NCBI RefSeq assembly: GCF_003287355.1
Contig: NZ_QMIM01000031.1
Coordinates: forward strand, 1-55,765
DNA: 55,765 nucleotides
Reading direction: 5' to 3'
DNA from: Halorubrum sp. 48-1-W
Lineage (GTDB): Archaea > Halobacteriota > Halobacteria > Halobacteriales > Haloferacaceae
Translations under genes and position numbers: made by a program
Shown here: positions 1-55,765 of the stretch, one piece after another
How positions within the stretch are numbered: the stretch's first letter is position 1
How the letters are laid out: every line of letters begins with the position of its first letter
The notes under the pieces: generated by a model
Database searches by the model: none
Told to the model about the DNA's origin: nothing
What the model saw: the letters and a program-made list of their open reading frames with translations, nothing else

Positions 1-43
1 AGACGACCCGTTCTCCCCCAGTGTCGTCGGAGTTATCAGACAT
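1..43 (-). CDS. Possible N-terminal fragment of a gene running off the left edge
   Basis: An ATG on the minus strand at 43 opens a frame reading MSDNSDDTGGERVV before the window ends. The acidic N-terminus is typical of haloarchaeal proteins. Only 14 codons are visible, so neither function nor reality of the gene can be judged. It would be transcribed away from the IS end that begins at 71. Confidence 0.3.
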   Translation of the reverse strand, partial: MSDNSDDTGGERVV

Positions 44-70
44 CTGTATCGGATGAATTTTCGAGAGGCA

Positions 71-159
71 GGCTCTGTTGAAATCCTCTTCTTCAGACAA
101 ATTCTCACCTGAAACAGCCGGTCGATGAGAGTCGCTTACAGAGTATTTCAACAGAGTCC
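71..159. repeat. IS right end or 89-bp MITE-like unit
   Basis: This 89-bp stretch starts with the IS terminal repeat (71-87) and ends with an imperfect inverted copy of it (143-159, GTATTTCAACAGAGTCC). Its reverse complement matches 4326-4404 almost base for base around TCATCGACC, GCTGTTTCAGG and TCTGAAGAA. It therefore contains a genuine right end of the same IS family. Having two facing termini this close together is what a MITE looks like. Confidence 0.55.
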
Positions 160-184
160 AGATCACCAATAGAAACCGTTCTAA

Positions 185-577
185 CTACCCACCGAGTGCG
201 TCAACTTCGGTGAAGTAATACTGGTTTTCGTAGTGGATATACACAGCATAGCAATCCGTGTCCAACAGCTCCGGTCGCTCATATGTGGTGTAGTGTCCCG
301 TCTCTTCGGAGTTGGACCGTAGATCACCTATCGCATTCTTAACCTCTTCCTGTGCTCCGGCGGGAAGCTCCGCAAACTGGCATCGAACACTACCTTCATC
401 AATATCGTTTGTCGCTACTGATACGGTAATTCTGTGTGACGGGGGGTCTTCGTCCGCTTCGCTATTGTTGTCCGTAGAGTTATTGTCACCGTTTCGGGCA
501 GGCTTCGTCTCTTGACCCATACACCCACTAATACCAGCGGCAACTCCGCAGTATATCAGAAGCCGTCTGCGGTTCAT
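185..577 (-). CDS. Small predicted lipoprotein carried between IS ends
   Basis: The protein has 130 aa. The start at 577 gives a Tat-like N-terminus with twin arginines (MNRRRLLIY), a short hydrophobic stretch and the lipobox-like SGCMG at about residues 17-21. It is therefore probably a membrane-anchored lipoprotein facing outward. A longer frame begins at 748, but that stretch overlaps the transposase gene antisense and has no signal character. After the lipobox comes an Asn/Asp/Ser-rich linker and a compact domain of about 85 residues that I do not recognise. A TATA-like CATATAC sits 25-30 bp upstream, supporting this start. It lies between the transposase stop and the IS right end, so it is likely IS cargo. 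Confidence 0.7.
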   Translation of the reverse strand: MNRRRLLIYCGVAAGISGCMGQETKPARNGDNNSTDNNSEADEDPPSHRITVSVATNDIDEGSVRCQFAELPAGAQEEVKNAIGDLRSNSEETGHYTTYERPELLDTDCYAVYIHYENQYYFTEVDALGG

Positions 578-599
578 ACAAAAAACTGTGAATATGAGA

Positions 600-608
600 C
601 CGTATATG
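600..608 (-). promoter_or_regulatory. TATA-like box of the lipoprotein gene
   Basis: On the minus strand the motif GCATATACG is centred about 27 bp upstream of the ATG at 577. This is the spacing of a leaderless archaeal promoter, and it supports the shorter start that exposes the signal peptide. Confidence 0.45.
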
Positions 609-659
609 CTTTCTCCGAATATTGTACTGAGCGATTCGTGAGGCCCCTGTATTGACCGC

Positions 660-1481
660 TCAGAGTGATCGGTCGATGTTGTGAATGAGACAAGCGATAG
701 TAAGTTCACGGAACTGCTTCCACCAGCGTCGTGATCGGACGAACGCACCGTACTTCCGCTTGAGCGTTGAGTTAACCGTCTCTGATTGACTCCGCTGGCC
801 GTAGAGATCAGTATCTAAGCGCGCGTTCCATGCTCGGTGGAGTGGTGTGAACTCACGATGCTTAATTAGTGGCCGAACCTCGTGTTGCCGGGCAAGCCGC
901 CTGATTTTCTGGTCGTCGTAGCCCTTGTCACCGAGCAAAATGTCAATATCCTCGGGATTGCGCTTGATCAACGATGGAGCGATCTGGCTATCGTGTTTCC
1001 GAGTCGTCGTCACGTGTAAATCGAGGACTGCGTTCACTTTCGCATCGACCAGCAACGTAACCTTCAACTGCTGAATCGTGAGTTCGGCCCGTTTTGTGTA
1101 GTGTTTTGACGCGTGACTGCGGTCAAATCCTGACGCATCAACTCCAACAACTCCGCTCGTCGGGAGTAGCGTCGCAGAGAGAGTCAATATAACACGCCAC
1201 ACAGCCATATCAAGCCGGTTGAACGCCTTACAGAGCGTTGAAGGCGTAGGAAGTTCAGATAAGCCGAGAGTTCGACGGATTCGTGGCATCTCGATCAGTT
1301 CGTCAAGCAGACCACGATAGGTCGTGTTCTTCCGCACTTTGAGACACAGCAGAACAACGTGCTGCGGAAGTGTGTAGCGGTGTTTGGAGAACTTTGATGA
1401 GTATTGAGAGACGGCTCGGCGGGCCAGATGGATTGCCTTTTCAGTAAACCGGAGAATCTGCGACTTCGGGAGGGATTTCAT
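660..1481 (-). CDS. IS5-family DDE transposase
   Basis: This 273-aa protein is the transposase of the element at 71-1533. Its catalytic triad is visible: D115 in GVDASGFD, D185 in LLGDKGYDD and E234 in SQSETVNSTLKRK, in the order and context of the IS5/IS4 superfamily DDE fold. The N-terminal 90 residues look like the usual helical DNA-binding region. The frame is intact, so it may be active. The start at 1481 lies 36 bp inside the IS end at 1517. It could also mobilise in trans the transposase-less unit at 1637-4404, which shares both termini. Confidence 0.88.
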   Translation of the reverse strand: MKSLPKSQILRFTEKAIHLARRAVSQYSSKFSKHRYTLPQHVVLLCLKVRKNTTYRGLLDELIEMPRIRRTLGLSELPTPSTLCKAFNRLDMAVWRVILTLSATLLPTSGVVGVDASGFDRSHASKHYTKRAELTIQQLKVTLLVDAKVNAVLDLHVTTTRKHDSQIAPSLIKRNPEDIDILLGDKGYDDQKIRRLARQHEVRPLIKHREFTPLHRAWNARLDTDLYGQRSQSETVNSTLKRKYGAFVRSRRWWKQFRELTIACLIHNIDRSL

Positions 1482-1696
1482 CTCGTCGAATTACAGGCTG
1501 AATATGTAACTCTCTGAGGATTTCAACAGAGCCGTTCGTTCGTATTTTCGGCTGTACAGTTAGTTACGATTCCAGCGGGGCGAGTATACCTGTACAGGCG
1601 TTACAGCAAGGTTGGACTGGCATAAACCAATTGTGTGGCTCTGTTGAAATCCTTAGAGACTGATGATTTCTACCAGTTCCGATCAACACTGGTGAT

Positions 1697-2332
1697 CTAC
1701 CTATCCTGACGTTCTCTTTCTATTATCTGTTCCAACTCTTTCTGAGTCATGACTGCCGAGAACAGATCAGGGTTCAACCGTTCGCCAAGCTGTCGATATG
1801 CGCGTTCGGACAACCAATAATACTGTAAGGTGTCGTCAAAGCGTGCCGCAATCGCCTCACCTTCGCTATCTAAGAAGTATGCGTGTGTCAGACCAGGAAT
1901 ATACAACGACAGCACGGCTTCGACTACATCTGGGGTCGTAGCGCATCGCCCCTGAATCGTTCCATCATTGTACTCGCTCTCGACGTACGAGATTTCACTT
2001 TCTAGGAGCGTCTTGACGGCCTCTTCATTCCGATTCCGGAGAAATTCATCTATCCCGTGAACTCCGACTGTGGCTACTTTCCGAGGATTTACGTCCAGAA
2101 CTGCTTCCGTAATCGTTCGTGCGAATTCGTGGTATCGGTCCGACGGAAGTCCGTCTTTATCCAGGATGTATTTCGTTTCGTCGTCCGGTCCGTCAACGGA
2201 TTCGTGGAAACCGCTCGCCTTCTTGGTGGTCTCCATCCTGGCTTTGATAGCCTCCTCTAATTCGTCCATATCCACCTCTCCTAACATCTGAGCGAGTCGT
2301 TCACTTCCACTGGGCTTACTCCCGTTTGACAT
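1697..2332 (-). CDS. Hypothetical protein, IS-unit cargo
   Basis: This 211-aa soluble acidic protein has no signal peptide, membrane segment or motif that I can name. Its N-terminal third is helical and charged (GEVDMDELEEAIKARMETTKK). The middle (residues about 60-140) looks like a mixed alpha/beta domain, and the end is again helical. It ends 44 bp inside the left terminal repeat of the unit at 1637. Its start lies only a few bases from the right-end hairpin of the IS200/IS605 element, so that insertion has replaced whatever promoter it had. An immunity or partner role is possible, but nothing in the sequence shows it. Confidence 0.65.
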   Translation of the reverse strand: MSNGSKPSGSERLAQMLGEVDMDELEEAIKARMETTKKASGFHESVDGPDDETKYILDKDGLPSDRYHEFARTITEAVLDVNPRKVATVGVHGIDEFLRNRNEEAVKTLLESEISYVESEYNDGTIQGRCATTPDVVEAVLSLYIPGLTHAYFLDSEGEAIAARFDDTLQYYWLSERAYRQLGERLNPDLFSAVMTQKELEQIIERERQDR

Positions 2333-2340
2333 TAGTAAAC

Positions 2341-2440
2341 AGCCTCGGGCGCGGTGGCCCGAGGCTTTTTGTAATTCCCTCAGCCGTGCGCTAGCACTCC
2401 CTGCTCGGCAAGCGAGCGGGATGAGGGTGGGCGGCTTACG
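2341..2440 (-). ncRNA. Candidate omega (reRNA) scaffold at the tnpB 3' end
   Basis: TnpB guide RNAs of known IS605 elements come from the 3' end of tnpB through the right end. Here the minus strand carries a strong 8-bp stem hairpin at 2343-2366 (GCCTCGGG pairing with CCCGAGGC). GC-rich segments lie upstream, overlapping the tnpB stop. The guide would be the bases beyond about 2340, which fall on the start of the 211-aa gene. This is inferred from family knowledge, with no transcript evidence. Confidence 0.4.
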
Positions 2441-3684
2441 CGCCCCGACCCGGACAGACGCACCAACCGTACTTGCGGCTGGGTTTTGTGAGTCCGGTAA
2501 TTCGTTGTGTTCCCATCGAGTTTCGCCTTCTCACGCCACGCGATGTTCACTGATGCATTCCGGTCAGCGTGGTCTTGCACCACGTCACACTCCTCGTTCG
2601 GACAACGGAACCGCCGTCCCTGCCGATCTCCACGCTCACCACAGCACGAACACGTCTGCGAGTTATAGTACGCATCCACCGTATCCGTGGGAATCTCTCG
2701 CCATGTCGCCTTGTACGAGACAAACTTCTCGAACTTGTGGAACGGCAGTTTGTGCAATCGGCGGTTCATATACGCCCCGTACTTGATTTCGCCCCGGATG
2801 CCGCTCATGTCCTCGAACACGATAACCGGATTCGAGTACTGCTCTGCGAACTCCACAACAGCACGGGAAAGCCGATGCAACACCCACTCGGTGAACCGCT
2901 CCTCCTTGTCACCGAGTGTGTGGTAGATGCTCGTTTTGCCGTGTTCTTGACAGCGAGTGGTGATAGTGTGGTAGCGTTGGCGTTCCTGCTTGACTCGTCC
3001 GTAATCGAGGACGAGTGTACCTTTCGTCTGCATCGTCTCGCGGTCAAGCGCGGTGAGTGCGACGTTGCGCTCGTTGATGTCCACGCCAACCAGCGTTTCG
3101 GCGGTGTCGGGTTCGGGCACGTCGAACTCGCGTGTGACCGTGACGTGTAGGGAGTACACGCCATTGCGGTACAGGAGTTCGGCCTGCCCCACATCCACCT
3201 CATCCGACGTGAGGGCATCTCGAAGTTCGTCCATCGCGTCCGGCTCGCCGCGCAGATGACCCCTCACCTTCTTGTAGGGTTTTGGGCTGATGCGGAACTG
3301 GACGCGGTTCGTGTCGTTGTCCACGGTGAGGCGGTAGCCTTCCGTGTGCGCCATCACGAGTGGATACGCACCAGATTTGTCCGTACTCGGCGGCGTCGGC
3401 TTGCCGCCATCGGGGTCGTCTTGATTTTCCCACCACTCTTTGAGCGATTGGTAGGAGTCCCACGTTTGGAGTGCTTTGCCGACGACCGCGCACTTGTTGT
3501 TCCGCAAGAAGTCGTCGCGGTCAACCTCCTTCTGTATCCCGGTGCGATTGTACCCTTGCTGTTTGAGGCGGATGGTCTCGTTGAAGATTTCGCGTGAGGC
3601 GAGGTGAGCGTCGTGAAGCCACGACCGTTCACCAGACGCTATGTGAAGACGCGTCTGAATCGTCTTCGTAGCTTCCTCACCCAT
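2380..3684 (-). CDS. tnpB: RNA-guided endonuclease TnpB (IS200/IS605)
   Basis: The protein has 434 aa. RuvC-like catalytic residues are all present: D202 in GVDINERN, E291 in VFEDMSG and D374 in DHADRNA. A four-cysteine zinc finger (C345, C348, C361, C366) sits between the last two. The N-terminal region is a typical OFD/wedge-REC-like segment. TnpB nucleases use an RNA from the transposon end to cut the empty donor site next to the transposon-associated motif, which favours retention of the element. The C-terminal tail after residue 390 is Arg/Ser-rich and overlaps the presumed omega RNA. It is divergent from tnpA and probably shares the promoter region between them. Confidence 0.92.
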   Translation of the reverse strand: MGEEATKTIQTRLHIASGERSWLHDAHLASREIFNETIRLKQQGYNRTGIQKEVDRDDFLRNNKCAVVGKALQTWDSYQSLKEWWENQDDPDGGKPTPPSTDKSGAYPLVMAHTEGYRLTVDNDTNRVQFRISPKPYKKVRGHLRGEPDAMDELRDALTSDEVDVGQAELLYRNGVYSLHVTVTREFDVPEPDTAETLVGVDINERNVALTALDRETMQTKGTLVLDYGRVKQERQRYHTITTRCQEHGKTSIYHTLGDKEERFTEWVLHRLSRAVVEFAEQYSNPVIVFEDMSGIRGEIKYGAYMNRRLHKLPFHKFEKFVSYKATWREIPTDTVDAYYNSQTCSCCGERGDRQGRRFRCPNEECDVVQDHADRNASVNIAWREKAKLDGNTTNYRTHKTQPQVRLVRLSGSGRVSRPPSSRSLAEQGVLAHG

Positions 3685-3728
3685 GCTTTGACAATCATTT
3701 CAGACTATCATAAATTCAGGGGTTAGGG

Positions 3729-4136
3729 ATGGAAAAGTACCGTAGTCACGCACATTCGGTTAGTTCCTGTAAGTATCACTTCGTCTGGTGTCCGAAGTAT
3801 CGCCACCCTATTCTCGATGTAGTGGAGGACGATGTGCGAGAGTTGTTTGGTGAGACTGCCGACCACTTCGGTCACGAAATTCTGGCGTTGGAGATCGCGG
3901 ACGACCACGTACACTTGTTCGTGCAAACAGACCCGAATCACAGTCCGGCGGACATTGCTCGGCAATTCAAGTCGTACTCGGGTAAGCACTTGCTGGAGCG
4001 GTATCCCGAGATTCGGGAGGCGTATTTCTGGGGTGGTGGATTCTGGAAGGTCGGGTACTACGTGGGAACGACGGGAGCGGTGTCGGAAGAAGTGGTTGAA
4101 CGGTATATCGAAGAGACGGAACACGCGCCAGAGTGA
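3729..4136 (+). CDS. tnpA: IS200/IS605 transposase TnpA (HUH, Y1)
   Basis: This 135-aa protein has the normal length of the family. It carries the HUH motif (H60 and H62 in DDHVHLFV) that binds the metal ion and the single catalytic tyrosine (Y126 in VERYIEET). TnpA dimers cut and rejoin single-stranded DNA at subterminal hairpins on the lagging strand. The frame is complete and begins with an ATG soon after the tnpB start on the other strand. A hairpin of the expected type follows its stop. Confidence 0.93.
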   Translation: MEKYRSHAHSVSSCKYHFVWCPKYRHPILDVVEDDVRELFGETADHFGHEILALEIADDHVHLFVQTDPNHSPADIARQFKSYSGKHLLERYPEIREAYFWGGGFWKVGYYVGTTGAVSEEVVERYIEETEHAPE

Positions 4137-4501
4137 CGCGCTTCACCCCCGCCCACGGTGGGGCGGGGAACTCGCGCTGTTTTTCGTTTAGATGCCCGCG
4201 TTCTTCACAAATAAGACTACTGCCGCTTCAACGCTGAACCGCTAGAAACGACTGATAAACTGCCTGTAAGGTGAATCTAGCAGATCACAACTGAAGGCCC
4301 ACTACTACCTTTGATCGATAGCGGGTCATCGCTCAGTACGCAGTTCTCATCGACCAGCTGTTTCAGGCGGGAATATATCTGAAGAATAGGATTTCAACAG
4401 AGCCAGGAGTTCTTATTCCTTGAAGAGCACGTGCTACGTGACGCTGAACGCCAGTACCAGCCAGTATGTCGGGCGGCGGGGAAAGCGTACTGTTACTTCC
4501 T
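4137..4501. other. Non-coding: IS200/IS605 left-end hairpin and IS5-type right end
   Basis: This stretch holds the left-end hairpin of the IS200/IS605 element at 4147-4168 (CCCCGCCC pairing with GGGCGGGG around ACGGTG). It also holds the right end of the IS5-type unit at about 4326-4404 with its terminal repeat at 4388-4404. From 4405 to 4501 I see only the 3' flank of the next minus-strand gene. Confidence 0.65.
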
Positions 4502-5494
4502 TCAAATACCGAGATCGCGGAACGTCCAGTCATTCGAGAGATCTGCATCGAAGCCCATCTCTTCGACGAGGTCGCGGATGCGCTGTTCGACTGTCTCGTC
4601 GAGTTCGAAGGCGTAATCCAACTCATCGTACCAGTCGTAGTACCGTGGCATCCCCGGCCAGTGGCTGTCTGTTTTCAGTCCGTAGACGCAGTCGAGCAGG
4701 TAGCGACGATATGGCATATCGTCACGGGTGACGCGAGGGAGCGTCCCATTGATCGATTCGTCTCGTACCAGCTGTTCAAGTAGGTCGACGGCAGCGTACT
4801 GGTCAGCGTAGAAGGCGTGTTCGACTGTTGGGTTGACGGAGAAGATGTCCTCCGTCGTACGGGCGTGGAGCTGGTCGACGACCGAGTGGTTTGGATGTCC
4901 GATTCCCCACCCATAGGCATGGACTTCCTCGCGCGCGACATCGTCGCTTTCGGGAGCGTTGACCGCGACAGTGTTCAGGTATTCGAGTGCCTTGACCGGA
5001 ATCGCCTCGACACCATCGGTTATCCGCGTTCGAATAAGATATCGCCCGACAGCGTTTGCTATTGTGGGCGTGACGAGCGGAAATTTGTCCTTCCCAGTGG
5101 GCTCATGCGCATCGATTACATCCGCAAGGAATGGCCAACCGTGTACTCTCGCTGCATCGTCGAGTTCGTTGCTGACGCGCTCGTAGTATGGCCAGAACAC
5201 GTCCCGAAACGTGTCTCCACTGCTGTCTTCCTCGACTGCAGTCGAGAGTGCTGCTTCGAATTCGACGACTGCGTAGTGTAGAGCATCCACGTCACCGTCG
5301 GAGAAACGATCAAGCAGGTTATCGAGTTCGGCAACCTCCTTGTTCCGTTTTTCGCTTGTAGATGAGTCAGATTTAGACCTCCCCGAATCGGTCGAGGTTG
5401 AGAACGTGTCCGATTGGACATCGCCACAGTCGTGAAGTCGGAGACGAGTGAGTGTCTCGAACGACTCCCCGCAATCGTCGCACTCGTGAGCCAT
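4502..5494 (-). CDS. C2H2-type zinc-finger protein of unknown function
   Basis: The protein has 330 aa. The first 25 residues form a C2H2-like finger (CDDCGESF ... LRLHDCG), followed by a Ser/Thr/Asp-rich linker to about residue 50. The remaining 280 residues are a helical acidic domain with many Trp/Tyr pairs (GWPFLADVI, YDWYDELDYAF) that I do not recognise. There is no signal or membrane segment, so it is cytoplasmic and possibly nucleic-acid binding through the finger. It sits alone between the IS5-type unit and a broken ISH3-type transposase, inside the accessory zone. Confidence 0.72.
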   Translation of the reverse strand: MAHECDDCGESFETLTRLRLHDCGDVQSDTFSTSTDSGRSKSDSSTSEKRNKEVAELDNLLDRFSDGDVDALHYAVVEFEAALSTAVEEDSSGDTFRDVFWPYYERVSNELDDAARVHGWPFLADVIDAHEPTGKDKFPLVTPTIANAVGRYLIRTRITDGVEAIPVKALEYLNTVAVNAPESDDVAREEVHAYGWGIGHPNHSVVDQLHARTTEDIFSVNPTVEHAFYADQYAAVDLLEQLVRDESINGTLPRVTRDDMPYRRYLLDCVYGLKTDSHWPGMPRYYDWYDELDYAFELDETVEQRIRDLVEEMGFDADLSNDWTFRDLGI

Positions 5495-5705
5495 AGTCCG
5501 ACTAGAGGCATGTGAAGGAAATGTGTTCCCTCTGGAGCCGGATTTCGGAACTAATCTCTCTCCCCTAGCGAGTACCGACCTTCCCCAATCTCGATGTCTC
5601 TTATCGAGATGGACGAGGACTTCTGCGTGTCGGAGTCAGTATCTCGTAGTGGCTTCGACTCCCGAGTCTCGTCGAACGATCTTTCGACGTATCGCTCAGC
5701 GATCG

Positions 5706-7322
5706 TACGTCGAGTGGCCGGCGTATGATTCGACACCACTGTATGACCGAACGTCGCTCGCGGGACTGGAATCAGATGTTCGGACGATTTCGGAGACGTG
5801 GTTCAGCCACGAGAGCCACAACTCGGTCGAAAAGTTCGTCTGTTCGCTACCGCTCGCTTACTTCAAATTCGAGACCCATGACCGCTATGCGGGATCGACG
5901 AGCTACGAGATGGACACCCTCTTTCGAGTGTTCATGTTGAAAGAACTCCACGGATGGGACCACGAGACAGCACTCGTCGGATTCCTCGAGTGCCACCCTG
6001 AATTGCGTGAGCAACTCGGACTCGAGAGCGTTCCGAATCAGTCGACGCTCTGGCGTAGCTGGCACGAGCGCTTCACGGGTGAGTTACGAGACGGTTGAGA
6101 CGGCTGCCCAGACGGCCCTGATCAATGCCCAAAACGCGGGTGTGAGCGTTCCGCGTGACCCGGACAGGACGCTCCCTCAGCGAGGAGACAGTACCGGAGA
6201 CTCCGATCCGGACGAGCAGACCGTGCTGGAACAGGCGGGAACGATCACGGATCACGTCAGTCGCGTTGTCTTCCCGGCGTTCTCGATGGATCGCGGAGAG
6301 GGTTGTGAGATCCACGAGAATGCCTACTGGGACTTACAGACCTATCTCTGCCTCCGCGAGAACTTAGCTGCCAATGAGGGGGCTCGGAGCTTCATTTACG
6401 AGTCGACGCGTAGTCGGACACCGCTGGGACACGCCCATCGTGATCAGATTCGTGACCTCTCGATAGCGGAGATTCGTGAGATGTACCGCCAGGCCGTGAA
6501 ACGGCTACTGGATGAAGTCGCGGAGACAGAGCAGTTCTTCCGAGCCGGAATCGTGGCCATCGACATCACTGAAGCTGAGCCCTTCACCGGTGATAGAACA
6601 GGTCACGAAGATGAGATCATCGGGACAAAAGAGAAGACCGACGAATACGCCTATCAGTGGGCGACCGTCCAGCTCGTCGGTAATGCGGTCCCGATTGTCT
6701 TAGACGCAAGGCCGGTGCGGCGTGGCGAGAGTCGGCTCGAAATCGTCGAGGATCTACTTGACTCGGCTGAGGACCTCGTCCACGTTGACAGCGTGCTGAT
6801 GGACAGAGAATTCGACAGCCAACACGTCTTGGAAATGATTAGCCAACGCGGGCTCACGTACGTCGTTCCAAAGCGGATGCACACGAGCGAGAGAGCCCAG
6901 GCGAAACGGCTCTTGAAAGTGAGACAGATCGATACGTGAACGACCGTAAGCTCCACTTGGGCAAGAATGAGTGGCACCAGACGACGCTCGTGTACCGTCG
7001 AAACGAGAATTCTGAACACACTGACCACCGGCAGTATTCGGTGTTCATGTGCAACGGTAATGTGGGACTGCTGAGTGAGTACGGCTATCGCTGGGAGAGC
7101 GAGAGCGACTACCGGAGCATTAAGCGGTTCATGGCCGCGACAACCTCGAAGAACTTCGTACTGCGATTCTTCTACTTTGCGTTCGCCTGTCTGCTGTACT
7201 CAATCTGGCGGGCCGTCGACCTCCTCGTACAAGTCGAGTTGACGGGTGAGTACGAGCATTCTCCGATTGTGACTGCGGACAATACGCTCACACTGTTGAA
7301 GAAGGAAACTGGAGTCGGGTAA
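5706..7322 (+). pseudogene. ISH3-type transposase, broken by two frameshifts
   Basis: Three overlapping frames together make one transposase: about 5706-6095, about 6086-6935, and about 6930-7322. The sequence (LESVPNQSTLWRSWHERF, AIDITEAEPF, VLMDREFDSQHV, YRSIKRFMAATTS, ending KKETGVG) matches what I know of the ISH3 group of haloarchaeal DDE transposases. The first break is near 6088, where about two bases are missing; the second is near 6925-6935. Terminal repeats are not obvious on either side. It is a dead copy, though conservation of the rest suggests recent inactivation. The N-terminal limit is approximate. Confidence 0.85.
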
Positions 7323-7575
7323 TCGCTGATATTGAGCTAGTGAGAACAGGGGTAACGAGCGGCAGCGCTGTTCTGATCTGTTCAGATACGCAGTTCTAGT
7401 TGGGATACTAACTGGAAGTGATGTCCCGACCCGAGTGTGAACCGTGTCAAGTTCGGTGGTTCGGCTGATATCGTACATACCAGCGGTGCTATAGCCGCCG
7501 TAGTCTCAACTTCCCCGAACGACGTATTTTATATCGTGAAATGTGGTTTATCATTCGGGACGCCCCGACGCGCGT

Positions 7576-7584
7576 CCCTTTTAG
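7576..7584 (+). promoter_or_regulatory. TATA-like box of the Rio2 gene
   Basis: CCTTTTAGG is centred 26-28 bp upstream of the ATG at 7607 and nothing resembling a ribosome site lies between them. This is the classic leaderless layout and supports 7607 over the upstream in-frame ATG at 7541. Confidence 0.5.
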
Positions 7585-7606
7585 GAATCCCCGGAGTAGA
7601 GCCCGT

Positions 7607-8521
7607 ATGGTACGCAACGTCGCCGGCGATATGGCGGAACTCGCGCCCGAGGACTTCTACCTCCTCTCGGGTGTCGAGCAGGGGATGCGCTTCTCCGAGT
7701 GGGTGCGCCGCGACACGCTCCCGGACTACGCCGACCTGACGCCGGAGGAGATAGACTACCGGATCGACCGGTGTCTCGATCGCGAGCTGATAGAACGGAA
7801 GACGATCCAGTACGAGGGGTACCAGCTCACCTTCGAGGGGTACGACGCGCTCGCGCTCCGGACGTTCTCCGAGCGCGGGACGATAGACGGCGTGGGCTCC
7901 CCGCTCGGGCTCGGCAAGGAGGGCGACGTCTACGAGGTCCAGTCGTTCAAGCCGCTCGCGTTGAAGTACCACCGCGAGGGGTACACCAACTTCCGGGCGG
8001 TCAACCGCGAACGCGAGTACACCGCCGACCGCGACCACGTCTCCTGGATGTACACCGCGCGCAAGGCGGCCGAACGCGAGTACGAGGCGATGGAGTCGCT
8101 GTATCCCGACGTGTCCGTCCCCCGTCCGGTCGATCACAACCGCCACGCCATCGTGATGGACAAGTTCCCCGGCGTGGAGCTCGCCCGCGCGAAGCTCGAA
8201 CCCGAACAGGCTGGGGGCGTGTTGGACCTGATCTACCGCGAGCTGGTGACCGTCCACGAACTCGGCTGGGTCCACGCCGACATGTCCGAACACAACGTCG
8301 CGGTCGCCAACGAGGGGATCACGGTGTTCGACTGGCCGCAAGCGGTCCCGACGGACCACGAGAACGCCCGCGAGTTCCTCGAACGCGACGTGGCCAACCT
8401 CCTGCGGTACTTCGGACGGAAGTACCCACACGAGATCGACCGCGAGACCGATACCGCCGCGATCGCCGACGCGATCGCCGACGGCTCCTTCGAGACGGTC
8501 CGGGCGTTCGACAAAAAATAA
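7607..8521 (+). CDS. Serine/threonine protein kinase Rio2
   Basis: The protein has 304 aa. An N-terminal winged-helix domain (residues about 1-90, typical of Rio2 and absent from Rio1) is followed by the RIO kinase fold. The nucleotide loop is GLGKEGDVYEV, the ATP lysine is in LALKYHREG, the catalytic loop is HADMSEHNVAV and the metal-binding segment is VFDWPQAV. Archaeal and eukaryotic Rio2 act in late maturation of the small ribosomal subunit. The gene stands alone at the boundary where accessory DNA ends and the GC-rich core begins. Confidence 0.93.
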   Translation: MVRNVAGDMAELAPEDFYLLSGVEQGMRFSEWVRRDTLPDYADLTPEEIDYRIDRCLDRELIERKTIQYEGYQLTFEGYDALALRTFSERGTIDGVGSPLGLGKEGDVYEVQSFKPLALKYHREGYTNFRAVNREREYTADRDHVSWMYTARKAAEREYEAMESLYPDVSVPRPVDHNRHAIVMDKFPGVELARAKLEPEQAGGVLDLIYRELVTVHELGWVHADMSEHNVAVANEGITVFDWPQAVPTDHENAREFLERDVANLLRYFGRKYPHEIDRETDTAAIADAIADGSFETVRAFDKK

Positions 8522-8609
8522 AGTGAATACTGCGATATGAAATTCGATCGACGCCGTCCCTCGCCGCCCACGTCGTAACGCCTACCACCCGCGGCCACGA
8601 GGACCGGGT

Positions 8610-9101
8610 ATGAACGCACGCGACCTGATGGTCGAGGACGTGAGGACGGTCCCGGCGGACGCCGACGTGAGCGACGTCTTCCACAAGTTCGCCCGCAACC
8701 CCTTCTCGGGCTTTCCGGTGGTCGACGACGACGGTCGGGTGGTGGGCGTGGTCACGGAGTCGGACCTCGTCGACCTGTTCGAACCGGAGGAGGAGACGCT
8801 GTGGATCCCGATCGGGCTCCCGCCGTTCGTCGACACGCTCACGTATCAGGTGAAACCGCCCTGGGGCGACCTCGACATGGGGATCGACCTCATGCGCAAT
8901 GCGGACCGGCCCATCACCGAGGTGATGACGACCGATCCCGCGACGGTCACCCCCGACACCGACGTCGACGAGGTGCTCGAACTGCTCTCCGGCGACGACC
9001 CGGACATCAACCGCCTGCCGGTCGTCGACGACGACGGCGTCCTGGTGGGACTCATCGCCCGACAGGACGTGGTCCGCGCGTTCCGCGACAGGCGGATCTG
9101 A
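8610..9101 (+). CDS. CBS-domain pair protein
   Basis: This 163-aa protein consists of a tandem pair of CBS motifs and little else. The first spans about residues 1-60 (MNARDLMVEDVRTVPADADVSD, then FPVVDDDGRVVGVVTESDL). The second spans about 95-160 (ITEVMTTDPATVTPDTD, then LPVVDDDGVLVGLIARQDVV). A CBS pair normally binds adenosyl ligands and acts as an energy sensor for partner proteins. A 30-residue insert separates the motifs. The partner is unknown; the gene converges with the trmB-like gene and is 10 bp from it. Confidence 0.9.
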   Translation: MNARDLMVEDVRTVPADADVSDVFHKFARNPFSGFPVVDDDGRVVGVVTESDLVDLFEPEEETLWIPIGLPPFVDTLTYQVKPPWGDLDMGIDLMRNADRPITEVMTTDPATVTPDTDVDEVLELLSGDDPDINRLPVVDDDGVLVGLIARQDVVRAFRDRRI

Positions 9102-9111
9102 GCTGTCGACC

Positions 9112-10245
9112 TCACTCGGCGTCGAGCCCGACGAGTTCCGCCTCCACGTCCTCGACGAACGCCCCCCGTCCGCCGACGGTGACGGTCCCGTCGTCGGTCT
9201 CGACGGTCAGGGAGTGCTGGACCGGGAACGCGTTGTTCGTCGGCTCGACCATCCCCTGGGTGACGGAGACCACACGCCCGGACACCTCGACCGCCTCGTC
9301 GTCGGGCGTCCGCCGGCCGGCGACCGTCGCTCGGAGGGACGTGCCGCTCCGGAGGTGTCGTGTCGCCTGGAACACCGCGTGTCTGAACGCCGCGTACTCG
9401 GCCGGCAACGGAGCCGGCTCGGCGACGGTCGCCTCGGCGGCGACGGGCCAGTAGTTTCCCATGAACGACCCCGTTATCACGGGGGAGAGCTGTTCCTGGG
9501 CGAAGACGATCGCCTGGCGGTCGGAATCCGACCGGCGTAACAGCTCCGGCGGTGCGACGAGCCCCCGCGCCGAGTCGACGGTGAGCATCGTCGGCATCGC
9601 CTCCTCCCACGTCCGGACGACGCTGGCTATCGGCCCGTCGTCGGCGATAGGCTCGTCCTCGTCGATGGTCTCGTCCTCGTCGATGGTCTCGTCCTCGTCG
9701 ATGGTATCGGCGACGGCGGTGACGTCCCGGCTCCCGTCGAGGTCCTCGGCGTCGGTGACGACGAGCAGTACGAGGACGCCGCGGTCGACCGCGTCCGCCA
9801 GCCCGTCCCGGACCGCAGGGAGGTGTTTCGCCGGGAGCGAGAGCGTCACCTCCGCGTCGGCGTCCTCGAGGAGCGACCGGATCCGCTTTAGAACGGTGAC
9901 GCGTGATTTGACCACCTCGAACTGCTCGGTTTCGCGTTCGACCCGAGAGTAGCGCTCCTCGAGTCCGGGCCGGATCGCGTCCGCATCGGACCGGAGCCGG
10001 CCTATCACCTCCTCTGGCGGGTTCGCGCGGATCGTCGTCGGCACCGCGTGGTCGTGGACCTCGACGAACCCGCGGTCCGCGAGCGACTCGCTCACGCTGT
10101 ACACGTAGCGCTTCGAGACGCCCGCGGCGTCGGCGACCGTGCTGGCCGTCGCCTCGCCGTGTTCGAGGAGGGAGAGGTACGTGTCGATCTCCTTCCCGGA
10201 GAGCCCGAACCGGCCGAGGAGGTCCGTCAGCGTCCGGTCGTCCAT
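9112..10245 (-). CDS. TrmB-family sugar-sensing transcriptional regulator
   Basis: The protein has 377 aa from the ATG at 10245, which begins MDDRTLTDLLGRFGLSGKE; an ATG 24 bp upstream adds only MPRLPLRR. Residues about 10-80 are the TrmB winged helix (YLSLLEHGEATASTVADAAGVSKRYVYSV), followed by a coiled linker and a large effector-binding domain like that of TrmBL regulators. Known TrmB proteins bind maltose, glucose or related sugars and switch sugar metabolism genes. Its neighbours are GH13 and GH15 enzymes, so they are likely targets. An acidic ETIDED repeat from three 18-bp tandem copies (9653-9706) is a hypervariable loop. Confidence 0.88.
   Translation of the reverse strand: MDDRTLTDLLGRFGLSGKEIDTYLSLLEHGEATASTVADAAGVSKRYVYSVSESLADRGFVEVHDHAVPTTIRANPPEEVIGRLRSDADAIRPGLEERYSRVERETEQFEVVKSRVTVLKRIRSLLEDADAEVTLSLPAKHLPAVRDGLADAVDRGVLVLLVVTDAEDLDGSRDVTAVADTIDEDETIDEDETIDEDEPIADDGPIASVVRTWEEAMPTMLTVDSARGLVAPPELLRRSDSDRQAIVFAQEQLSPVITGSFMGNYWPVAAEATVAEPAPLPAEYAAFRHAVFQATRHLRSGTSLRATVAGRRTPDDEAVEVSGRVVSVTQGMVEPTNNAFPVQHSLTVETDDGTVTVGGRGAFVEDVEAELVGLDAE
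9653..9706. repeat. Three tandem 18-bp copies inside the trmB-like gene
   Basis: TCGTCCTCGTCGATGGTC occurs at 9653-9670 and 9671-9688, and again with one change at 9689-9706. The unit is a multiple of three, so copy number can change without breaking the frame. It encodes the acidic repeat ETIDED. Confidence 0.9.
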
Positions 10246-10312
10246 ACGTCGAAGGGGTAGACGGGGCACTTATACCGGTCGGTGGTGGTCGATGCCGGTC
10301 AGATCGGTCACC

Positions 10313-12556
10313 TCACGCGAGGACGGCGACACTCTCGACGACGACCGCACCGTCGACCGGCTCGTTGGCAAACAGGTCGCGGTCGACCCGCTCCGGTACG
10401 TCCACGGTCGCCGGCGAGTCCGCGAAGTTCACGACAACGAGCAGGCGGTCGCGGGGACTGGTCCCCCCGTCGCCGGCCTCCGATCCGGCCGTCCGTTCGT
10501 ACGCGGTCACGCGGTCGGGGTCGCCGGCGATGACCTCGGTCGCTCCGGAGCCGGCCTCGAAGTCGACCGCACCGACGCGGAGCGCCGGTTCGGCGGCCCT
10601 GAGCGCGGAGAGCCGTCGGTGGAACTCGGTGAGCGCGGTGTCGCCGTCGTGCCAGCGGAACGGCCCGCGGGTCGTCTCGTTGCCCCGTTCCTGTCCCGCG
10701 TACACCATCGGCGCGCCGGGGAGCGTGAACGTCACGGCAGTGGCCGCGCGTAGCGCCGGTTCGCCGTGGCTCGTCAGGTAGCGGTCCTCGTCGTGGTTCT
10801 CGACGTAGCGCAGCTGTGCGCCCGGATCGTCGAACCCGAGCCACCGCGTGCGCTCGAGTGCGTCCGCGACCGCGTCGGCCGGCTCCCGTCCGGCCCCGAC
10901 CGCGTTCAACGTCCCGTACAGCGAGGTGTCGTAGTGGAGGTGGAACTCGCCCTCGCCGTAGAAGGGGTCGTGCGGGAGCGTCTCGTCGAGGAGCAGGACG
11001 TCGTCCGGGACGCGGTCGGCGACCTCCTTCCAGAACCCGTGCGGGACGCCCCAGGCCACGTCCGCACGAAAGCCGTCGACGACGGCCGCCCACTCGTCGA
11101 CGACGGACAGCATCCACGCCCGGACGGCGGGGTCGTCGTAGTTCAGGTTCGGGATCCGCCCCCAGTCGAAGCGGTACTCCGGGACCTCGCCCGCGGGGAG
11201 CACGGCCCAGTCGATCCCCGTCACGTCGACCGCGGCGTCGGCCCGGCGGTAGCGGTCGGCGTAGTCCGGCAGGCCGGCCGAGTGAAGCTGGAACGCCGGG
11301 TGGTCGCGGGAGGTGTGGTTGATCACCAGGTCGAAGACGACCCGGATCCCGGCGTCGTGGCAGGCGTCGACCAGCGACTCGAACGCCGCCCGCGACCCGA
11401 GGTCGTCTGCCGTCTCGAAGTAGTCGGTGACGTGGTAGCCGTGCTCGGTCGGCGAGGCGAGCACGGGGGTCAACCAGAGCGCGTCGACGGCGAGGCTCTC
11501 GAGGTAGGGGACCCGGCGTTCGATCTCCCGGAACGTCGTCGGGAGCGTGTCGCCCGCAAACGACCGGACGTACACCTCGTACACCGTCGGCGACGCCGCC
11601 CACGCCGGCCGGGCGTGTGGGTTCACCACCGTGGAGGACGCCCCCCACGTCGACCCGTCCCCGCCGGCTCCGCCGTCCGGTTCGACCCGAACCGTCGCCA
11701 TCGCCCCGTGTCGCTCCGCGTGCGGGACGGCGTGGATCCGGAGTTCACCCTCGATCCCGTCCAGCTCCCGGAGCGGGACGGCGAGCGCGTGGCCGTCCGA
11801 GCGAGCCTCGATGCGCTCGACGTCGGCGGGGTCCGCGTCCCGGTCGTCGACGAGGAAGGTCACGTCGACGTCGGCCGGGTCCGTCCCCGACCCCGGCGGA
11901 ACGCCGACGTCGGCCTCGACGACGAGGCGGCGGTCGGCGGCGTCCTCGCCGGACACGTCGTCCGCCGTCGTCTCGACCCGGCCGTCGAACGAGAGCCGGG
12001 GACGACCCGGACCGTCGACCTCGTGGACGACGTGGCGTTCGTTCCCCCGGTCGTCGTTGGCGACGAACCCGACGCCGTGACGGCCCGGTGGGAGGCGGGT
12101 CCGGTAGACCCACTCGTCGTCCTCGCGCGTCGGACGGTCGCGCGCGAGCAGTCGGTCGTTGTGTCGCCAGAGCAGGGAGACCCGCTCGACCGCGTCGTCC
12201 GCGACCGGGAGGCCGCTCGCGGGCACGCGGACCTCGGTCTCGCGGCGCTCGTCCGGGAAGACACGCACGCGCTGGCGGTGCGATCCGTCGGGCGCGTCGA
12301 GCTGTAGGACGTAGGTCCCCGGCGCATCCGGATGGAGGTGGACGACCGGGTCGTCCGGCCGGCCCGTCTCGCCGGGCCGGAGGACGGGGTCGTCGCCGGT
12401 CCCGTCGACGTCGCTGTCGGTCGTGCTAGCGGCGTCGCTGTCGGCGGGCGCCTCCAGGAGCGTCCACTCGTACCGTCCCGACGGGTCCGGGTCGCGCGGG
12501 GCCAACTCGACCGACCGCCCGACGCTCGTCGCCCGCGGCGGTCCGGGCTCGTACAT
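10313..12556 (-). CDS. GH13 alpha-amylase family enzyme
   Basis: The protein has 747 aa. All four conserved GH13 regions are present in the second half: region I FDLVINHTS, II GFRADVAWG with the nucleophile aspartate, III LLLDETL with the acid/base glutamate, and IV VENHDEDR. The first 330 residues form beta-sandwich modules of the E-set/CBM48 kind (residues about 120-180, VSLLWRHNDR ... GRHGVGFVANDDRGN). No signal peptide is visible, so it probably acts on alpha-glucans in the cytoplasm, as an amylase, neopullulanase or debranching enzyme; the exact specificity cannot be read. It is divergent from the GH15 gene and close to the trmB-like regulator. Confidence 0.9.
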   Translation of the reverse strand: MYEPGPPRATSVGRSVELAPRDPDPSGRYEWTLLEAPADSDAASTTDSDVDGTGDDPVLRPGETGRPDDPVVHLHPDAPGTYVLQLDAPDGSHRQRVRVFPDERRETEVRVPASGLPVADDAVERVSLLWRHNDRLLARDRPTREDDEWVYRTRLPPGRHGVGFVANDDRGNERHVVHEVDGPGRPRLSFDGRVETTADDVSGEDAADRRLVVEADVGVPPGSGTDPADVDVTFLVDDRDADPADVERIEARSDGHALAVPLRELDGIEGELRIHAVPHAERHGAMATVRVEPDGGAGGDGSTWGASSTVVNPHARPAWAASPTVYEVYVRSFAGDTLPTTFREIERRVPYLESLAVDALWLTPVLASPTEHGYHVTDYFETADDLGSRAAFESLVDACHDAGIRVVFDLVINHTSRDHPAFQLHSAGLPDYADRYRRADAAVDVTGIDWAVLPAGEVPEYRFDWGRIPNLNYDDPAVRAWMLSVVDEWAAVVDGFRADVAWGVPHGFWKEVADRVPDDVLLLDETLPHDPFYGEGEFHLHYDTSLYGTLNAVGAGREPADAVADALERTRWLGFDDPGAQLRYVENHDEDRYLTSHGEPALRAATAVTFTLPGAPMVYAGQERGNETTRGPFRWHDGDTALTEFHRRLSALRAAEPALRVGAVDFEAGSGATEVIAGDPDRVTAYERTAGSEAGDGGTSPRDRLLVVVNFADSPATVDVPERVDRDLFANEPVDGAVVVESVAVLA

Positions 12557-12660
12557 ACCTCCATCCTGGGGCGGACTCGCTTGAGCGTTTCCGTCGTGAA
12601 CAAATTATGATTGACTATTTCACCAAAGATTCATTCGTGGCCGGCACGTCCTCGCGACCA
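12557..12660. promoter_or_regulatory. Divergent promoter region between GH13 and GH15 genes
   Basis: This 104-bp gap contains the only AT-rich stretch nearby (AAATTATGATTGACTATTTC at about 12603-12622), where the promoters must lie. An in-frame ATG at 12607 would lengthen the GH15 protein by 18 residues with no family similarity, so I place the start at 12661. I looked for the TACT-N7-GAGTA operator known for a haloarchaeal TrmB and did not find it. Confidence 0.4.
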
Positions 12661-14754
12661 ATGCAACTACGCGACGCGCTCGACGACTACAAGCGAAACG
12701 CGGGCCACAACCGGCGCTTCCCGGGCGAGCGACGCACCGTCACGGGACGGTTCACGGGCGGTGACGGCCGGCTCGTCCACGTCGCCCCCGACGGCGGACT
12801 CCGAGACTTCGGGTACCCGCTCACCGGCATGAGCGGGCTCACCCGCTCGCGGTTCGGGCTGGCCGTCGACGGCGACGTGACCTGGTTCGACCCGTCGCGG
12901 GCGCGTCAGCGGTACGTCGACGACACGCCGCTCGTCGAGACGGTCCACGGGACCGACCGCGCGACCGTGCGCCGGTACGACCTCGCGGTCGGGGACGCCC
13001 ACCTCACACACGCGACCGTCGAGCCCGACCCGGACGCCGACCGCGACGCGGACGACTTCGCGCTCGTCGCGTACGCGGCCTTCGCCCCCGACGGCCGCGA
13101 CGACCACGTGGGACAGCTCCGCTACGACGACGCGGTCGAGGTGTACCACGCCGACGAACACGACTTCCTCGCGAGCGCCACCGGCTTCGACGACCTCCGC
13201 GGACAGCTTCCGCCTACGTTCCCCGAGGTCCTCGACGACGCGCCGATCGACCTCCCGCGCGACCGCGACGCTGCCCGCTACGACGAGGAGCGGCTCTCCG
13301 GGGAGGTCGTCGTCGAAGCCCCCGTCGAGGACGCCACGGCGACCCTCGGAACCCTCCTCACGGACCGCTCGGAGACGAACCGCGAGACGGCGCGGAGCCG
13401 CCTCTCGACGCTGTTCGCGGAACTCGACTCCCCGGAGGCGCTGGCCGCCGCCGCCGCCGACACGACCCCGACCGTGTCGGCCTCGATGCCCGAGCGGGAG
13501 TCGGTCGTCGCGGACCTGCGGGTGTTGTCGTTGCTGTCGGCGGAGAGCGGCCTGCGGATCGCCGGGCCGGACTTCGACCCACACTACCAGCACTCGGGTG
13601 GCTACGGCTACACCTGGTTCCGCGACGACGCCGAGATCTCGACGTTCCTCCTCGAGTCGGACGACCGGCTCGGCCTCGGGCTCGACGACTGGCACGCCCG
13701 GTCCGCGCGGATGTACGTCGAGGCCCAGCGCCCCGACGGCTCCTGGCCCCACCGGGTCTGGCCGCGGAACGGCGCGCTCGCGCCCGGGTGGGCGAACGCG
13801 CGCATCGAGGACGGCCCCGACGTGGACTACCAGGCCGACCAGACCGGCAGCGTGATCGCGTTCCTCGCCCGGGCACGGGGGCGCGACGTCGACGTCGACG
13901 GGCTCGATCCGGCCCTCGTCGACGCGCTCGCGAGCCTCGACTCGACCCTCGCGGACGACGGGCGTCCCGTCGTCTGTCAGAACGCCTGGGAGGACTCCGT
14001 CGGCCGGTTCACGCACACGGCCGCGACGTTCCTCGAGGCGTACAGCACGCTCGCGCGTCACGGCGCGGGGCTCGCCGGCGACGCCGACGGCCGGTTCGAC
14101 GACGTGCCCGCCGACCACGCCCGACGGCGTGCCCGGGAGGTGTACGACGCGCTCGACGACCTCTGGGTTCCGGATCGGGGGTGTTACGCGCTCCGCGAGA
14201 CGGTTCACGGCGACGTCGACGACCGGCTCGACTCCGCGACGCTCGCGCTCGCGAGCGCGCACCACGCGTACGACGCGCTCGGTGACGCTCCCCAGGCCGG
14301 GAGCGGCGCGGTCGACGACGGACGACTCGATCGGCTGGTCTCACACGTCGAGCGCGTCGTGGACGGGCTGGCCCGCGAGACGGACGACGTGTCGGGGCTG
14401 TTCCGCTACGAGGGCGACGGCTGGCGGCGCGTCGACCAGCCGGTCGAGAAGGTGTGGACGGTCTCGACCGCGTGGGGCGCACACGCCTGCGCGGAGACGG
14501 CCGCCCTGCTCGCCGACCACGAGGATCCCCGGGCGGAGCGGTTCGCCGAACGCGCCCGCGACCTGCTCGGGGTCGTCTCGCCGGACGGCCCGCTGTGTGA
14601 GCCGACCGGGTACCTCCCCGAGCAGTTCTTCGACGACGGGACGCCCGACAGCGCCACGCCGCTGGGGTGGCCACACGCCATCCGGCTGGCGACGGTCGGG
14701 ACGCTCGACGCGCGCGGGATGTTGACGGCGGAGCCCGTGCCCGCCGACGACTGA
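12661..14754 (+). CDS. GH15 glucoamylase/glucodextranase-like enzyme
   Basis: The protein has 697 aa from the ATG at 12661 (MQLRDALDDYKRN). An N-terminal beta-sandwich (about residues 1-250, beginning GERRTVTGRFTGGDGRLVHV) precedes the (alpha/alpha)6 barrel. Barrel signatures are GYGYTWFRDDAEIS, NAWEDSVGRFTHTAA with the acid glutamate, and a late LCEPTGYLPEQF with the base glutamate. GH15 enzymes release glucose from the non-reducing ends of alpha-glucans. There is no secretion signal. With the divergent GH13 enzyme it would degrade intracellular glycogen or imported maltodextrin, presumably under the TrmB-like regulator. Confidence 0.9.
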   Translation: MQLRDALDDYKRNAGHNRRFPGERRTVTGRFTGGDGRLVHVAPDGGLRDFGYPLTGMSGLTRSRFGLAVDGDVTWFDPSRARQRYVDDTPLVETVHGTDRATVRRYDLAVGDAHLTHATVEPDPDADRDADDFALVAYAAFAPDGRDDHVGQLRYDDAVEVYHADEHDFLASATGFDDLRGQLPPTFPEVLDDAPIDLPRDRDAARYDEERLSGEVVVEAPVEDATATLGTLLTDRSETNRETARSRLSTLFAELDSPEALAAAAADTTPTVSASMPERESVVADLRVLSLLSAESGLRIAGPDFDPHYQHSGGYGYTWFRDDAEISTFLLESDDRLGLGLDDWHARSARMYVEAQRPDGSWPHRVWPRNGALAPGWANARIEDGPDVDYQADQTGSVIAFLARARGRDVDVDGLDPALVDALASLDSTLADDGRPVVCQNAWEDSVGRFTHTAATFLEAYSTLARHGAGLAGDADGRFDDVPADHARRRAREVYDALDDLWVPDRGCYALRETVHGDVDDRLDSATLALASAHHAYDALGDAPQAGSGAVDDGRLDRLVSHVERVVDGLARETDDVSGLFRYEGDGWRRVDQPVEKVWTVSTAWGAHACAETAALLADHEDPRAERFAERARDLLGVVSPDGPLCEPTGYLPEQFFDDGTPDSATPLGWPHAIRLATVGTLDARGMLTAEPVPADD

Positions 14755-14785
14755 GGAACCGACTCAGGACGACTGAAGAACCGAC

Positions 14786-15940
14786 TCAGAACTCGGCCAG
14801 CCCGGCCTCGATCCGGTCGAACCCCTCCTCGATCCGCTCGGCGGAGTTGGCGAACGAGAGCCGGAGGTGGCCGGGCGTCGAGTCGCCGAAGCCGTCGCCG
14901 GGCGCGAGCACGACGCCGTGTTCCGTTAGCAGGTGTTTCGCGACGTCGATCGCGGGCGCGTCGAGCCCGGGGTCGAGGTAGGCGTAGAACGCGCCCTCCG
15001 GCCGGGGACACGAGAGGCCGTCGATCCCCGCGACGCGGTCGACCACGAGGTCCCGGCGCTCACGGAAGGCGTCGTACATCTCCTCGTAGGGTTCCTGCGG
15101 GCCGGTGAGCGCGGCGACCGCCGCGTGCTGGGCGACGCTCGACGCGCAGGCGGTCGTCGACTCGTGGACCCGGGTCACGTCGTCGATCACGTGGTCGTCG
15201 CCGGCGAGCCAGCCGAGCCGCCAGCCGGTCATGGCGTACCGCTTCGAGCAGGAGCCGACCGTCAACACGTGGTCCGGGTGGCCGGTGTAGGCGGCGATCC
15301 CCTCCGCGGGCCCGTCGTAGGTGAGCCCGAGGTACACCTCGTCGGCGATCACGTAGGCGTCGTGGTCGGCCGCAGCCTCGACGACCGCCCGGCACTCCTC
15401 GGGGTCGAAGACCCTGCCGGTCGGGTTCGAGGGCGTCGTGAGCACGACCGCGGCGGTGTCGTCGCTCATCGCGTCGACGACGCGGTCCGCGTCGAGGGCG
15501 AACCCGGTCTCCGCGGGCATGGGCACCTCCCGGAACGTCCCGTCCGCGAGCCGCGCCTGCGTCGCGTAGTTCGGCCAGGTCGGCCCGGGGACGAGCAGTT
15601 CCTCGCCCGGCGAGACGGTGGCGAGCGTGGCAAGGTGGAGCGCCTCCATCCCGCCGACCGTGACGACGACCTCGTCGGGGTCGTGTTCGACGCCGTAGTC
15701 GCGCGCGAGCGTGTCGGCGATCGCGCGTCGGCAGGCGGGCGTCCCGGCGTTGGCGGTGTAGTGGGTGGCGCCGCCGCGGGCGGCCTCCGCGGCCGCGTCG
15801 ATCACGTGGTCGGGCGTGTCGAAGTCGGGCTCGCCGACCTCGAGTCGGACGAGATCGCCGCCCCGTTCCTGTGCGAGGTCGTACATTACGCGGATGCTCG
15901 ATCGGTCCGCGTCCCGGACGCGGTCGGTCGGCGTTGGCAT
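14786..15940 (-). CDS. Class I/II PLP-dependent aminotransferase
   Basis: The protein has 384 aa, the normal length for the AspC-like family. The PLP lysine is in VGSCSKRYAMTGWRLGW, and other signatures are TTPSNPTGRVF and ADEVYLGL (the aspartate contacting the pyridine nitrogen). The C-terminal arginine that binds the substrate carboxylate is in GHLRLSFANS. It transfers amino groups between amino acids and 2-oxo acids. The substrate cannot be fixed from sequence, though aspartate or aromatic amino acids are usual for this group. Its gene stands alone between the GH15 gene and an unrelated hypothetical gene. Confidence 0.9.
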   Translation of the reverse strand: MPTPTDRVRDADRSSIRVMYDLAQERGGDLVRLEVGEPDFDTPDHVIDAAAEAARGGATHYTANAGTPACRRAIADTLARDYGVEHDPDEVVVTVGGMEALHLATLATVSPGEELLVPGPTWPNYATQARLADGTFREVPMPAETGFALDADRVVDAMSDDTAAVVLTTPSNPTGRVFDPEECRAVVEAAADHDAYVIADEVYLGLTYDGPAEGIAAYTGHPDHVLTVGSCSKRYAMTGWRLGWLAGDDHVIDDVTRVHESTTACASSVAQHAAVAALTGPQEPYEEMYDAFRERRDLVVDRVAGIDGLSCPRPEGAFYAYLDPGLDAPAIDVAKHLLTEHGVVLAPGDGFGDSTPGHLRLSFANSAERIEEGFDRIEAGLAEF

Positions 15941-16018
15941 ACCGTCCCCACGGCGATCCGTCCCAAAAGGGGTTGGGTCGCGGAAATCGTGAGATTTGGG
16001 GGGCTCCGCGGCCGACAG

Positions 16019-16732
16019 TCACACCATGTCGCCACGCACCGACGAGCCCTCCTGGTCGGCACGCTCGGTCGTGAGCGCGTCCGCGACCGCCCCGGCGACG
16101 TCGTCGTCGACGCCGAGCGTCGAGAGCGCAGTCGACAACGTCGGCATCGCGAACGATCCCGCCCGAAGCCGATCGAACGCCTCGTCGTCCCGGCGGCCGT
16201 CCGCCCAGAGACAGACGCCGCGGGGGTCGAGAACCTCCCCGTACGCCTCCCTCGCGAGCGCGCCCTTCAGCCGCTGGGTCACGTTGTCGCCGAAGCTCGC
16301 GTTACACACCTCGAGGTGGACCGGGACGTCGGGAACGTCGCCGGCGGCAGGGTCGGCGGCAGTGCGATCGTCGCCGGGCGGCTCGCCGTCCGCTTCCGGC
16401 ACGGCGAGCAGTTCCGCCGCGAGACACTTCTCCGGGGCGGCGTACCCGTTGTCGCTGGCGCGGACGCGGTCCGGATGTGCCTCCGCCCACGACGCGCGGA
16501 CCGTCGTGCCGACGCCCTTGATCCCGTACTCCGCCTCGAAGGCTGTCGCGGCGTCCGCGTCGCTCGCCATCAGGACGTCCTTCGTGAGGTAGACGTCGAG
16601 CCGGTCGATCGGGTCGAGCCCGAGCGCCACGTCGCCGAACGCCCACACCTCCCGGACGGGCACGGGCATCTCCTCCTCCTCGACGCGGTCGACGATCGTC
16701 TCCAACCGGTCGACCGCCCGGTCCAGTTCCAT
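16019..16732 (-). CDS. Conserved haloarchaeal protein of unknown function
   Basis: This 237-aa acidic soluble protein begins with a helix (ELDRAVDRLETIVDRVEEEE) and continues with an alpha/beta segment (VREVWAFGDVALGLDPIDRLDVYLTKD). That segment has a nucleotidyltransferase-like feel (G-D ... D-R-L-D), but I cannot show a catalytic set. Residues about 120-140 are a low-complexity Asp/Pro/Ala linker. I believe it belongs to a DUF family found only in Halobacteria (DUF7095 comes to mind, unverified). It is 79 bp upstream of the aminotransferase gene and reads the same way. Confidence 0.75.
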   Translation of the reverse strand: MELDRAVDRLETIVDRVEEEEMPVPVREVWAFGDVALGLDPIDRLDVYLTKDVLMASDADAATAFEAEYGIKGVGTTVRASWAEAHPDRVRASDNGYAAPEKCLAAELLAVPEADGEPPGDDRTAADPAAGDVPDVPVHLEVCNASFGDNVTQRLKGALAREAYGEVLDPRGVCLWADGRRDDEAFDRLRAGSFAMPTLSTALSTLGVDDDVAGAVADALTTERADQEGSSVRGDMV

Positions 16733-16806
16733 CGACCCGCGGTACGGGCGGCGGGCTCATACGGGTTGCGCTCGCGGGACCCGACCCGCGAACGCCGGCG
16801 GATCCC

Positions 16807-17334
16807 CTACTCGGCGATCCCCGCCACGCGCCCGGCGACCGACTCCCAGTGGCCGCCCTTCCAGAACCACTGCCCGCAGTCGGCACAGCGCCAGCGACGC
16901 CCGGAGGGCGGGTCGTCGGGGACGTATGCTGGAGGGTCGTCGGTGGAATCGGCTCGTTCGAGCGGGCCGTTACAGGCACCACAGCGGGTCGGTTCCGACG
17001 CCGTCCTGACGGCGTAGCCGGCGTCGGAGACCTCGCGGAGCTGGTCGAGCACGTCGCGTTCGGTGAGGAGCAACGACTCGTCGACGGCGGCGGCGAGGTC
17101 GCGATCGCGGGTAATCAACAGCCGGTTCTCGGCGGTCGCACGCGCCGCGATCCGGTCGTCGTCCTCGATCCCCTCGTCGAGCGCGTACGCCGCGTCGTAT
17201 CCACAGAACCGGAGGTACGTCGCGAGTTTGCCGCACATCACGTCGAGGAGGACGCGCGGCCGGTCGGCGTGGGCGTCGGCGTGAGCCCCGACGCGGTCGG
17301 CGTTCGATTCGGCGTCGACGTCGGAGCCGCACAT
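16807..17334 (-). CDS. Mut7-C RNase-domain protein with zinc ribbon
   Basis: The protein has 175 aa. After a 25-residue acidic extension comes a PIN-like Mut7-C domain (FLDVMCGKLATYLRFCGYDAAY-type start, then the acidic EDDDRIAARA, NRLLITRDRDLA). A zinc ribbon follows with two Cys pairs (CGACNGPL ... CADCGQWFWKGGHW). Mut7-C proteins are predicted ribonucleases. The start codon directly abuts the polX stop (17335), so the two are almost certainly cotranscribed and translationally coupled, which hints at a role in nucleic-acid repair or turnover. Confidence 0.88.
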   Translation of the reverse strand: MCGSDVDAESNADRVGAHADAHADRPRVLLDVMCGKLATYLRFCGYDAAYALDEGIEDDDRIAARATAENRLLITRDRDLAAAVDESLLLTERDVLDQLREVSDAGYAVRTASEPTRCGACNGPLERADSTDDPPAYVPDDPPSGRRWRCADCGQWFWKGGHWESVAGRVAGIAE

Positions 17335-19089
17335 CTACCCGAGGAACTCGCGGAGTTCGTCGACCGAGTACGTGTTGAGTACGTCGGCAGTCTCGGCCCA
17401 GCCGCGACGGGCGGTGTGGACGCCGTACCGGGCGTTGTCCAGTTCGCGGGGCGTGTGCGCGTCCGTGTTCACCGCGACCGTCGCGCCCGCGTCGACGGCT
17501 ACGCGGACGGCGCTCCCGTCGGCGTCGAGGCGGGCGGGGTTCGCGTTCACCTCGATCGCGACGCCCTCGCGGGCGGCCACTGCCGCGACCGCGTCCATGT
17601 CCGGGTCGAGCCCCTGCCGCTCGTTGATCCGCCGACCGGTCGGATGGCCCAGGATATCGACCTCCGGGTGTTCGACCGCCCGGACGAGCCGCTCGGTGGC
17701 GGCGTCGGGGTCCGCGTCGAGGGCCGAGTGCGGGGAGGCGACCACGATGTCGAGCGTCGCGAGCGTCGCGTCGTCGGTGGCGAGCCCCCCCTCGGCGTCG
17801 ATGTTGGCCTCGATCCCGTGAAACACCTCGATCTCGGCGTCGACGGCGTCGACAGCCTCGGCGACCGCAACCGCCTGTTCGTCGATCTCGGCCTCGTCGA
17901 GCCCGACGTTCCCGAACACGCCCGGCCCGGCGGCGTGGTCAGTGACGGCGTGGTACTCGTACCCGCGGTCGGCCGCGGCCGTGATCATCTCCGCGATCGT
18001 GACCCTACCGTCTGACCAGTCGGTGTGGGTGTGGAGGTCGCCGCGCAGGTCGTCGAGAGCGACGAGTTCGGGGAGGTCGCCGGCGACAGCGGCCTCGATC
18101 TCGCCCGCGTCCTCGCGGAGTTCCGGCGGGACGAACGCCATGTCGAGCGCCCCGTAGACGCCCGCCTCGGTCTCGCCGGCGACCCGGTCGCCGACCCGCC
18201 GGCCGGCGTCCGGGTCCGCCACGTCGCTCACGTCGAACAGGCCGTACTCGTTGAGCTTGAGCCCGCGGTCGATCGCGCGGTTGCGGACCGCGACGTTGTG
18301 CGCCTTCGACCCGGTGAAGTACTGGAGGGCCGCGCCGAACTCCGCGTCGTCGACGACCCGCAGGTCGACGCGGGTCCCGTCCGCGCGGACGCTCGCCTTC
18401 CCGGTGCCGGCCTCGATCGTCGCGTCCGCCGTCGGCCAGTCGACGAAGGCGTCGACGATCGGCTCGCGCTCGTCGCTCGCGACGAGGAGGTCGATGTCGC
18501 CGATGGTGTCCTTCCACCGCCGGATCGACCCGCACACCTCGACTCTGGAGACGCCGTCGACGTCCGCGAGGTACGCGAGGGCGTCGTCGGCGACCGGGCG
18601 GGCGTCACCGAGGCGCGTCCGCTTCCGCGACTCGCGCGCGAAGGGGACGTTCTCGAGGATCGACTCCTCCGTCTTCGCGCCGAACCCCTTCACCTCGCGG
18701 ATCTCGCCGGCCTCGGCGGCTGACTCCATCTCGTCGAGCGTCGTGATGCCGAGTTCCTCGTAGAGCGTCCCGACGGTCTTCGGGCCGACGCCCTCGATCG
18801 CCGTCAGCGCCGCCATGTCGACCGGGAGCTCCGACCTGAGCTCCTCCAACTCCTCGATCTCGCCCGTCTCGAAGTACTCGACGACCTTCGCAGCGATGGC
18901 GTCGCCGACGCGGTCTATCTCCGCGACGGCCGCCTCGCCGTCGGCTGTGAGGTCCTCGATCGGGGTCGGGTGCTCGCGGACGTTATCGGCGGCGCGGCGA
19001 TACGCCGCGGGCTTGTACTCCACGCCCGTCGCCTCGAGTCGGTCCGCGAACTCCTCGAGGAGCGACGCGATCTCGTCGTTCCGGCTCAT
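17335..19089 (-). CDS. polX: DNA polymerase/3'-5' exonuclease PolX
   Basis: This 584-aa protein has the full length of bacterial and archaeal PolX. Residues about 1-90 are the helical 8-kDa-like domain, followed by helix-hairpin-helix repeats (ALTAIEGVGPKTVGTLYEELGI, IREVKGFGAKTEESIL). The polymerase X palm has the GSIRRWKDTIGDIDLLV motif with its metal aspartates. From about residue 340 a PHP domain begins with DLHTHTDWSDG and continues with metal ligands such as HAAGP and NTDAH. PolX fills short gaps in base excision repair and its PHP domain trims 3' ends. A TATA-like CAGTATAAG at 19116-19124 precedes the start. The Mut7-C gene follows without a gap. Confidence 0.95.
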   Translation of the reverse strand: MSRNDEIASLLEEFADRLEATGVEYKPAAYRRAADNVREHPTPIEDLTADGEAAVAEIDRVGDAIAAKVVEYFETGEIEELEELRSELPVDMAALTAIEGVGPKTVGTLYEELGITTLDEMESAAEAGEIREVKGFGAKTEESILENVPFARESRKRTRLGDARPVADDALAYLADVDGVSRVEVCGSIRRWKDTIGDIDLLVASDEREPIVDAFVDWPTADATIEAGTGKASVRADGTRVDLRVVDDAEFGAALQYFTGSKAHNVAVRNRAIDRGLKLNEYGLFDVSDVADPDAGRRVGDRVAGETEAGVYGALDMAFVPPELREDAGEIEAAVAGDLPELVALDDLRGDLHTHTDWSDGRVTIAEMITAAADRGYEYHAVTDHAAGPGVFGNVGLDEAEIDEQAVAVAEAVDAVDAEIEVFHGIEANIDAEGGLATDDATLATLDIVVASPHSALDADPDAATERLVRAVEHPEVDILGHPTGRRINERQGLDPDMDAVAAVAAREGVAIEVNANPARLDADGSAVRVAVDAGATVAVNTDAHTPRELDNARYGVHTARRGWAETADVLNTYSVDELREFLG

Positions 19090-19198
19090 TCGGGGGATCG
19101 TTCGGCCGGACGGGTCTTATACTGTCGGCCGGATGGTCGGTCGCGCATCCGTCACGGGGGGAATCGCTCAGTACAGCCTCAGAACGATCACTTGTAGT

Positions 19199-19465
19199 GC
19201 GGTGGCGCGTGCCTCCGAGCGCCGCGGCCGCGGCGCTCGGAGAACCGCGCGAGGGAGATCGAGGTGACCCGCCGGCGGTTCCGGCGGGTTACCGAGACCG
19301 AGGCTGGGGAGGCGTGAGGTGCGGGGCTGTGCGGGGTGGGACTCAAAGGGGCAGTCGCGAGGAGGCCGTAGGCGACACAAGCACCGCAACGAGGGAGCGA
19401 TAGCGACCGAGTGAGGAGCGCAGCGAGCGTACGGCCTCCTCGCGGCTGGGGCTTTGGAGGTGTTT
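19199..19465 (+). ncRNA. Structured repeat, copy 1 (candidate RNA)
   Basis: This copy shares conserved blocks with the one at 55595: GCGGTGGCGCG at the 5' end, GAGGCTGGGGAGGCGTGAGG at 19300-19319, TCAAAGGGGCAG at 19343-19354 and AAGCACCGCA at 19379-19388. Pairing is extensive. GCGGT 19199-19203 pairs with ACCGC 19244-19248 around a 15-bp stem (19213-19227 with 19228-19242), and 19268-19275 pairs with 19281-19288. A third stem, 15 bp long, joins 19356-19370 to 19430-19444. The unpaired blocks are purine-rich on the plus strand, so I assign that strand. It ends near GGGGCTTTGGAGG. No transcript is known to me. Confidence 0.55.
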
Positions 19466-19607
19466 ACCGTGTCGGCAACGCTCCCGTACTCACTGACCCG
19501 ATCCCCATCCAAACGACCGTACTATTAACGGCCGGCCTCCATCGGTCGATTCACGAGTTCACGAGGCACCGGATCGCCACGAACGGCTCCGAGACGTTCC
19601 TCGACTC

Positions 19608-19616
19608 AAAAAAAAA
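19608..19616 (-). terminator. T-tract terminator after nhaC-like gene
   Basis: On the minus strand nine consecutive T lie 22 bp beyond the stop codon of the antiporter gene. Archaeal RNA polymerase terminates at such oligo-T tracts without needing a hairpin. Confidence 0.6.
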
Positions 19617-19637
19617 CCGGCTGTTCGACGAGCGCCG

Positions 19638-21257
19638 TCAGTCGTCGGACGGCGAACTCTGCTGTTCGGTCCGCACCGCCTGCGGCACGAGGTCCTTGCG
19701 GCTGGCGTCGAACTCCGAGATCCCGTAGACGAGCCCGTAGAGCAGGCCGACGCCGATCGGCAGGAGGACCAGCGGCGTGATCCGGGTCGCGCCCCAGACG
19801 GTCAACAGCGTCGCGGCGACGACGAGGACGGTCACCGCGTAGTACATCTGCGTCCGGACGTGGTCGATGTGGTCCGCCCCGGTGAACGTCGACGCCAGGA
19901 TCGTCGTGTCCGAGATGGGCGAACAGTGGTCGCCGAAGATGGCGCCGCTGAAGACGGTCCCGACCGCGACCGGCAGGAGTTCGGGCGTGGAGTTACCGAT
20001 GCTCCACGCCAGCGGGATGGCGATCGGCGTGACGATGGCCATCGTCCCCCAGGACGTCCCGGTGGAGAAGGCGATCACCGCCGAGGCGAACAGGATGACG
20101 ACGGGCAACAGCGTCGGGGTGACGATGGTCTCCGCGACGCTCGTCACGTAGATCCCCGTGCCGAGTTCGGTCGTGACGGTGCCGATGGTCCACGCCATGA
20201 CGAGGATGGACGCCGCGGTGATCATCATGCTGAACCCGTCGATGATCGTCTCCATCGCCTCCTCGAGGTCCATCAGACCGCCGAAGAACCCGGAGATGAG
20301 GCCCATCGCGACCATCGAGAACGAACCCCACAACAGCGCGTCGACGAACGCGGCGTTGCCGACGATGTCGATCAGTTCCGCGTTCGCGCCGGCCCCCTGG
20401 ATGCCGGTGTAGGCGGAGCCGGCGAAGACGACGGCGATGAGCGATCCGACGGGGAGGAAAAAGTACCGGAGCTGCGGCGAGTCCGTCACCATATCTCCGA
20501 GGCTGTCCTCGGCGCTCTGCATCGGGACGGCGTCGTCACGGAGCACCTTCCCGTGTTGCCACGAGCGGTGTTCGGCGTCGAGCATCTCGCCGAAGTCGCG
20601 CCGCGTGATGACGATGATCCCGACCATCACGATGGCGAACAGACAGTACATGTTGAACGGGATGCTCTGGAGGAAGAGGCTGAACGCTCCGGGCGCGTCG
20701 ACCCCCGCTTCGATCCCGGCGGAGTCGTACCCCTCGCGGATCATGCTCAGCTGGTAGACGACCCAGCTGGAGATGCCGAACGTCGCCACCGGCGCGGCGG
20801 TGGAGTCGATGATGTACGACAGCTTCTCTCTGGACATCCGCATCTCGTCGGCCATGTCCCGCATCGTCGTGCCGACGATGGCGGTGTTGGAGTAGTCCCC
20901 GAAGAACCAGAGCATGCCGAAGATCCACGTCGCGAGCCCGACCTTCCGTTGGGAGTTGAGCCGGGAGGTGGCGGCGTTCCCGATGGCTTTCGCCCCGCCG
21001 AGCCGCCAGATCATCGCGACCCCGCCGCCGAGGAACATCACGATGGTGAGGATCTTGGCGTTGAACAGGCTCTCGCCGAGCGACGACACCGTCCAGTTGA
21101 GTGTCTGGATGACCCCGAGGCTCCCCGTGAAGATGATCCCCCCGGACCAGATCCCGAGGAACAGCGAGAGGATCGCCCGGCGGGTAACGATCGCCAGCAC
21201 GATCGCCAGGAGCGGCGGGACGACCGATATCGCCCCGAAGGTCTCGCCGCCCGTCAT
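19638..21257 (-). CDS. NhaC-family Na+/H+ antiporter
   Basis: The protein has 539 aa with about a dozen hydrophobic segments spread along the whole length. Family signatures include GDYSNTAIVGTTMRD near residue 120, FSTGTSWGTMAIVTP near 405 and FSGAIFGDHCSPISDTT near 445. NhaC-type carriers exchange cytoplasmic Na+ for protons, and some members exchange malate/lactate or arginine/ornithine instead. In a high-salt organism a sodium or pH homeostasis role is the simplest reading. It is monocistronic, with a 360-bp AT-rich upstream region and a T-tract terminator downstream. Confidence 0.9.
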   Translation of the reverse strand: MTGGETFGAISVVPPLLAIVLAIVTRRAILSLFLGIWSGGIIFTGSLGVIQTLNWTVSSLGESLFNAKILTIVMFLGGGVAMIWRLGGAKAIGNAATSRLNSQRKVGLATWIFGMLWFFGDYSNTAIVGTTMRDMADEMRMSREKLSYIIDSTAAPVATFGISSWVVYQLSMIREGYDSAGIEAGVDAPGAFSLFLQSIPFNMYCLFAIVMVGIIVITRRDFGEMLDAEHRSWQHGKVLRDDAVPMQSAEDSLGDMVTDSPQLRYFFLPVGSLIAVVFAGSAYTGIQGAGANAELIDIVGNAAFVDALLWGSFSMVAMGLISGFFGGLMDLEEAMETIIDGFSMMITAASILVMAWTIGTVTTELGTGIYVTSVAETIVTPTLLPVVILFASAVIAFSTGTSWGTMAIVTPIAIPLAWSIGNSTPELLPVAVGTVFSGAIFGDHCSPISDTTILASTFTGADHIDHVRTQMYYAVTVLVVAATLLTVWGATRITPLVLLPIGVGLLYGLVYGISEFDASRKDLVPQAVRTEQQSSPSDD

Positions 21258-21618
21258 TCGTCACCCTCCACACTGTGGCGCGTTTCGAGACGACGACCCC
21301 CGTCGATCGGGTCGGTTCTCGGCCCGTACTCCTTCTCGGGTCGGGTAGTTAGACTGTGTGCGTGTATCATGTGCTACTCCCTCCCATGTCCGGTGTAGTG
21401 TCGATAGATATGGTACATAAACCCACCGATGTCAGAAGAAAAGTTGTCGTGATAAACACGAGAGGGCGAACGGGTGTCCGGTTCGGCCAGTACTGTTGCT
21501 GAGATAATAAGAAGGAGAATCGATCGGCGGATTTCGTCTCGGATCGTCATCCGGAGGATCGCTCCCCGAGGGGGTGGACGCACGGAGCGACGGGCCCGAG
21601 GGATCGGGGAGTACATCC
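21258..21618. other. Intergenic region upstream of the antiporter gene
   Basis: This 361-bp stretch is noticeably more AT-rich than its flanks, mainly between 21400 and 21540. It must contain the promoter of the antiporter gene, which reads leftward. Runs such as TTTATGTACCATATC (minus strand, about 21406-21420) could be promoter elements far upstream, implying a long leader. I see no gene, RNA or strong palindrome in it. Confidence 0.5.
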
Positions 21619-22845
21619 TCACTCGGTCGCCCACAGCCCCGTCACCACGACTGCAGCGAGCGTGGTCGAGCCGGCGAGTAGCGCGAACGCGGGACGGAAC
21701 CCGGCGACGTCGGCGATCGCGCCGACGATCCCGGGCGCGAGCGCGCCGGCGCCCATGAGCAGGGTGCGGACGACGCCGATCCCGCCGCCGGCGATCCGGT
21801 CGGGGAGGGCCTCGACCAGGTACGCCCCCCGGACGGGCCGGTAGCCGTGGGAGCCGAGCCCGAGCGCTGCGACGAGGACGCCGAGGACGATCGGGCCGGC
21901 GTCGACGAGGAGGACGACGCCGACGAGCGAGACCGCCGCCAGCCCGAGCGCGACCGCCATCACGGGGAACCTGCCGAGCCGGTCGGAGAGGTCGCCGGAG
22001 ACGAGCTGGACGAACGTGACGGCGAACAGCACCGAGTACAGCAGGCTCGCCGTCGACGTGGACAGCCCGGCAGCTCGCGAGAGGTACAGCGGGAAGAACG
22101 CGACCGCCCCGTTGTACGCGAACGAGGCGGCGACCGTGGCGAGCACGAACGCCGTCAGCCGCCGGTCGCGGAACGACGCGAGGTACTCCCGGGCGGTCGG
22201 CTCGGGGCCCTCCCGTGGCTCCCCGCGGTCGGCGTTCTCGGGGAGTCGCTTCGGGACGCGCACGGCGAACGCGGCCGCCACCGCGAGGACGACGAGCCCC
22301 GAGACGACGAACAGCCCGCGCCAGTCCGCGCCCGGCAACCGGTCCAGGAGCGCGGCGAGGGCGGGGGGCGCGGACACGAAGAGCACGACCGCCGTCGGCG
22401 CGGCGACGCCGCCCAACGCCCCGATGGTGTCGTGTGCCCCGAGCGCGCGCCCCGTCCGCGCCGGGTAGACGCGCGCGAGGAGCCGCACCGCGACCGTCTT
22501 GTGTGCGCCCGTCCCGCCGCCGATGACGAGCATGAGGGCGGCGAGCGCGAGGAACGGCGTGTCGGCGACGAGCGCGAGCGCCCCGATCCCCGCGACCGCC
22601 GCGCCCGCGACGATCACCCGCACCGCGCCGACCCGGTCCGCGAGCGCGCCGCTCGGGAACTGCATCAGCGCGTACACCAGCATGAATCCGGTGTACGCCG
22701 TCCCGACCGCGGCGTTGCTCACGCCGTAGCTGGCCTGGAGCGCCTCGAAGAGCGGCGGGAACGCGTATCGGAGGAACTTGCCGAGGAACCACAGAACCGC
22801 CGTCAAAAGCAGGACGTCGTAGCCGGCGAGCCGCCTGAAGTCCAT
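21619..22845 (-). CDS. Major facilitator superfamily transporter
   Basis: The protein has 408 aa and twelve predicted membrane segments in two halves split by a charged loop near residue 200 (VPKRLPENADRGEP). The MFS motif A-like sequence GALADRVGAVRV lies after the second segment and its counterpart GDLSDRLGRFPV occurs in the second half. No substrate signature is recognisable; drug, sugar-phosphate or metabolite transport are all possible. It is followed by the antiporter gene on the same strand after the AT-rich gap, so the two are probably separate units. Confidence 0.88.
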   Translation of the reverse strand: MDFRRLAGYDVLLLTAVLWFLGKFLRYAFPPLFEALQASYGVSNAAVGTAYTGFMLVYALMQFPSGALADRVGAVRVIVAGAAVAGIGALALVADTPFLALAALMLVIGGGTGAHKTVAVRLLARVYPARTGRALGAHDTIGALGGVAAPTAVVLFVSAPPALAALLDRLPGADWRGLFVVSGLVVLAVAAAFAVRVPKRLPENADRGEPREGPEPTAREYLASFRDRRLTAFVLATVAASFAYNGAVAFFPLYLSRAAGLSTSTASLLYSVLFAVTFVQLVSGDLSDRLGRFPVMAVALGLAAVSLVGVVLLVDAGPIVLGVLVAALGLGSHGYRPVRGAYLVEALPDRIAGGGIGVVRTLLMGAGALAPGIVGAIADVAGFRPAFALLAGSTTLAAVVVTGLWATE

Positions 22846-22947
22846 CGGCCGCCCTTGTCCGGTCGGACGCTTAAAATGGCGGGAGTCGGCAGGGCTGACC
22901 GTCGGGTCGACGGGCGTCGGACGGCGCGGTTCGGTCCCGCCTCCGGC

Positions 22948-24339
22948 TCATCCGAACGGCCCTTTCCCGCCGCCCATCATGTCGCCGAGGCCGCCACCGC
23001 CGCCCATCTTCTTCATCATCCGCTGCATGTCGCCCTCGCCCATCCCCTGGAACTGCTGGATGGTCCGCTCCATCATCGAGTGCTGTTCGAGCAGTTGGCG
23101 CACCGTCTCCTCGTCGGTGCCGGAGCCGCGCGCGATCCGCCGGGTGCGCTCCTGGCCGACGACGCGGGGGTTCTCCAGCTCCTCGTCGGTCATCGAGTCC
23201 ATGATCCGCTCGAACTTGCGCATCCGGTCCTGGGTGACGTCCATCGCGTCGTCCGGGAGCTGGTCCATCATCCCGCCGCCCATCCCGGGGATCATGTCCA
23301 TCACCTGGTCGAGCGGCCCCATCCGGTTCATCGCGTCCATCTGTTTTTTCATGTCCTTCAGGGTGAACTCCCCCTTCAGCATGTCCTCGGGGTCCCAGTC
23401 GTCGTCCTCCTCCTGGGCCTCCTGCATCGCGCGCTCGACGCGCTCGGAGAGCTGTTTGAGGTCGCCCATCCCGAGCAGTCGCGAGATGAACCCCGAGGGT
23501 TCGAACCGCTCGATGTCCTGGACCGTCTCGCCGGCGCCGAGGAAGGCGATGGACGAGCCCGTCTCGTTGACGGCGGTGAGCGCCCCGCCGCCCTTCGCGG
23601 TCCCGTCGAGTTTGGTGATCATCACGCCGTCGATGCCGATCGACGCCTCGAACTGGCGGGCCTGGTCTTTGGCCCCCTGCCCGATCGCGGCGTCGAGCAC
23701 GAGCAGCGACCGGTCGGGGTCGACCTCGCGTTCGATCTCCTCGATCTCGGCGATGAGGTCGTCCTCCAGGGCGTGTCGGCCCGCGGTGTCGACGATGCGC
23801 ACGTCGGCGTCGGCGGTCGCAGCCATCCCCTCGCGGGCGATCTCGACCGGGTCGTCGGCGTCGGGGTCGCCGTAGAAGTCGACCTCCGCCCGCTCGCACA
23901 TCTGCTTCGCCTGGTCGTACGCGCCGGGCCGGAAGGTGTCCGTCTGGATCACCGCCGGACGGAGCCCCTTCGTGGAGAACCACCACGCCATCTTGGCGGC
24001 GGAGGTGGTCTTCCCGGAGCCCTGGAGCCCGGCGAGGAGGATCGTCTGCGGTTCCAACGGCAGTGCGGTGGAGTCGCCGACGAGCGCGACCATCTCCTCG
24101 TAGACGATCTTGAGGACGTGGTCGCGGGCGGTCGTGCCGCCGGGCGGTTCCTCCTCCAACGCGCGGGTCTCTATCGAGTCCGACAGCTCCATGACGAGGG
24201 AGACGTCGACGTCGGCGGAGAGCAGCGACCGCTGGATCTCCTTGACGATCTCCTCGACGTCGTCCTCGTCGAGCCGCGCTTTCCCCTGGAGCTTGTCGAG
24301 GCTACTCCGCAGGGACGTTCCGAGGTCGTCGAGCACCAT
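22948..24339 (-). CDS. srp54: Signal recognition particle protein SRP54 (Ffh)
   Basis: The protein has 463 aa. The N domain (residues about 1-95) is followed by the GTPase G domain with G1 [13 protein letters not shown], the [12 protein letters not shown] motif, G3 VDTAGR and G4 [10 protein letters not shown]. The methionine-rich M domain from about residue 305 binds the signal peptide and SRP RNA, and includes [16 protein letters not shown]. The protein ends in a Gly/Met tail. SRP54 targets nascent membrane and secreted proteins to FtsY and the translocon. It is divergent from the sufS-sufU fusion gene across a 118-bp gap. Confidence 0.97.
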
Positions 24340-24423
24340 TTGCCGGAGGTAGACGGTCCACGCGGTAAAGCCTTCGTTCGTCGCGGGAGCGGGGCGGGAG
24401 CCGTCACAGCTCCTCCCTTGCCG

Positions 24424-24434
24424 GGATATTTATG
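24424..24434 (+). promoter_or_regulatory. TATA-like box of the sufS-sufU fusion gene
   Basis: GATATTTATG is centred about 28 bp upstream of the ATG at 24458 in an otherwise GC-rich gap. This fits a leaderless transcript and supports the chosen start. Confidence 0.5.
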
Positions 24435-24457
24435 TATCACAGGTATCTGGTTCGCGT

Positions 24458-26095
24458 ATGGACCGCGACCCCGTGAGCCTCCGAGACGACTTCCCGATAC
24501 TGGACCGGGAGGTCGACGGCGAACCGCTCGTCTACCTCGACAACGCCGCGACGACCCAGACGCCCACCCAGGTGTACGACGTGTTCCGCGAGTACTACGA
24601 GGGGTACAACGCGAACGTCCACCGCGGGATCCACGGGCTGAGCCACGAGGCCTCCGTCGCCTACGAGGAGGCACACGAGCGGATCGCGGAGTTCGTCGGC
24701 GCGAGCGGCGGGCTCGAGGAGGTCGTGTTCACCAAGAACGCCACGGAGGCGATGAACCTCGTCGCCTACGGCATCGGGATGGAGGAGTTCGGCCCCGGCG
24801 ACAACGTGGTCGTGACCGAGATGGAACACCACGCCTCGCTCGTCACCTGGCAGCAGGTCGCGAGACGGACCGGCGCGGAGATCCGGTATATTCGCGTCGA
24901 GGAGGACGGCCACCTCGACATGGACCACGCCGCCGGAGTGATCGACGACGACACCCGCATGCTGTCGGTGGCGCACGTCTCGAACGTCCTCGGCACGGTG
25001 AACCCCGTCGCCGAGCTGGCCGACCTCGCACACGACCACGGCGCGTTGGTCTTCCTCGACGGCGCCCAGTCGGTGCCGAACCGCCCGGTCGACGTGGAGG
25101 CGCTCGACGCCGACTTCCTCGCCTTCTCGGGCCACAAGATGGCCGGCCCGACCGGGATCGGCGTGCTCTACGGGAAACGCCACCTCCTCGAGGAGATGGA
25201 GCCGTTCCTCTACGGCGGCGAGATGATCCGCCACGTCACCTTCGAGGGGTCGACGTGGAACCGGCCGCCCTGGAAGTTCGAGGCCGGGACGCCGCCGATA
25301 GCCGAGGGGATCGCGCTCGCCGCCGCCGCCGACTACCTCGACGGGATCGGGATGGATCGGGTCGCAGCCCACGAGAACGACCTCGCCCAGTACGCGATGG
25401 AGCGGCTCGGCGAGCGCGACGACGTGGCCGTCTACGGCGTCCCGCCCGGCGAGGAGCGCTCCGGGCTCGTCTCGTTCAACGTCGACGGCGTTCACGGCCA
25501 CGACCTCTCGTCGATACTGAACGACCGCGGCATCGCCGTCCGCGCGGGCGACCACTGTACCCAGCCGCTCCACGACCGCCTCGACATCCCGGGCTCGGTG
25601 CGGGCGTCGTTTTACGTCTACAACACGGAACGGGAGGTCGACGCCCTCCTCGACGCGCTGGAGAACGCCCGGGAGCGCCGCGACGAGCTGGTCGCGTCCG
25701 ACCGCTTTCACGACCGCTTTTCCGACCACTACCGCTCGCCGCGGAACGCGGGCACGATCGCCGACCCGACGTTCACGAAACACTCCGCGGAGACCTCCTG
25801 TGGCGACGACGGCGAGTTCTACGTGGAGCTCGACGACGACGGGACGGTCGCCGAGATCGGGTTCGAGAGCGAGAGCTGTGCGGTGAGCACCGCGGTCGCG
25901 AGCATGGTCTCGGAGGCGCTGACCGGCGAGCCGATCGGGCGTGCGCTGGAGGCCGAAGCGATGATCGAGGAGCTCGTCGACGGCCACTACCCGGACCTGC
26001 GCCGCGAGTGCGTTCGAGGCCCCGCCGAGGTGATCGCCGAGGCCGCGCGCGACCACCTCGACGAGCGACGGCCGGTGACCACGAGAACGGACTGA
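24458..26095 (+). CDS. Cysteine desulfurase SufS fused to a SufU-like scaffold
   Basis: This 545-aa single frame joins two enzymes that are usually separate. Residues about 1-410 are a group II cysteine desulfurase: YLDNAATTQTP at the start, the PLP lysine in SGHKMAGPTGIG and the persulfide cysteine in RAGDHCTQPL. Residues about 420-545 are SufU-like, starting with FHDRFSDHYRSPRNAG. The three metal-binding cysteines are kept in TSCGDDGEF, SESCAVSTA and RRECVRGP. The first domain would release sulfur from cysteine and pass it to the second for Fe-S cluster assembly. No other suf gene is nearby. The linker is short, and the sequence shows no frame problem. Confidence 0.9.
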   Translation: MDRDPVSLRDDFPILDREVDGEPLVYLDNAATTQTPTQVYDVFREYYEGYNANVHRGIHGLSHEASVAYEEAHERIAEFVGASGGLEEVVFTKNATEAMNLVAYGIGMEEFGPGDNVVVTEMEHHASLVTWQQVARRTGAEIRYIRVEEDGHLDMDHAAGVIDDDTRMLSVAHVSNVLGTVNPVAELADLAHDHGALVFLDGAQSVPNRPVDVEALDADFLAFSGHKMAGPTGIGVLYGKRHLLEEMEPFLYGGEMIRHVTFEGSTWNRPPWKFEAGTPPIAEGIALAAAADYLDGIGMDRVAAHENDLAQYAMERLGERDDVAVYGVPPGEERSGLVSFNVDGVHGHDLSSILNDRGIAVRAGDHCTQPLHDRLDIPGSVRASFYVYNTEREVDALLDALENARERRDELVASDRFHDRFSDHYRSPRNAGTIADPTFTKHSAETSCGDDGEFYVELDDDGTVAEIGFESESCAVSTAVASMVSEALTGEPIGRALEAEAMIEELVDGHYPDLRRECVRGPAEVIAEAARDHLDERRPVTTRTD

Positions 26096-26117
26096 CAGCG
26101 GAGACGGCCCGCGTCGG

Positions 26118-26999
26118 TTACCCGTCCCCGTCGATTACCCGCGCGCCCGCCGGGTGGGTGTGACAGACCGTGGGGTCGTAGCCGGCGTCGGAGAGCCCGG
26201 TCCCGAGCGCGAAGACGGTGCGACCGAGCATCGCCATCGCCGCGCCCGTCCCGGGTCCGTCGTCGGCCTCGACCGCGTCCACCGCGTCGATCGCCTCGGC
26301 GACTTCGGGGACGAGCAACCCGGCCCGCTCCGCGAACTCGCGGGAGGCGTCCATCAGGGTAGGGACTCGTGGATCGGCACGGAGCCGGGAGAGGGCGCGC
26401 TCGCCGGCCTCGGTGAGTACGGCGGTGTCGCCCGCGAGCACCGCCTCGGTCGAGAGCTCACCGAACGTGACGTACTCGACGCGGGTGTGTGCGGGGATCC
26501 CGTCCAGTTCGCCGTGGCCCGGTGCGCCGGGCTCGACACGGATCGGGATCCCGCCACGCGCCTGTGCGACCACGTCGCCGAGCCCGGTTCCGCGTTCGAC
26601 CTCGGCCTCGTGAGCGAGACGAACGAGTTCGTTCTCGGAGCGCCCCCGATCGGCGACCGCGTTGGCGGCGAGCGCCGTCCCCAGCGCTGACGCCCCCGAG
26701 ACGCCGAAGCCGGCCCCGACCGGGAGGTCGGTCTCGAGGACCACCTGCGCCCGCACGTCGAGCGCTGCGAGCACGTCCGCGACCGCACCGATCGATGCCG
26801 ACTCGCCGTCGAGGGTGAGCGTGGCAGTGCCGCCCACGGCGGACGCGTCGTCGGCCAGCGTGACAGTCACGTCGACGCCGTCGGAGAGGGTCAACCCGGC
26901 ACCGCGGGAGCCCGCGGCAGCCGGGTCCGCGGCGGGGTGTGCACTGAAGAAGGCGGTGACGTGGCCGGGGACGAACGCGGTCGCCCGCTTCCCGTTCAT
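26118..26999 (-). CDS. Pantoate kinase (GHMP kinase family)
   Basis: This 293-aa protein is read from the ATG at 26999 (MNGKRATAFVPGHVTAFFS); the open frame continues upstream only as an antisense shadow. The GHMP ATP loop is LPVGAGFGVSGASALGTALA, and the C-terminal motif is DGPGTGAAMAMLG. Archaea make CoA with pantoate kinase and phosphopantothenate synthetase instead of the bacterial PanC/PanK route, and this protein matches the archaeal enzyme in length and the VPGHVTAFF opening. It phosphorylates pantoate with ATP in the cytoplasm. It is divergent from the small zinc-ribbon membrane protein gene. Confidence 0.88.
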   Translation of the reverse strand: MNGKRATAFVPGHVTAFFSAHPAADPAAAGSRGAGLTLSDGVDVTVTLADDASAVGGTATLTLDGESASIGAVADVLAALDVRAQVVLETDLPVGAGFGVSGASALGTALAANAVADRGRSENELVRLAHEAEVERGTGLGDVVAQARGGIPIRVEPGAPGHGELDGIPAHTRVEYVTFGELSTEAVLAGDTAVLTEAGERALSRLRADPRVPTLMDASREFAERAGLLVPEVAEAIDAVDAVEADDGPGTGAAMAMLGRTVFALGTGLSDAGYDPTVCHTHPAGARVIDGDG

Positions 27000-27092
27000 G
27001 TATCTCCGCACGCGAAGCCCCTGATTAACGGTTGTTATCGGCGACCGTCCGCCACCGTAGCCGGTAAGTATCGGCCCCGAGAAGCGGACGAC

Positions 27093-27647
27093 ATGCGACG
27101 TAGCCTCCGCGCGCCGGTCGCCGCCCTCCTGGCGACGTTCGTCCCCGGCCTCGGACACCTGTTCTTGGGGCGGCTCGGGCGGGCGATAGTGTGGCACGTG
27201 ACGGTCGTCGGCGGGGCGCTCGCGTTGTACAGCCTCTCGGATGCGGACCCCGTCGACCCGAGCGAGTCGATCGCCGACGTCACAGCCGGGATCCCCCCCG
27301 AGATCGCCCTGCCGATATCGGTGCTCGTCGGGCTCTCCGCGGTGGACGCGTTCCTCGTGGCGCGCTCGCAGGCCGCGGAGGCGGACCGGGCCGACGCCGC
27401 GACGGCGGCGATACGTCGACACGCTGCGGAGGGAAGCGAGGAGGACGCCGTCGGTCGCCACGGACTCGGGGCGAGAGGTACCGAATCGGACGGCCTCGGG
27501 ACGAGCGACGCGACGGCGACGACCGCCGAAACACCCGCCAGCGAACCCGCGAACGTCGAGTGTCCGCACTGTGGCCGCGAGACCGACGCGACCCTGGACT
27601 TCTGTCACTGGTGTACGGAGCCGCTCCCGTGGGACGACGCCGAGTAG
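27093..27647 (+). CDS. Small membrane protein with C-terminal zinc ribbon
   Basis: The protein has 184 aa from the ATG at 27093. Residues about 5-50 form hydrophobic segments (VAALLATFVPGLGHLFLGRLGRA, then WHVTVVGGALALYSL), and another lies near 70-85 (IALPISVLVGLSAVDAFLVA). A long acidic, low-complexity linker follows. The protein ends in a zinc ribbon with two CxxC pairs (CPHCGRE and CHWCTE). The PGLGHLFLGR motif recalls TM2-type or DUF-class small membrane proteins of haloarchaea. Function is unknown; the ribbon would be cytoplasmic. It is followed 75 bp later by a PAP2-type gene on the same strand. Confidence 0.72.
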   Translation: MRRSLRAPVAALLATFVPGLGHLFLGRLGRAIVWHVTVVGGALALYSLSDADPVDPSESIADVTAGIPPEIALPISVLVGLSAVDAFLVARSQAAEADRADAATAAIRRHAAEGSEEDAVGRHGLGARGTESDGLGTSDATATTAETPASEPANVECPHCGRETDATLDFCHWCTEPLPWDDAE

Positions 27648-27722
27648 GTGGCTCGTTCGCGATCCCCCATCTCGCCGGGAGCGCAGGAGTCATGTCTACC
27701 CGGTCGTAACCCCGGAGAACCG

Positions 27723-28565
27723 ATGTTGTTCGCGGCGCTCGCCACGCTGGTCGCGGGAGTCACCCTCGCGTGTTTCGCCCTCCTGTTCCCGGCGTGCGTC
27801 GGGATCGAACGGGTTCAGTCGGTCGCCGAGGACCGTGAACACCTCCGCCGTCGACTCCGGGCGGTCGGTCCCTACGTCGGCGGGCTGGGGGTCGTACTGC
27901 TCGTCAACAAGGGACTCCTCGACCGGCTCGAGGCGTTCTCTCGACGGTACGGCGTGGACGCGACCGCGTGGTTCTACGCCGTCGAGGGGGACTTCGTCGC
28001 GACCCTCCAGGGAGCGATCCCCGACTGGGGACTCTACTACTTCGCGCCCGTGTACGTGATCGGGTACGTCGTTCTGCTCGTCTTCCCGTTCGTGACGTAC
28101 CTGTTCGCCGAGAATCCCCGGCCACTGAAGACGCTCGTGGCGGCGTACGCGGTCAACTACACCGCAGCGATCGGCTGTTACGCGGCGGTGCTGGCGTACG
28201 GTCCGCGAAACTACCACCGCCTGCCCGGAGCGGACCCGAACGCGGCGCGCGTCGGGGAGCCGCTTCTCGACTCGTTCCGGCAGGTGACACAGCTCACGGC
28301 GCGGGTGAACGTCGAGACGAACGTGTTCCCCTCGCTTCACACGGCGCTTTCGGTGACCGTCCTCCTCGTCGCCGTTTCGACCCACGAGGAGTTCCCGCGG
28401 TGGACGCCCGTGGCCGCGTTCCTCGCAGGCAGCATCGTGATCGCGACGATGTACCTCGGGATCCACTGGGCGACCGACGTCGTCGCCGGCGTCGCTCTCG
28501 CTGTCGTCAGCGTCGCCGTCGCGGGACGGATCGTCGACCGAGCTGGCGGTCGGAGCGTGTGGTAG
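27723..28565 (+). CDS. PAP2-superfamily membrane phosphatase/phosphotransferase
   Basis: The protein has 280 aa from the ATG at 27723 and about six membrane segments. The PAP2 signature is visible in its later parts: VFPSLHTALSVTVLLV carries the catalytic histidine of the PSxH motif, and MYLGIHWATDVVAG carries the second histidine and aspartate. The first motif is degenerate around NYHRLPGAD, similar to the Aur1-type inositol phosphotransferases. Enzymes of this fold remove or transfer phosphate on lipid carriers at the outer membrane face. The lipid substrate is not readable. Confidence 0.82.
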   Translation: MLFAALATLVAGVTLACFALLFPACVGIERVQSVAEDREHLRRRLRAVGPYVGGLGVVLLVNKGLLDRLEAFSRRYGVDATAWFYAVEGDFVATLQGAIPDWGLYYFAPVYVIGYVVLLVFPFVTYLFAENPRPLKTLVAAYAVNYTAAIGCYAAVLAYGPRNYHRLPGADPNAARVGEPLLDSFRQVTQLTARVNVETNVFPSLHTALSVTVLLVAVSTHEEFPRWTPVAAFLAGSIVIATMYLGIHWATDVVAGVALAVVSVAVAGRIVDRAGGRSVW

Positions 28566-28846
28566 TTTCTCACGAGGCCGAACGGTTCCCAGCGGAACTG
28601 GAAGACGCCGGGCCACACGGAGACGACGTTCGGACGCTTGCCACGGAGTCGTGAAAACTGGAGAGAAAAACATCAGATATATGGTTTTAAAGCGAATATA
28701 TAAGATACCAAGACTATATCAACCGTTCAGGGAACGTGTCGGATTCGGCGTTCAGCGTCGCCGTCACTGGGGAGCGGTCCCACGACGTCAGTCGCGGATC
28801 GCCGGCGACGCATACATTTAACACTCACAGCACCCGATACGTCTCT
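28566..28846. other. AT-rich intergenic region before the SMC-related gene
   Basis: Between the PAP2 gene and the SMC-related gene, 28655-28730 is strongly AT-rich (ATATATGG, AATATATAAG). A TATA-like ATTTAA at 28815-28820 sits 27-32 bp upstream of the start at 28847, and this is likely the promoter of the SMC-related/RdfA pair. No gene is visible here. Confidence 0.5.
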
Positions 28847-30772
28847 ATGTCTACCGAGCAAGTCGTCCTGCCGGACGTGCGCGTCGACGTCCGCAACATC
28901 GGCGGGATAGACGAGACGGCGGTAACGATTCCGTCAGGTGTCTCCGTCCTCACCGGACGGAACGCGACGAACAGGACCTCGTTTCTCCAGGCGCTGATGG
29001 CCGGCCTCGGCAGCGACCGAAGCTCGCTGAAGGGGGACGCCGAGGAGGGTGCCGTCACGCTCGAGATCGGCGATGAGACGTACACGCGGACGCTCACGCG
29101 GCACGGCGGCACGGTTACGTTCGGCGGGGACCCCTACCTCGACGACCCTGAACTCGCCGACCTGTTCGCGTTCCTCCTCGAGAACAACGAGGCGCGCCAG
29201 GCCGTCGCGCGCGGCGACGACCTCCGGGAGATCATCATGCGGCCCATCGACACGGACCGGATCGAAGCCGAGATCGAGTCGTGTAAGCGGGAGCGCGACG
29301 AGTTGGAGGACGAGATCGATCGGCTCGACGAACTCGAACGCGAGCGCCCTAGGTTGGAGGAGGAGCGCCGGGAGAAACGTGAAGAGCTGGCCGACGCCCG
29401 CGAGGAACTGGCCGACGCACGGGCGCGCTTAGAGGAGCTCGACACCGGCGTCGAGGAGAGTCGGTCACAAAAACGGGAGCTGGAGGACGCCTTCCAGCGC
29501 GTTCGTGACGCCCGCTCGGAGCTGGAGGACTTGGAGTTCGACCTCGAGACCGAGCGCTCGACGCTGGCGGAATACGAGCGCGAACGCGAAGAGCTGGAGG
29601 CGACGCTCGCCGAGAAGGAGGAGAACGCGGGGAACCCCGACCGGCTCGCGGGGCGCATCGACGAGCTCCGGCGGCGCAAGCGCTCGCTCGACGACACGGT
29701 CAGCGAACTCAGCAGCGTCATCGGGTTCAATCAGGAACTGTTGGAGGGTGACGGGCTCGACGTCGTGGGAACCGACGACCCCACGAACGCGCTGACGGCC
29801 GACAGCGAGACCGTCTGTTGGACCTGCGGTTCGGAGGTGGAGACCGAACAGATAGAGGGAACGCTCGAGGACCTCCAGCGCCTCCGCTCGGAGAAGCTCG
29901 ACGAGCGCAAGGAGGTGCGCGCCGAGATCGACGAACTCACCGACAAACAGTCGCAGATCCAGCGGAGGAAGCGCGAGCGCCAGCGAACGAAGAACCGGCT
30001 CTCGGAGATCGAAACCGAGACGGAGACCACGCGAGCGCGGATCGAAGAGTTGGAGACGGCGATCGAGGCGAAACGGGACGAGATCGCGGAACTGGAGGCC
30101 GAAGCGGAGGAGATCGACGTCGACGGCCACGACGAGGCGCTCGACCTCCACCGCGAGATCAACGGGATCGAGCTCCGGATCGAGCGGCTGGAGTCGACGA
30201 TCGACGACCTCGACGCCGAGATCGACGACCTCGAGACGGCCATCGACGACCGCGACGAGCTCCGCGAGGAACGCGAGGCGCTCGCCGACAGGCTGACCGA
30301 GCTCCGAACGCGTGTCGACCGCGTCGAGGAGGGTGCCGTGGAGGCGTTCAACGAGCACATGGAGACGGTACTCGGGATCCTCGGGTACGACAACCTCGAC
30401 CGGATCTGGATCGAACGGCGCGAGACCGAGGTTCTGGAGGGGCGTCGGAAGGTGTCTCGAACCCGTTTTGAACTCCATATCGTGCGCTCGGCGCCCGACG
30501 GGACGGCGTACGAGGACACGGTCGATCACCTCTCAGAGAGCGAACGCGAGGTCACAGGGCTCGTGTTCGCGCTCGCCGGCTACCTCGTCCACGACGTCCA
30601 CGAGCTCGTGCCGTTCGTCCTCCTCGACTCGCTCGAATCGATCGACTCGGAACGGATCGCCCGCGTCGTGGACTACTTCCGCGAGTACGGGGACTACTTC
30701 GTGACGGCCCTCCTCCCGGGGGACGCTGCCGCGCTCTCGGAGGAGTACGCGTACATCGAGGACATCGACTGA
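28847..30772 (+). CDS. Archaea-specific SMC-related protein (Sph/Rad50-like)
   Basis: The protein has 641 aa from the ATG at 28847. The N-terminal ATPase half has the Walker A variant LTGRNATNRTSFLQ, which lacks the usual GKS/T, as in haloarchaeal Sph-like proteins. Two long charged coiled coils (about residues 140-320 and 335-510) are joined by a zinc hook CWTC near residue 325. The C-terminal half carries the signature LSESEREVTGLVFALA and Walker B FVLLDSLESID. SMC-like proteins bridge or tether DNA. It precedes rdfA by 103 bp, a pairing I know from Haloferax, where the neighbour governs rod shape. Confidence 0.9.
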   Translation: MSTEQVVLPDVRVDVRNIGGIDETAVTIPSGVSVLTGRNATNRTSFLQALMAGLGSDRSSLKGDAEEGAVTLEIGDETYTRTLTRHGGTVTFGGDPYLDDPELADLFAFLLENNEARQAVARGDDLREIIMRPIDTDRIEAEIESCKRERDELEDEIDRLDELERERPRLEEERREKREELADAREELADARARLEELDTGVEESRSQKRELEDAFQRVRDARSELEDLEFDLETERSTLAEYEREREELEATLAEKEENAGNPDRLAGRIDELRRRKRSLDDTVSELSSVIGFNQELLEGDGLDVVGTDDPTNALTADSETVCWTCGSEVETEQIEGTLEDLQRLRSEKLDERKEVRAEIDELTDKQSQIQRRKRERQRTKNRLSEIETETETTRARIEELETAIEAKRDEIAELEAEAEEIDVDGHDEALDLHREINGIELRIERLESTIDDLDAEIDDLETAIDDRDELREEREALADRLTELRTRVDRVEEGAVEAFNEHMETVLGILGYDNLDRIWIERRETEVLEGRRKVSRTRFELHIVRSAPDGTAYEDTVDHLSESEREVTGLVFALAGYLVHDVHELVPFVLLDSLESIDSERIARVVDYFREYGDYFVTALLPGDAAALSEEYAYIEDID

Positions 30773-30875
30773 CCGACGGTCGATCCACGTACGGAACACC
30801 CCGACGTCGGACACGGTCGACCGGACAGGGCTATTACACCGTTAACTTTGTAATGGAGAGGAGGATATCGAGGGT

Positions 30876-31472
30876 ATGACCGCTCGGACCGACAAGCCGG
30901 CGACGAAAGTAGCACGGGTTATCCGCGAGTACGATCTGGACGGGATCGGGAGACGGCTCGAGGAGGAGTGGACGGGTGTATCGGGCGAGCGAACCAGCCT
31001 CCGTGACCTCGCCGACGAGTTCAACCAGGCCGTCCTGGAGGCTGCGCTCCGCCGGGCGGGCGGCGCTCCGCTCGACTTCGAGGTGGTCGGGACGTACGAA
31101 TCGCTCCGGTCGGACGCCGGACCGGAGGTGAACCGCGCGCGCCGTCGGCTCGAACGCGAGGGCGTCGACCCGGAGACCGTGGAGGGGGATTTCGTTACCC
31201 ACCAGGCGATCCACACCTACCTCACGAAGGACCGGGGGGCGACGCTACCCGAGAACGACGTCGACCCCGTGGACCGCAAGGTCGAGACGGTGGAAAAGCT
31301 CCAAGGCCGCGTGACCGTCGTGACCGAGAAGGCGGTCTCGTCGCTCGCCTCGTCCGGCGCGCTCGACCACGACGGATACGAGATACTCGTGGACGTCCGC
31401 GCCGTCTGCCCCGAGTGCGGGTCCGACTACGCTGCCGGGGAACTGTTCCGACGAGGCGGATGTGACTGCTAA
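30876..31472 (+). CDS. rdfA: Rod-determining factor RdfA
   Basis: This 198-aa protein matches the haloarchaeal RdfA family in length and in its opening (ATKVARVIREYDLDGIGRRLEEEWTG). The first 110 residues are helical and include the core LRDLADEFNQAVLEAALRRAG. The C-terminus carries a Cys cluster (CPECGSDYAAGELFRRGGCDC) that probably binds zinc. In Haloferax volcanii RdfA is required for rod formation, and its gene lies beside an SMC-related gene exactly as here. A second TATA-like stretch near 30840-30852 could give it a promoter of its own. No membrane segment is seen. Confidence 0.88.
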   Translation: MTARTDKPATKVARVIREYDLDGIGRRLEEEWTGVSGERTSLRDLADEFNQAVLEAALRRAGGAPLDFEVVGTYESLRSDAGPEVNRARRRLEREGVDPETVEGDFVTHQAIHTYLTKDRGATLPENDVDPVDRKVETVEKLQGRVTVVTEKAVSSLASSGALDHDGYEILVDVRAVCPECGSDYAAGELFRRGGCDC

Positions 31473-31731
31473 ACACGACTAAATATAATATCCACAGTAT
31501 ATATGTTATTTTGGTATGTCTGGTGTCGGTGTATAAACCGTGGGGCGGAGTCGACCCACAACGACTCCTCCCGTCACCAGCCCCCAATTCGCGAGAGATA
31601 CGCCGCTCGCGGTGTTGCTCCCGGCAGAAGTAGTCCCGGGCGGATTCGAACCGCGAGGACTCGAATCCGCTCGTCCTCTGGGTTCGACCCGCCGAGGATA
31701 CCCGCGCCTCACGAACGTGTTCGGCGCAAAG
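31473..31731. other. Intergenic region with a duplicated tRNA 3' end
   Basis: The first 60 bp after rdfA are AT-rich (ATATAATATCC, AGTATATATG). From about 31628 the sequence contains a partial copy of the tRNA-Gln 3' half and then about 75 bp of unrelated DNA before the intact tRNA. No open frame in this stretch looks like a gene. Confidence 0.5.
31628..31654 (-). repeat. 27-bp direct repeat of the tRNA-Gln 3' end, possible att scar
   Basis: These 27 bases are identical to 31729-31755, which cover the last 24 bases of the intact tRNA-Gln (acceptor and T-arm side) plus three beyond. Similarity stops sharply on the inner side. Site-specific integrases often duplicate exactly this part of a tRNA, so this may mark an old integration site from which the element has gone. 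No integrase gene is present. The other explanation is a relic tandem tRNA gene. Confidence 0.6.
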
Positions 31732-31804
31732 TAGTCCCGGGCGGATTCGAACCGCCGTCAATGGCTCCAAAGGCCATTATGATTGGCCACTACACCACGG
31801 GACT
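31732..31804 (-). tRNA. tRNA-Gln (anticodon TTG)
   Basis: The minus strand folds as a 73-nt tRNA. The acceptor stem is AGTCCCG with CGGGACT and discriminator A. The D arm is GTG with CAT and contains the AGTGGCC loop. The anticodon stem ATGGC/GCCAT holds the loop CTTTGGA, and the T arm GGCGG/CCGCC holds TTCGAAT. The anticodon TTG decodes CAA. CCA is not encoded. Confidence 0.95.
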
Positions 31805-31851
31805 GCGATCGGACCTAACCGGGCCGGCCTCAAGTAGGTTACTTTCCAGGG

Positions 31852-33192
31852 TTACGATCCCCGGTCGGAACGGTCGTCCGTGCCCTCCCCGCTCTCGTCG
31901 GCGCCGTCGTCGGGATCGCCTTCGTCGTCCGAGTCGCCGCTATCCGATCCGCCACCGAGGAGCGACCCCGTGAACAGGCCCGACCCCTCGTCAGTCCCCT
32001 CCCCCACGTCGGATCCCTTCACATCGGAGCCGTCCACGCTCGGGTCGCCGGAACCGTCTCCCGTTTCCGGGTCGTCGTCGAGCCCCCCGGCGACGGGCAC
32101 GGACGGCGGCCGGTAGGTGTAGACGAACTCGCCGGCGACGGCGTGGAACGCCCCGGTGTTCGGGTCCTCGACGACGCCGGTGTCGTTGTCGATGGAGAAG
32201 TCGACGAGGTCGCGTAGCTCCTCGGCGTGCGCCTCCGGCCGGTCGTAGACCGCCGGGGGGAGCCGGACCCGCGTGATCCACTCGTCGAACTCCGAACGGT
32301 CGTCGCGGTACGAGAGGTACGCCCGTTCGGCCTCGCTCACGTCGAAGGAGCCGCCGTAGCGCCCGTAGACGAGTCCGGCGGCGCCGAGGAGGCCGACGAC
32401 CAGCAACGCGGGGCCGCCGACGCCCCGAAGCGGGCCGTACGTCCGCTCGACGGCCTCCGTGACCTGCTGGTCGTCCGAGTCCGACTGGACGCCGGGGTCG
32501 GAGACAGTGTAGGTGTCCCCCTCGTGGGAGATCCCGAACTCGACCGAACGCGTGTACGTGACGTCCTGACCGTTGAGCGTGCCCGCCACCTCGACGTCGG
32601 TGACGACGAACGTCTCCGTCTCGCCGGGCGACGCGCCGAGCTGCTCGTCGATCGCCGAGACCCGCCCGTCGATCGCGGTGCTGTTCAGCGTGAAGGGGGC
32701 GGAGACGGTCTCGCGCGGGTCGACGCCCTCGGCGGTCGTCGAGTCGACCGTCTCGTTCTGCTCCCAGTAGACCACCCCCTCCTCGCCGACGTTTCGGACC
32801 ACCAGCTCCGAGTCGACCGCGACGTCGACGTCCTCGGCCGAGTCGGCAGCGTAGACGACTTCGGCAGCGACGTCGAGCTCGGGGGCGATCGTCGCGAAGT
32901 ACGTCTCGCGGTCCGTGAGTTCGTCGCCGATCGAGAAGACGGGGCTCGGCTCGGTCACCTCGGCGCTGTGGGTGTACCCCGTCTCGACGGTCCACGAGGA
33001 GACGGTTCGCGTCTGCGTCTCCGTGCCTGGATCGACGTGGGTCGTGTAGACGAGCGCCCCGCCGGCGACGGCGACGAGGAGACAGACGACGAGGAGGACG
33101 GTGAACTGTGCGTCGAGGAACGCGCGGAGTCGAAGCCGGGTGTCGTCGGGTCCCGCGGACGTGTGATCGTCGGGGTCTGGAGGCGTGCTCAT
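31852..33192 (-). CDS. DUF5305-type membrane protein linked to signal peptidase
   Basis: The protein has 446 aa from the ATG at 33192; upstream frame extension is antisense noise. A short acidic N-terminus is followed by one membrane segment (about residues 26-50, VLLVVCLLVAVAGGALVYTT). An outward beta-rich domain of about 230 residues comes next, then a second membrane segment (ALLVVGLLGAAGLVYGR) and an intracellular part. The last 80 residues are a Ser/Asp/Gly low-complexity tail. The arrangement fits the DUF5305 family, which I recall beside haloarchaeal SipW-like signal peptidases. The start is only 5 bp after the peptidase stop, so the two are cotranscribed. Confidence 0.8.
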   Translation of the reverse strand: MSTPPDPDDHTSAGPDDTRLRLRAFLDAQFTVLLVVCLLVAVAGGALVYTTHVDPGTETQTRTVSSWTVETGYTHSAEVTEPSPVFSIGDELTDRETYFATIAPELDVAAEVVYAADSAEDVDVAVDSELVVRNVGEEGVVYWEQNETVDSTTAEGVDPRETVSAPFTLNSTAIDGRVSAIDEQLGASPGETETFVVTDVEVAGTLNGQDVTYTRSVEFGISHEGDTYTVSDPGVQSDSDDQQVTEAVERTYGPLRGVGGPALLVVGLLGAAGLVYGRYGGSFDVSEAERAYLSYRDDRSEFDEWITRVRLPPAVYDRPEAHAEELRDLVDFSIDNDTGVVEDPNTGAFHAVAGEFVYTYRPPSVPVAGGLDDDPETGDGSGDPSVDGSDVKGSDVGEGTDEGSGLFTGSLLGGGSDSGDSDDEGDPDDGADESGEGTDDRSDRGS

Positions 33193-33197
33193 GGGTA

Positions 33198-34358
33198 TCA
33201 GTAGAGTTTTCGGAGGAGGCGTCGGTGGAGCGGGGTCGTCCGGCGCGACTCGCGGCTCCGGAGCCGTGCCGGCTCGCCACGGAGCAGGGCGAAGCCGGCG
33301 AGGAGGATGCCACCGCCGAGCAGGGCGTCGATCGCGACGATCGGGGCCCACGGGTGGACCTCGTAGAGGCCGTCGATGACCGCCGGCGGCAACACCGCCA
33401 GGTACCGGTGCTCGACCACGAACATCCGGTAGTAGCCGGTCTCGTCGGGGGCCGTCAGCGTCACCGTGGTCGACCCCTCACTGCGGGGGCCGACCGCGAC
33501 CCGCTGGGGTTCGACGGTCACGCCGGGGCTCGCCGGGGTGACGTACGTCCGAACCGGAACGAGCCCCGCGTTGGGGACGACGTACTCCACCTCCTGGCTC
33601 GTTCCCCGCTCGATTACGGTGGGCCTGTCGGACTCGAACTCCGCGCTGACGACGCCGTACTCCTGGGTGCCGCCGGGAACGACCATCGCCGCCGTCGCGG
33701 TCGCCATCAACACGAGCGCGAGCACGGCGAGGATGGCCGTCACCGAGGTGCCGTCGTCGCGGGAGCGGTCCCGTTCCGGGCGGTCGCGGGTCGATCCCGT
33801 GAGCACCCAGTCGGCGACGTACGCGACGATCGAGAGCCCGAAGAGGAGGTACGCGAGCCCCTGGGTCCCCTGGAACGACCTGACGCCGAACGTCACCGCG
33901 AGCCACGTCTGGACCCCCTCCATCGACGACTGGAACGCCATGGCGACCGTGCCGAGGTGCGGGATCACGACCACGTTTCCGCCGACGGCGAGCGCCTTCG
34001 CGACGACGTCGGCCTCCTGGACGACCGGCTCGCCGCCGTCCTGGTCGGTGAAGGGGTTGTTGTCGCCCTGCGTGATGTAGCCGCGTTCGGTCTCCTCGAC
34101 GACCCGGTGGGTCGTGAGCCCGCCGCCCTCGATCTCCTGGGCGTCGAAGGTCACGACGTCGCCGACGCCGATCCCCCCGGCGACCGGCGCGGGGATCGCG
34201 ACGAACCCGTCACCGGGGGCGAGCGTGGGCTGCATGCTCCCCGTCTCGACGAAGCTCAGGAGGATCGGCTGGCCGAGGAACTGCCCGACGACGAGCGAGA
34301 GCACGACGAGGACCGCCGCGACCTGTAGGCCGATCGAGAAGAATCGTCGGGGAGACAT
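33198..34358 (-). CDS. Signal peptidase I (Sec11/SipW type) with C-terminal ectodomain
   Basis: The protein has 386 aa. An N-terminal membrane anchor (about residues 8-30) is followed by the S26B catalytic core, with the serine in ETGSMQPTL (S41) and the histidine in TTHRVVEET (H84) instead of the bacterial lysine, then GYITQGDNN. Residues about 165-185 and 207-228 are further membrane segments. Then comes a beta-sandwich ectodomain (about 235-335) and a last membrane helix near 345-365. The length is twice that of a plain archaeal Sec11. The DUF5305 gene and nearby DUF1102 proteins suggest a dedicated peptidase for that secretion class. Confidence 0.9.
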   Translation of the reverse strand: MSPRRFFSIGLQVAAVLVVLSLVVGQFLGQPILLSFVETGSMQPTLAPGDGFVAIPAPVAGGIGVGDVVTFDAQEIEGGGLTTHRVVEETERGYITQGDNNPFTDQDGGEPVVQEADVVAKALAVGGNVVVIPHLGTVAMAFQSSMEGVQTWLAVTFGVRSFQGTQGLAYLLFGLSIVAYVADWVLTGSTRDRPERDRSRDDGTSVTAILAVLALVLMATATAAMVVPGGTQEYGVVSAEFESDRPTVIERGTSQEVEYVVPNAGLVPVRTYVTPASPGVTVEPQRVAVGPRSEGSTTVTLTAPDETGYYRMFVVEHRYLAVLPPAVIDGLYEVHPWAPIVAIDALLGGGILLAGFALLRGEPARLRSRESRRTTPLHRRLLRKLY

Positions 34359-34427
34359 GTGTCAATCAGGAAGCAACCGGGTTCGATAGTACGCAATCAT
34401 CGGTGTGTGATAAATTCGCTGGTCGTG

Positions 34428-35462
34428 TCAATCGGTTCGGGGTTCGGAGCGACCCCCGGGTCGGGGCGACCGGTCGTCGAAGACGCCCACTGCGAGCAGC
34501 GTGTACGGCCCGATGAACCCGAGACAGAAGCCGAGGAGGTGAACGTAAAGGTTGATCACGCTCCCGTCGACCGACGGCTCCGCGGGGAACCCGACGACGG
34601 GATACGCGACCGCCAGGACCGCGCCGCCGACGAAGAGGTCGCCGAACCCGCGCCGGTCGACCACCCGACCGAGGCCGTCCCGAAGTGACGGTCGGCGCGC
34701 CGGCGGGGTCGACAGCACGCCGAGCGCACCGAGAAGCACTCCGCCGAGGAGGACGCCCGGGCCGACGAGTCCCGGCAACTCGGTCGAGGCCGGCAACGCC
34801 AGCGTTCCGATCCAGCCGGCGACGACGAGGAAGGTCGCCGGGAGCAGTCGAACCGCCGTGGAGTCGGAGAGCGGGACGCGGTCCGGTGTCTCGGATCGCG
34901 GCGGCAGGTCCGGTGTCTCGGATCGCGGCGGCAGGTCCGCGGACGCGAGGCCACGACCCGAGAGGTGCGTGTGGACGAACACTGCGAGCAGAAGCGGGAG
35001 AAGTCCCGCGAACGCCATGTTTATGCCGGAGAAACCGAAGCCGATCGCCCGCCGCGGGACGGCGAGGTTCAGCGCGGAGAGCGCGAACGGGAACGCGAGA
35101 CAGAACGTCGCGAAGGCGGTAAAGAAGAACCGACGCCGTCCGGCGGCCACCGCCAGCAGGTAGCCGACGCCCGCGAGCAGGGCGTAGGCGAAGACGTTCG
35201 CGAGCAGGTGATCGGCTTCGAGGTGGACGTAGTGGGCCGTGAACGCCGATCGGACGGTCGGGTCGTGGTACGCGAACGCGAGCGATCGGCGGGTCGCCTC
35301 CGGGAAGGCGAAGACCGCGAGGAGCGCGACCGGCACGGCGAACAGGACGAGGAGGTCGACGGTCCGGACGCGCGCGAGGAGCGTTTCCAGGAGCGTCGAA
35401 TCGTCGTCACGGGCCGTCGGATCGTCCCCGCCGTCGGCCGTATCGAGCGAAGTCGCCGTCAC
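34428..35462 (-). CDS. Rhomboid-like intramembrane protein, GTG start
   Basis: The protein has 344 aa read from GTG at 35462, chosen because a TATA-like box is centred 28 bp upstream; the longer frame to 35606 has no family character. About seven membrane segments are visible. Rhomboid signatures are present: HLEADHLLANVFAY after the first helix, GFSGINMAF with the nucleophile serine, and a late HLLGFCLGF carrying the partner histidine. It may therefore be an active intramembrane serine protease. A 27-bp tandem duplication (34884-34937) repeats the loop PPRSETPDL. It lies upstream of the signal peptidase gene on the same strand, 69 bp away. Confidence 0.8.
   Translation of the reverse strand: MTATSLDTADGGDDPTARDDDSTLLETLLARVRTVDLLVLFAVPVALLAVFAFPEATRRSLAFAYHDPTVRSAFTAHYVHLEADHLLANVFAYALLAGVGYLLAVAAGRRRFFFTAFATFCLAFPFALSALNLAVPRRAIGFGFSGINMAFAGLLPLLLAVFVHTHLSGRGLASADLPPRSETPDLPPRSETPDRVPLSDSTAVRLLPATFLVVAGWIGTLALPASTELPGLVGPGVLLGGVLLGALGVLSTPPARRPSLRDGLGRVVDRRGFGDLFVGGAVLAVAYPVVGFPAEPSVDGSVINLYVHLLGFCLGFIGPYTLLAVGVFDDRSPRPGGRSEPRTD
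34884..34937. repeat. Two tandem 27-bp copies in the rhomboid-like gene
   Basis: The 27-bp unit at 34884-34910 is repeated perfectly at 34911-34937. It duplicates nine residues (PPRSETPDL) in a hydrophilic loop and keeps the frame. Perfect identity points to a recent duplication. Confidence 0.9.
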
Positions 35463-35485
35463 GAATCCGCCCTCGATCGGCCGGG

Positions 35486-35494
35486 GTATATTCC
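35486..35494 (-). promoter_or_regulatory. TATA-like box deciding the GTG start
   Basis: On the minus strand GGAATATAC is centred 28 bp upstream of GTG 35462, within otherwise GC-rich DNA. It makes a leaderless GTG start at 35462 much likelier than the upstream ATG at 35606. Confidence 0.55.
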
Positions 35495-35608
35495 TGTCGC
35501 CCCGAGTACATCCTCGGCGACCGATGGCTTCGGTGACGAACGGGACGGTCGAACCCGCCGAGGGGACCGGGTCGGACACGGGAAGGGAGGGCTCCAACGG
35601 GCGCACGG

Positions 35609-37201
35609 TCAGGACCGTGGCACCCGGCGGAACAGTGCCAGCACCCCGAGCAGCAGGGCGATCAGGCCGGTGACGCCGGCGAGCGCTTCCAACCCGAACC
35701 CACCGGGTTCCTCGAGGGAGGGGTTCCTCGGGGCGTCGTCGGTCTCGTCGCCGTCACTCCCTTGCTCCGCGTCGTCCGAGCCCGTGTCCTCACCGGCCGG
35801 GTCGGTTCCCGCTTCGGTTCCACCGTCGCCCGAGTCGGTCCCGTCACCGACGACGAGGGGTCCGGCAGAGGTCCCGTCGACCGCGAGGTCGTACACGCCG
35901 TCGGCCCCGAACGCGACCGGGAACGTGACGGTCGTCGACTCGCCCGGGGCGAGTTCCACGTCCGTCGACGCGAGGGTCTCGCCGTCGGCAGTGAGTGCTA
36001 CGGTCTCCTCGCCGGCCGTGCCGCCGGTGTTCTCGACGGTCGCCGTCACGGTCGTCTCGCCCCCGGCCTCGACGGCGTCGTCGGCGAGGTCGGCGTCGCT
36101 GACGCCGATCCGATCGATGTGGGCCGCCACCGCGAACGTCGAGAAGTCGCGGGTGGCCGCGACGAAGTGGACCCGATCCGCGGGGAGCCCACGACTCTCG
36201 ACGGCCTCCTCGTCGAGCACCTCGATTTCGCGGGGTTCCCAGTCATCGGACCCGTCGTCGTCGCTCCGGCGGAGGACGGCCACGTCCTCGGGGTCGGTGT
36301 CGCCGAGGGCGTCGCGGTCGATACTGAACCGGAGGCGCATCGACTCGACGCTCTCGGGGTCGAAGTCGTACGCGAGAGAGAGGTAACCGAGCGGGATCGG
36401 CTCCTGTGGCGCCTCGAGCTCGCCAGCCTCCGCGAACGGCTCGGGGCTACCGTTGGCGGTCATGTCGACGCTCTCGACCGAGACACCCTCGAGGTCGAGG
36501 CGGTCGAGCGTGACGTCGGTACCGTTGATCGGTATCCGGTCCGTCTCGAACCGGACCGTGTCATCCAGGTCGATGCCGGTCGCGTTGAGGCTTCGCTCGG
36601 CTCCCGACCCCGTGACGAGGACCCTCGGACCCGACGACTCGGAGTCGTCGTCCGCGGTCGTCGCCGTCATCGCCGTCGACTCCGGGTCCGTGACGTTCGC
36701 GTGGATCGAGAACTCGCCCGGGCCGAGGCTCGTGCCCGCCTCCGCGCCGTGCGTGTCGAACCGGAGGCCGACCGAGACGGACTCGTTGGGACCGAGGGTG
36801 ACGCCGTTCGTCTCGTTCTCGATCGGGCCCTCCGCATGGACGAACGTCAGGTTTCCGTCGTGGTCGCCGCCGTCCCGTTCGATCCATACCTCAGCGCTCC
36901 GGTCGGCGGTGTAGGTGATCGTGAAGACGTCGTCGATGGTCCCCTCGGCGTCGACGTTGACGCCCTCGAAGCTGGCGTTCCGGAGGTTCGGGTTCGTCGC
37001 CGAGACGTCGATCACGATCTCGTCGTCGTCGTTCAGGTACGCGTAGTCGCCGTTGGGGCCGTCCGCGGGCTGGACCGCGACGCGATCGTCCGCGAGGGTG
37101 TCGGCCTCGCCATCGAGGACCGTCGCGCCCGTCGCGAACGCGAGCGACCCTACAGCTACGAGGAGGACGGCGAGGATCACGGTACGGCGGGCGGTCGGCA
37201 T
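35609..37201 (-). CDS. Secreted surface protein with CARDB and PGF-CTERM-like anchor
   Basis: The protein has 530 aa. A Sec signal peptide spans about residues 1-27 (TVILAVLLVAVGSLAFATGA). The first 160 residues resemble DUF1102-type secreted domains (YAYLNDDDEIVIDVSATNPNL), with a central domain containing FAVAAHIDRI after that. A CARDB-like repeat follows (ADLADDAVEAGGETTVTATVENTGGTAGE). An acidic stalk precedes the C-terminal PGGFGLEALAGVTGLIALLLG-RR arrangement. That motif plus hydrophobic helix plus arginines resembles the PGF-CTERM archaeosortase signal, although the motif has an extra glycine. Several N-x-S/T sites suggest glycosylation. It probably sits in the cell surface layer. Confidence 0.8.
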   Translation of the reverse strand: MPTARRTVILAVLLVAVGSLAFATGATVLDGEADTLADDRVAVQPADGPNGDYAYLNDDDEIVIDVSATNPNLRNASFEGVNVDAEGTIDDVFTITYTADRSAEVWIERDGGDHDGNLTFVHAEGPIENETNGVTLGPNESVSVGLRFDTHGAEAGTSLGPGEFSIHANVTDPESTAMTATTADDDSESSGPRVLVTGSGAERSLNATGIDLDDTVRFETDRIPINGTDVTLDRLDLEGVSVESVDMTANGSPEPFAEAGELEAPQEPIPLGYLSLAYDFDPESVESMRLRFSIDRDALGDTDPEDVAVLRRSDDDGSDDWEPREIEVLDEEAVESRGLPADRVHFVAATRDFSTFAVAAHIDRIGVSDADLADDAVEAGGETTVTATVENTGGTAGEETVALTADGETLASTDVELAPGESTTVTFPVAFGADGVYDLAVDGTSAGPLVVGDGTDSGDGGTEAGTDPAGEDTGSDDAEQGSDGDETDDAPRNPSLEEPGGFGLEALAGVTGLIALLLGVLALFRRVPRS

Positions 37202-37650
37202 ACGGCTGTCGAAGAGGGGTTAGTCACCAGGGGGTGTAGTTATGGGGAGTCTGAACTCGGCGAAGGGTGACCACGTTCGCGAGGCGAACGGGGGAGAGGC
37301 CGTCCGCTCGTCGCGAACGCGGGAGCGTTCCGAACTCGTCCGCAGACCGGTGTGAAGCGGGTACGAGAACGGGTTTCAGGCTCGGCTTGAAGGCCGGTCG
37401 CCGGCCGTTCAGGAGTGGTCTGAAGCCGTGAGATCCGGCAAAGTACGTGTAAGTTTTTGGGTAGATACCCGCGATTTCCGATTTTGATTCGAAAATAATC
37501 AGATCAGATAACGGCGTTTTCAGGCCTCTGAACGCGGAAATTCTGGATTTAGCCGATCGATCCGTATCCGTATTATATTCCCGGTGAATTTTCAATTCCA
37601 CATCACGATCCGAGGATTTATGTAGTCCAATTCATATGTGTCAGACGTAA
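37202..37650. other. Divergent intergenic region between surface protein and regulator
   Basis: This 449-bp gap is moderately GC-rich up to about 37440 (with a GGCCGGTCGCCGGCC hairpin near 37391-37405) and strongly AT-rich from 37450 to 37630. The AT-rich part must hold the promoter of the DUF7344 gene (TTCATATG at about 37631-37638 is close to the start). The promoter of the surface protein is not obvious. No gene is visible. Confidence 0.45.
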
Positions 37651-38229
37651 ATGGCGTCGGCACAGCAGATCGACGGGGGGCCCTCTGACGTCGGTATCGA
37701 CATCACCGACGACGAGCTGTACGAGGTGCTCGCGAACCAGCGTCGACGGTTCGCGGTCCACCTGTTGAAACGGGAAGAACAGACGATGGAGATAGGCGAG
37801 ATGGCCGAGCAGATCGCGGCCTGGGAGAACGACGTCGACATGGCGGAGATCACGGGCAGCGACCGCAAGCGCGTCTACACGGCGCTCCAGCAGTCGCACC
37901 TGCCGAAGATGGACCGTGCCGGCGTCGTCGAGTTCAACAAGGACCGCGGGGTCATCGAGCCCACCGAGGCGCTCCGGAACGTCGACCTGTACATGGACGT
38001 GGTCGAGGGCAAGGAGATCCCCTGGAGCGAGTACTACCTCGGCTTATCGGGGGTCGCGCTCGCGCTCGTCGCGGCGGTGTGGGTGGGCGCGTGGCCCTTT
38101 ACCCTGCTCCCGCCGCTCGCGTGGGCGCTGGCGATCGTGGTCTCGTTCATGTTCTCCGCGGCCGCACACAAGTACTACACCGAGGAGATGAAGGTCGGGG
38201 AGCTGGAGGAGCCGCCGGAGCTCCGGTGA
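37651..38229 (+). CDS. DUF7344-type winged-helix protein with two membrane helices
   Basis: The protein has 192 aa. Residues about 20-115 form a winged-helix domain of the haloarchaeal DUF7344 type (LYEVLANQRRRFAVHLLKREE, MAEQIAAWEND, RKRVYTALQQSHLPKMDRAGVVEFN). Residues about 130-175 form a hairpin of two membrane helices (YLGLSGVALALVAAVWVGAW, then PLAWALAIVVSFMFSAAAHKYY). A DNA-binding domain tied to the membrane suggests a one-component regulator that senses the envelope. It lies 105 bp upstream of the first DUF1102 gene on the same strand, so it may control it. Confidence 0.82.
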   Translation: MASAQQIDGGPSDVGIDITDDELYEVLANQRRRFAVHLLKREEQTMEIGEMAEQIAAWENDVDMAEITGSDRKRVYTALQQSHLPKMDRAGVVEFNKDRGVIEPTEALRNVDLYMDVVEGKEIPWSEYYLGLSGVALALVAAVWVGAWPFTLLPPLAWALAIVVSFMFSAAAHKYYTEEMKVGELEEPPELR

Positions 38230-38334
38230 GAGCGGTATCGACCTGCTCGCTTCGGTTTCAGGCACTCCGTACCGGTCTTCCGGCGACGCATAACCATACG
38301 GATAGACCACGTTGACCGATCCGAGAGGGGCCAT

Positions 38335-39432
38335 ATGAAACGACGAAACCTCATCCTCCTGGTCGGCGGTGCGAGCTCCGGCGCGATGAGCGTCGGGACG
38401 GGGGCGTTCAGCAGTATGGAGGCCGAGCGTGGGGTTTCGGTGAACGTTACGAACGACGAGGACGCGTTTATCCGGTACGAGAAGCCGAGCGACGGTGCGG
38501 AGACCGAGGACGGCGAAGAGATCACGCTCGTTCGAATTCGGAACCAGTTCGGTGGCACCCAGGAACTCGCCTTGGTCGGCGTCGAATACGAGGACGAGGA
38601 CGCATTGCGAAACGTCGCCGTCGAGCGATACGAGGTCCCCGAGGATCCCGACGAGGAATTCGACGAGGAGCACTTCGCCGACGTCGACGAGGACCACGTG
38701 GCGATCGAACGCGGCTCGACGAGTAGCGGCTTCCCGGACGCGAACGACGCCGACGCGTTCGGCCCGGGCGAATGGGTTCGGATCGTCGCGGACGCGCACG
38801 TTCCGGCCGGCGAGAGCGTCGACGTCGAAGTGACGGTCACCCTGAAAGGCGTCAAGGGAAGCATCAGCGCGCAACTGTTCGGCGGTACACGGGAGTTCGA
38901 AGTGACCAGTATCGAACCGGTATCGGAGGTCACCTTCCGCGGAGCCGGAAACGCGGATGCGTCCGCGGGAGGGCGCACGCTCGAAACGGAAGCGTGGTTC
39001 GTCGAGCCGGGTGAGAACACCGATCTCGATCTCGACGACGCCCGCGTGGAAGGTTCGTTCCATTGGAACACCGAAAAGAAACTGAAACACTCGTTCGACG
39101 GAACCCCGAGCGGAAATCTCGTCGCCGTGTACTTCACCGAGACCAATCAAACGTTCGTTCATCCCGAATACGACGTGGACGACGGCGAGCTACCCGATAG
39201 CTGGGGAACCGGAGCAGGACAGGAGATCGTCGAGGGATCGTACCAGAGTTCGTCGGAATCGACTGAGGACGACGAGAACGGCGACAGCGATAACAGTAGC
39301 AACGACGAGAACGGCAACAGCGGCAATAACAGCAACAGCGACAATAGCGGCGACAGCAACAACGACGAGAACGGCAACAACGACAATAACGGCGACAGCA
39401 ACAATAACGGCGACAGCAACAGCGGCAACTAA
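38335..39432 (+). CDS. Secreted DUF1102 protein with Asn/Asp/Ser-rich tail
   Basis: The protein has 365 aa. The N-terminus (KRRNLILLVGGASSGAMSVGTGAFSSMEAERGVSVNV) is the pattern of DUF1102 proteins: a twin-Arg start, a hydrophobic stretch and the GTGAF cleavage region. DUF1102 is a beta-sandwich related in signal peptide type to SipW substrates such as TasA and camelysin. The last 55 residues are almost only Asn, Asp, Ser, Gly and Glu, built from repeated GAC-AGC-AAC type codons. The tail has no hydrophobic anchor, so the protein is probably released or assembled outside. The composition differs from its neighbours, being less GC-rich with many AAC and GAA codons. Confidence 0.82.
   Translation: MKRRNLILLVGGASSGAMSVGTGAFSSMEAERGVSVNVTNDEDAFIRYEKPSDGAETEDGEEITLVRIRNQFGGTQELALVGVEYEDEDALRNVAVERYEVPEDPDEEFDEEHFADVDEDHVAIERGSTSSGFPDANDADAFGPGEWVRIVADAHVPAGESVDVEVTVTLKGVKGSISAQLFGGTREFEVTSIEPVSEVTFRGAGNADASAGGRTLETEAWFVEPGENTDLDLDDARVEGSFHWNTEKKLKHSFDGTPSGNLVAVYFTETNQTFVHPEYDVDDGELPDSWGTGAGQEIVEGSYQSSSESTEDDENGDSDNSSNDENGNSGNNSNSDNSGDSNNDENGNNDNNGDSNNNGDSNSGN
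39270..39429. repeat. Low-complexity Asn/Asp/Ser/Gly codon repeats
   Basis: The 3' end of the DUF1102 gene is made of short, imperfect codon repeats (units such as GGCGACAGCAACAATAAC). They are irregular in length and sequence, so this is protein-level low complexity. It is not a CRISPR array. Confidence 0.8.
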
Positions 39433-39839
39433 GCGTACAACGGATTCACGACGCTTTCTGACGACACGACCCGCATTTTTCCGACGTATTTTCGACGTTT
39501 CATCGTACAGCGTCGAGGATTCGCAAAGAGAGAGGATCGAGATCCCGATCTGGTGAACGACACCAGAAAACATCTCGACGAGATCAGGGGGCGGTTCTGC
39601 CGTGCTCTCGTTTCGAAACTGTCCACGCCCCTCCGCAGGAGGCCCCTGAATCCGGTTCAGGAACACCCAGAATGGTTACAGACCTCCTCAGAAGCGATTC
39701 AACTCTCTCCAGAAATTCTTCTGCCGACTCATAACGATAGTGGATACTCCCCATGGGTGAAGTAGAGCGACCCGGGGTGACGCGGGATGTCCCGTGTCCC
39801 CGAACGCGGGTCGCGTGCGGTAACAGAGGTAGACAAACC
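39433..39839. other. Intergenic region between the two DUF1102 genes
   Basis: This 407-bp region is less GC-rich than the core and has no convincing gene; short open frames in it lack codon bias. Small hairpins occur (for example CAGAAATTCTTCTG at 39710-39723). The second DUF1102 gene may have its own promoter here. Confidence 0.4.
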
Positions 39840-40466
39840 ATGGAACGACGCAAATTCGTAATCGGTCTGGGTGCATTGGCAACGGGTAGCGCGGCGGCAG
39901 TGGGTACCGGGGCGTTCGAGACTGCTTCGGCCGAGCGTACCGCAAGGGTCGAGATCTCGGCTGACTCCGAGGGATTCATCGAGATTACCGAAGGGAACGG
40001 CGTCTCGGGAGCGTCAAGCAGGTACGCCGAAGAGAGTGATGGACAGTTGGAGTTGTTCTTTAATGACGAGGCACTCGATGGTTCCAAAATCATCGGTTCG
40101 GTTGACGGGAAGGGCCTCAACCCGAACGCCGAATACAATTTTGCCGAAGTATTTACTGTCAGTAATATTGGAGGGTTCGGTCAGCTTGATTTCGTCGTCG
40201 AATCGGAAGGTTTCGATGGAGAAGTGACACTAACAGCTAGTGGAGAAAGCGGTACTTTTGAAGGAAATGCTGGCCAGTCGTTGATGGCCCGAGATTACAG
40301 CTCAACAAGTAACATTCCACGAATCAGCCAACCAGGGTCGTGCGTGATCGATGTGAAAATAGAGACGGGTGACTCGCCCAACGAATCTGCGGGTGGAACA
40401 CTAACTATTCACGCGGCCACAGTTGGTAACGCATCTGAATTATCGGACGTTATCGGAGGAGAATAA
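39840..40466 (+). CDS. Secreted DUF1102 family protein
   Basis: The protein has 208 aa from the ATG at 39840. The opening (ERRKFVIGLGALATGSAAAVGTGAFETASAERTARVEI) is a textbook DUF1102/SipW-type signal with the GTGAF region. The mature part (SADSEGFIEI onward) is a beta-rich domain with a late Cys (PGSCVIDVKIETGD). It is a shorter paralogue of the upstream DUF1102 protein, without the repeat tail. From about codon 60 the codon use turns AT-rich compared with neighbours, a hint of transfer. Likely an extracellular structural subunit. Confidence 0.82.
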   Translation: MERRKFVIGLGALATGSAAAVGTGAFETASAERTARVEISADSEGFIEITEGNGVSGASSRYAEESDGQLELFFNDEALDGSKIIGSVDGKGLNPNAEYNFAEVFTVSNIGGFGQLDFVVESEGFDGEVTLTASGESGTFEGNAGQSLMARDYSSTSNIPRISQPGSCVIDVKIETGDSPNESAGGTLTIHAATVGNASELSDVIGGE

Positions 40467-40790
40467 AAACCAGAATTTTCGACTATTTACGATAATTAAT
40501 GAAATAGAATTATTCTATTAAGTATTTAAAATACTTAATTTAAGTTATTTCGTCTGGGATAACATAGTTGGTGAGTTACATCAGGGAAGCCGTAACAAAG
40601 TGATCAGAGAATAATTAAAGAACCATCACTAGTCATGAAGGTTTTTATGACCACGATCTACAACGCGTAGATCGGTAAAATAAGATACGTCTGAGCAGTC
40701 AAATGTTGGTCTACGCCTCGTTCGCATTATCTTCGTATCCGACTTGCACGCATTCCGACACCAACATGTCATCTGCAAGTTCCAAATCTG
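40467..40790. other. AT-rich intergenic region with tandem palindromes
   Basis: This is the most AT-rich stretch of the window. It holds two adjoining perfect palindromes (40503-40519 and 40517-40539) and an 8-bp-stem hairpin at 40654-40674 with loop AACGC. The first two follow the DUF1102 stop closely and could terminate or protect its mRNA. No gene is visible. Confidence 0.55.
40503..40539. repeat. Two adjoining perfect palindromes
   Basis: AATAGAAT-T-ATTCTATT at 40503-40519 and ATTAAGTATTT-A-AAATACTTAAT at 40517-40539 are perfect inverted repeats with single-base centres, sharing three bases. Both are purely AT-rich apart from single G/C pairs. They may be a terminator, a protein-binding site or a small origin-like element. 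Confidence 0.85.
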
Positions 40791-40991
40791 CTACTTCCCC
40801 TCGGCGCCCGCATCGTCTACCTGCGCACTGGCTAACTGTTCGTTTACGACCGCGTTCCCCTGTGGCCCCCCACACCTTAGTCGGGTGTTCTTTGACGTAC
40901 TCTGTCCACCAAATAACCTACTCGTGGCGGGGCGAGCGCTCGGGATCGCCGCCTCAGTTGAGTCATCCTCAGGCGTTCGTGAGTCGCTCAT
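40791..40991 (-). pseudogene. Decayed copy of the 91-aa partner gene at 42335-42610
   Basis: The minus strand starts MSDSRTPEDDS and ends with QGNAVVNEQLASAQVDDAG, closely matching the N- and C-terminal parts of the intact protein at 42335-42610 (MPDSRTPDADS ... QQNAVVNGQLESAQAVDVS). The middle has lost the frame. It marks a duplicated nucleotidyltransferase-type module. The DNA between 40992 and 41282 may contain further remnants, but none I can name. Confidence 0.7.
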
Positions 40992-41282
40992 GGCGTCCGA
41001 ATCGATTATCAGTCATCACCGGGACGGTACGCACCCGATCGGTGCTCGATGTCGTAGATCACCACGACCCTTCGATCGCGATCCGCGGAGGCCCCAACCG
41101 AAAGTCACCGATACGGACCTTCCGTGTGGAACGCCCGAAAGCGGTTCGATATACTCGGGTAGGTTCCGCCACTCGTCGGTCACTATGTCATCGAGCTTCG
41201 AGACGATACAGCGCTCTGTATCGCCGCATCGAGCCCATCGAACGTCCGCACAGCGGGCGGCCGGAACTCCTACATCCAGTTG

Positions 41283-41462
41283 TCACTCCTCGTCATCGAT
41301 CAGTTCGACGACCTCGTCGCGAGAGACGGCCTCGCTCTCGTCCTTCCGCATCGCGTACTCCTCGGCCGCGATGCTCGCCAGCATGTCGCGCGACGCGCCG
41401 GGATGCTCCGTCGCGTCCTGGATCACGTGTCGGAGGAATTCGCTCCGCGACGTGTGCCAAAT
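41283..41462 (-). pseudogene. Remnant of a small ribbon-helix-helix-like gene
   Basis: The minus strand is open for 59 codons without an ATG at its head and ends with TGA at 41283-41285. The sequence SEFLRHVIQDATEHPGASRD followed by ASIAAEEYAMRKDESEAVSRDEVVELIDDEE has convincing haloarchaeal codon use and resembles the C-terminal half of CopG/RHH-type antitoxins. The N-terminal half is absent. It seems to be a truncated antitoxin gene. Confidence 0.5.
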
Positions 41463-41580
41463 TCACCAAGTTGAACATGAGAAACGGTTCCGACAGCGAG
41501 TCGGGTCATCCACACCCACAGACAGACGGAAGAACACAACACCCGAAACCTATGAATACATCGTACACATAGCAAACAGT

Positions 41581-41871
41581 ATGCCCACCATCTCCACCCG
41601 GGTCCCCGACGACCTCGAATCCGAACTCGAGGCGTACCTCGACGAGGAGCGCCTCGACCGGAGCACGGGGATCAGGAAACTCCTCTCTGAGGGGCTCGAG
41701 GAGGGGCGCAGGGAGCGCGCGCTCGACCGTTTCGCCGACGGGGAACTGTCGCTGTCGAAGGCCACCGAACTCGTCGATCTCTCCGTCTGGGAGTTCGCGC
41801 AACTCGTCGAGGAGAGCGACGCCGCGTGGGTCTCGGGTGACCACCTCGAGGGCGACCTCGACGAACTGTGA
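41581..41871 (+). CDS. UPF0175/RHH-type antitoxin
   Basis: The protein has 96 aa from the ATG at 41581. Residues 1-45 look like a ribbon-helix-helix (ISTRVPDDLESELEAYLDEERLDRSTGIRKLLSEGL), and the second half is UPF0175-like (ALDRFADGELSLSKATELVDLSVWEFAQLVEE). Such proteins are antitoxins for PIN-domain toxins in haloarchaea. The toxin reading frame begins at its stop codon, the usual overlap, but that toxin is broken. It would bind its own promoter and the toxin. Confidence 0.82.
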   Translation: MPTISTRVPDDLESELEAYLDEERLDRSTGIRKLLSEGLEEGRRERALDRFADGELSLSKATELVDLSVWEFAQLVEESDAAWVSGDHLEGDLDEL

Positions 41872-42174
41872 GCCGGGTGTTCGACACGGCTCGCGCGGCA
41901 TCCGGGGTTGAGCGACGCCGACGTCGCGGTCCTGGCCTGCGTGGACGCCCGCGACGCGGTCGCCGTGATGGACGAGTCGGCCGGGCGCTCCGCGGCCGAA
42001 GTGGAGGACGTCGAGACGCGCGGGACCGCGTACCTCCTCCTCACAGCCGTGAAGGGCGGCGCGCTGTCGACGGCGGAGGGGCGTGACGCCATCGACGCGA
42101 TGATCGATCACGGCTGGTACGTGGCACCGGACGTGTACACGAAGCTCGTCGGGAAGCTGGAGTCGTTCGAGTAA
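41868..42174 (+). pseudogene. PIN-domain (VapC/DUF3368-type) toxin with internal deletion
   Basis: GTG at 41868 overlaps the antitoxin stop and opens VSRVFDTARAASG, which is the start of a PIN domain (VFDT). After about 13 codons the frame shifts by one. The rest (LSDADVAVLACVDARDAVAVMDESAGRSAAEVE ... WYVAPDVYTKLVGKLESFE) is the C-terminal half of a VapC-like nuclease. Around 60-70 middle codons are missing. It therefore looks inactive, leaving the antitoxin as an orphan. Confidence 0.72.
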
Positions 42175-42206
42175 CGACTATTGCGGCTCGTGAGAGAGAC
42201 ATCGAT

Positions 42207-42320
42207 ATGGTATCGTCGCTCCCGCTATCAGAGGAGGAAAAGGAACGAATGCAGCGCGTTCGGGTCAGTTCCGGGGTCGCGACCGACGAAGCGGACATCG
42301 ACGAGATACTCTACGGCTGA
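42207..42320 (+). CDS. Possible 37-aa small protein
   Basis: An ATG at 42207 opens 37 codons: a charged helix (LPLSEEEKERMQRVRVS) and an acidic end (DEADIDEILYG). Codon use looks haloarchaeal and the sequence is acidic as expected. It is too short to assign and could be a fragment of a degraded antitoxin in this decayed toxin-antitoxin region. Confidence 0.4.
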   Translation: MVSSLPLSEEEKERMQRVRVSSGVATDEADIDEILYG

Positions 42321-42334
42321 GTTCGGGTGTCGAT

Positions 42335-42610
42335 CTACTCCTCGCCGGTATTTTCGTCACCGCCCTCACCTTCAGCCCGCAACACCTCGTCCGCGAACTC
42401 CCGGATTCGTGTTCTGTCCTCGGCGCTCACGTCGACCGCCTGCGCGCTCTCGAGCTGTCCGTTCACGACCGCGTTCTGTTGTGGCCCCCACACCTCCGGC
42501 GGGTGTGTGTTGACGTACTCGGCCCACCGGATCACCTGCTCGTAGCGTGGCGGTCGCTCGGGGTCGGCGTCGGAGTTCGAGTCCGCATCAGGCGTTCGTG
42601 AGTCGGGCAT
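42335..42610 (-). CDS. Small partner protein of the nucleotidyltransferase
   Basis: The protein has 91 aa from the ATG at 42610, overlapping the upstream nucleotidyltransferase gene by 23 bp, so the two are translated together. The N-terminus is disordered and acidic (SRTPDADSNSDADPE). The core RYEQVIRWAEYVNTHPPEVWGPQQNAVVNGQLESAQ is helical, and an acidic tail ends the protein. I do not recognise the family. Overlap with a small nucleotidyltransferase is the layout of some toxin-antitoxin pairs. A broken duplicate lies at 40791-40991. Confidence 0.72.
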   Translation of the reverse strand: MPDSRTPDADSNSDADPERPPRYEQVIRWAEYVNTHPPEVWGPQQNAVVNGQLESAQAVDVSAEDRTRIREFADEVLRAEGEGGDENTGEE

Positions 42611-43190
42611 AGCGGTCCTCGACGTCGAGTCGTTCGACCCACGCTTCGAGGCGGGTCCGGGAAAGCGTTTCTCCGAACACCGTGTAGAGGTGTGCGGCGT
42701 CCTCGAGGTCGGTCCGTCCCCCGAGCGAGAGCTTGTACGCGATCTGAAGCTCCAGCGGTCCGATAGGTACCGTCTCGCCGCCGACGTGTGCGTCGATCGC
42801 GTTATCGAGGGAGGCACGATCGAACTCGTCACCGGGGAATTTCACTTCGAGGTGCGGGGTCATCTCGCCGTCCGGTGCGACCCAGACGTTCGTCCCGTTG
42901 GAGAGGTTCCCGTACGTCTCGGAGAGCGGCATCGCGGGCCCCCAGTACCCTTCCCGTTCGAGTTCGGCGACGAGATCGTCGATCCGGTCGGCTGGGCATC
43001 GCTCGATGAACACGTCGATGTCCTCGGTCGACCGTGACCGGCCGGCGAGGATAGCCACGTAGCCCGCCACGAAGACGTGGTCGACGTCGAGACGCGAGAG
43101 GATGCGAGAGAACTCGATCGCGAGGTCGTCGAGGCGATTCGGCTCCCGATCGACGACGAGTCCGTCGTCAGTCAGTTCGACGCCACCCAT
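42588..43190 (-). CDS. Small nucleotidyltransferase (AbiEii/MNT-like)
   Basis: The protein has 200 aa. A polymerase-beta-type nucleotidyltransferase core is visible at residues about 35-70: HVFVAGYVAILAGRSRSTEDIDVFIE has the G-x-R/S and D-x-D metal site. The remainder (LELQIAYKLSLGGRTDLEDAAHLY) resembles the helical substrate part of DUF6036/AbiEii proteins. Such enzymes act as toxins or antitoxin kinase-like modifiers in type IV and related TA systems. It pairs with the overlapping 91-aa gene. Confidence 0.8.
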   Translation of the reverse strand: MGGVELTDDGLVVDREPNRLDDLAIEFSRILSRLDVDHVFVAGYVAILAGRSRSTEDIDVFIERCPADRIDDLVAELEREGYWGPAMPLSETYGNLSNGTNVWVAPDGEMTPHLEVKFPGDEFDRASLDNAIDAHVGGETVPIGPLELQIAYKLSLGGRTDLEDAAHLYTVFGETLSRTRLEAWVERLDVEDRYARLTNA

Positions 43191-43314
43191 ACCGGACCCT
43201 CACGGGGGACTCGAATAAACCTCCGTACCGGCGTGGCCCACATCCACTCGATCTCCACGACCGCTCTCGAGCCGTTCAGGTGCGTTTTTGTATCCGGCGG
43301 TCACACTCGCGAGC

Positions 43315-43461
43315 ATGGACGACCATTCCCACGAACCCGACCCGGAGAAGCGCGTGACCGCCCCGATGCAGGCGTTCGGTGGCCGCGAGGTCGGCATCGG
43401 CGCTGCGGTCACGCTCGTCGGCCTACTGCTCGCGTACGTGCTCCCGGCGCTACTGATCTAG
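43315..43461 (+). CDS. 48-aa single-span membrane protein (DUF7550-like)
   Basis: This small gene reads MDDHSHEPDPEKRVTAPMQ, then a Gly-rich turn, then one membrane helix (IGAAVTLVGLLLAYVLPALLI). A TATA-like TTTTTGTA at 43285-43292 lies 26 bp upstream, so it is probably a real leaderless gene. I associate the pattern with a haloarchaeal family of tiny membrane proteins (DUF7550, from memory). Function unknown. Confidence 0.7.
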   Translation: MDDHSHEPDPEKRVTAPMQAFGGREVGIGAAVTLVGLLLAYVLPALLI

Positions 43462-43511
43462 ACGCCCGGACGAGCAAGGACTCAGTCGAGGAACGCTACT
43501 TCTCGAAACGC

Positions 43512-44717
43512 TTACCGCGGGTACCACGCCAGCGGGTGGTCCGCGATGAGGTCGATGCTCACCGACTGGTCGAGCTCGAACTCCTCGACGTGGTTGTGCA
43601 GGCAGTGGACCGCCTCGCCGGAGTCGAGTTCGACCCGGTAGATGAACGAGGGGCCGACGTACTGTCTGGAGACGACGACGCCGTCGGCGACGTCCTCGTC
43701 GGCGGGCGTCGCGCGCAGGTCGTCCGGCCGGACGAGCACGTCGACGGGCGCACCGTCGTAGGTCGTGTCGTATCCCTCCAGCGTGGCGGCGTTGAACCGC
43801 CCGACGCCCGTCTCGACCTGCCCCTCCCGGAGGCGCCCCTCGAGGAACGACGCCCGCCCGAGGAAGGAGGCGACGAACTTCGATTCGGGCCGCTCGAAGA
43901 CGCCCTCGGGGCGGCCAACCTGCTCGATGGAGCCGTCGTTCATCACGGCGACACGGTCGGAGATGGACAGCGCCTCCTCCTGGTCGTGGGTGACCGAGAT
44001 CGCGGTGACGCCCGCGGCCTTCAGGATGCGGCGGACCTCCTCGCGCATCTCCACGCGCAGGCGCACGTCGAGGTTCGAGAAGGGCTCGTCGAGAAGGAGC
44101 ACGTCCGGCTCGGGCGCGAGCGACCGCGCCAGCGCGATCCGTTGTTTCTGCCCGCCGGAGAGCTGGTCGGGCGTCTTCTCGCCGTGCTCGGTCATCTCGA
44201 CGAGTTCGAGCAGTTCGTCGACCCGGGCTTCCGTCTCCGCCTCGTCGGCGTCCTCCAGCCCGAACGCGACGTTCTCGCGCACGGTGAGGTGCGGGAACAG
44301 CGCGAAGTTCTGGAAGACGATGCCCACGTCGCGGCGCTCGGGCGCGACGGACGTCCCCCCGGCGTCCGCGTCGGCGACCGTCTCGCCGGCGAGGGTGATC
44401 GACCCCGTCGTCGGCTCCTCGAGCCCGGCGACCATCCGGAGGGTCGTGGTCTTCCCGCAGCCGGAGGGACCGAGGAAGGTGAGCAGTTCGCCGGAGCGAA
44501 CGTCGAGGGAGACCCCGTCGACGGCGCGTTCGGGGCCGAACTCCTTCGTCACGTTCGAGAGCGTCAGGACGGGCTCCGCTGTGGGCGACCCCTCGGGTAC
44601 GTCGTCGGGCGAAGTCCCGTCGGCGGGCCGGTCCGTGGCCGCCGTGGATGACGCGGACGACGTCGCCCCTGGGCGGTCCACCACCTGCCGTGAGTCGGTC
44701 TGTTCGGAGTGAGCCAT
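43512..44717 (-). CDS. ABC transporter ATPase, FbpC/PotA type
   Basis: The protein has 401 aa from the ATG at 44717; an ATG at 44765 is possible but overlaps the operator. After a 50-residue acidic leader comes a complete ABC domain: Walker A GPSGCGKTTT, Q-loop FQNFALFPHL, signature LSGGQKQRIALAR, Walker B VLLLDEP and the switch histidine in VTHDQEEAL. The C-terminal 130 residues form a TOBE/OB regulatory domain. The DtxR-type palindrome upstream suggests an iron(III) or metal importer, but permease and binding-protein genes are absent from the window. Confidence 0.9.
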   Translation of the reverse strand: MAHSEQTDSRQVVDRPGATSSASSTAATDRPADGTSPDDVPEGSPTAEPVLTLSNVTKEFGPERAVDGVSLDVRSGELLTFLGPSGCGKTTTLRMVAGLEEPTTGSITLAGETVADADAGGTSVAPERRDVGIVFQNFALFPHLTVRENVAFGLEDADEAETEARVDELLELVEMTEHGEKTPDQLSGGQKQRIALARSLAPEPDVLLLDEPFSNLDVRLRVEMREEVRRILKAAGVTAISVTHDQEEALSISDRVAVMNDGSIEQVGRPEGVFERPESKFVASFLGRASFLEGRLREGQVETGVGRFNAATLEGYDTTYDGAPVDVLVRPDDLRATPADEDVADGVVVSRQYVGPSFIYRVELDSGEAVHCLHNHVEEFELDQSVSIDLIADHPLAWYPR

Positions 44718-44766
44718 GTGAGTTCGAGTGCCGAGCTGGGCGGCACCAGTTCGTTGCGACGACATA

Positions 44767-44784
44767 TTTTAGGAGAACCTAAAA
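44767..44784. promoter_or_regulatory. DtxR/Idr-type operator palindrome
   Basis: TTTTAGG-AGAA-CCTAAAA is a perfect 7-4-7 inverted repeat. It overlaps the likely promoter AAAATATG of the ABC ATPase gene, about 50 bp upstream of its ATG. It matches the TTAGG-n4-CCTAA core bound by DtxR-family metal regulators, known in bacteria and in haloarchaeal Idr/SirR proteins. Repression by iron or manganese is the natural inference. Confidence 0.65.
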
Positions 44785-44843
44785 GCGTGTCGTTCGCGGC
44801 GGCTCGGGCCGAGAGAGGTTCGACCGGCGGCGATCCGCCCGGC

Positions 44844-47093
44844 TCAGGCGAGCTCGCGCTCGATCACGCCGCGGAGTTCCCGGATCGCGTCGGCGTCGAC
44901 CGCGATCGACTCGTCGCCGACCGACAGCGACAGCGTCCCGTCGGTCGTCACGTCCCCGAGCCGGAAGACGGGGCGGTCGCCGGCCAGCTCCGCGACCGCG
45001 TCGGGGTCCGTCGTCTGGACGACGACCCGTCCGGGCGTCTCCTCGAAGGCTGTCGGGTGGTCGGGTAGCGAGACGTCCGCGCCCGCGCCGTCACGGACGA
45101 GTTCGGCGAGCGCGACCGCGAGCCCGCCGTCGCTCACGTCGTGGGTCGCGAGCGTACCCCCGTGGCGCGCGATCGACGCGAGCGACGAGACGAGCTCCGC
45201 GGGGTCGTCGGGGAGCGCCGGGAACCGGTCCGTCCCGCCGACAGCCGCGAGATACGCCGAACCGCCGAGCGCGTCGCCGGACGGGCCGACGACGAGCAGT
45301 TCGGAGTCTTCCGCGGCGTCGCCGTCGAGCCGGGCGGGCGGGGCGTCGTAGCCCGCGCGCGTGCCGAGCAGTGCGAGCGTCGGCGTCGGCGGGATCGGCC
45401 CCGCGACGCTGTCGTTGTACAGCGAGACGTTGCCGCCGACGACGGGCGCGTCGAGGGCGGCACACGCGTCCGCGAGCCCGTCGACGATCGCCTCGAAGCC
45501 GCCGTACACGTCCGGCTTCTCGGGGTTGCCGCCGTTGAGACAGTCGACCGCGGCGAGCGGGGTCGCCCCCTTCGCTGCGAGGTTCGTCGCGTTCTCGAGC
45601 GCGACCGCGCGCGCCCCGTCGTAGGGCGCGACGCTCGTCCAACGGGGGTTCGCGCCCGAGGAGAGCGCGAGCCCGACGCCGGTCGTGTCGTCGGGGTTCG
45701 ATGCCGGGTCGGTTCCGTCGTCGTCGACCGGCTCCGGGTTCTCCGGGCTCGCGCCCGCGGCTACCTCGCGCATCGCGACGATCGCGGCGTCGTCGCCCGG
45801 CTTCATCGCGGTCCGCGTCCCGACCTCGTGGTCGTACTGCCGGTACACCCAGCGCTTGCTGGCGGTGTTGGGGTCCGAGACGACCGCCTCGAAGGCGGTC
45901 TCGAGGTCGGGGTCGGGAAGGTCGCGCTCGGGTCGGGTCGGCTCCGTCGACGGGAGGTCGTTCATCGGCGCGCCCTCCGCGAGGAACTCGGCGTCGACGT
46001 CGACGACGGTCTCGCCGTCGAACGTACAGACGTAGTTGCCCTCGGTCACCTCGCCAATGACCGAACAGCCGAGGTCGAACCGCTCGGCGAGCTCGCGCAC
46101 GCGGTCGACGTCGGCGGGGTCGACCTCGTAACACATCCGCTCCTGGCTCTCGGCCAGCAGGATCTCCAGGGCGTTCATGTTCGGCTCGCGCTGGTGGACC
46201 GCCGCGAGGTCGATCGCCGCGCCCAGCCCGCCCTTCGCGACGAGTTCGGAGGAGGCCCCGCCGAGCCCGGCCGCGCCGAGGTCGCGCGCGGCGACGACCA
46301 GGTCCTCGTCGACGAGCGCCTCGTTACACTCGATCAGCCGCTTTTCCGCGTAGGGGTCGCCGACCTGGACCGCGGGCCGGTCCTCGGTCTCGGCGTCCTC
46401 GGCGAGGTCCTCGCTCGCGAAGGAGGCCCCGCCCAGCCCGTCGCGACCGGTAGCGTTGCCGACGAGCATCAGGGCGTTGCCGGGCTCCTCTGCGGTCGCG
46501 GTGACGAGGCGCTCCTCGTTCGTCACCCCGACGCAGGCGACGTTGACGAGCGGGTTGCCCTCGTAGCCGTCGTGGAAGGCGACGCTGCCGCCGACGGTGG
46601 GGACGCCGATGCAGTTGCCGTAGTGGGAGATCCCCTCGACGACGCCCTCGAAGAGGTACCGCGACTCCTCGCTCCCGAAGCCGCCGAAGTACAGCGAGTC
46701 GAGCAGGGCGATGGGGTACGCGCCCATGCTCATCGTGTCGCGGACGATGCCGCCGACGCCGGTGGCCGCGCCGTCGAACGGGTCGACGTAGGAGGGGTGG
46801 TTGTGGCTCTCGATCCCGAACGTGACGTAGGTGTCGCCGTAGTCGTCGGCGTCGCGCTCGGCTGGCGGCACGTCGGCCGTCTCGGGGGTCGGTAGCGCCA
46901 GCACGGCGGCGTCGTCGCCGGGGCCGACGACGACCTGGTCGCCCTCGCTCTCGAACGCCGACAGCAGGGGACGCGAGGAGCGGTACGCGCAGTGTTCGCT
47001 CCAGAGGTTCTCGAACAGCGCGGCCTCGGCCGCCGTCGGCTCCCGGCCGAGCGCCGCGACGACGAGCTCGTGGTCCGGCTCGGACAGACTCAT
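44844..47093 (-). CDS. purL: Phosphoribosylformylglycinamidine synthase subunit PurL
   Basis: This 749-aa protein is the small archaeal/Bacillus-type PurL, which needs PurS and PurQ partners (not in this window). Signatures include [13 protein letters not shown] near the N-terminus, [28 protein letters not shown], and GGNVSLYND in the second ATP-grasp-like half. It converts FGAR to FGAM in purine synthesis using ATP and ammonia. The gene stands alone, with its own promoter region upstream (47094-47281). It is followed on the same strand by the ABC ATPase gene after the operator region. Confidence 0.96.
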
Positions 47094-47281
47094 TCACTTA
47101 CGTGATTATCGAGCCGGTTCTAATGCTTTTCTATGCGCACGTTCGTGGGTATCACTGCGAGATTTCGCGGATGACTCCGCCAGAGCCCCCGTCGCGAGGA
47201 CTCGTGCGACTCGCCGTCCTCCGCGCCTCCGAAACCCGGCTGTACCGCCGCCGGCGGTTCTCCGTCGAGTTCCACCTGCCG

Positions 47282-48124
47282 TCAGCGTCCCCGCAACCCG
47301 AGTAGCTCCCGCGTCTCCGCGGGCGTCGCCACGGGGCGACCGAGCTCCTCCGCGATCCGCGCCGTCCGCGCGACCAGCGCCTCGTTGCTCGCGAGTTTCC
47401 CCCGCTCGTAGTACCGGTTGTCCTCCAGCCCGACCCGGACGTGCCCGCCGAGCAGTATCGACTGCGTCGTCATCGGCAGCTGGTGCGGGCCGAACCCGAT
47501 CACGTTGAACTCGACGCCCTCGGGCAGCGCCTCCACCCGGTTCAACAGGTTCCGCGGGTGCGGCGGCGACGTGGTGCCGCCGCCGAAGAGCAGGTTGAGG
47601 TACGGCGGCTCGTCGAACTCCTCGAGGATCGCGAGCGACTCGTTGAGGTGGCCGTCGTTGAACACCTCGAGTTCGGGTTTGATCCCGCGTTCTTTCATCT
47701 CCGCGTGGAGCGACGAGACGAGTTCGCGGGTGTTCTCCGAGGTGAGCCGGTCGTAGCGGTTGAGCGGGCCCATGTCGAGCGACGCCATCTCCGGGGCGGG
47801 GTCGGTCCGGATCGGCTCGTGCCGGAGATCGTCGGGCGCCGCGGTGCCGCCCGTCGAGTGCTGGATCACCACCTCGTCGGTCGCCTCGCGGACCGCGTCG
47901 GTCACCTCCTGGAACCGCTCCGTCGAGAACGCCCGCTCGCCGTTCTCGCGGCGCGCGTGGAGGTGGAGGACGCTCGCGCCCGCCTCCTCACAGGCTGTCG
48001 CGGCTGTGGCGATCTCCTCGGGCGTCTCCGGGAGGTCCGGATGCGCCTCCTTCCCGTGGACGCCGCCGCTGATCGCCGCGGTGATAACGAGAGGCTTCCG
48101 GTCGAGGTACTCGTCGTAGGTCAT
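47282..48124 (-). CDS. 3-keto-5-aminohexanoate cleavage enzyme family (BKACE)
   Basis: The protein has 280 aa, the usual length. The TIM-barrel family signatures are present: ITAAISGGVHGKEAHPDLP, SVLHLHARRENGE (metal-binding histidines), VIQHSTGGT and GGHVRVGLEDNRYY. BKACE enzymes condense a beta-keto acid with acetyl-CoA or a related thioester; the best known acts in lysine fermentation. Which substrate this one uses cannot be read. Its ATG overlaps the stop of the upstream 81-aa gene by four bases (48121-48124), so the two are coupled. Confidence 0.9.
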   Translation of the reverse strand: MTYDEYLDRKPLVITAAISGGVHGKEAHPDLPETPEEIATAATACEEAGASVLHLHARRENGERAFSTERFQEVTDAVREATDEVVIQHSTGGTAAPDDLRHEPIRTDPAPEMASLDMGPLNRYDRLTSENTRELVSSLHAEMKERGIKPELEVFNDGHLNESLAILEEFDEPPYLNLLFGGGTTSPPHPRNLLNRVEALPEGVEFNVIGFGPHQLPMTTQSILLGGHVRVGLEDNRYYERGKLASNEALVARTARIAEELGRPVATPAETRELLGLRGR

Positions 48125-48366
48125 CGGTCGTCCTCCGGCTCCTCGCCCGCGTCGCCCCCCGAGCCGCCGTCGTCCTCGCCCGAGCCGTCCGGTTCGACGT
48201 AGAACTCACAGTCGGTCGCCGGGTCGAGCCCGTATCGGGCGTTACAGATGTCGGCGCGCATCGGCTGGACGAACGAGTCGGTCACGGTACAGAACGCGCG
48301 GGCGACGTCGAACGATCGGTCCTCTCCCTCCTCGCGGTACTCCAGGTGCGGGCATTTCTCGGCCAT
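48121..48366 (-). CDS. 81-aa Cys-containing protein coupled to BKACE gene
   Basis: A short protein with CPHLEYR at the start, then FCTVTDSFVQPMRADICNARYGLDPATDCEFY. Its four cysteines could bind a metal. The last 25 residues are an acidic Gly/Glu/Asp tail. I do not recognise the family, but the cysteine pattern looks like a small zinc or iron-sulfur site. It overlaps the BKACE start codon by four bases, so the two gene products are made together. Confidence 0.75.
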   Translation of the reverse strand: MAEKCPHLEYREEGEDRSFDVARAFCTVTDSFVQPMRADICNARYGLDPATDCEFYVEPDGSGEDDGGSGGDAGEEPEDDR

Positions 48367-48510
48367 ACGCGGTCATCGTGAACGACCGGCTTGAAACTAC
48401 GCTTCCGATCCCGCTCCCGTCGGTCGACGACCGAAGCCGGCTCTCCGTCGACGACGACCGGGACCCGCGTGACCGACGGGATTTAACCGACCGCCCGAGA
48501 ACGGAGGGGT

Positions 48511-48858
48511 ATGGAGCCGGTCGACGACTGGCGGACGGCGATCCGACGGGCCGGTGAACTCACCGGGCCGATCGCCGCCGCGATCGTCGACGAGCACGGC
48601 GACCGGGGTCAGCGCGCGATCGAGGCGGTCGCGGAGGGACGGGTGAAGCGCTACCGCGATTTCACCGTCGTCGTCGGCCACGAGGACGAGTACGTCGTCG
48701 AGGACGGCGGCTGTGACTGCGCGGACGCGACGTACAACCTCGACCCCGAGGACCCGCGCGAGCGGTGCTGGCACGCCATCGCCGTCGACGTCGCGGACGC
48801 GGTCGGCGCGGTCGACCACCACGACATGTGGTACTCGGAGGTCCGCGAGTTCCTCTGA
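48511..48858 (+). CDS. SWIM zinc-finger protein
   Basis: The protein has 115 aa. A helical N-terminus (RRAGELTGPIAAAIVDEHGDRGQRAIEAVAEG) is followed by a SWIM-type C-x-C-(n)-C-x-H finger: GCDCADATYN and ERCWHAIAVDVA. SWIM domains bind DNA or proteins and occur in recombination and ubiquitin-like contexts. It is a stand-alone finger. The gene is a single unit between the divergent 81-aa gene and the TRAM-protein gene. Confidence 0.85.
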   Translation: MEPVDDWRTAIRRAGELTGPIAAAIVDEHGDRGQRAIEAVAEGRVKRYRDFTVVVGHEDEYVVEDGGCDCADATYNLDPEDPRERCWHAIAVDVADAVGAVDHHDMWYSEVREFL

Positions 48859-48996
48859 ACAGCGTGCGGGCCGGGCTCGACGACGACGTCGAGAATCCGG
48901 ATCTCCGGATTTTCACCCGAGCGAGCCGGTCATTCTCGGCGTTTCACACCCGGGGAGTCGAAAACGTTTACAACCGCTGCCGGTCTGACCTACTGT

Positions 48997-49461
48997 ATGG
49001 CGGACTGTCCACTCGCCGACGACTGCCCCAGCTTCGACGAACGGATCCAGGGCATGGGGTGTCAACACTACGGCAACAAGGGAGGTGCCGAGTGGTGCAA
49101 CCACTACGACATGCCGATATACGAGCTCAAACAGCAGCCGGTCCAGCCCGGCGAGGAGGTCGTCGTCGAGGTCGACGACATCCACGAGAGCGGGGCCGGC
49201 GTCGGCCGCACCGACGACGGCTTCATCGTGCTCGTCGACGGCCTGCTTCCGCCCGCCCGCGCCGTCGTCTCCATCCACCGCGTGAAATCCAGCCACGCGA
49301 CCGCCCAGGAGGTCGTCGAGCGGCTCCCCGACGACCCCGACGAGGGGGGCGAGGAAGGGGACGCCGCCGATACCGAGGGGGACGGTGAAGACGACGAGCG
49401 CCGTCCGAGCCGAACCGACCGCGAGCGGCTCGGCAGCCGCGAGAACTTCTGGGGCAAGTGA
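48997..49461 (+). CDS. TRAM-domain protein
   Basis: The protein has 154 aa. The N-terminus carries a Cys/His cluster (CPLADDCPSFDERIQGMGCQHYGNKGGAEWCNH) that likely binds zinc. Residues about 48-105 form a TRAM domain (VEVDDIHESGAGVGRTDDGFIVLVDGLLP). An acidic tail ends in REN-FWGK. TRAM is a small beta-barrel that binds RNA, seen in tRNA methylthiotransferases and in stand-alone archaeal RNA chaperones. The zinc-containing leader sets it apart from the minimal stand-alone form. Confidence 0.85.
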   Translation: MADCPLADDCPSFDERIQGMGCQHYGNKGGAEWCNHYDMPIYELKQQPVQPGEEVVVEVDDIHESGAGVGRTDDGFIVLVDGLLPPARAVVSIHRVKSSHATAQEVVERLPDDPDEGGEEGDAADTEGDGEDDERRPSRTDRERLGSRENFWGK

Positions 49462-49640
49462 GGCAGGCCGGGGTCGGGTCACCCCACGGACAGTCCACGC
49501 GCCGTCGATCCATCGCGTCGATAGCCGATCCGGCCCCGCCGACTTCCGTTCCACCACGTCGACCGCCCCTTCGATCCCTTCGACCGCGGTTTCCCCGCCG
49601 AAACCGCCGTTTTTTCACCGCGCGTCCCGTCGATCGGGAC

Positions 49641-50162
49641 ATGGTCGCAGACGACGCCTCGGCGACGAACGGTGCGGAAGACGTCGACGACGGCGCCGTC
49701 GGCTCCGGCACTGCCGACGTGGACGCAGGGGAACTGTTAGCGCGCGCCGGCTTCGACGCCGACGCGAGCGTGCTCACCGAGCGACAGGCGGAGGTCCTCG
49801 CGCTCCGCGAGCGGGGACTCCGGCAGTCGGACATCGCCGACCGGCTCGGGACCTCCCGCGCGAACGTCTCCAGCGTCGAGGCGAGCGCGCGCGACAACGT
49901 CGAGCGCGCGAAGGAGACCGTCGCGTTCGCCGAGGCGCTCTCCGCGCCGGTCCGCGTCGAGATCCCCGCGGGAACCGACCTCTACGACGCCCCCAAACGC
50001 GTGTACGACGCCTGCGACGAGGCGGGCGTGAAGGTGAGCCAGACCGCGCCGGACCTGATGAAGACGATAGGCGAGCGCGCCGGCGACGCGGTGTACGGCC
50101 GGGAGGTCCGCGAGCGCCTGCTCGTTACCGCCTCGGCCGACGGGCAGATCCGGGTCCGATAG
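49641..50162 (+). CDS. Tfx family DNA-binding protein
   Basis: The protein has 173 aa from the ATG at 49641. A 40-residue acidic leader is followed by the Tfx helix-turn-helix (LTERQAEVLALRERGLRQSDIADRLGTSRANVSS) and the characteristic C-terminal domain (VRVEIPAGTDLYDAPKRVYDACDEAGVKV). Tfx from Methanothermobacter regulates the molybdenum formylmethanofuran dehydrogenase genes; in haloarchaea the targets are unknown. A T-rich TATA-like box at 49609-49616 lies 26-28 bp upstream of the start. Confidence 0.88.
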   Translation: MVADDASATNGAEDVDDGAVGSGTADVDAGELLARAGFDADASVLTERQAEVLALRERGLRQSDIADRLGTSRANVSSVEASARDNVERAKETVAFAEALSAPVRVEIPAGTDLYDAPKRVYDACDEAGVKVSQTAPDLMKTIGERAGDAVYGREVRERLLVTASADGQIRVR

Positions 50163-50195
50163 CGCCGTCACCGTCCGCCAGGCAGTTTTCCCCTC

Positions 50196-51224
50196 TCACT
50201 CCTCGATCCGCTCCGCGACGCCGACCAGCGTCGCGCCCGCGGTGACGGTCGACTCGCGAGCGACCGAGTAGACGATCCCGTCGCGGTCCGCCTCGGCGAC
50301 CTGGAGCATCTCGAAGCTCGCGGGGTCGTATACCTCGCCCAGCCGCTGGCCGTCCGTCACCTCGTCGCCGATCGCGAGGTCGGGTTCTACCCGGAACAGT
50401 CCGGACTCGGTCGCGGTCACTCGCCCGAGGTGGTTGCGCGCGACGGTCCCGTCCCACGGGTCCGGGTCGCCGGCGAGCACGCCCTCGTGTCGCAGGACGC
50501 CCAGCATCCCGTCGACGCCCGTCTCGACCGCCTCCTCGACGATCTCGCGGCTGTGTGCGAGCTCCGGCGTGATCGTCGGGATCCCCTCGCGGGTGGCGGC
50601 CACGCGGAACTTCCCGCCGAAGTCCCGCTCGGCCCACTCCGTGTCGGCGTCGTCGCCGGCCGCCTCGGCCAACAGGAGGTCGGTGCCGAACGCCTCCGCG
50701 AGCCCCCGGCACGCCTCGTCGCCGCGCATGTAGACGGTGTGGGTGAGCATGGACGGCGAGCCGGTGTGGAGGTCGACGATCGCGTCGGCCGCGCTCGCGA
50801 ACGGCCAGAGCCGTGCGGCCATCCGCTCGTGGAGCGTCCCGTCGGGGTCGCCAGGCCAGCACCGGTTCATGTTGGCGTTGATCGAGTCGAGTATTTCGGG
50901 GGTCGTATACGAGACGTGATCGAACGTGAGCGGGTCCGCAACCGGGACGCTCACGAGGGTTCCGTGGAACGCCGCCGCTCCGTCTCCCTCACCGCCCTCG
51001 CCCGCCAACTCCGCGTGGAGCCGCCGGAGGACGGCAGCGCCGTTCACCTCCCTACCGTGTTGGGCCGCCTGCGCGTAGACGACGGGGCCGCCGTCGTCGG
51101 GGACGTCGAGTTCGGGGCCCTCGTCGCCGTCGACGAGGGTTCCTTCGCCGTAGACGTGGACGCTCGTGCGGACCGGAACGCCTGACGGGAGCCGTGCGAG
51201 GACGAGCTCGCGGCTGTCGTGCAT
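50196..51224 (-). CDS. Succinylglutamate desuccinylase/aspartoacylase-type hydrolase
   Basis: The protein has 342 aa, the usual length of AstE/AspA-type zinc peptidase-like proteins. The zinc site is visible as AAQHGREVNG (the H-G-x-E motif with R for the middle residue) and later VDLHTGSPSMLTH. No signal peptide. Family members deacylate N-acyl amino acids; the substrate here cannot be told. Convergent with the Tfx gene and divergent from the MBL gene. Confidence 0.88.
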   Translation of the reverse strand: MHDSRELVLARLPSGVPVRTSVHVYGEGTLVDGDEGPELDVPDDGGPVVYAQAAQHGREVNGAAVLRRLHAELAGEGGEGDGAAAFHGTLVSVPVADPLTFDHVSYTTPEILDSINANMNRCWPGDPDGTLHERMAARLWPFASAADAIVDLHTGSPSMLTHTVYMRGDEACRGLAEAFGTDLLLAEAAGDDADTEWAERDFGGKFRVAATREGIPTITPELAHSREIVEEAVETGVDGMLGVLRHEGVLAGDPDPWDGTVARNHLGRVTATESGLFRVEPDLAIGDEVTDGQRLGEVYDPASFEMLQVAEADRDGIVYSVARESTVTAGATLVGVAERIEE

Positions 51225-51328
51225 ACGCCAGCGTTGGTCCGGGATAGCTTATAAATGAGGGTCGAACGGTCCGCGAGCGACGGGGCCGACCACGGACGCT
51301 AAGTCCGTGCGGCGAGGAGTGTCACGAG

Positions 51329-52156
51329 ATGCGGGTCACCCTCCTCGGAACCGGCGACACCACGGGGACACCCACCGTCGGCTGCGACTGTGATACCTGT
51401 ACAGAGGCGCGCGAGCGCGGCGTGTCGCGGTCGCGGTTCTCGGTCCACGTCGAAAACGAGCGGACGGGCGAGACGCTCCTGGTCGATTTCAGTCCCGACT
51501 TCCGGAGCCAGTTCCTGGACAACGACGTGCCCCTCCCGGACGCGGGGATCGTGACGCACATCCACTTCGACCATCTCGACGGTCTCGGCAACGTCTACCG
51601 GCTCGTCGATGGGCTACCCGTCCACGCGCCAAGCGGGACCGACCCGGCGACCGACGAGAGCGTCGCCGAGACGGTTCGCCGGAAGTACGACTACCTCGAG
51701 GACCGGATCGGCGTCCACTCGCGCGAGCCGTTCGAGCCCTTCGAGACCTGCGGGCTCGAGGTCCGGTTCGTCCCCGTCGACCACCCCCCGTTACTCTGTT
51801 TCGGCGTCGTCATCGAGGACCCCGAGACGGGCGGGAAACTCTCGCTCACGGGCGACACGAGCTACGACGTCCCCGAGCGGTCCCGGGAGGCGCTCGCCGA
51901 CGCGGACCTCCTCCTCGCCGACGCCATCGTCCCCGCATCGCTGTGTGAGTACCACCCGATCGGCGGCCGCCACGAGGGGCCCGACGGGGTCCCGCGCACG
52001 TTCGGCACGAAACACATGACCCGCGAGGGCGCACTCGCGCTCGCCGAAGAGATCGACGCCGAGCGGACGCGACTCGTCCACCTCGCACACTTCTACCCGC
52101 CGGAGGAGGCGTTCGCCGAGCCGCTCGCGGTCGACGGGGAGACCTACGAGCTGTAG
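51329..52156 (+). CDS. MBL-fold metallo-hydrolase (PhnP-like)
   Basis: The protein has 275 aa. The metallo-beta-lactamase HxHxDH motif is present in VTHIHFDHLDGLGN, later ligands are in LTGDTSYDV and LVHLAHFYPP, and the N-terminus is GTGDTTGTPTVGCDCDTC with a Cys cluster found in PhnP-type phosphodiesterases. Such enzymes hydrolyse cyclic phosphates or act in tRNA-linked chemistry. No operon partner adjoins it. Confidence 0.88.
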   Translation: MRVTLLGTGDTTGTPTVGCDCDTCTEARERGVSRSRFSVHVENERTGETLLVDFSPDFRSQFLDNDVPLPDAGIVTHIHFDHLDGLGNVYRLVDGLPVHAPSGTDPATDESVAETVRRKYDYLEDRIGVHSREPFEPFETCGLEVRFVPVDHPPLLCFGVVIEDPETGGKLSLTGDTSYDVPERSREALADADLLLADAIVPASLCEYHPIGGRHEGPDGVPRTFGTKHMTREGALALAEEIDAERTRLVHLAHFYPPEEAFAEPLAVDGETYEL

Positions 52157-52195
52157 CGACGGAACGGGTGCCTACCCGTACTCGCTGCCGACAGC

Positions 52196-54691
52196 CTACT
52201 CGTACTCGCTGCCGACGACCTCGCGGATCCGCTCGGCGGTCACCGGGCCGACGCCCTCCACCTCCAGGAGGTCGTCCTCGGGCGCGGTCATCACCGCCTC
52301 GACGCTACCGAAGTGTTCGAGGAGCGACCGTGCCGTGACCGGGCCGATGTCGGCGATGGCGGAGACGACGTACTCCTGTTGTTCCGCGCGGGTCTTCGTC
52401 GTCTTCTCGCCGTGGACGCTCACCTGCCGGTCGCGCGTCTCCTGTTCGCGCCGGGCGATCGTCGCGAGCAACTCCGTGGTGTCCGTCTCGTCCTCGGTCC
52501 GGAGGACGCTGACCCCGAAGTCGACCGCGAGCGACGCGAGCGCGCCCCGGATCGCGTTGGGGTCGATGTCGCGCTGGCCGTAGAGGTTCGTCCCCTCGAC
52601 GACCAACACCGGCCTGGCGTACGCCCGCGAGAGCTCGCCGACCTGCTCGAACATCGAACGGTCGGCGTCGAGCATGGAGTCGACGAAGTCCGCAGCCGAC
52701 TTCCGCTCGACGGCGACCCGGTCCGAGAGGACGTAGTCGCCCACGGCGAGCGTCTCCAGCCGGGTGACGAGCCCGTCCCGCGTCGAGAGGGTCTTCGCGA
52801 TGGCGGAGTCGAGCTCCCGCTGGTCGACCACCACTTCGACGCCATCGTCGACGCCGGCGGTCGCGACGACCGCGTCGCCGGCGTCCGTGTCGTCTCCGGC
52901 ATCAGTCACCCCCTCACCGTCCCCATCGCTCGCGCGTGCCTCGGCGGCGAAGTCGGTGAGCCCGGCGTCCGTCCCGGCGGCTTCGCCGTCCGGCGGGACG
53001 GTGTCCCCGGGAGGGTCGTCGATGGAGTCGTCGGCGGACGCGTCGACCGCCGCCCCTTCGTCGGCGTCGGCCGTGCCGTCGTCGGCGTCGGCCGTAGCGT
53101 CCCTGGCGAACGCGTCGAGGCCCGCCTGCCCGTCGTCGCCGACGGCCCCCTCGATGTCGTCCGTGGCGGCCTTCAGGTCGGCGAGCTGGCTGGCCATCTC
53201 CTTCTCGCGTCGCCTGGAGATCCAGAAGAACGCCTCGTCGCGGGTGTCCTCGGCCATCAGGACGACGACTTTCCCCTCCGCCTGCCGCCCGGTCCGCCCC
53301 TTGCGCTGGATCGAGCGGATCGCGGTGGGGACCGGCTCGTAGAAACAGACGAGGTCGACCTCGGGCACGTCGAGGCCCTCCTCGGCGACGCTCGTGGAGA
53401 CGAGCACCTCGAACTCGCCGGCTTTGAACTCCTCGAGCGTCTCCTGCTGTCGTGTCTGGCTCATTCCGTCGGACCCCTCCTTGTCGCCCTGGCCGACGAA
53501 CTTCCGGACGTCGAAACTCGCCTCCAGGAACTCGACGAGCGCCTCCGCGGTGTCGCGGGACTCGGTGAAGAGGATCGCGCGCTCGCCCTCTTCGATCCCG
53601 AGCGTCTCCGCGAGTAGGATCCGCGCCTGCGAGAACTTGGGGTGGAGCCCGTCGAACGCCTCGGCCTTCCGCATCGCCTCCCTCACCTTGGGGTCGGCGA
53701 CCATCCGTTGGCTCGCCTTCGACGCGCCCGACGAGCGGGCGGCCTCGCGCTGGCGCTCGAAGTAGCGCCGGACGGACTCGACCGACTGCGTCTCGACCAG
53801 CTCGACCGCCCGGCGGAGCTTCATCACCTCGGCGTGGGTGCTCATCCCCTTGTAGCCGTCCGACTGGTCGTTGTCCATCATCCGCTTCAGCTTCCCGCGC
53901 ATCTCGTTGAGGTCGCGCTGGGAGAGGTCCGGGCTCGTCGTGTTCGTCACGCCGAGCGACTTCAGCTTCTCCAAGCGGTCTTTGATCACCTCGTTCAACG
54001 CGTCGCGGATCGCGAGCACCTCCTCGGGGAGCGTGACCCGCTCCCAGCGCACGTCCGTGTCGTGGGTGTACTCGTCGACGTCGGCGTCCGCCTCGGTCAT
54101 CACCTCTACGTTCCGCAGGCCGAGGTTCTCACACACCGTCTCGATCTCCTCGATATCGCCGCCGGGGGAGGCGGACATCCCCGTCACGAGCGGGTCGGCA
54201 GCGTCGGCGTGGTAGCGCTCGGCGATGTACACGTACGCGTAGTCGCCGGTCGCGCGGTGACACTCGTCGAAGGTGAGGTGGGTCACGTCGCGGACGGAGA
54301 TCCGGTTGCCGACGAGGTCGTTCTCTATCACCTGCGGAGTCGCGATCACGACGCGGGCGTCCGCGAACAGCGCCGCGCGGTCGTCCGGTTTCACGTCGCC
54401 CGTGAAGACGACGATCTCGTCGTCGGGGATCGTCATCGCCTCGCGGTAGAACTCCGCGTGCTGCTGGACCAGCGGTTTGGTGGGTGCCAGAAACAGCGCC
54501 GTCCCGCCCGCCTCGTGGAGCCGTCTCGCGGTGACGAGCAGGCTCACCGTGGTCTTGCCGAGGCCGGTCGGGAGACACACCAGCGTGTGGTCGTCGACGG
54601 CGGCGTCCGCGAGCCGGAGCTGGTAGCGGCGCCGCTGGAGGAAGTCGTCGACGAGCAACGGGTGGTCGATCCCTGTGGCCTCGGTCGCCAT
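52196..54691 (-). CDS. hef: Hef-type helicase-nuclease
   Basis: The protein has 831 aa. Residues about 1-520 are an SF2 helicase with Walker A LPTGLGKTTVS, the DECH box in LTFDECHRATGDY, and motif VI QRKGRTGRQ. A Glu/Asp-rich linker of about 100 residues follows. The XPF/ERCC4 nuclease domain (about 620-760) has GDYVLSDRVAVERKSAADFVDSML, and tandem helix-hairpin-helix repeats close the protein (VSAIADIGPVTARSLLEHFG, LLEVEGVGPVTAERI). Hef resolves stalled forks and is the archaeal counterpart of FANCM and XPF. The nuclease ERK motif and helicase motifs are intact. Confidence 0.95.
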   Translation of the reverse strand: MATEATGIDHPLLVDDFLQRRRYQLRLADAAVDDHTLVCLPTGLGKTTVSLLVTARRLHEAGGTALFLAPTKPLVQQHAEFYREAMTIPDDEIVVFTGDVKPDDRAALFADARVVIATPQVIENDLVGNRISVRDVTHLTFDECHRATGDYAYVYIAERYHADAADPLVTGMSASPGGDIEEIETVCENLGLRNVEVMTEADADVDEYTHDTDVRWERVTLPEEVLAIRDALNEVIKDRLEKLKSLGVTNTTSPDLSQRDLNEMRGKLKRMMDNDQSDGYKGMSTHAEVMKLRRAVELVETQSVESVRRYFERQREAARSSGASKASQRMVADPKVREAMRKAEAFDGLHPKFSQARILLAETLGIEEGERAILFTESRDTAEALVEFLEASFDVRKFVGQGDKEGSDGMSQTRQQETLEEFKAGEFEVLVSTSVAEEGLDVPEVDLVCFYEPVPTAIRSIQRKGRTGRQAEGKVVVLMAEDTRDEAFFWISRRREKEMASQLADLKAATDDIEGAVGDDGQAGLDAFARDATADADDGTADADEGAAVDASADDSIDDPPGDTVPPDGEAAGTDAGLTDFAAEARASDGDGEGVTDAGDDTDAGDAVVATAGVDDGVEVVVDQRELDSAIAKTLSTRDGLVTRLETLAVGDYVLSDRVAVERKSAADFVDSMLDADRSMFEQVGELSRAYARPVLVVEGTNLYGQRDIDPNAIRGALASLAVDFGVSVLRTEDETDTTELLATIARREQETRDRQVSVHGEKTTKTRAEQQEYVVSAIADIGPVTARSLLEHFGSVEAVMTAPEDDLLEVEGVGPVTAERIREVVGSEYE

Positions 54692-54743
54692 CGGCGACGC
54701 TTCGCCGCCGTCGGCCTAAAGGCTTCGCGAAGCGGGGCGAAAG

Positions 54744-54848
54744 TTAACCGTCGCCGGGACACTCGTCTCGGAGCTCCTCCGGCACGTCCTCGTCGACCAA
54801 CTTCGCCCACTCGACGAGCCGATCTCCGGACGGGGTTCGCGTGCTCAT
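54744..54848 (-). CDS. 34-aa small protein
   Basis: ATG at 54848 opens MSTRTPSGDRLVEWAKLVD and continues with EDVPEELRDECPGDG before TAA. A TATA-like CGTTAATACG sits 27 bp upstream in an otherwise GC-rich stretch, giving a leaderless promoter pointed at this ORF, and codon use is haloarchaeal. Function unknown. It lies between hef and the DUF5807 gene. Confidence 0.5.
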   Translation of the reverse strand: MSTRTPSGDRLVEWAKLVDEDVPEELRDECPGDG

Positions 54849-54870
54849 CGGCGGATGGATCTCCGTGGTT

Positions 54871-54880
54871 CGTATTAACG
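54871..54880 (-). promoter_or_regulatory. TATA-like box of the 34-aa gene
   Basis: CGTTAATACG on the minus strand is centred about 27 bp upstream of the ATG at 54848. It is the main evidence that the small open frame is expressed. Confidence 0.5.
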
Positions 54881-54918
54881 CTTACCCCGATTCCAGTCTC
54901 GTCGGGACGGGTTCGGAC

Positions 54919-54974
54919 CGCAAGTACCGGATCCGACGCGAATACCGGATCCGACCGCGAGTACCGGATCCGAC
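54919..54974. repeat. Three tandem 18-19 bp copies
   Basis: Copies at 54919-54937, 54938-54955 and 54956-54974 share TACCGGATCCGAC and differ only at the left edge of each unit. They sit in the divergent promoter region between the 34-aa gene and the DUF5807 gene and might be a protein-binding array or a simple slippage product. Confidence 0.85.
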
Positions 54975-55040
54975 CACACGATCGGCGTCGGGGCCGGCGC
55001 GACTCGCACGCCTTTTAGGGTTCACGCGCCTCCGGCCGAC

Positions 55041-55496
55041 ATGAGCAAGCTCGAGGCGTTCCTCGCCGGCGACCGGCTCGACGACGTCGTGTTCTACGTG
55101 AGCGACGCGTTCCTCGACGACGACTCGCGGCTCCGGGCGGTCGGCACCGAGACCGATGGCGGGGTCCTGCTCGTCCTCGACGGCGAGACCGGCCGGTCGG
55201 CGTTTCAGGCCGGCACGGGCATGGGCGCGATGGAGTTCGCGAAGGAGGCGATGGCGGCCGAGGGGGAGATCGCCCGCTCGCTCGACGGCGGCGAGTGCCC
55301 GTTCGCCGGGGACGCCGACGACGAGGGTGAGGATACTGACGACGACCACGAGGTCCGGTTCGTGTTCGCGTTCGCCGAGGGTGAGAACCCCGAAGTCGGA
55401 GGCCTCTACGCCGAGGGCGACGTGATCCACGCGTACGCCCACTGTACCTGCGGGGAGAGCTACTCGCGGAAGTGGGTCGTCGGCGACCGGGCGTAG
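55041..55496 (+). CDS. DUF5807 family protein
   Basis: The protein has 151 aa. Its opening (KLEAFLAGDRLDDVVFYVSDAFLDDDSRL) matches, from memory, a haloarchaeal DUF5807 family. A late pair of cysteines (AHCTCGESYSRKW) is the only motif I can see. A TTTTAGG box at 55013-55019, 26 bp upstream, supports the start. Function is unknown. The structured repeat copy 2 begins 98 bp after its stop. Confidence 0.82.
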   Translation: MSKLEAFLAGDRLDDVVFYVSDAFLDDDSRLRAVGTETDGGVLLVLDGETGRSAFQAGTGMGAMEFAKEAMAAEGEIARSLDGGECPFAGDADDEGEDTDDDHEVRFVFAFAEGENPEVGGLYAEGDVIHAYAHCTCGESYSRKWVVGDRA

Positions 55497-55594
55497 CGCG
55501 ACCGTCGAACCGTGAGGGATGGCCCTGTAGAGATATCCTATAACTGACGTACGTTTGTTGGATGTGGTCAATCCAGGTGAAGGAACGAGCGATC

Positions 55595-55765
55595 GCGGTG
55601 GCGCGCCTGCGAGCGCCCGCAAGGGCGCGAGCAGACCGCGAGGGACGTGGTGAGCGCTCGAAGAGCGCGAACCACGAGGCTGGGGAGGCGTGAGGTGCGG
55701 TGCGGTTCGGGTGGGGTTCAAAGGGGCAGCCGCGAGGGCGACGCCCGGCGACGTAAGCACCGCAG
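55595..55765 (+). ncRNA. Structured repeat, copy 2 (candidate RNA, cut by window end)
   Basis: The copy has the same blocks as copy 1: GCGGTGGCGCG, GAGGCTGGGGAGGCGTGAGG at 55676-55695, TCAAAGGGGCAG at 55718-55729 and AAGCACCGCA at 55755-55764. Helices differ in sequence but keep pairing. In hairpin 1 the stem CTGC-GA-GCGCCC closes a GCAA tetraloop; in hairpin 2 GTGGT-GA-GCGCTC closes GAA. Both carry symmetric GA/GA internal loops. TGCGGTGC 55696-55703 can pair with GCACCGCA 55757-55764. About 80-90 bases at the 3' end are outside the window. Confidence 0.55.

Follow-up and report, generated by a model that had tools for sequence, protein, structure and literature searches.

A haloarchaeal intergenic repeat family with a conserved fold and interchangeable hairpins

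The window, that is, the whole stretch of 55,765 nt analysed here, carries two members of a haloarchaeal intergenic repeat with swapping hairpins, copy 1 at 19199-19468 and copy 2 at 55595-55765. The family is real, extends across the class and is apparently undescribed. It can be classed with structured intergenic repeats such as BOX, REPIN and PATE, and has the high copy number, intergenic position, modular build and stem-loop formation of BOX/ERIC-like repeats; what is new in it is the exchange of hairpins under an unchanged fold. A single, defined strand folds, and this fold is kept while the sequence turns over. We lean, with moderate confidence, towards a mosaic, mobile-type palindromic repeat family that is strictly intergenic and folds as single-stranded DNA.

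All parts of copy 1 are given on the plus strand. The 5' flank (19165-19198) holds the motif TCAGTACAG, which recurs upstream of many Halorubrum copies, and is followed by island A, GCGGTGGCGCG (19199-19209), hairpin H1 (19205-19250), the partly unpaired island CGCGAGGGA (19248-19257), hairpin H2 (19260-19299) and island B, GAGGCTGGGGAGGCGTGAGGTGCGG (19300-19324). Both hairpins vary among copies, H1 often with a tandem GA/GA step. The core hairpin (19335-19455; 85.7 bits with model R1) runs in the order island C GGTGGGACTCAAAGGGG, P1, inner hairpin, P1' and GGGGCTTT; its 5' arm (19344-19373) comprises P0 (CAAAG), an unpaired GGG and the 5' arm of P1, and its 3' arm (19427-19456) the 3' arm of P1, an unpaired GGG and P0 (CTTTG). 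The conserved 3' extension GAGGTGTTTACC (19457-19468) is followed in many other copies by tandem units repeating GCTGGGGCTTTGGAGGTGTT. The block of about 265 bp proposed in the sequence-only reading was thus found, except that the unit does not end at 19465 and runs to about 19468, with the conserved CTTTGGAGGTGTTYACC. The recurrence of the block at 55595 was also borne out, both copies being in place with shared islands (GCGGTGGCGCG, CGCGAGGGA, CGAGGCTGGGGAGGCGTGAGGTGCGG and GGTGGG..TCAAAGGGGCAG) and differing intervening hairpins. Copy 2 (55595-55765, plus strand) extends from island A through H1, H2 and island B into the 5' half of the core, which scores 39.1 bits from 55710. As the window is a whole contig (G000:C17) ending at 55765, copy 2 is cut there and its 3' stem arms would lie past the contig end. 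The invariant parts had been taken as unpaired, which is right for the GGG/GGG loop but not for the CAAAG of island 3, which pairs with the CTTTG of island 4.

The core shared among genera begins with GGTGGGACT[G/C]AAAGGGG, followed by stem P1, GAA and stem P2, which carries a conserved C.C or A.C mismatch; then come GACGYAAG, P3 (GCACC/GGAGC with a central A.A or A.C), a small hairpin, GCAGCGAG, P2', GA, P1' and GGGGCTTT[C/G]. AAAG is base-paired to CTTT, enclosing an unpaired GGG/GGG loop. The small hairpins are short helices alternating with tandem GA/GA steps, and such a step was present in 173 of the 251 core hairpins counted. Halorubrum copies carry the extra 5' domain with H1 and H2 and frequently have tandem 3' units of about 50-57 bp. 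At L010, L035, L037, L215 and L229 these units repeat GCGGCTGGGGCTTTGGAGGTGTT, which in many tandem 3' units is directly preceded by TTTATAAGCG, a sequence also present in island A of some copies. A variant core at L172 and L175 keeps the outer islands and P1 and has a different inner part (GACCCCTATC..GATATGTCGGT.AGCGACCG), while P1 starts with CTTCC at L296, L299 and L309, which are not deletions. Two-hairpin modules in either orientation lie within the cores of several genera (L002, L011, L026, L027, L028, L030, L123 and L146) and are of two kinds, AGCAG-hp-GGCAG-hp-GACA and GTGGTTCGA-hp-TCGTCATCACGA-hp-TCGAACGAC. The sequence GTGGGACTGAAAG resembles the 3'-terminal part of type I-B CRISPR repeats and has no other features of such repeats.

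The covariance model found the core in 203 of the 242 Halobacteria genomes sampled, representing 64 of 74 genera. In a phylum-wide sample of 197 genomes, core matches occurred in 29 of about 33 haloarchaea and, among the matches listed, in none of the approximately 164 other genomes. Three genomes of the window's genus, Halorubrum, contained at least 87, 129 and 147 copies, respectively (E<=1e-8, among 150 candidates scored per genome), and a genome of another genus contained 86 at a looser cut-off. The source draft genome (3.58 Mb) gave 56 BLAST matches to the repeat and 34 covariance-model hits to its core, so that the two copies noticed in the window exist but are members of a many-copy family, not a pair. 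The repeat is an abundant non-coding feature of Halorubrum genomes, present in most of the haloarchaea sampled. It also breaks assemblies. Many contig ends of the draft G000 (C5, C9, C12, C19, C29, C40, C42, C10, C22 and the window at 55765) lie inside copies or within about 250 bp of them. Both copies were without a match in Rfam at the gathering score, as had been expected of an undescribed repeat, and the best match below threshold was sbcD (22 bits, with 40 needed). Literature searches, both with the sequences of the islands and on palindromic repeats of haloarchaea, with subscription journals mostly outside the search, gave no description of it. No phage record contained the repeat, and four viral-contig matches to a 17-mer were rejected on inspection, as the repeat fold was absent.

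The analysis of 28 diverse cores, selected partly by P1 pairing and with the P2 and P3 alignment read by eye, showed that 99.1% of 756 cells were paired and that 19 of 27 pairs were altered on both sides. The covariation score was 0.661, compared with 0.156 for column shuffles and 0.07-0.10 for slid partners, so the covariation anticipated for the hairpins lies far beyond both controls; P2 and P3 covary as well, although neither served in selecting copies. The plus strand folds better than dinucleotide shuffles, both as RNA (z -5.5) and as DNA (z -4.2). Among P1 pairs a transition away from Watson-Crick pairing, G.T outnumbers A.C on the plus strand (51 versus 13), which identifies the plus strand as the folding strand, and the tandem GA steps likewise indicate plus-strand folding. 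The repeat lends itself to testing whether strong covariation is proof of an RNA, since folded DNA and swaps of whole hairpins can give the same signature.

The clearest clue on RNA versus DNA comes from the loops, which hint at the rules of DNA mini-hairpins. Three-base loops close 217 of 251 core hairpins (about 86%), 112 of them as C-GNA-G, while among the same 251 hairpins GNRA tetraloops occur three times and UNCG tetraloops never. Triloops make up 79% in core hairpins, compared with 33% in other intergenic and 19% in coding hairpins of the same loci. GNA and GNNA loops are described as forming exceptionally stable DNA mini-hairpins (PMC4686876). The frequency of G.U is suggestive as a discriminator, with 2.6% in P1 and 5.0% in the RNase P RNA of the class, which is a weak difference. 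Taken in detail, the repeat suggests folding as single-stranded DNA, in the manner of mobile repeats, at least as much as a functional RNA.

None of the 167 parsed copies overlaps a gene called by a simple codon-usage caller, though coding sequence makes up 78% of the total. The recurrence between genes of other haloarchaea, as put forward in the sequence-only reading, is supported. Copies show almost no preferred direction relative to neighbouring genes, although convergent gaps hold slightly more of them than expected and divergent gaps fewer (P=0.045). Copies are slightly enriched downstream of same-strand genes (88/149, P=0.03), and the same-strand and opposite-strand contexts do not differ (42 versus 33). 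No gene family recurs beside the copies, a tnpB-type gene included. Lagging-strand targeting was rejected, as no strand domains were seen along three chromosomes among the matches listed (at least 44-58 copies each). No promoter signal was seen outside Halorubrum. The 87 cores lacking the 5' domain show no TATA-like signal at any constant distance upstream, and of 78 Halorubrum copies about one in four carries a TATA-like box at approximately -15 of island A. Cores arranged head-to-head about 30 bp apart were found at L092, L104, L120, L121, L123, L189, L240 and L250, several with a TTGRYCAA-like centre and, in the pairs inspected, with stems differing between the members; with this spacing, the room for two promoters is often no more than about 30 bp.

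The site of copy 1, between polX and nhaC, is occupied in five species including the source and empty in two, one of which is the closest by the polX query (92%). Among species sharing the adjoining flank, the hairpins at this site are wholly different, and the comparison gave no clean insertion boundary from which a target duplication or exact ends could be defined. At a second site, compared in 29 species of the Natrinema group, the core is present in 17 (degenerate in one), exactly deleted in five and missing in seven. The five exact deletions leave AAAGGGGCTT[T/C]C, the core being lost precisely between two GGGGC repeats. In a species pair with 93% identical neighbouring genes, the P1 stems differ by five double changes and no single one. 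Compensatory change, as proposed earlier, thus accounts for part of the variation, base by base, and replacement of whole hairpins for another part; the G.T pairs, the mismatches and the whole replacements indicate that stepwise change and replacement both occur.

These results favour a mobile repeat folding as single-stranded DNA on several grounds: the high dispersed copy number, the lack of gene overlap and the near-even direction; the occupied and empty states of the polX-nhaC site, the hairpin replacement and the exact deletions at GGGGC repeats; plus-strand folding as indicated by the tandem GA steps and the excess of G.T over A.C; and C-GNA-G triloops unlike other hairpins of the same loci. 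Mobility would follow from the dispersion and from the occupied and empty sites. Constant G-rich islands would hold interchangeable hairpins, and the fold would act as single-stranded DNA, recognised by a putative trans-acting enzyme that mobilises or copies the repeat, so that the repeat may be non-autonomous and work in the manner of REPIN, BOX or PATE repeats. The islands would permit ectopic recombination to exchange whole hairpins between copies, whereby both stem arms would change together; cores may be lost through slippage from one GGGGC direct repeat to the other at the hairpin base, and effects on adjacent genes would be incidental. Counting against mobility, neither the Y1 transposase counts nor the neighbouring genes revealed a mobilising enzyme, and the reading is further weakened in that the analysis defined neither a target duplication nor exact ends and saw no strand domains, by the persistence of some sites across many species and by the TATA-like box 15 nt upstream in about a quarter of Halorubrum copies. 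The triloops, too, could reflect the copying or correction of palindromes instead of a selected fold of single-stranded DNA. The more specific proposal that selection maintains the elaborate folded single-stranded DNA, with its tandem sheared G.A pairs, GNA tips and G-tract loop, as the functional form, e.g., as an attC-like substrate for recombination or mobilisation by a putative enzyme, is one we regard as possible and put forward tentatively. If it is true, a so far unknown DNA-processing enzyme is implied.

The sequence-only reading had regarded the repeat as a likely RNA family; the results do not support going from the fold to an RNA. A functional RNA role is possible all the same: some or all copies may be transcribed from the plus strand into a structured RNA, protein-bound or forming an mRNA tail, with the high copy number stemming from past duplication. 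The strong covariation with conserved mismatches, the stronger z as RNA than as DNA, the plus-strand tolerance of G.T over A.C, the TATA-like box of the Halorubrum subset and the slight same-strand downstream excess are all consistent with it. Transcription as the common rule fits poorly with the 87 cores lacking a TATA signal, the closely spaced head-to-head copies and the indifference to gene direction, and an RNA function with loops unlike those of RNA hairpins, the weakly lower G.U frequency and the toleration of exact deletion at five of the 22 motif-bearing sites in the Natrinema group; on the whole, we find this reading rather unlikely.

Another reading gives the fold no selected function, its palindromes being kept perfect by mutation, through template switching inside hairpins and recombination among copies. 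The whole-hairpin replacement, the compact triloop tips and the near-perfect stems fit this, but palindrome correction would erase the internal mismatches and tandem GA steps, which persist at fixed places, and neither the asymmetry of G.T over A.C nor the conservation of the islands across the class fits, so we judge it improbable. Still less credit can be given to the core hairpin as a small mobile element inserting into a pre-existing GGTGGGACTGAAAGGGGCTTTC target in the way of SMR-A of Haloquadratum. The exact full and empty alleles between GGGGC repeats, the two other two-hairpin modules sitting within cores, and the size and insertion habit of SMR-A (PMC3119063) speak for it, but the empty forms are too rare beside full ones to be unused targets and are absent from the copy-free genomes listed, and therefore look like deletions.

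With regard to known systems, Y1 (IS200-type) transposases were rejected as the mobiliser because their number does not track copy number: genomes G045 and G057 combine many copies with the absence of any Y1 gene, while G001, G008 and G029 have four or five Y1 genes and no copies. Repeat islands were found at none of the 30 Y1 loci fetched; one Y1 gene outside these loci (G000:C69:97249-97599) has a copy no more than about 180 bp away. Integron attC sites have conserved ends, a variable stem and terminal part and an unpaired spacer, and act as a folded single strand; the likeness of the haloarchaeal repeat to them is a resemblance only, as no integrase or cassette array was identified here. 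The sot2652 or TnpB-associated omega RNA (RF02657) is likewise a haloarchaeal structured non-coding sequence, but the repeat has no Rfam match and no recurring adjacent tnpB-type gene. Near the start of the window, a sot2652 match (2319-2501, minus strand) and a Y1 transposase gene (3756-4115, plus strand) lie about 1.3 kb apart.

The PATE and SMR-A elements of Haloquadratum (PMC3119063) are also haloarchaeal, transposase-free and palindromic, with no target duplication seen and with nested hairpin modules. SMR-A elements, of about 110 bp and without target duplications, insert into near-terminal palindromes (PMC3119063). The size and inverted arms of the repeat fit this description and, compared by description and not by sequence, the copy identity does not, as more than 95% identity is reported among SMR-A copies and the cores vary freely in their stems. 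Inverted ends of the GGTAGTGTTCA type surround some copies (L069, L118, G187) and not those of Halorubrum; in one group of genomes (L069, L118, L243, L249 and L259) they enclose the copies as though an IS-like or MITE-like unit were carrying them. REP/REPIN sequences with TnpA-REP (PMC3116915, PMC6006769) share dispersed extragenic palindromes, strand-specific folding and head-to-head pairs. The haloarchaeal fold is much larger, with no GTAG/GTGG foot recognised and with Y1 numbers that do not track copies, and mobilisation of the REP/REPIN kind by TnpA-REP was rejected, as no cognate repeat-flanked Y1 gene was found among the 30 loci fetched. BOX of Streptococcus pneumoniae (PMC3049150), likened to the repeat by description and not by sequence, is also a high-copy composite intergenic element with modules that include a tandem part and stable stem-loops, and is probably mobilised in trans; the haloarchaeal repeat differs from it in swapping hairpin sequences while keeping the fold and in spanning a whole archaeal class.

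Follow-up and report, generated by a model that had tools for sequence, protein, structure and literature searches.

A truncated copy of a dispersed structured repeat at the end of a Halorubrum contig, and its relatives across the haloarchaea

Bacterial genomes harbour several families of structured dispersed repeats, such as BOX, ERIC/RU and bcr1, which are intergenic, modular and foldable, measure 100-300 nt and occur in tens of copies. Among haloarchaea, the PATEs and SMR-A of Haloquadratum walsbyi are repeats of which small ones insert into palindromes (PMC3119063), and a PATE carried by the virus HRTV-DL1 is transcribed (PMC10544981). Single-stranded DNA forms extraordinarily stable mini-hairpins when the loop is GNA or GNNA and the stem has two or more G-C pairs; d(GCGAAGC), with a sheared G.A pair in its GAA loop, melts at a Tm of about 78 C (PMC4686876). 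Here we describe a repeat from Halorubrum sp. 48-1-W that invites comparison with these systems. The window, the whole stretch of DNA analysed, is one complete contig of 55,765 bases from an assembly of 3.58 Mb in 69 contigs. The sequence at its end belongs to a class-wide family of structured repeats that is real and well supported, and that would represent a large RNA family so far unstudied or else a mobile element working through folded single-stranded DNA without the known transposase.

One truncated and one complete copy in the window

A sequence-only reading had proposed that the last 171 letters of the contig are a second copy of a structured repeat, with a GA/GA loop separating an outer from an inner stem in both arms. 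This proposal stands: copy 2 has matches at 41 places in the genome, and the plan of both arms is read directly from the sequence and reproduced by RNA and DNA folding alike (Table 1). The GCAA tetraloop that it assigned to one arm caps arm 1, while arm 2 closes with a GAA triloop. Copy 2 is without its 3' half because the contig terminates within the repeat, and the partner of its 5' strand of the 3' arm would fall past the contig end (in columns of alignment A1 the 3' arm pairs 51-53 with 177-179 and 59-67 with 162-171). Several contigs of the genome start or stop within the repeat, which is probably behind some of the assembly breaks. Copy 1 is complete, and its 3' arm and CTTTGGAGG-type ending recur in further complete copies elsewhere in the genome; its arm 1 has a GGCC loop and is devoid of GA/GA. 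Compared with dinucleotide shuffles, copy 2 folds with z-scores of -2.7 (RNA) and -2.2 (DNA), and copy 1 with -5.8 and -4.1 (0 of 200 shuffles). Homology is the stronger argument against chance: besides the 41 matches in the genome, the core 20-mer occurs twice in the contig against 0.04 expected. GG(C/T)TGGGGAGG of the core is present in all 40 sequences of A1.

Table 1. Features of the repeat and of neighbouring elements in the window
Feature	Position	Strand	Detail
Copy 1, full length	19199..19460	+	ends in CTTTGGAGG at 19452-19460
Copy 1, core and 3' arm	19302..19458	+	model R1, 152.2 bits, E 6e-28; copy 1 is among the sequences used to build R1
Copy 2	55595..55765	+	5' two thirds; model R1 positions 1-91 matched
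Copy 2, hairpin 1	55607..55634	+	CTGC-GA-GCGCCC-GCAA-GGGCGC-GA-GCAG; sequence and RNA/DNA folding
Copy 2, hairpin 2	55646..55676	+	CGTGGT-GA-GCGCTC-GAA-GAGCGC-GA-ACCACG; sequence and RNA/DNA folding
Copy 2, conserved G-rich core	55676..55695	+	GAGGCTGGGGAGGCGTGAGG
Core stretch usable as probe			GAGGCTGGGGAGGYGTGAGG
Copy 2, long 3' arm, 5' strand	55719..55737	+	CAAAGGGGCAGCCGCGAGG; homology to copy 1
Copy 2, conserved internal-loop motif of 3' arm	55747..55764	+	GGCGACGTAAGCACCGCA
Degenerate 3' arm remnant	about 47160-47222	-	GAGTCCTCGCGACGGGGGCTCTGGCGG
IS605-type element	2319-4136		
sot2652/omega RNA of this element	2319-2501	-	
TnpB-like ORF of this element	2380-3684	-	
Y1 transposase ORF of this element	3729-4136	+	

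Copy number and spread

The full repeat spans roughly 230-270 letters, lies in intergenic DNA, and is present at 10 to about 125 copies per genome in all ten Halorubrum genomes counted. When up to two mismatches are allowed, a core pattern of 25 bases finds 50 copies in the source genome and 97, 72, 125, 10, 45 and 77 in six other Halorubrum; the reversed pattern used as control finds none. Without mismatches, the pattern still recovers 45, 45 and 55 copies from three single-contig Halorubrum genomes. In a sample of 39 genomes, all 22 of the same genus contain a match. R1, a covariance model that covers the core and the 3' arm and was built from the 40 sequences of A1, which come from several genera, matches at E<=1e-5 86 of 116 sampled haloarchaeal genomes and 36 of 46 genera. 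Across a phylum-wide sample it matches 18 of 148 genomes, all 18 of them haloarchaea, and finds no relatives in the other classes sampled. Other genera carry dozens of copies with cores such as GGCTGGGGAGG, GGGTGGGACTGAAAGGGGC, GACGYAAGCACCGCA, GGAGCGCAGCGAG and GGGGGCTTTC, some genomes have just 1-4, and several copies are reduced to the ~110-nt 3' arm. In one genus of another family (L266-L272) the 3' arms form head-to-head inverted pairs around the short palindrome GCCGGYTGRYCARCCGGC; one such pair lies upstream of hisG and is common to two species. The repeat has no match in Rfam, either at gathering thresholds or at E<=5, and blastn against haloviruses returned none, the only hits being weak ones to Klebsiella phages at E 4. 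The open-access papers searched contain no description of it; a listing in subscription papers or supplementary tables, which lay outside the search, is possible, for instance under the heterogeneous PATEs.

A conserved fold on one strand

In the shared layout, two hairpins that vary between copies and contain GA/GA or GGA/GGA loops come first; a G-rich core follows, and then a long 3' arm (CAAAG...CTTTG) whose internal loops are conserved. RNAalifold predicts 32 pairs in A1, 21 of which have two-sided changes. In the 3' arm, which accounts for 29 pairs, 96.5% of cells are paired, compared with 81% when shuffled and 26-39% when partners are slid, and two-sided changes number 153 cells against 37.5 in shuffles; CAAAG/CTTTG in Halorubrum is replaced by GAAAG/CTTTC elsewhere, and columns 92/140 alternate between C-G and G-C. 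For every one of 89 copies, the plus strand gives a better fold than the complementary strand under RNA and DNA parameters alike. In a test that scores both kinds of wobble equally, G.T exceeds A.C by 23 to 4 in hairpins 1 and 2 (p=0.0003) and by 40 to 9 in the 3' arm (p=1e-5), p-values that are optimistic because related copies are not independent. The covarying fold, the advantage of the plus strand and the excess of G.T therefore identify the conserved entity as one specific strand in its single-stranded form, and not double-stranded DNA as such.

Covariation and one-strand wobbles of this kind fit a structured RNA, and single-stranded DNA would give the same signal. A multi-copy, SINE-like family of structured non-coding RNAs, mobile or not, in which every copy would yield a transcript that folds and is active, has a considerable chance of being correct, if one well short of even. 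It would account for unpaired motifs conserved over several families in A1, and for a TTTATAA-like box just upstream of 39 of 84 Halorubrum copies, compared with 7 of 1640 control stretches. However, this box sits 13-18 nt before the element, which at the usual archaeal spacing would place the start site inside the first stem, probably too close for the box to serve as an ordinary archaeal promoter that drives the full fold. Against such a family also count the lack of a consistent neighbour gene, the differences between species in which sites are occupied, and the loops, which do not follow GNRA. A K-turn was considered for the conserved loop of the 3' arm and, on visual inspection, rejected because the pattern of bulges is wrong for one.

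The loops lean instead towards DNA. Among 128 distinct hairpins, internal loops are GA/GA in 88 and GGA/GGA in 14, with no TC/TC, bearing out GA/GA as a feature of the family. Terminal loops include 90 triloops, 56 of them GNA (54 closed by C-G), and 31 tetraloops, 24 of them GNNA, against about 6% of G...A loops expected from composition. A conserved GNRA loop, as the sequence-only reading envisaged, is refuted, because loops vary freely between copies: five of the 128 are GNRA, whereas 19 are GNYA, with a pyrimidine in third place. Its further argument, that tandem G.A pairs and GNRA loops are specific to RNA and would be pointless in a DNA element, is mistaken, since DNA mini-hairpins with GNA or GNNA loops, the loops seen most often here, are published as extraordinarily stable (PMC4686876); finding GNA/GNNA loops and G.A pairs in a genome is on its own no proof of RNA. 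The loop statistics lean to DNA but, coming from related copies and from pairs that would also be open to an RNA, they are not proof, and the element may function as RNA.

Sites, candidate movers and known elements

When sites of the source genome were compared with four relatives at 87-89% identity, one (L007) was occupied in five species, with position and orientation unchanged but whole hairpins swapped, and another (L021) in four species and vacant in one. Four more (L020, L022, L026, L013) are vacant in at least one relative, L022 and L026 mainly on the strength of match coordinates, and elsewhere one site holds the element in opposite orientations in two species. Occupancy changes from species to species, some sites are old, and modules are exchanged. 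Among the 47 of 84 copies assigned a gene context by an acidity-based gene caller (which gave none for the other 37), gaps between convergent genes are enriched (18/47 against 42/222, p=0.006) and those between divergent genes depleted (6/47 against 60/222, p=0.04). Mobility is strongly suggested. The occupied and vacant sites, including the pair in opposite orientation, the high copy numbers against a control of zero and the bias in gene context all speak for the reading that we prefer.

Our preferred reading, held tentatively and with slightly less than even confidence, is that copy 2 is a truncated copy of a haloarchaea-wide, non-autonomous dispersed mobile repeat whose folded strand matters and which is moved in trans as DNA. 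The element would spread as DNA; some enzyme acting in trans would recognise the folded strand and move it; the hairpins would be selected as stable single-stranded DNA structures (C-G-closed GNA/GNNA loops and tandem G.A pairs); and copies landing between convergent genes would survive best. This reading is further favoured by the class-wide covarying fold and strand-specific wobbles, by the agreement of the loops with published mini-hairpins, by the replacement of entire hairpins at an orthologous site and by the inverted paired arms in another genus. Counted against it are the absence of any linked transposase or recombinase, the lack of strand clustering on three chromosomes, site comparisons that yielded no clean target duplication or exact insertion ends, the occupation of at least one site in five species, and the class-wide conserved unpaired bases, which would fit RNA too.

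The repeat is too short to encode a transposase, and Pfam and PADLOC searches of proteins beside single copies revealed no linked autonomous, gene-bearing version and no mobile-element Pfam; a 516-aa neighbour proved merely to be conserved, along with the site, in a sister species. The three single-contig genomes have no clusters of copies on one strand (z -0.4, 1.4 and 0.8), therefore showing no replication-strand preference such as lagging-strand transposition of IS200/IS605 would leave. An apparent strand bias along genome G019 was an artefact absent from complete listings of those three genomes, and the same lack of bias argues against a replication-polar signal of the Chi or KOPS type. 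REP/BIME elements with RAYT were rejected on length (230-270 nt instead of palindromes of 20-40 nt) and because PF01797 is missing from two high-copy genomes.

A cis-acting element with a fixed place at the ends of genes, for example an insulator or a terminator of transcription, would explain the excess between convergent genes and the convergent site filled in five species; it is nonetheless improbable, as copies also lie between divergent and codirectional genes and, as a pair, upstream of hisG in two species, occur in both orientations at one site, and are missing from 30 of 116 sampled haloarchaea. Least credible, and very unlikely, is that the repeat is a PATE, a deletion derivative of an IS605-type transposon that the Y1 transposase TnpA would move as single-stranded DNA. 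Haloarchaea commonly contain PATEs, which lack a transposase gene and receive small repeats in their palindromes (PMC3119063), much as the repeat here receives small double hairpins, but the repeat has no similarity to IS605 ends, six Y1-transposase loci gave a single R1 match (a separate full copy adjoining the element in L279), the HRTV-DL1 PATE does not match R1 (best 5.9 bits), and genomes G016 and G019, with 97 and 125 copies, have no Y1 transposase (PF01797). PATEs also have neither terminal inverted repeats nor target duplications; of the repeat, inverted paired arms are seen in one genus of another family. A link to the Y1 transposase was rejected on the loci and genomes named, though this enzyme may have mobilised copies in the past.

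Several other elements accompany the repeat. Tandem arrays of ~50-60-nt units (about 57 nt) ending in GGGGCTTTGG, often with TTTATAA in each, lie 3' of many Halorubrum copies, among them those in L011, L020, L104 and L129, and resemble core-deleted copies of the element's end. IS5-type MITE ends (GGCTCTGTTGAAATCCT...AGGATTTCAACAGAGCC) enclose several source-genome copies (L004, L008, L009, L015, L019), where CAGTACAG boxes upstream replace TTTATAA, and also occur at 71-88 and 4390-4404 of the contig; many copies have other flanks. A MITE of a known insertion sequence would have terminal inverted repeats in common with a transposon, and a target duplication. In another genus (L173, L186), AT-rich palindromic boxes of the CATATGTTCATATATG type stand upstream where Halorubrum has TTTATAA, and each lineage seems to have its own upstream box. 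Nested inserts of ~45-65 nt, consisting of two perfect hairpins with mostly three-base loops (for example GTGGCGC-TAC-GCGCCAC plus GCCGGCGC-GAA-GCGCCGGC), interrupt stems and loops of the repeat at L002, L003, L014, L016, L027, L029 and L030 in the source genome and at L266, L270 and L272 in another genus, and are similar to the SMR-A elements inserted in PATEs or to the double-hairpin elements of mitochondria.

It is possible, though less likely than not, that the family constitutes a new class of archaeal mobile element, conserved class-wide, each copy of which would be a folded single strand with DNA-favoured motifs (tandem sheared G.A, GGA/GGA, C-G-closed GNA/GNNA) recognised in that form by some recombinase without any Y1 transposase, or else a class-wide SINE-like structured RNA. 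In being intergenic, modular, foldable and dispersed, the repeat is like BOX, ERIC/RU and bcr1, a likeness that implies no relation in sequence; it differs in being archaeal, in its tandem G.A pairs and GNA/GNNA hairpins, and in its conserved 3' arm. The sot/omega RNAs of IS1341 TnpB elements (RF02657), one of which lies in the contig (Table 1), are similarly structured, haloarchaeal and linked to mobile DNA, whereas the repeat has neither an Rfam match nor an adjoining TnpB. The stable DNA mini-hairpins (PMC4686876) have the same loops on G-C stems that dominate the repeat's hairpins, there closed by C-G, but are known from isolated oligonucleotides and not as a family of genomic elements. 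With PATEs and SMR-A (PMC3119063) the repeat shares high copy number, freedom from a transposase, richness in palindromes, a haloarchaeal home and sites at which a second strain or species has the element turned round. The near-terminal palindromes of IS605 type that mark PATEs are lacking in the repeat, which possesses a class-wide internal fold and persists without a Y1 transposase.
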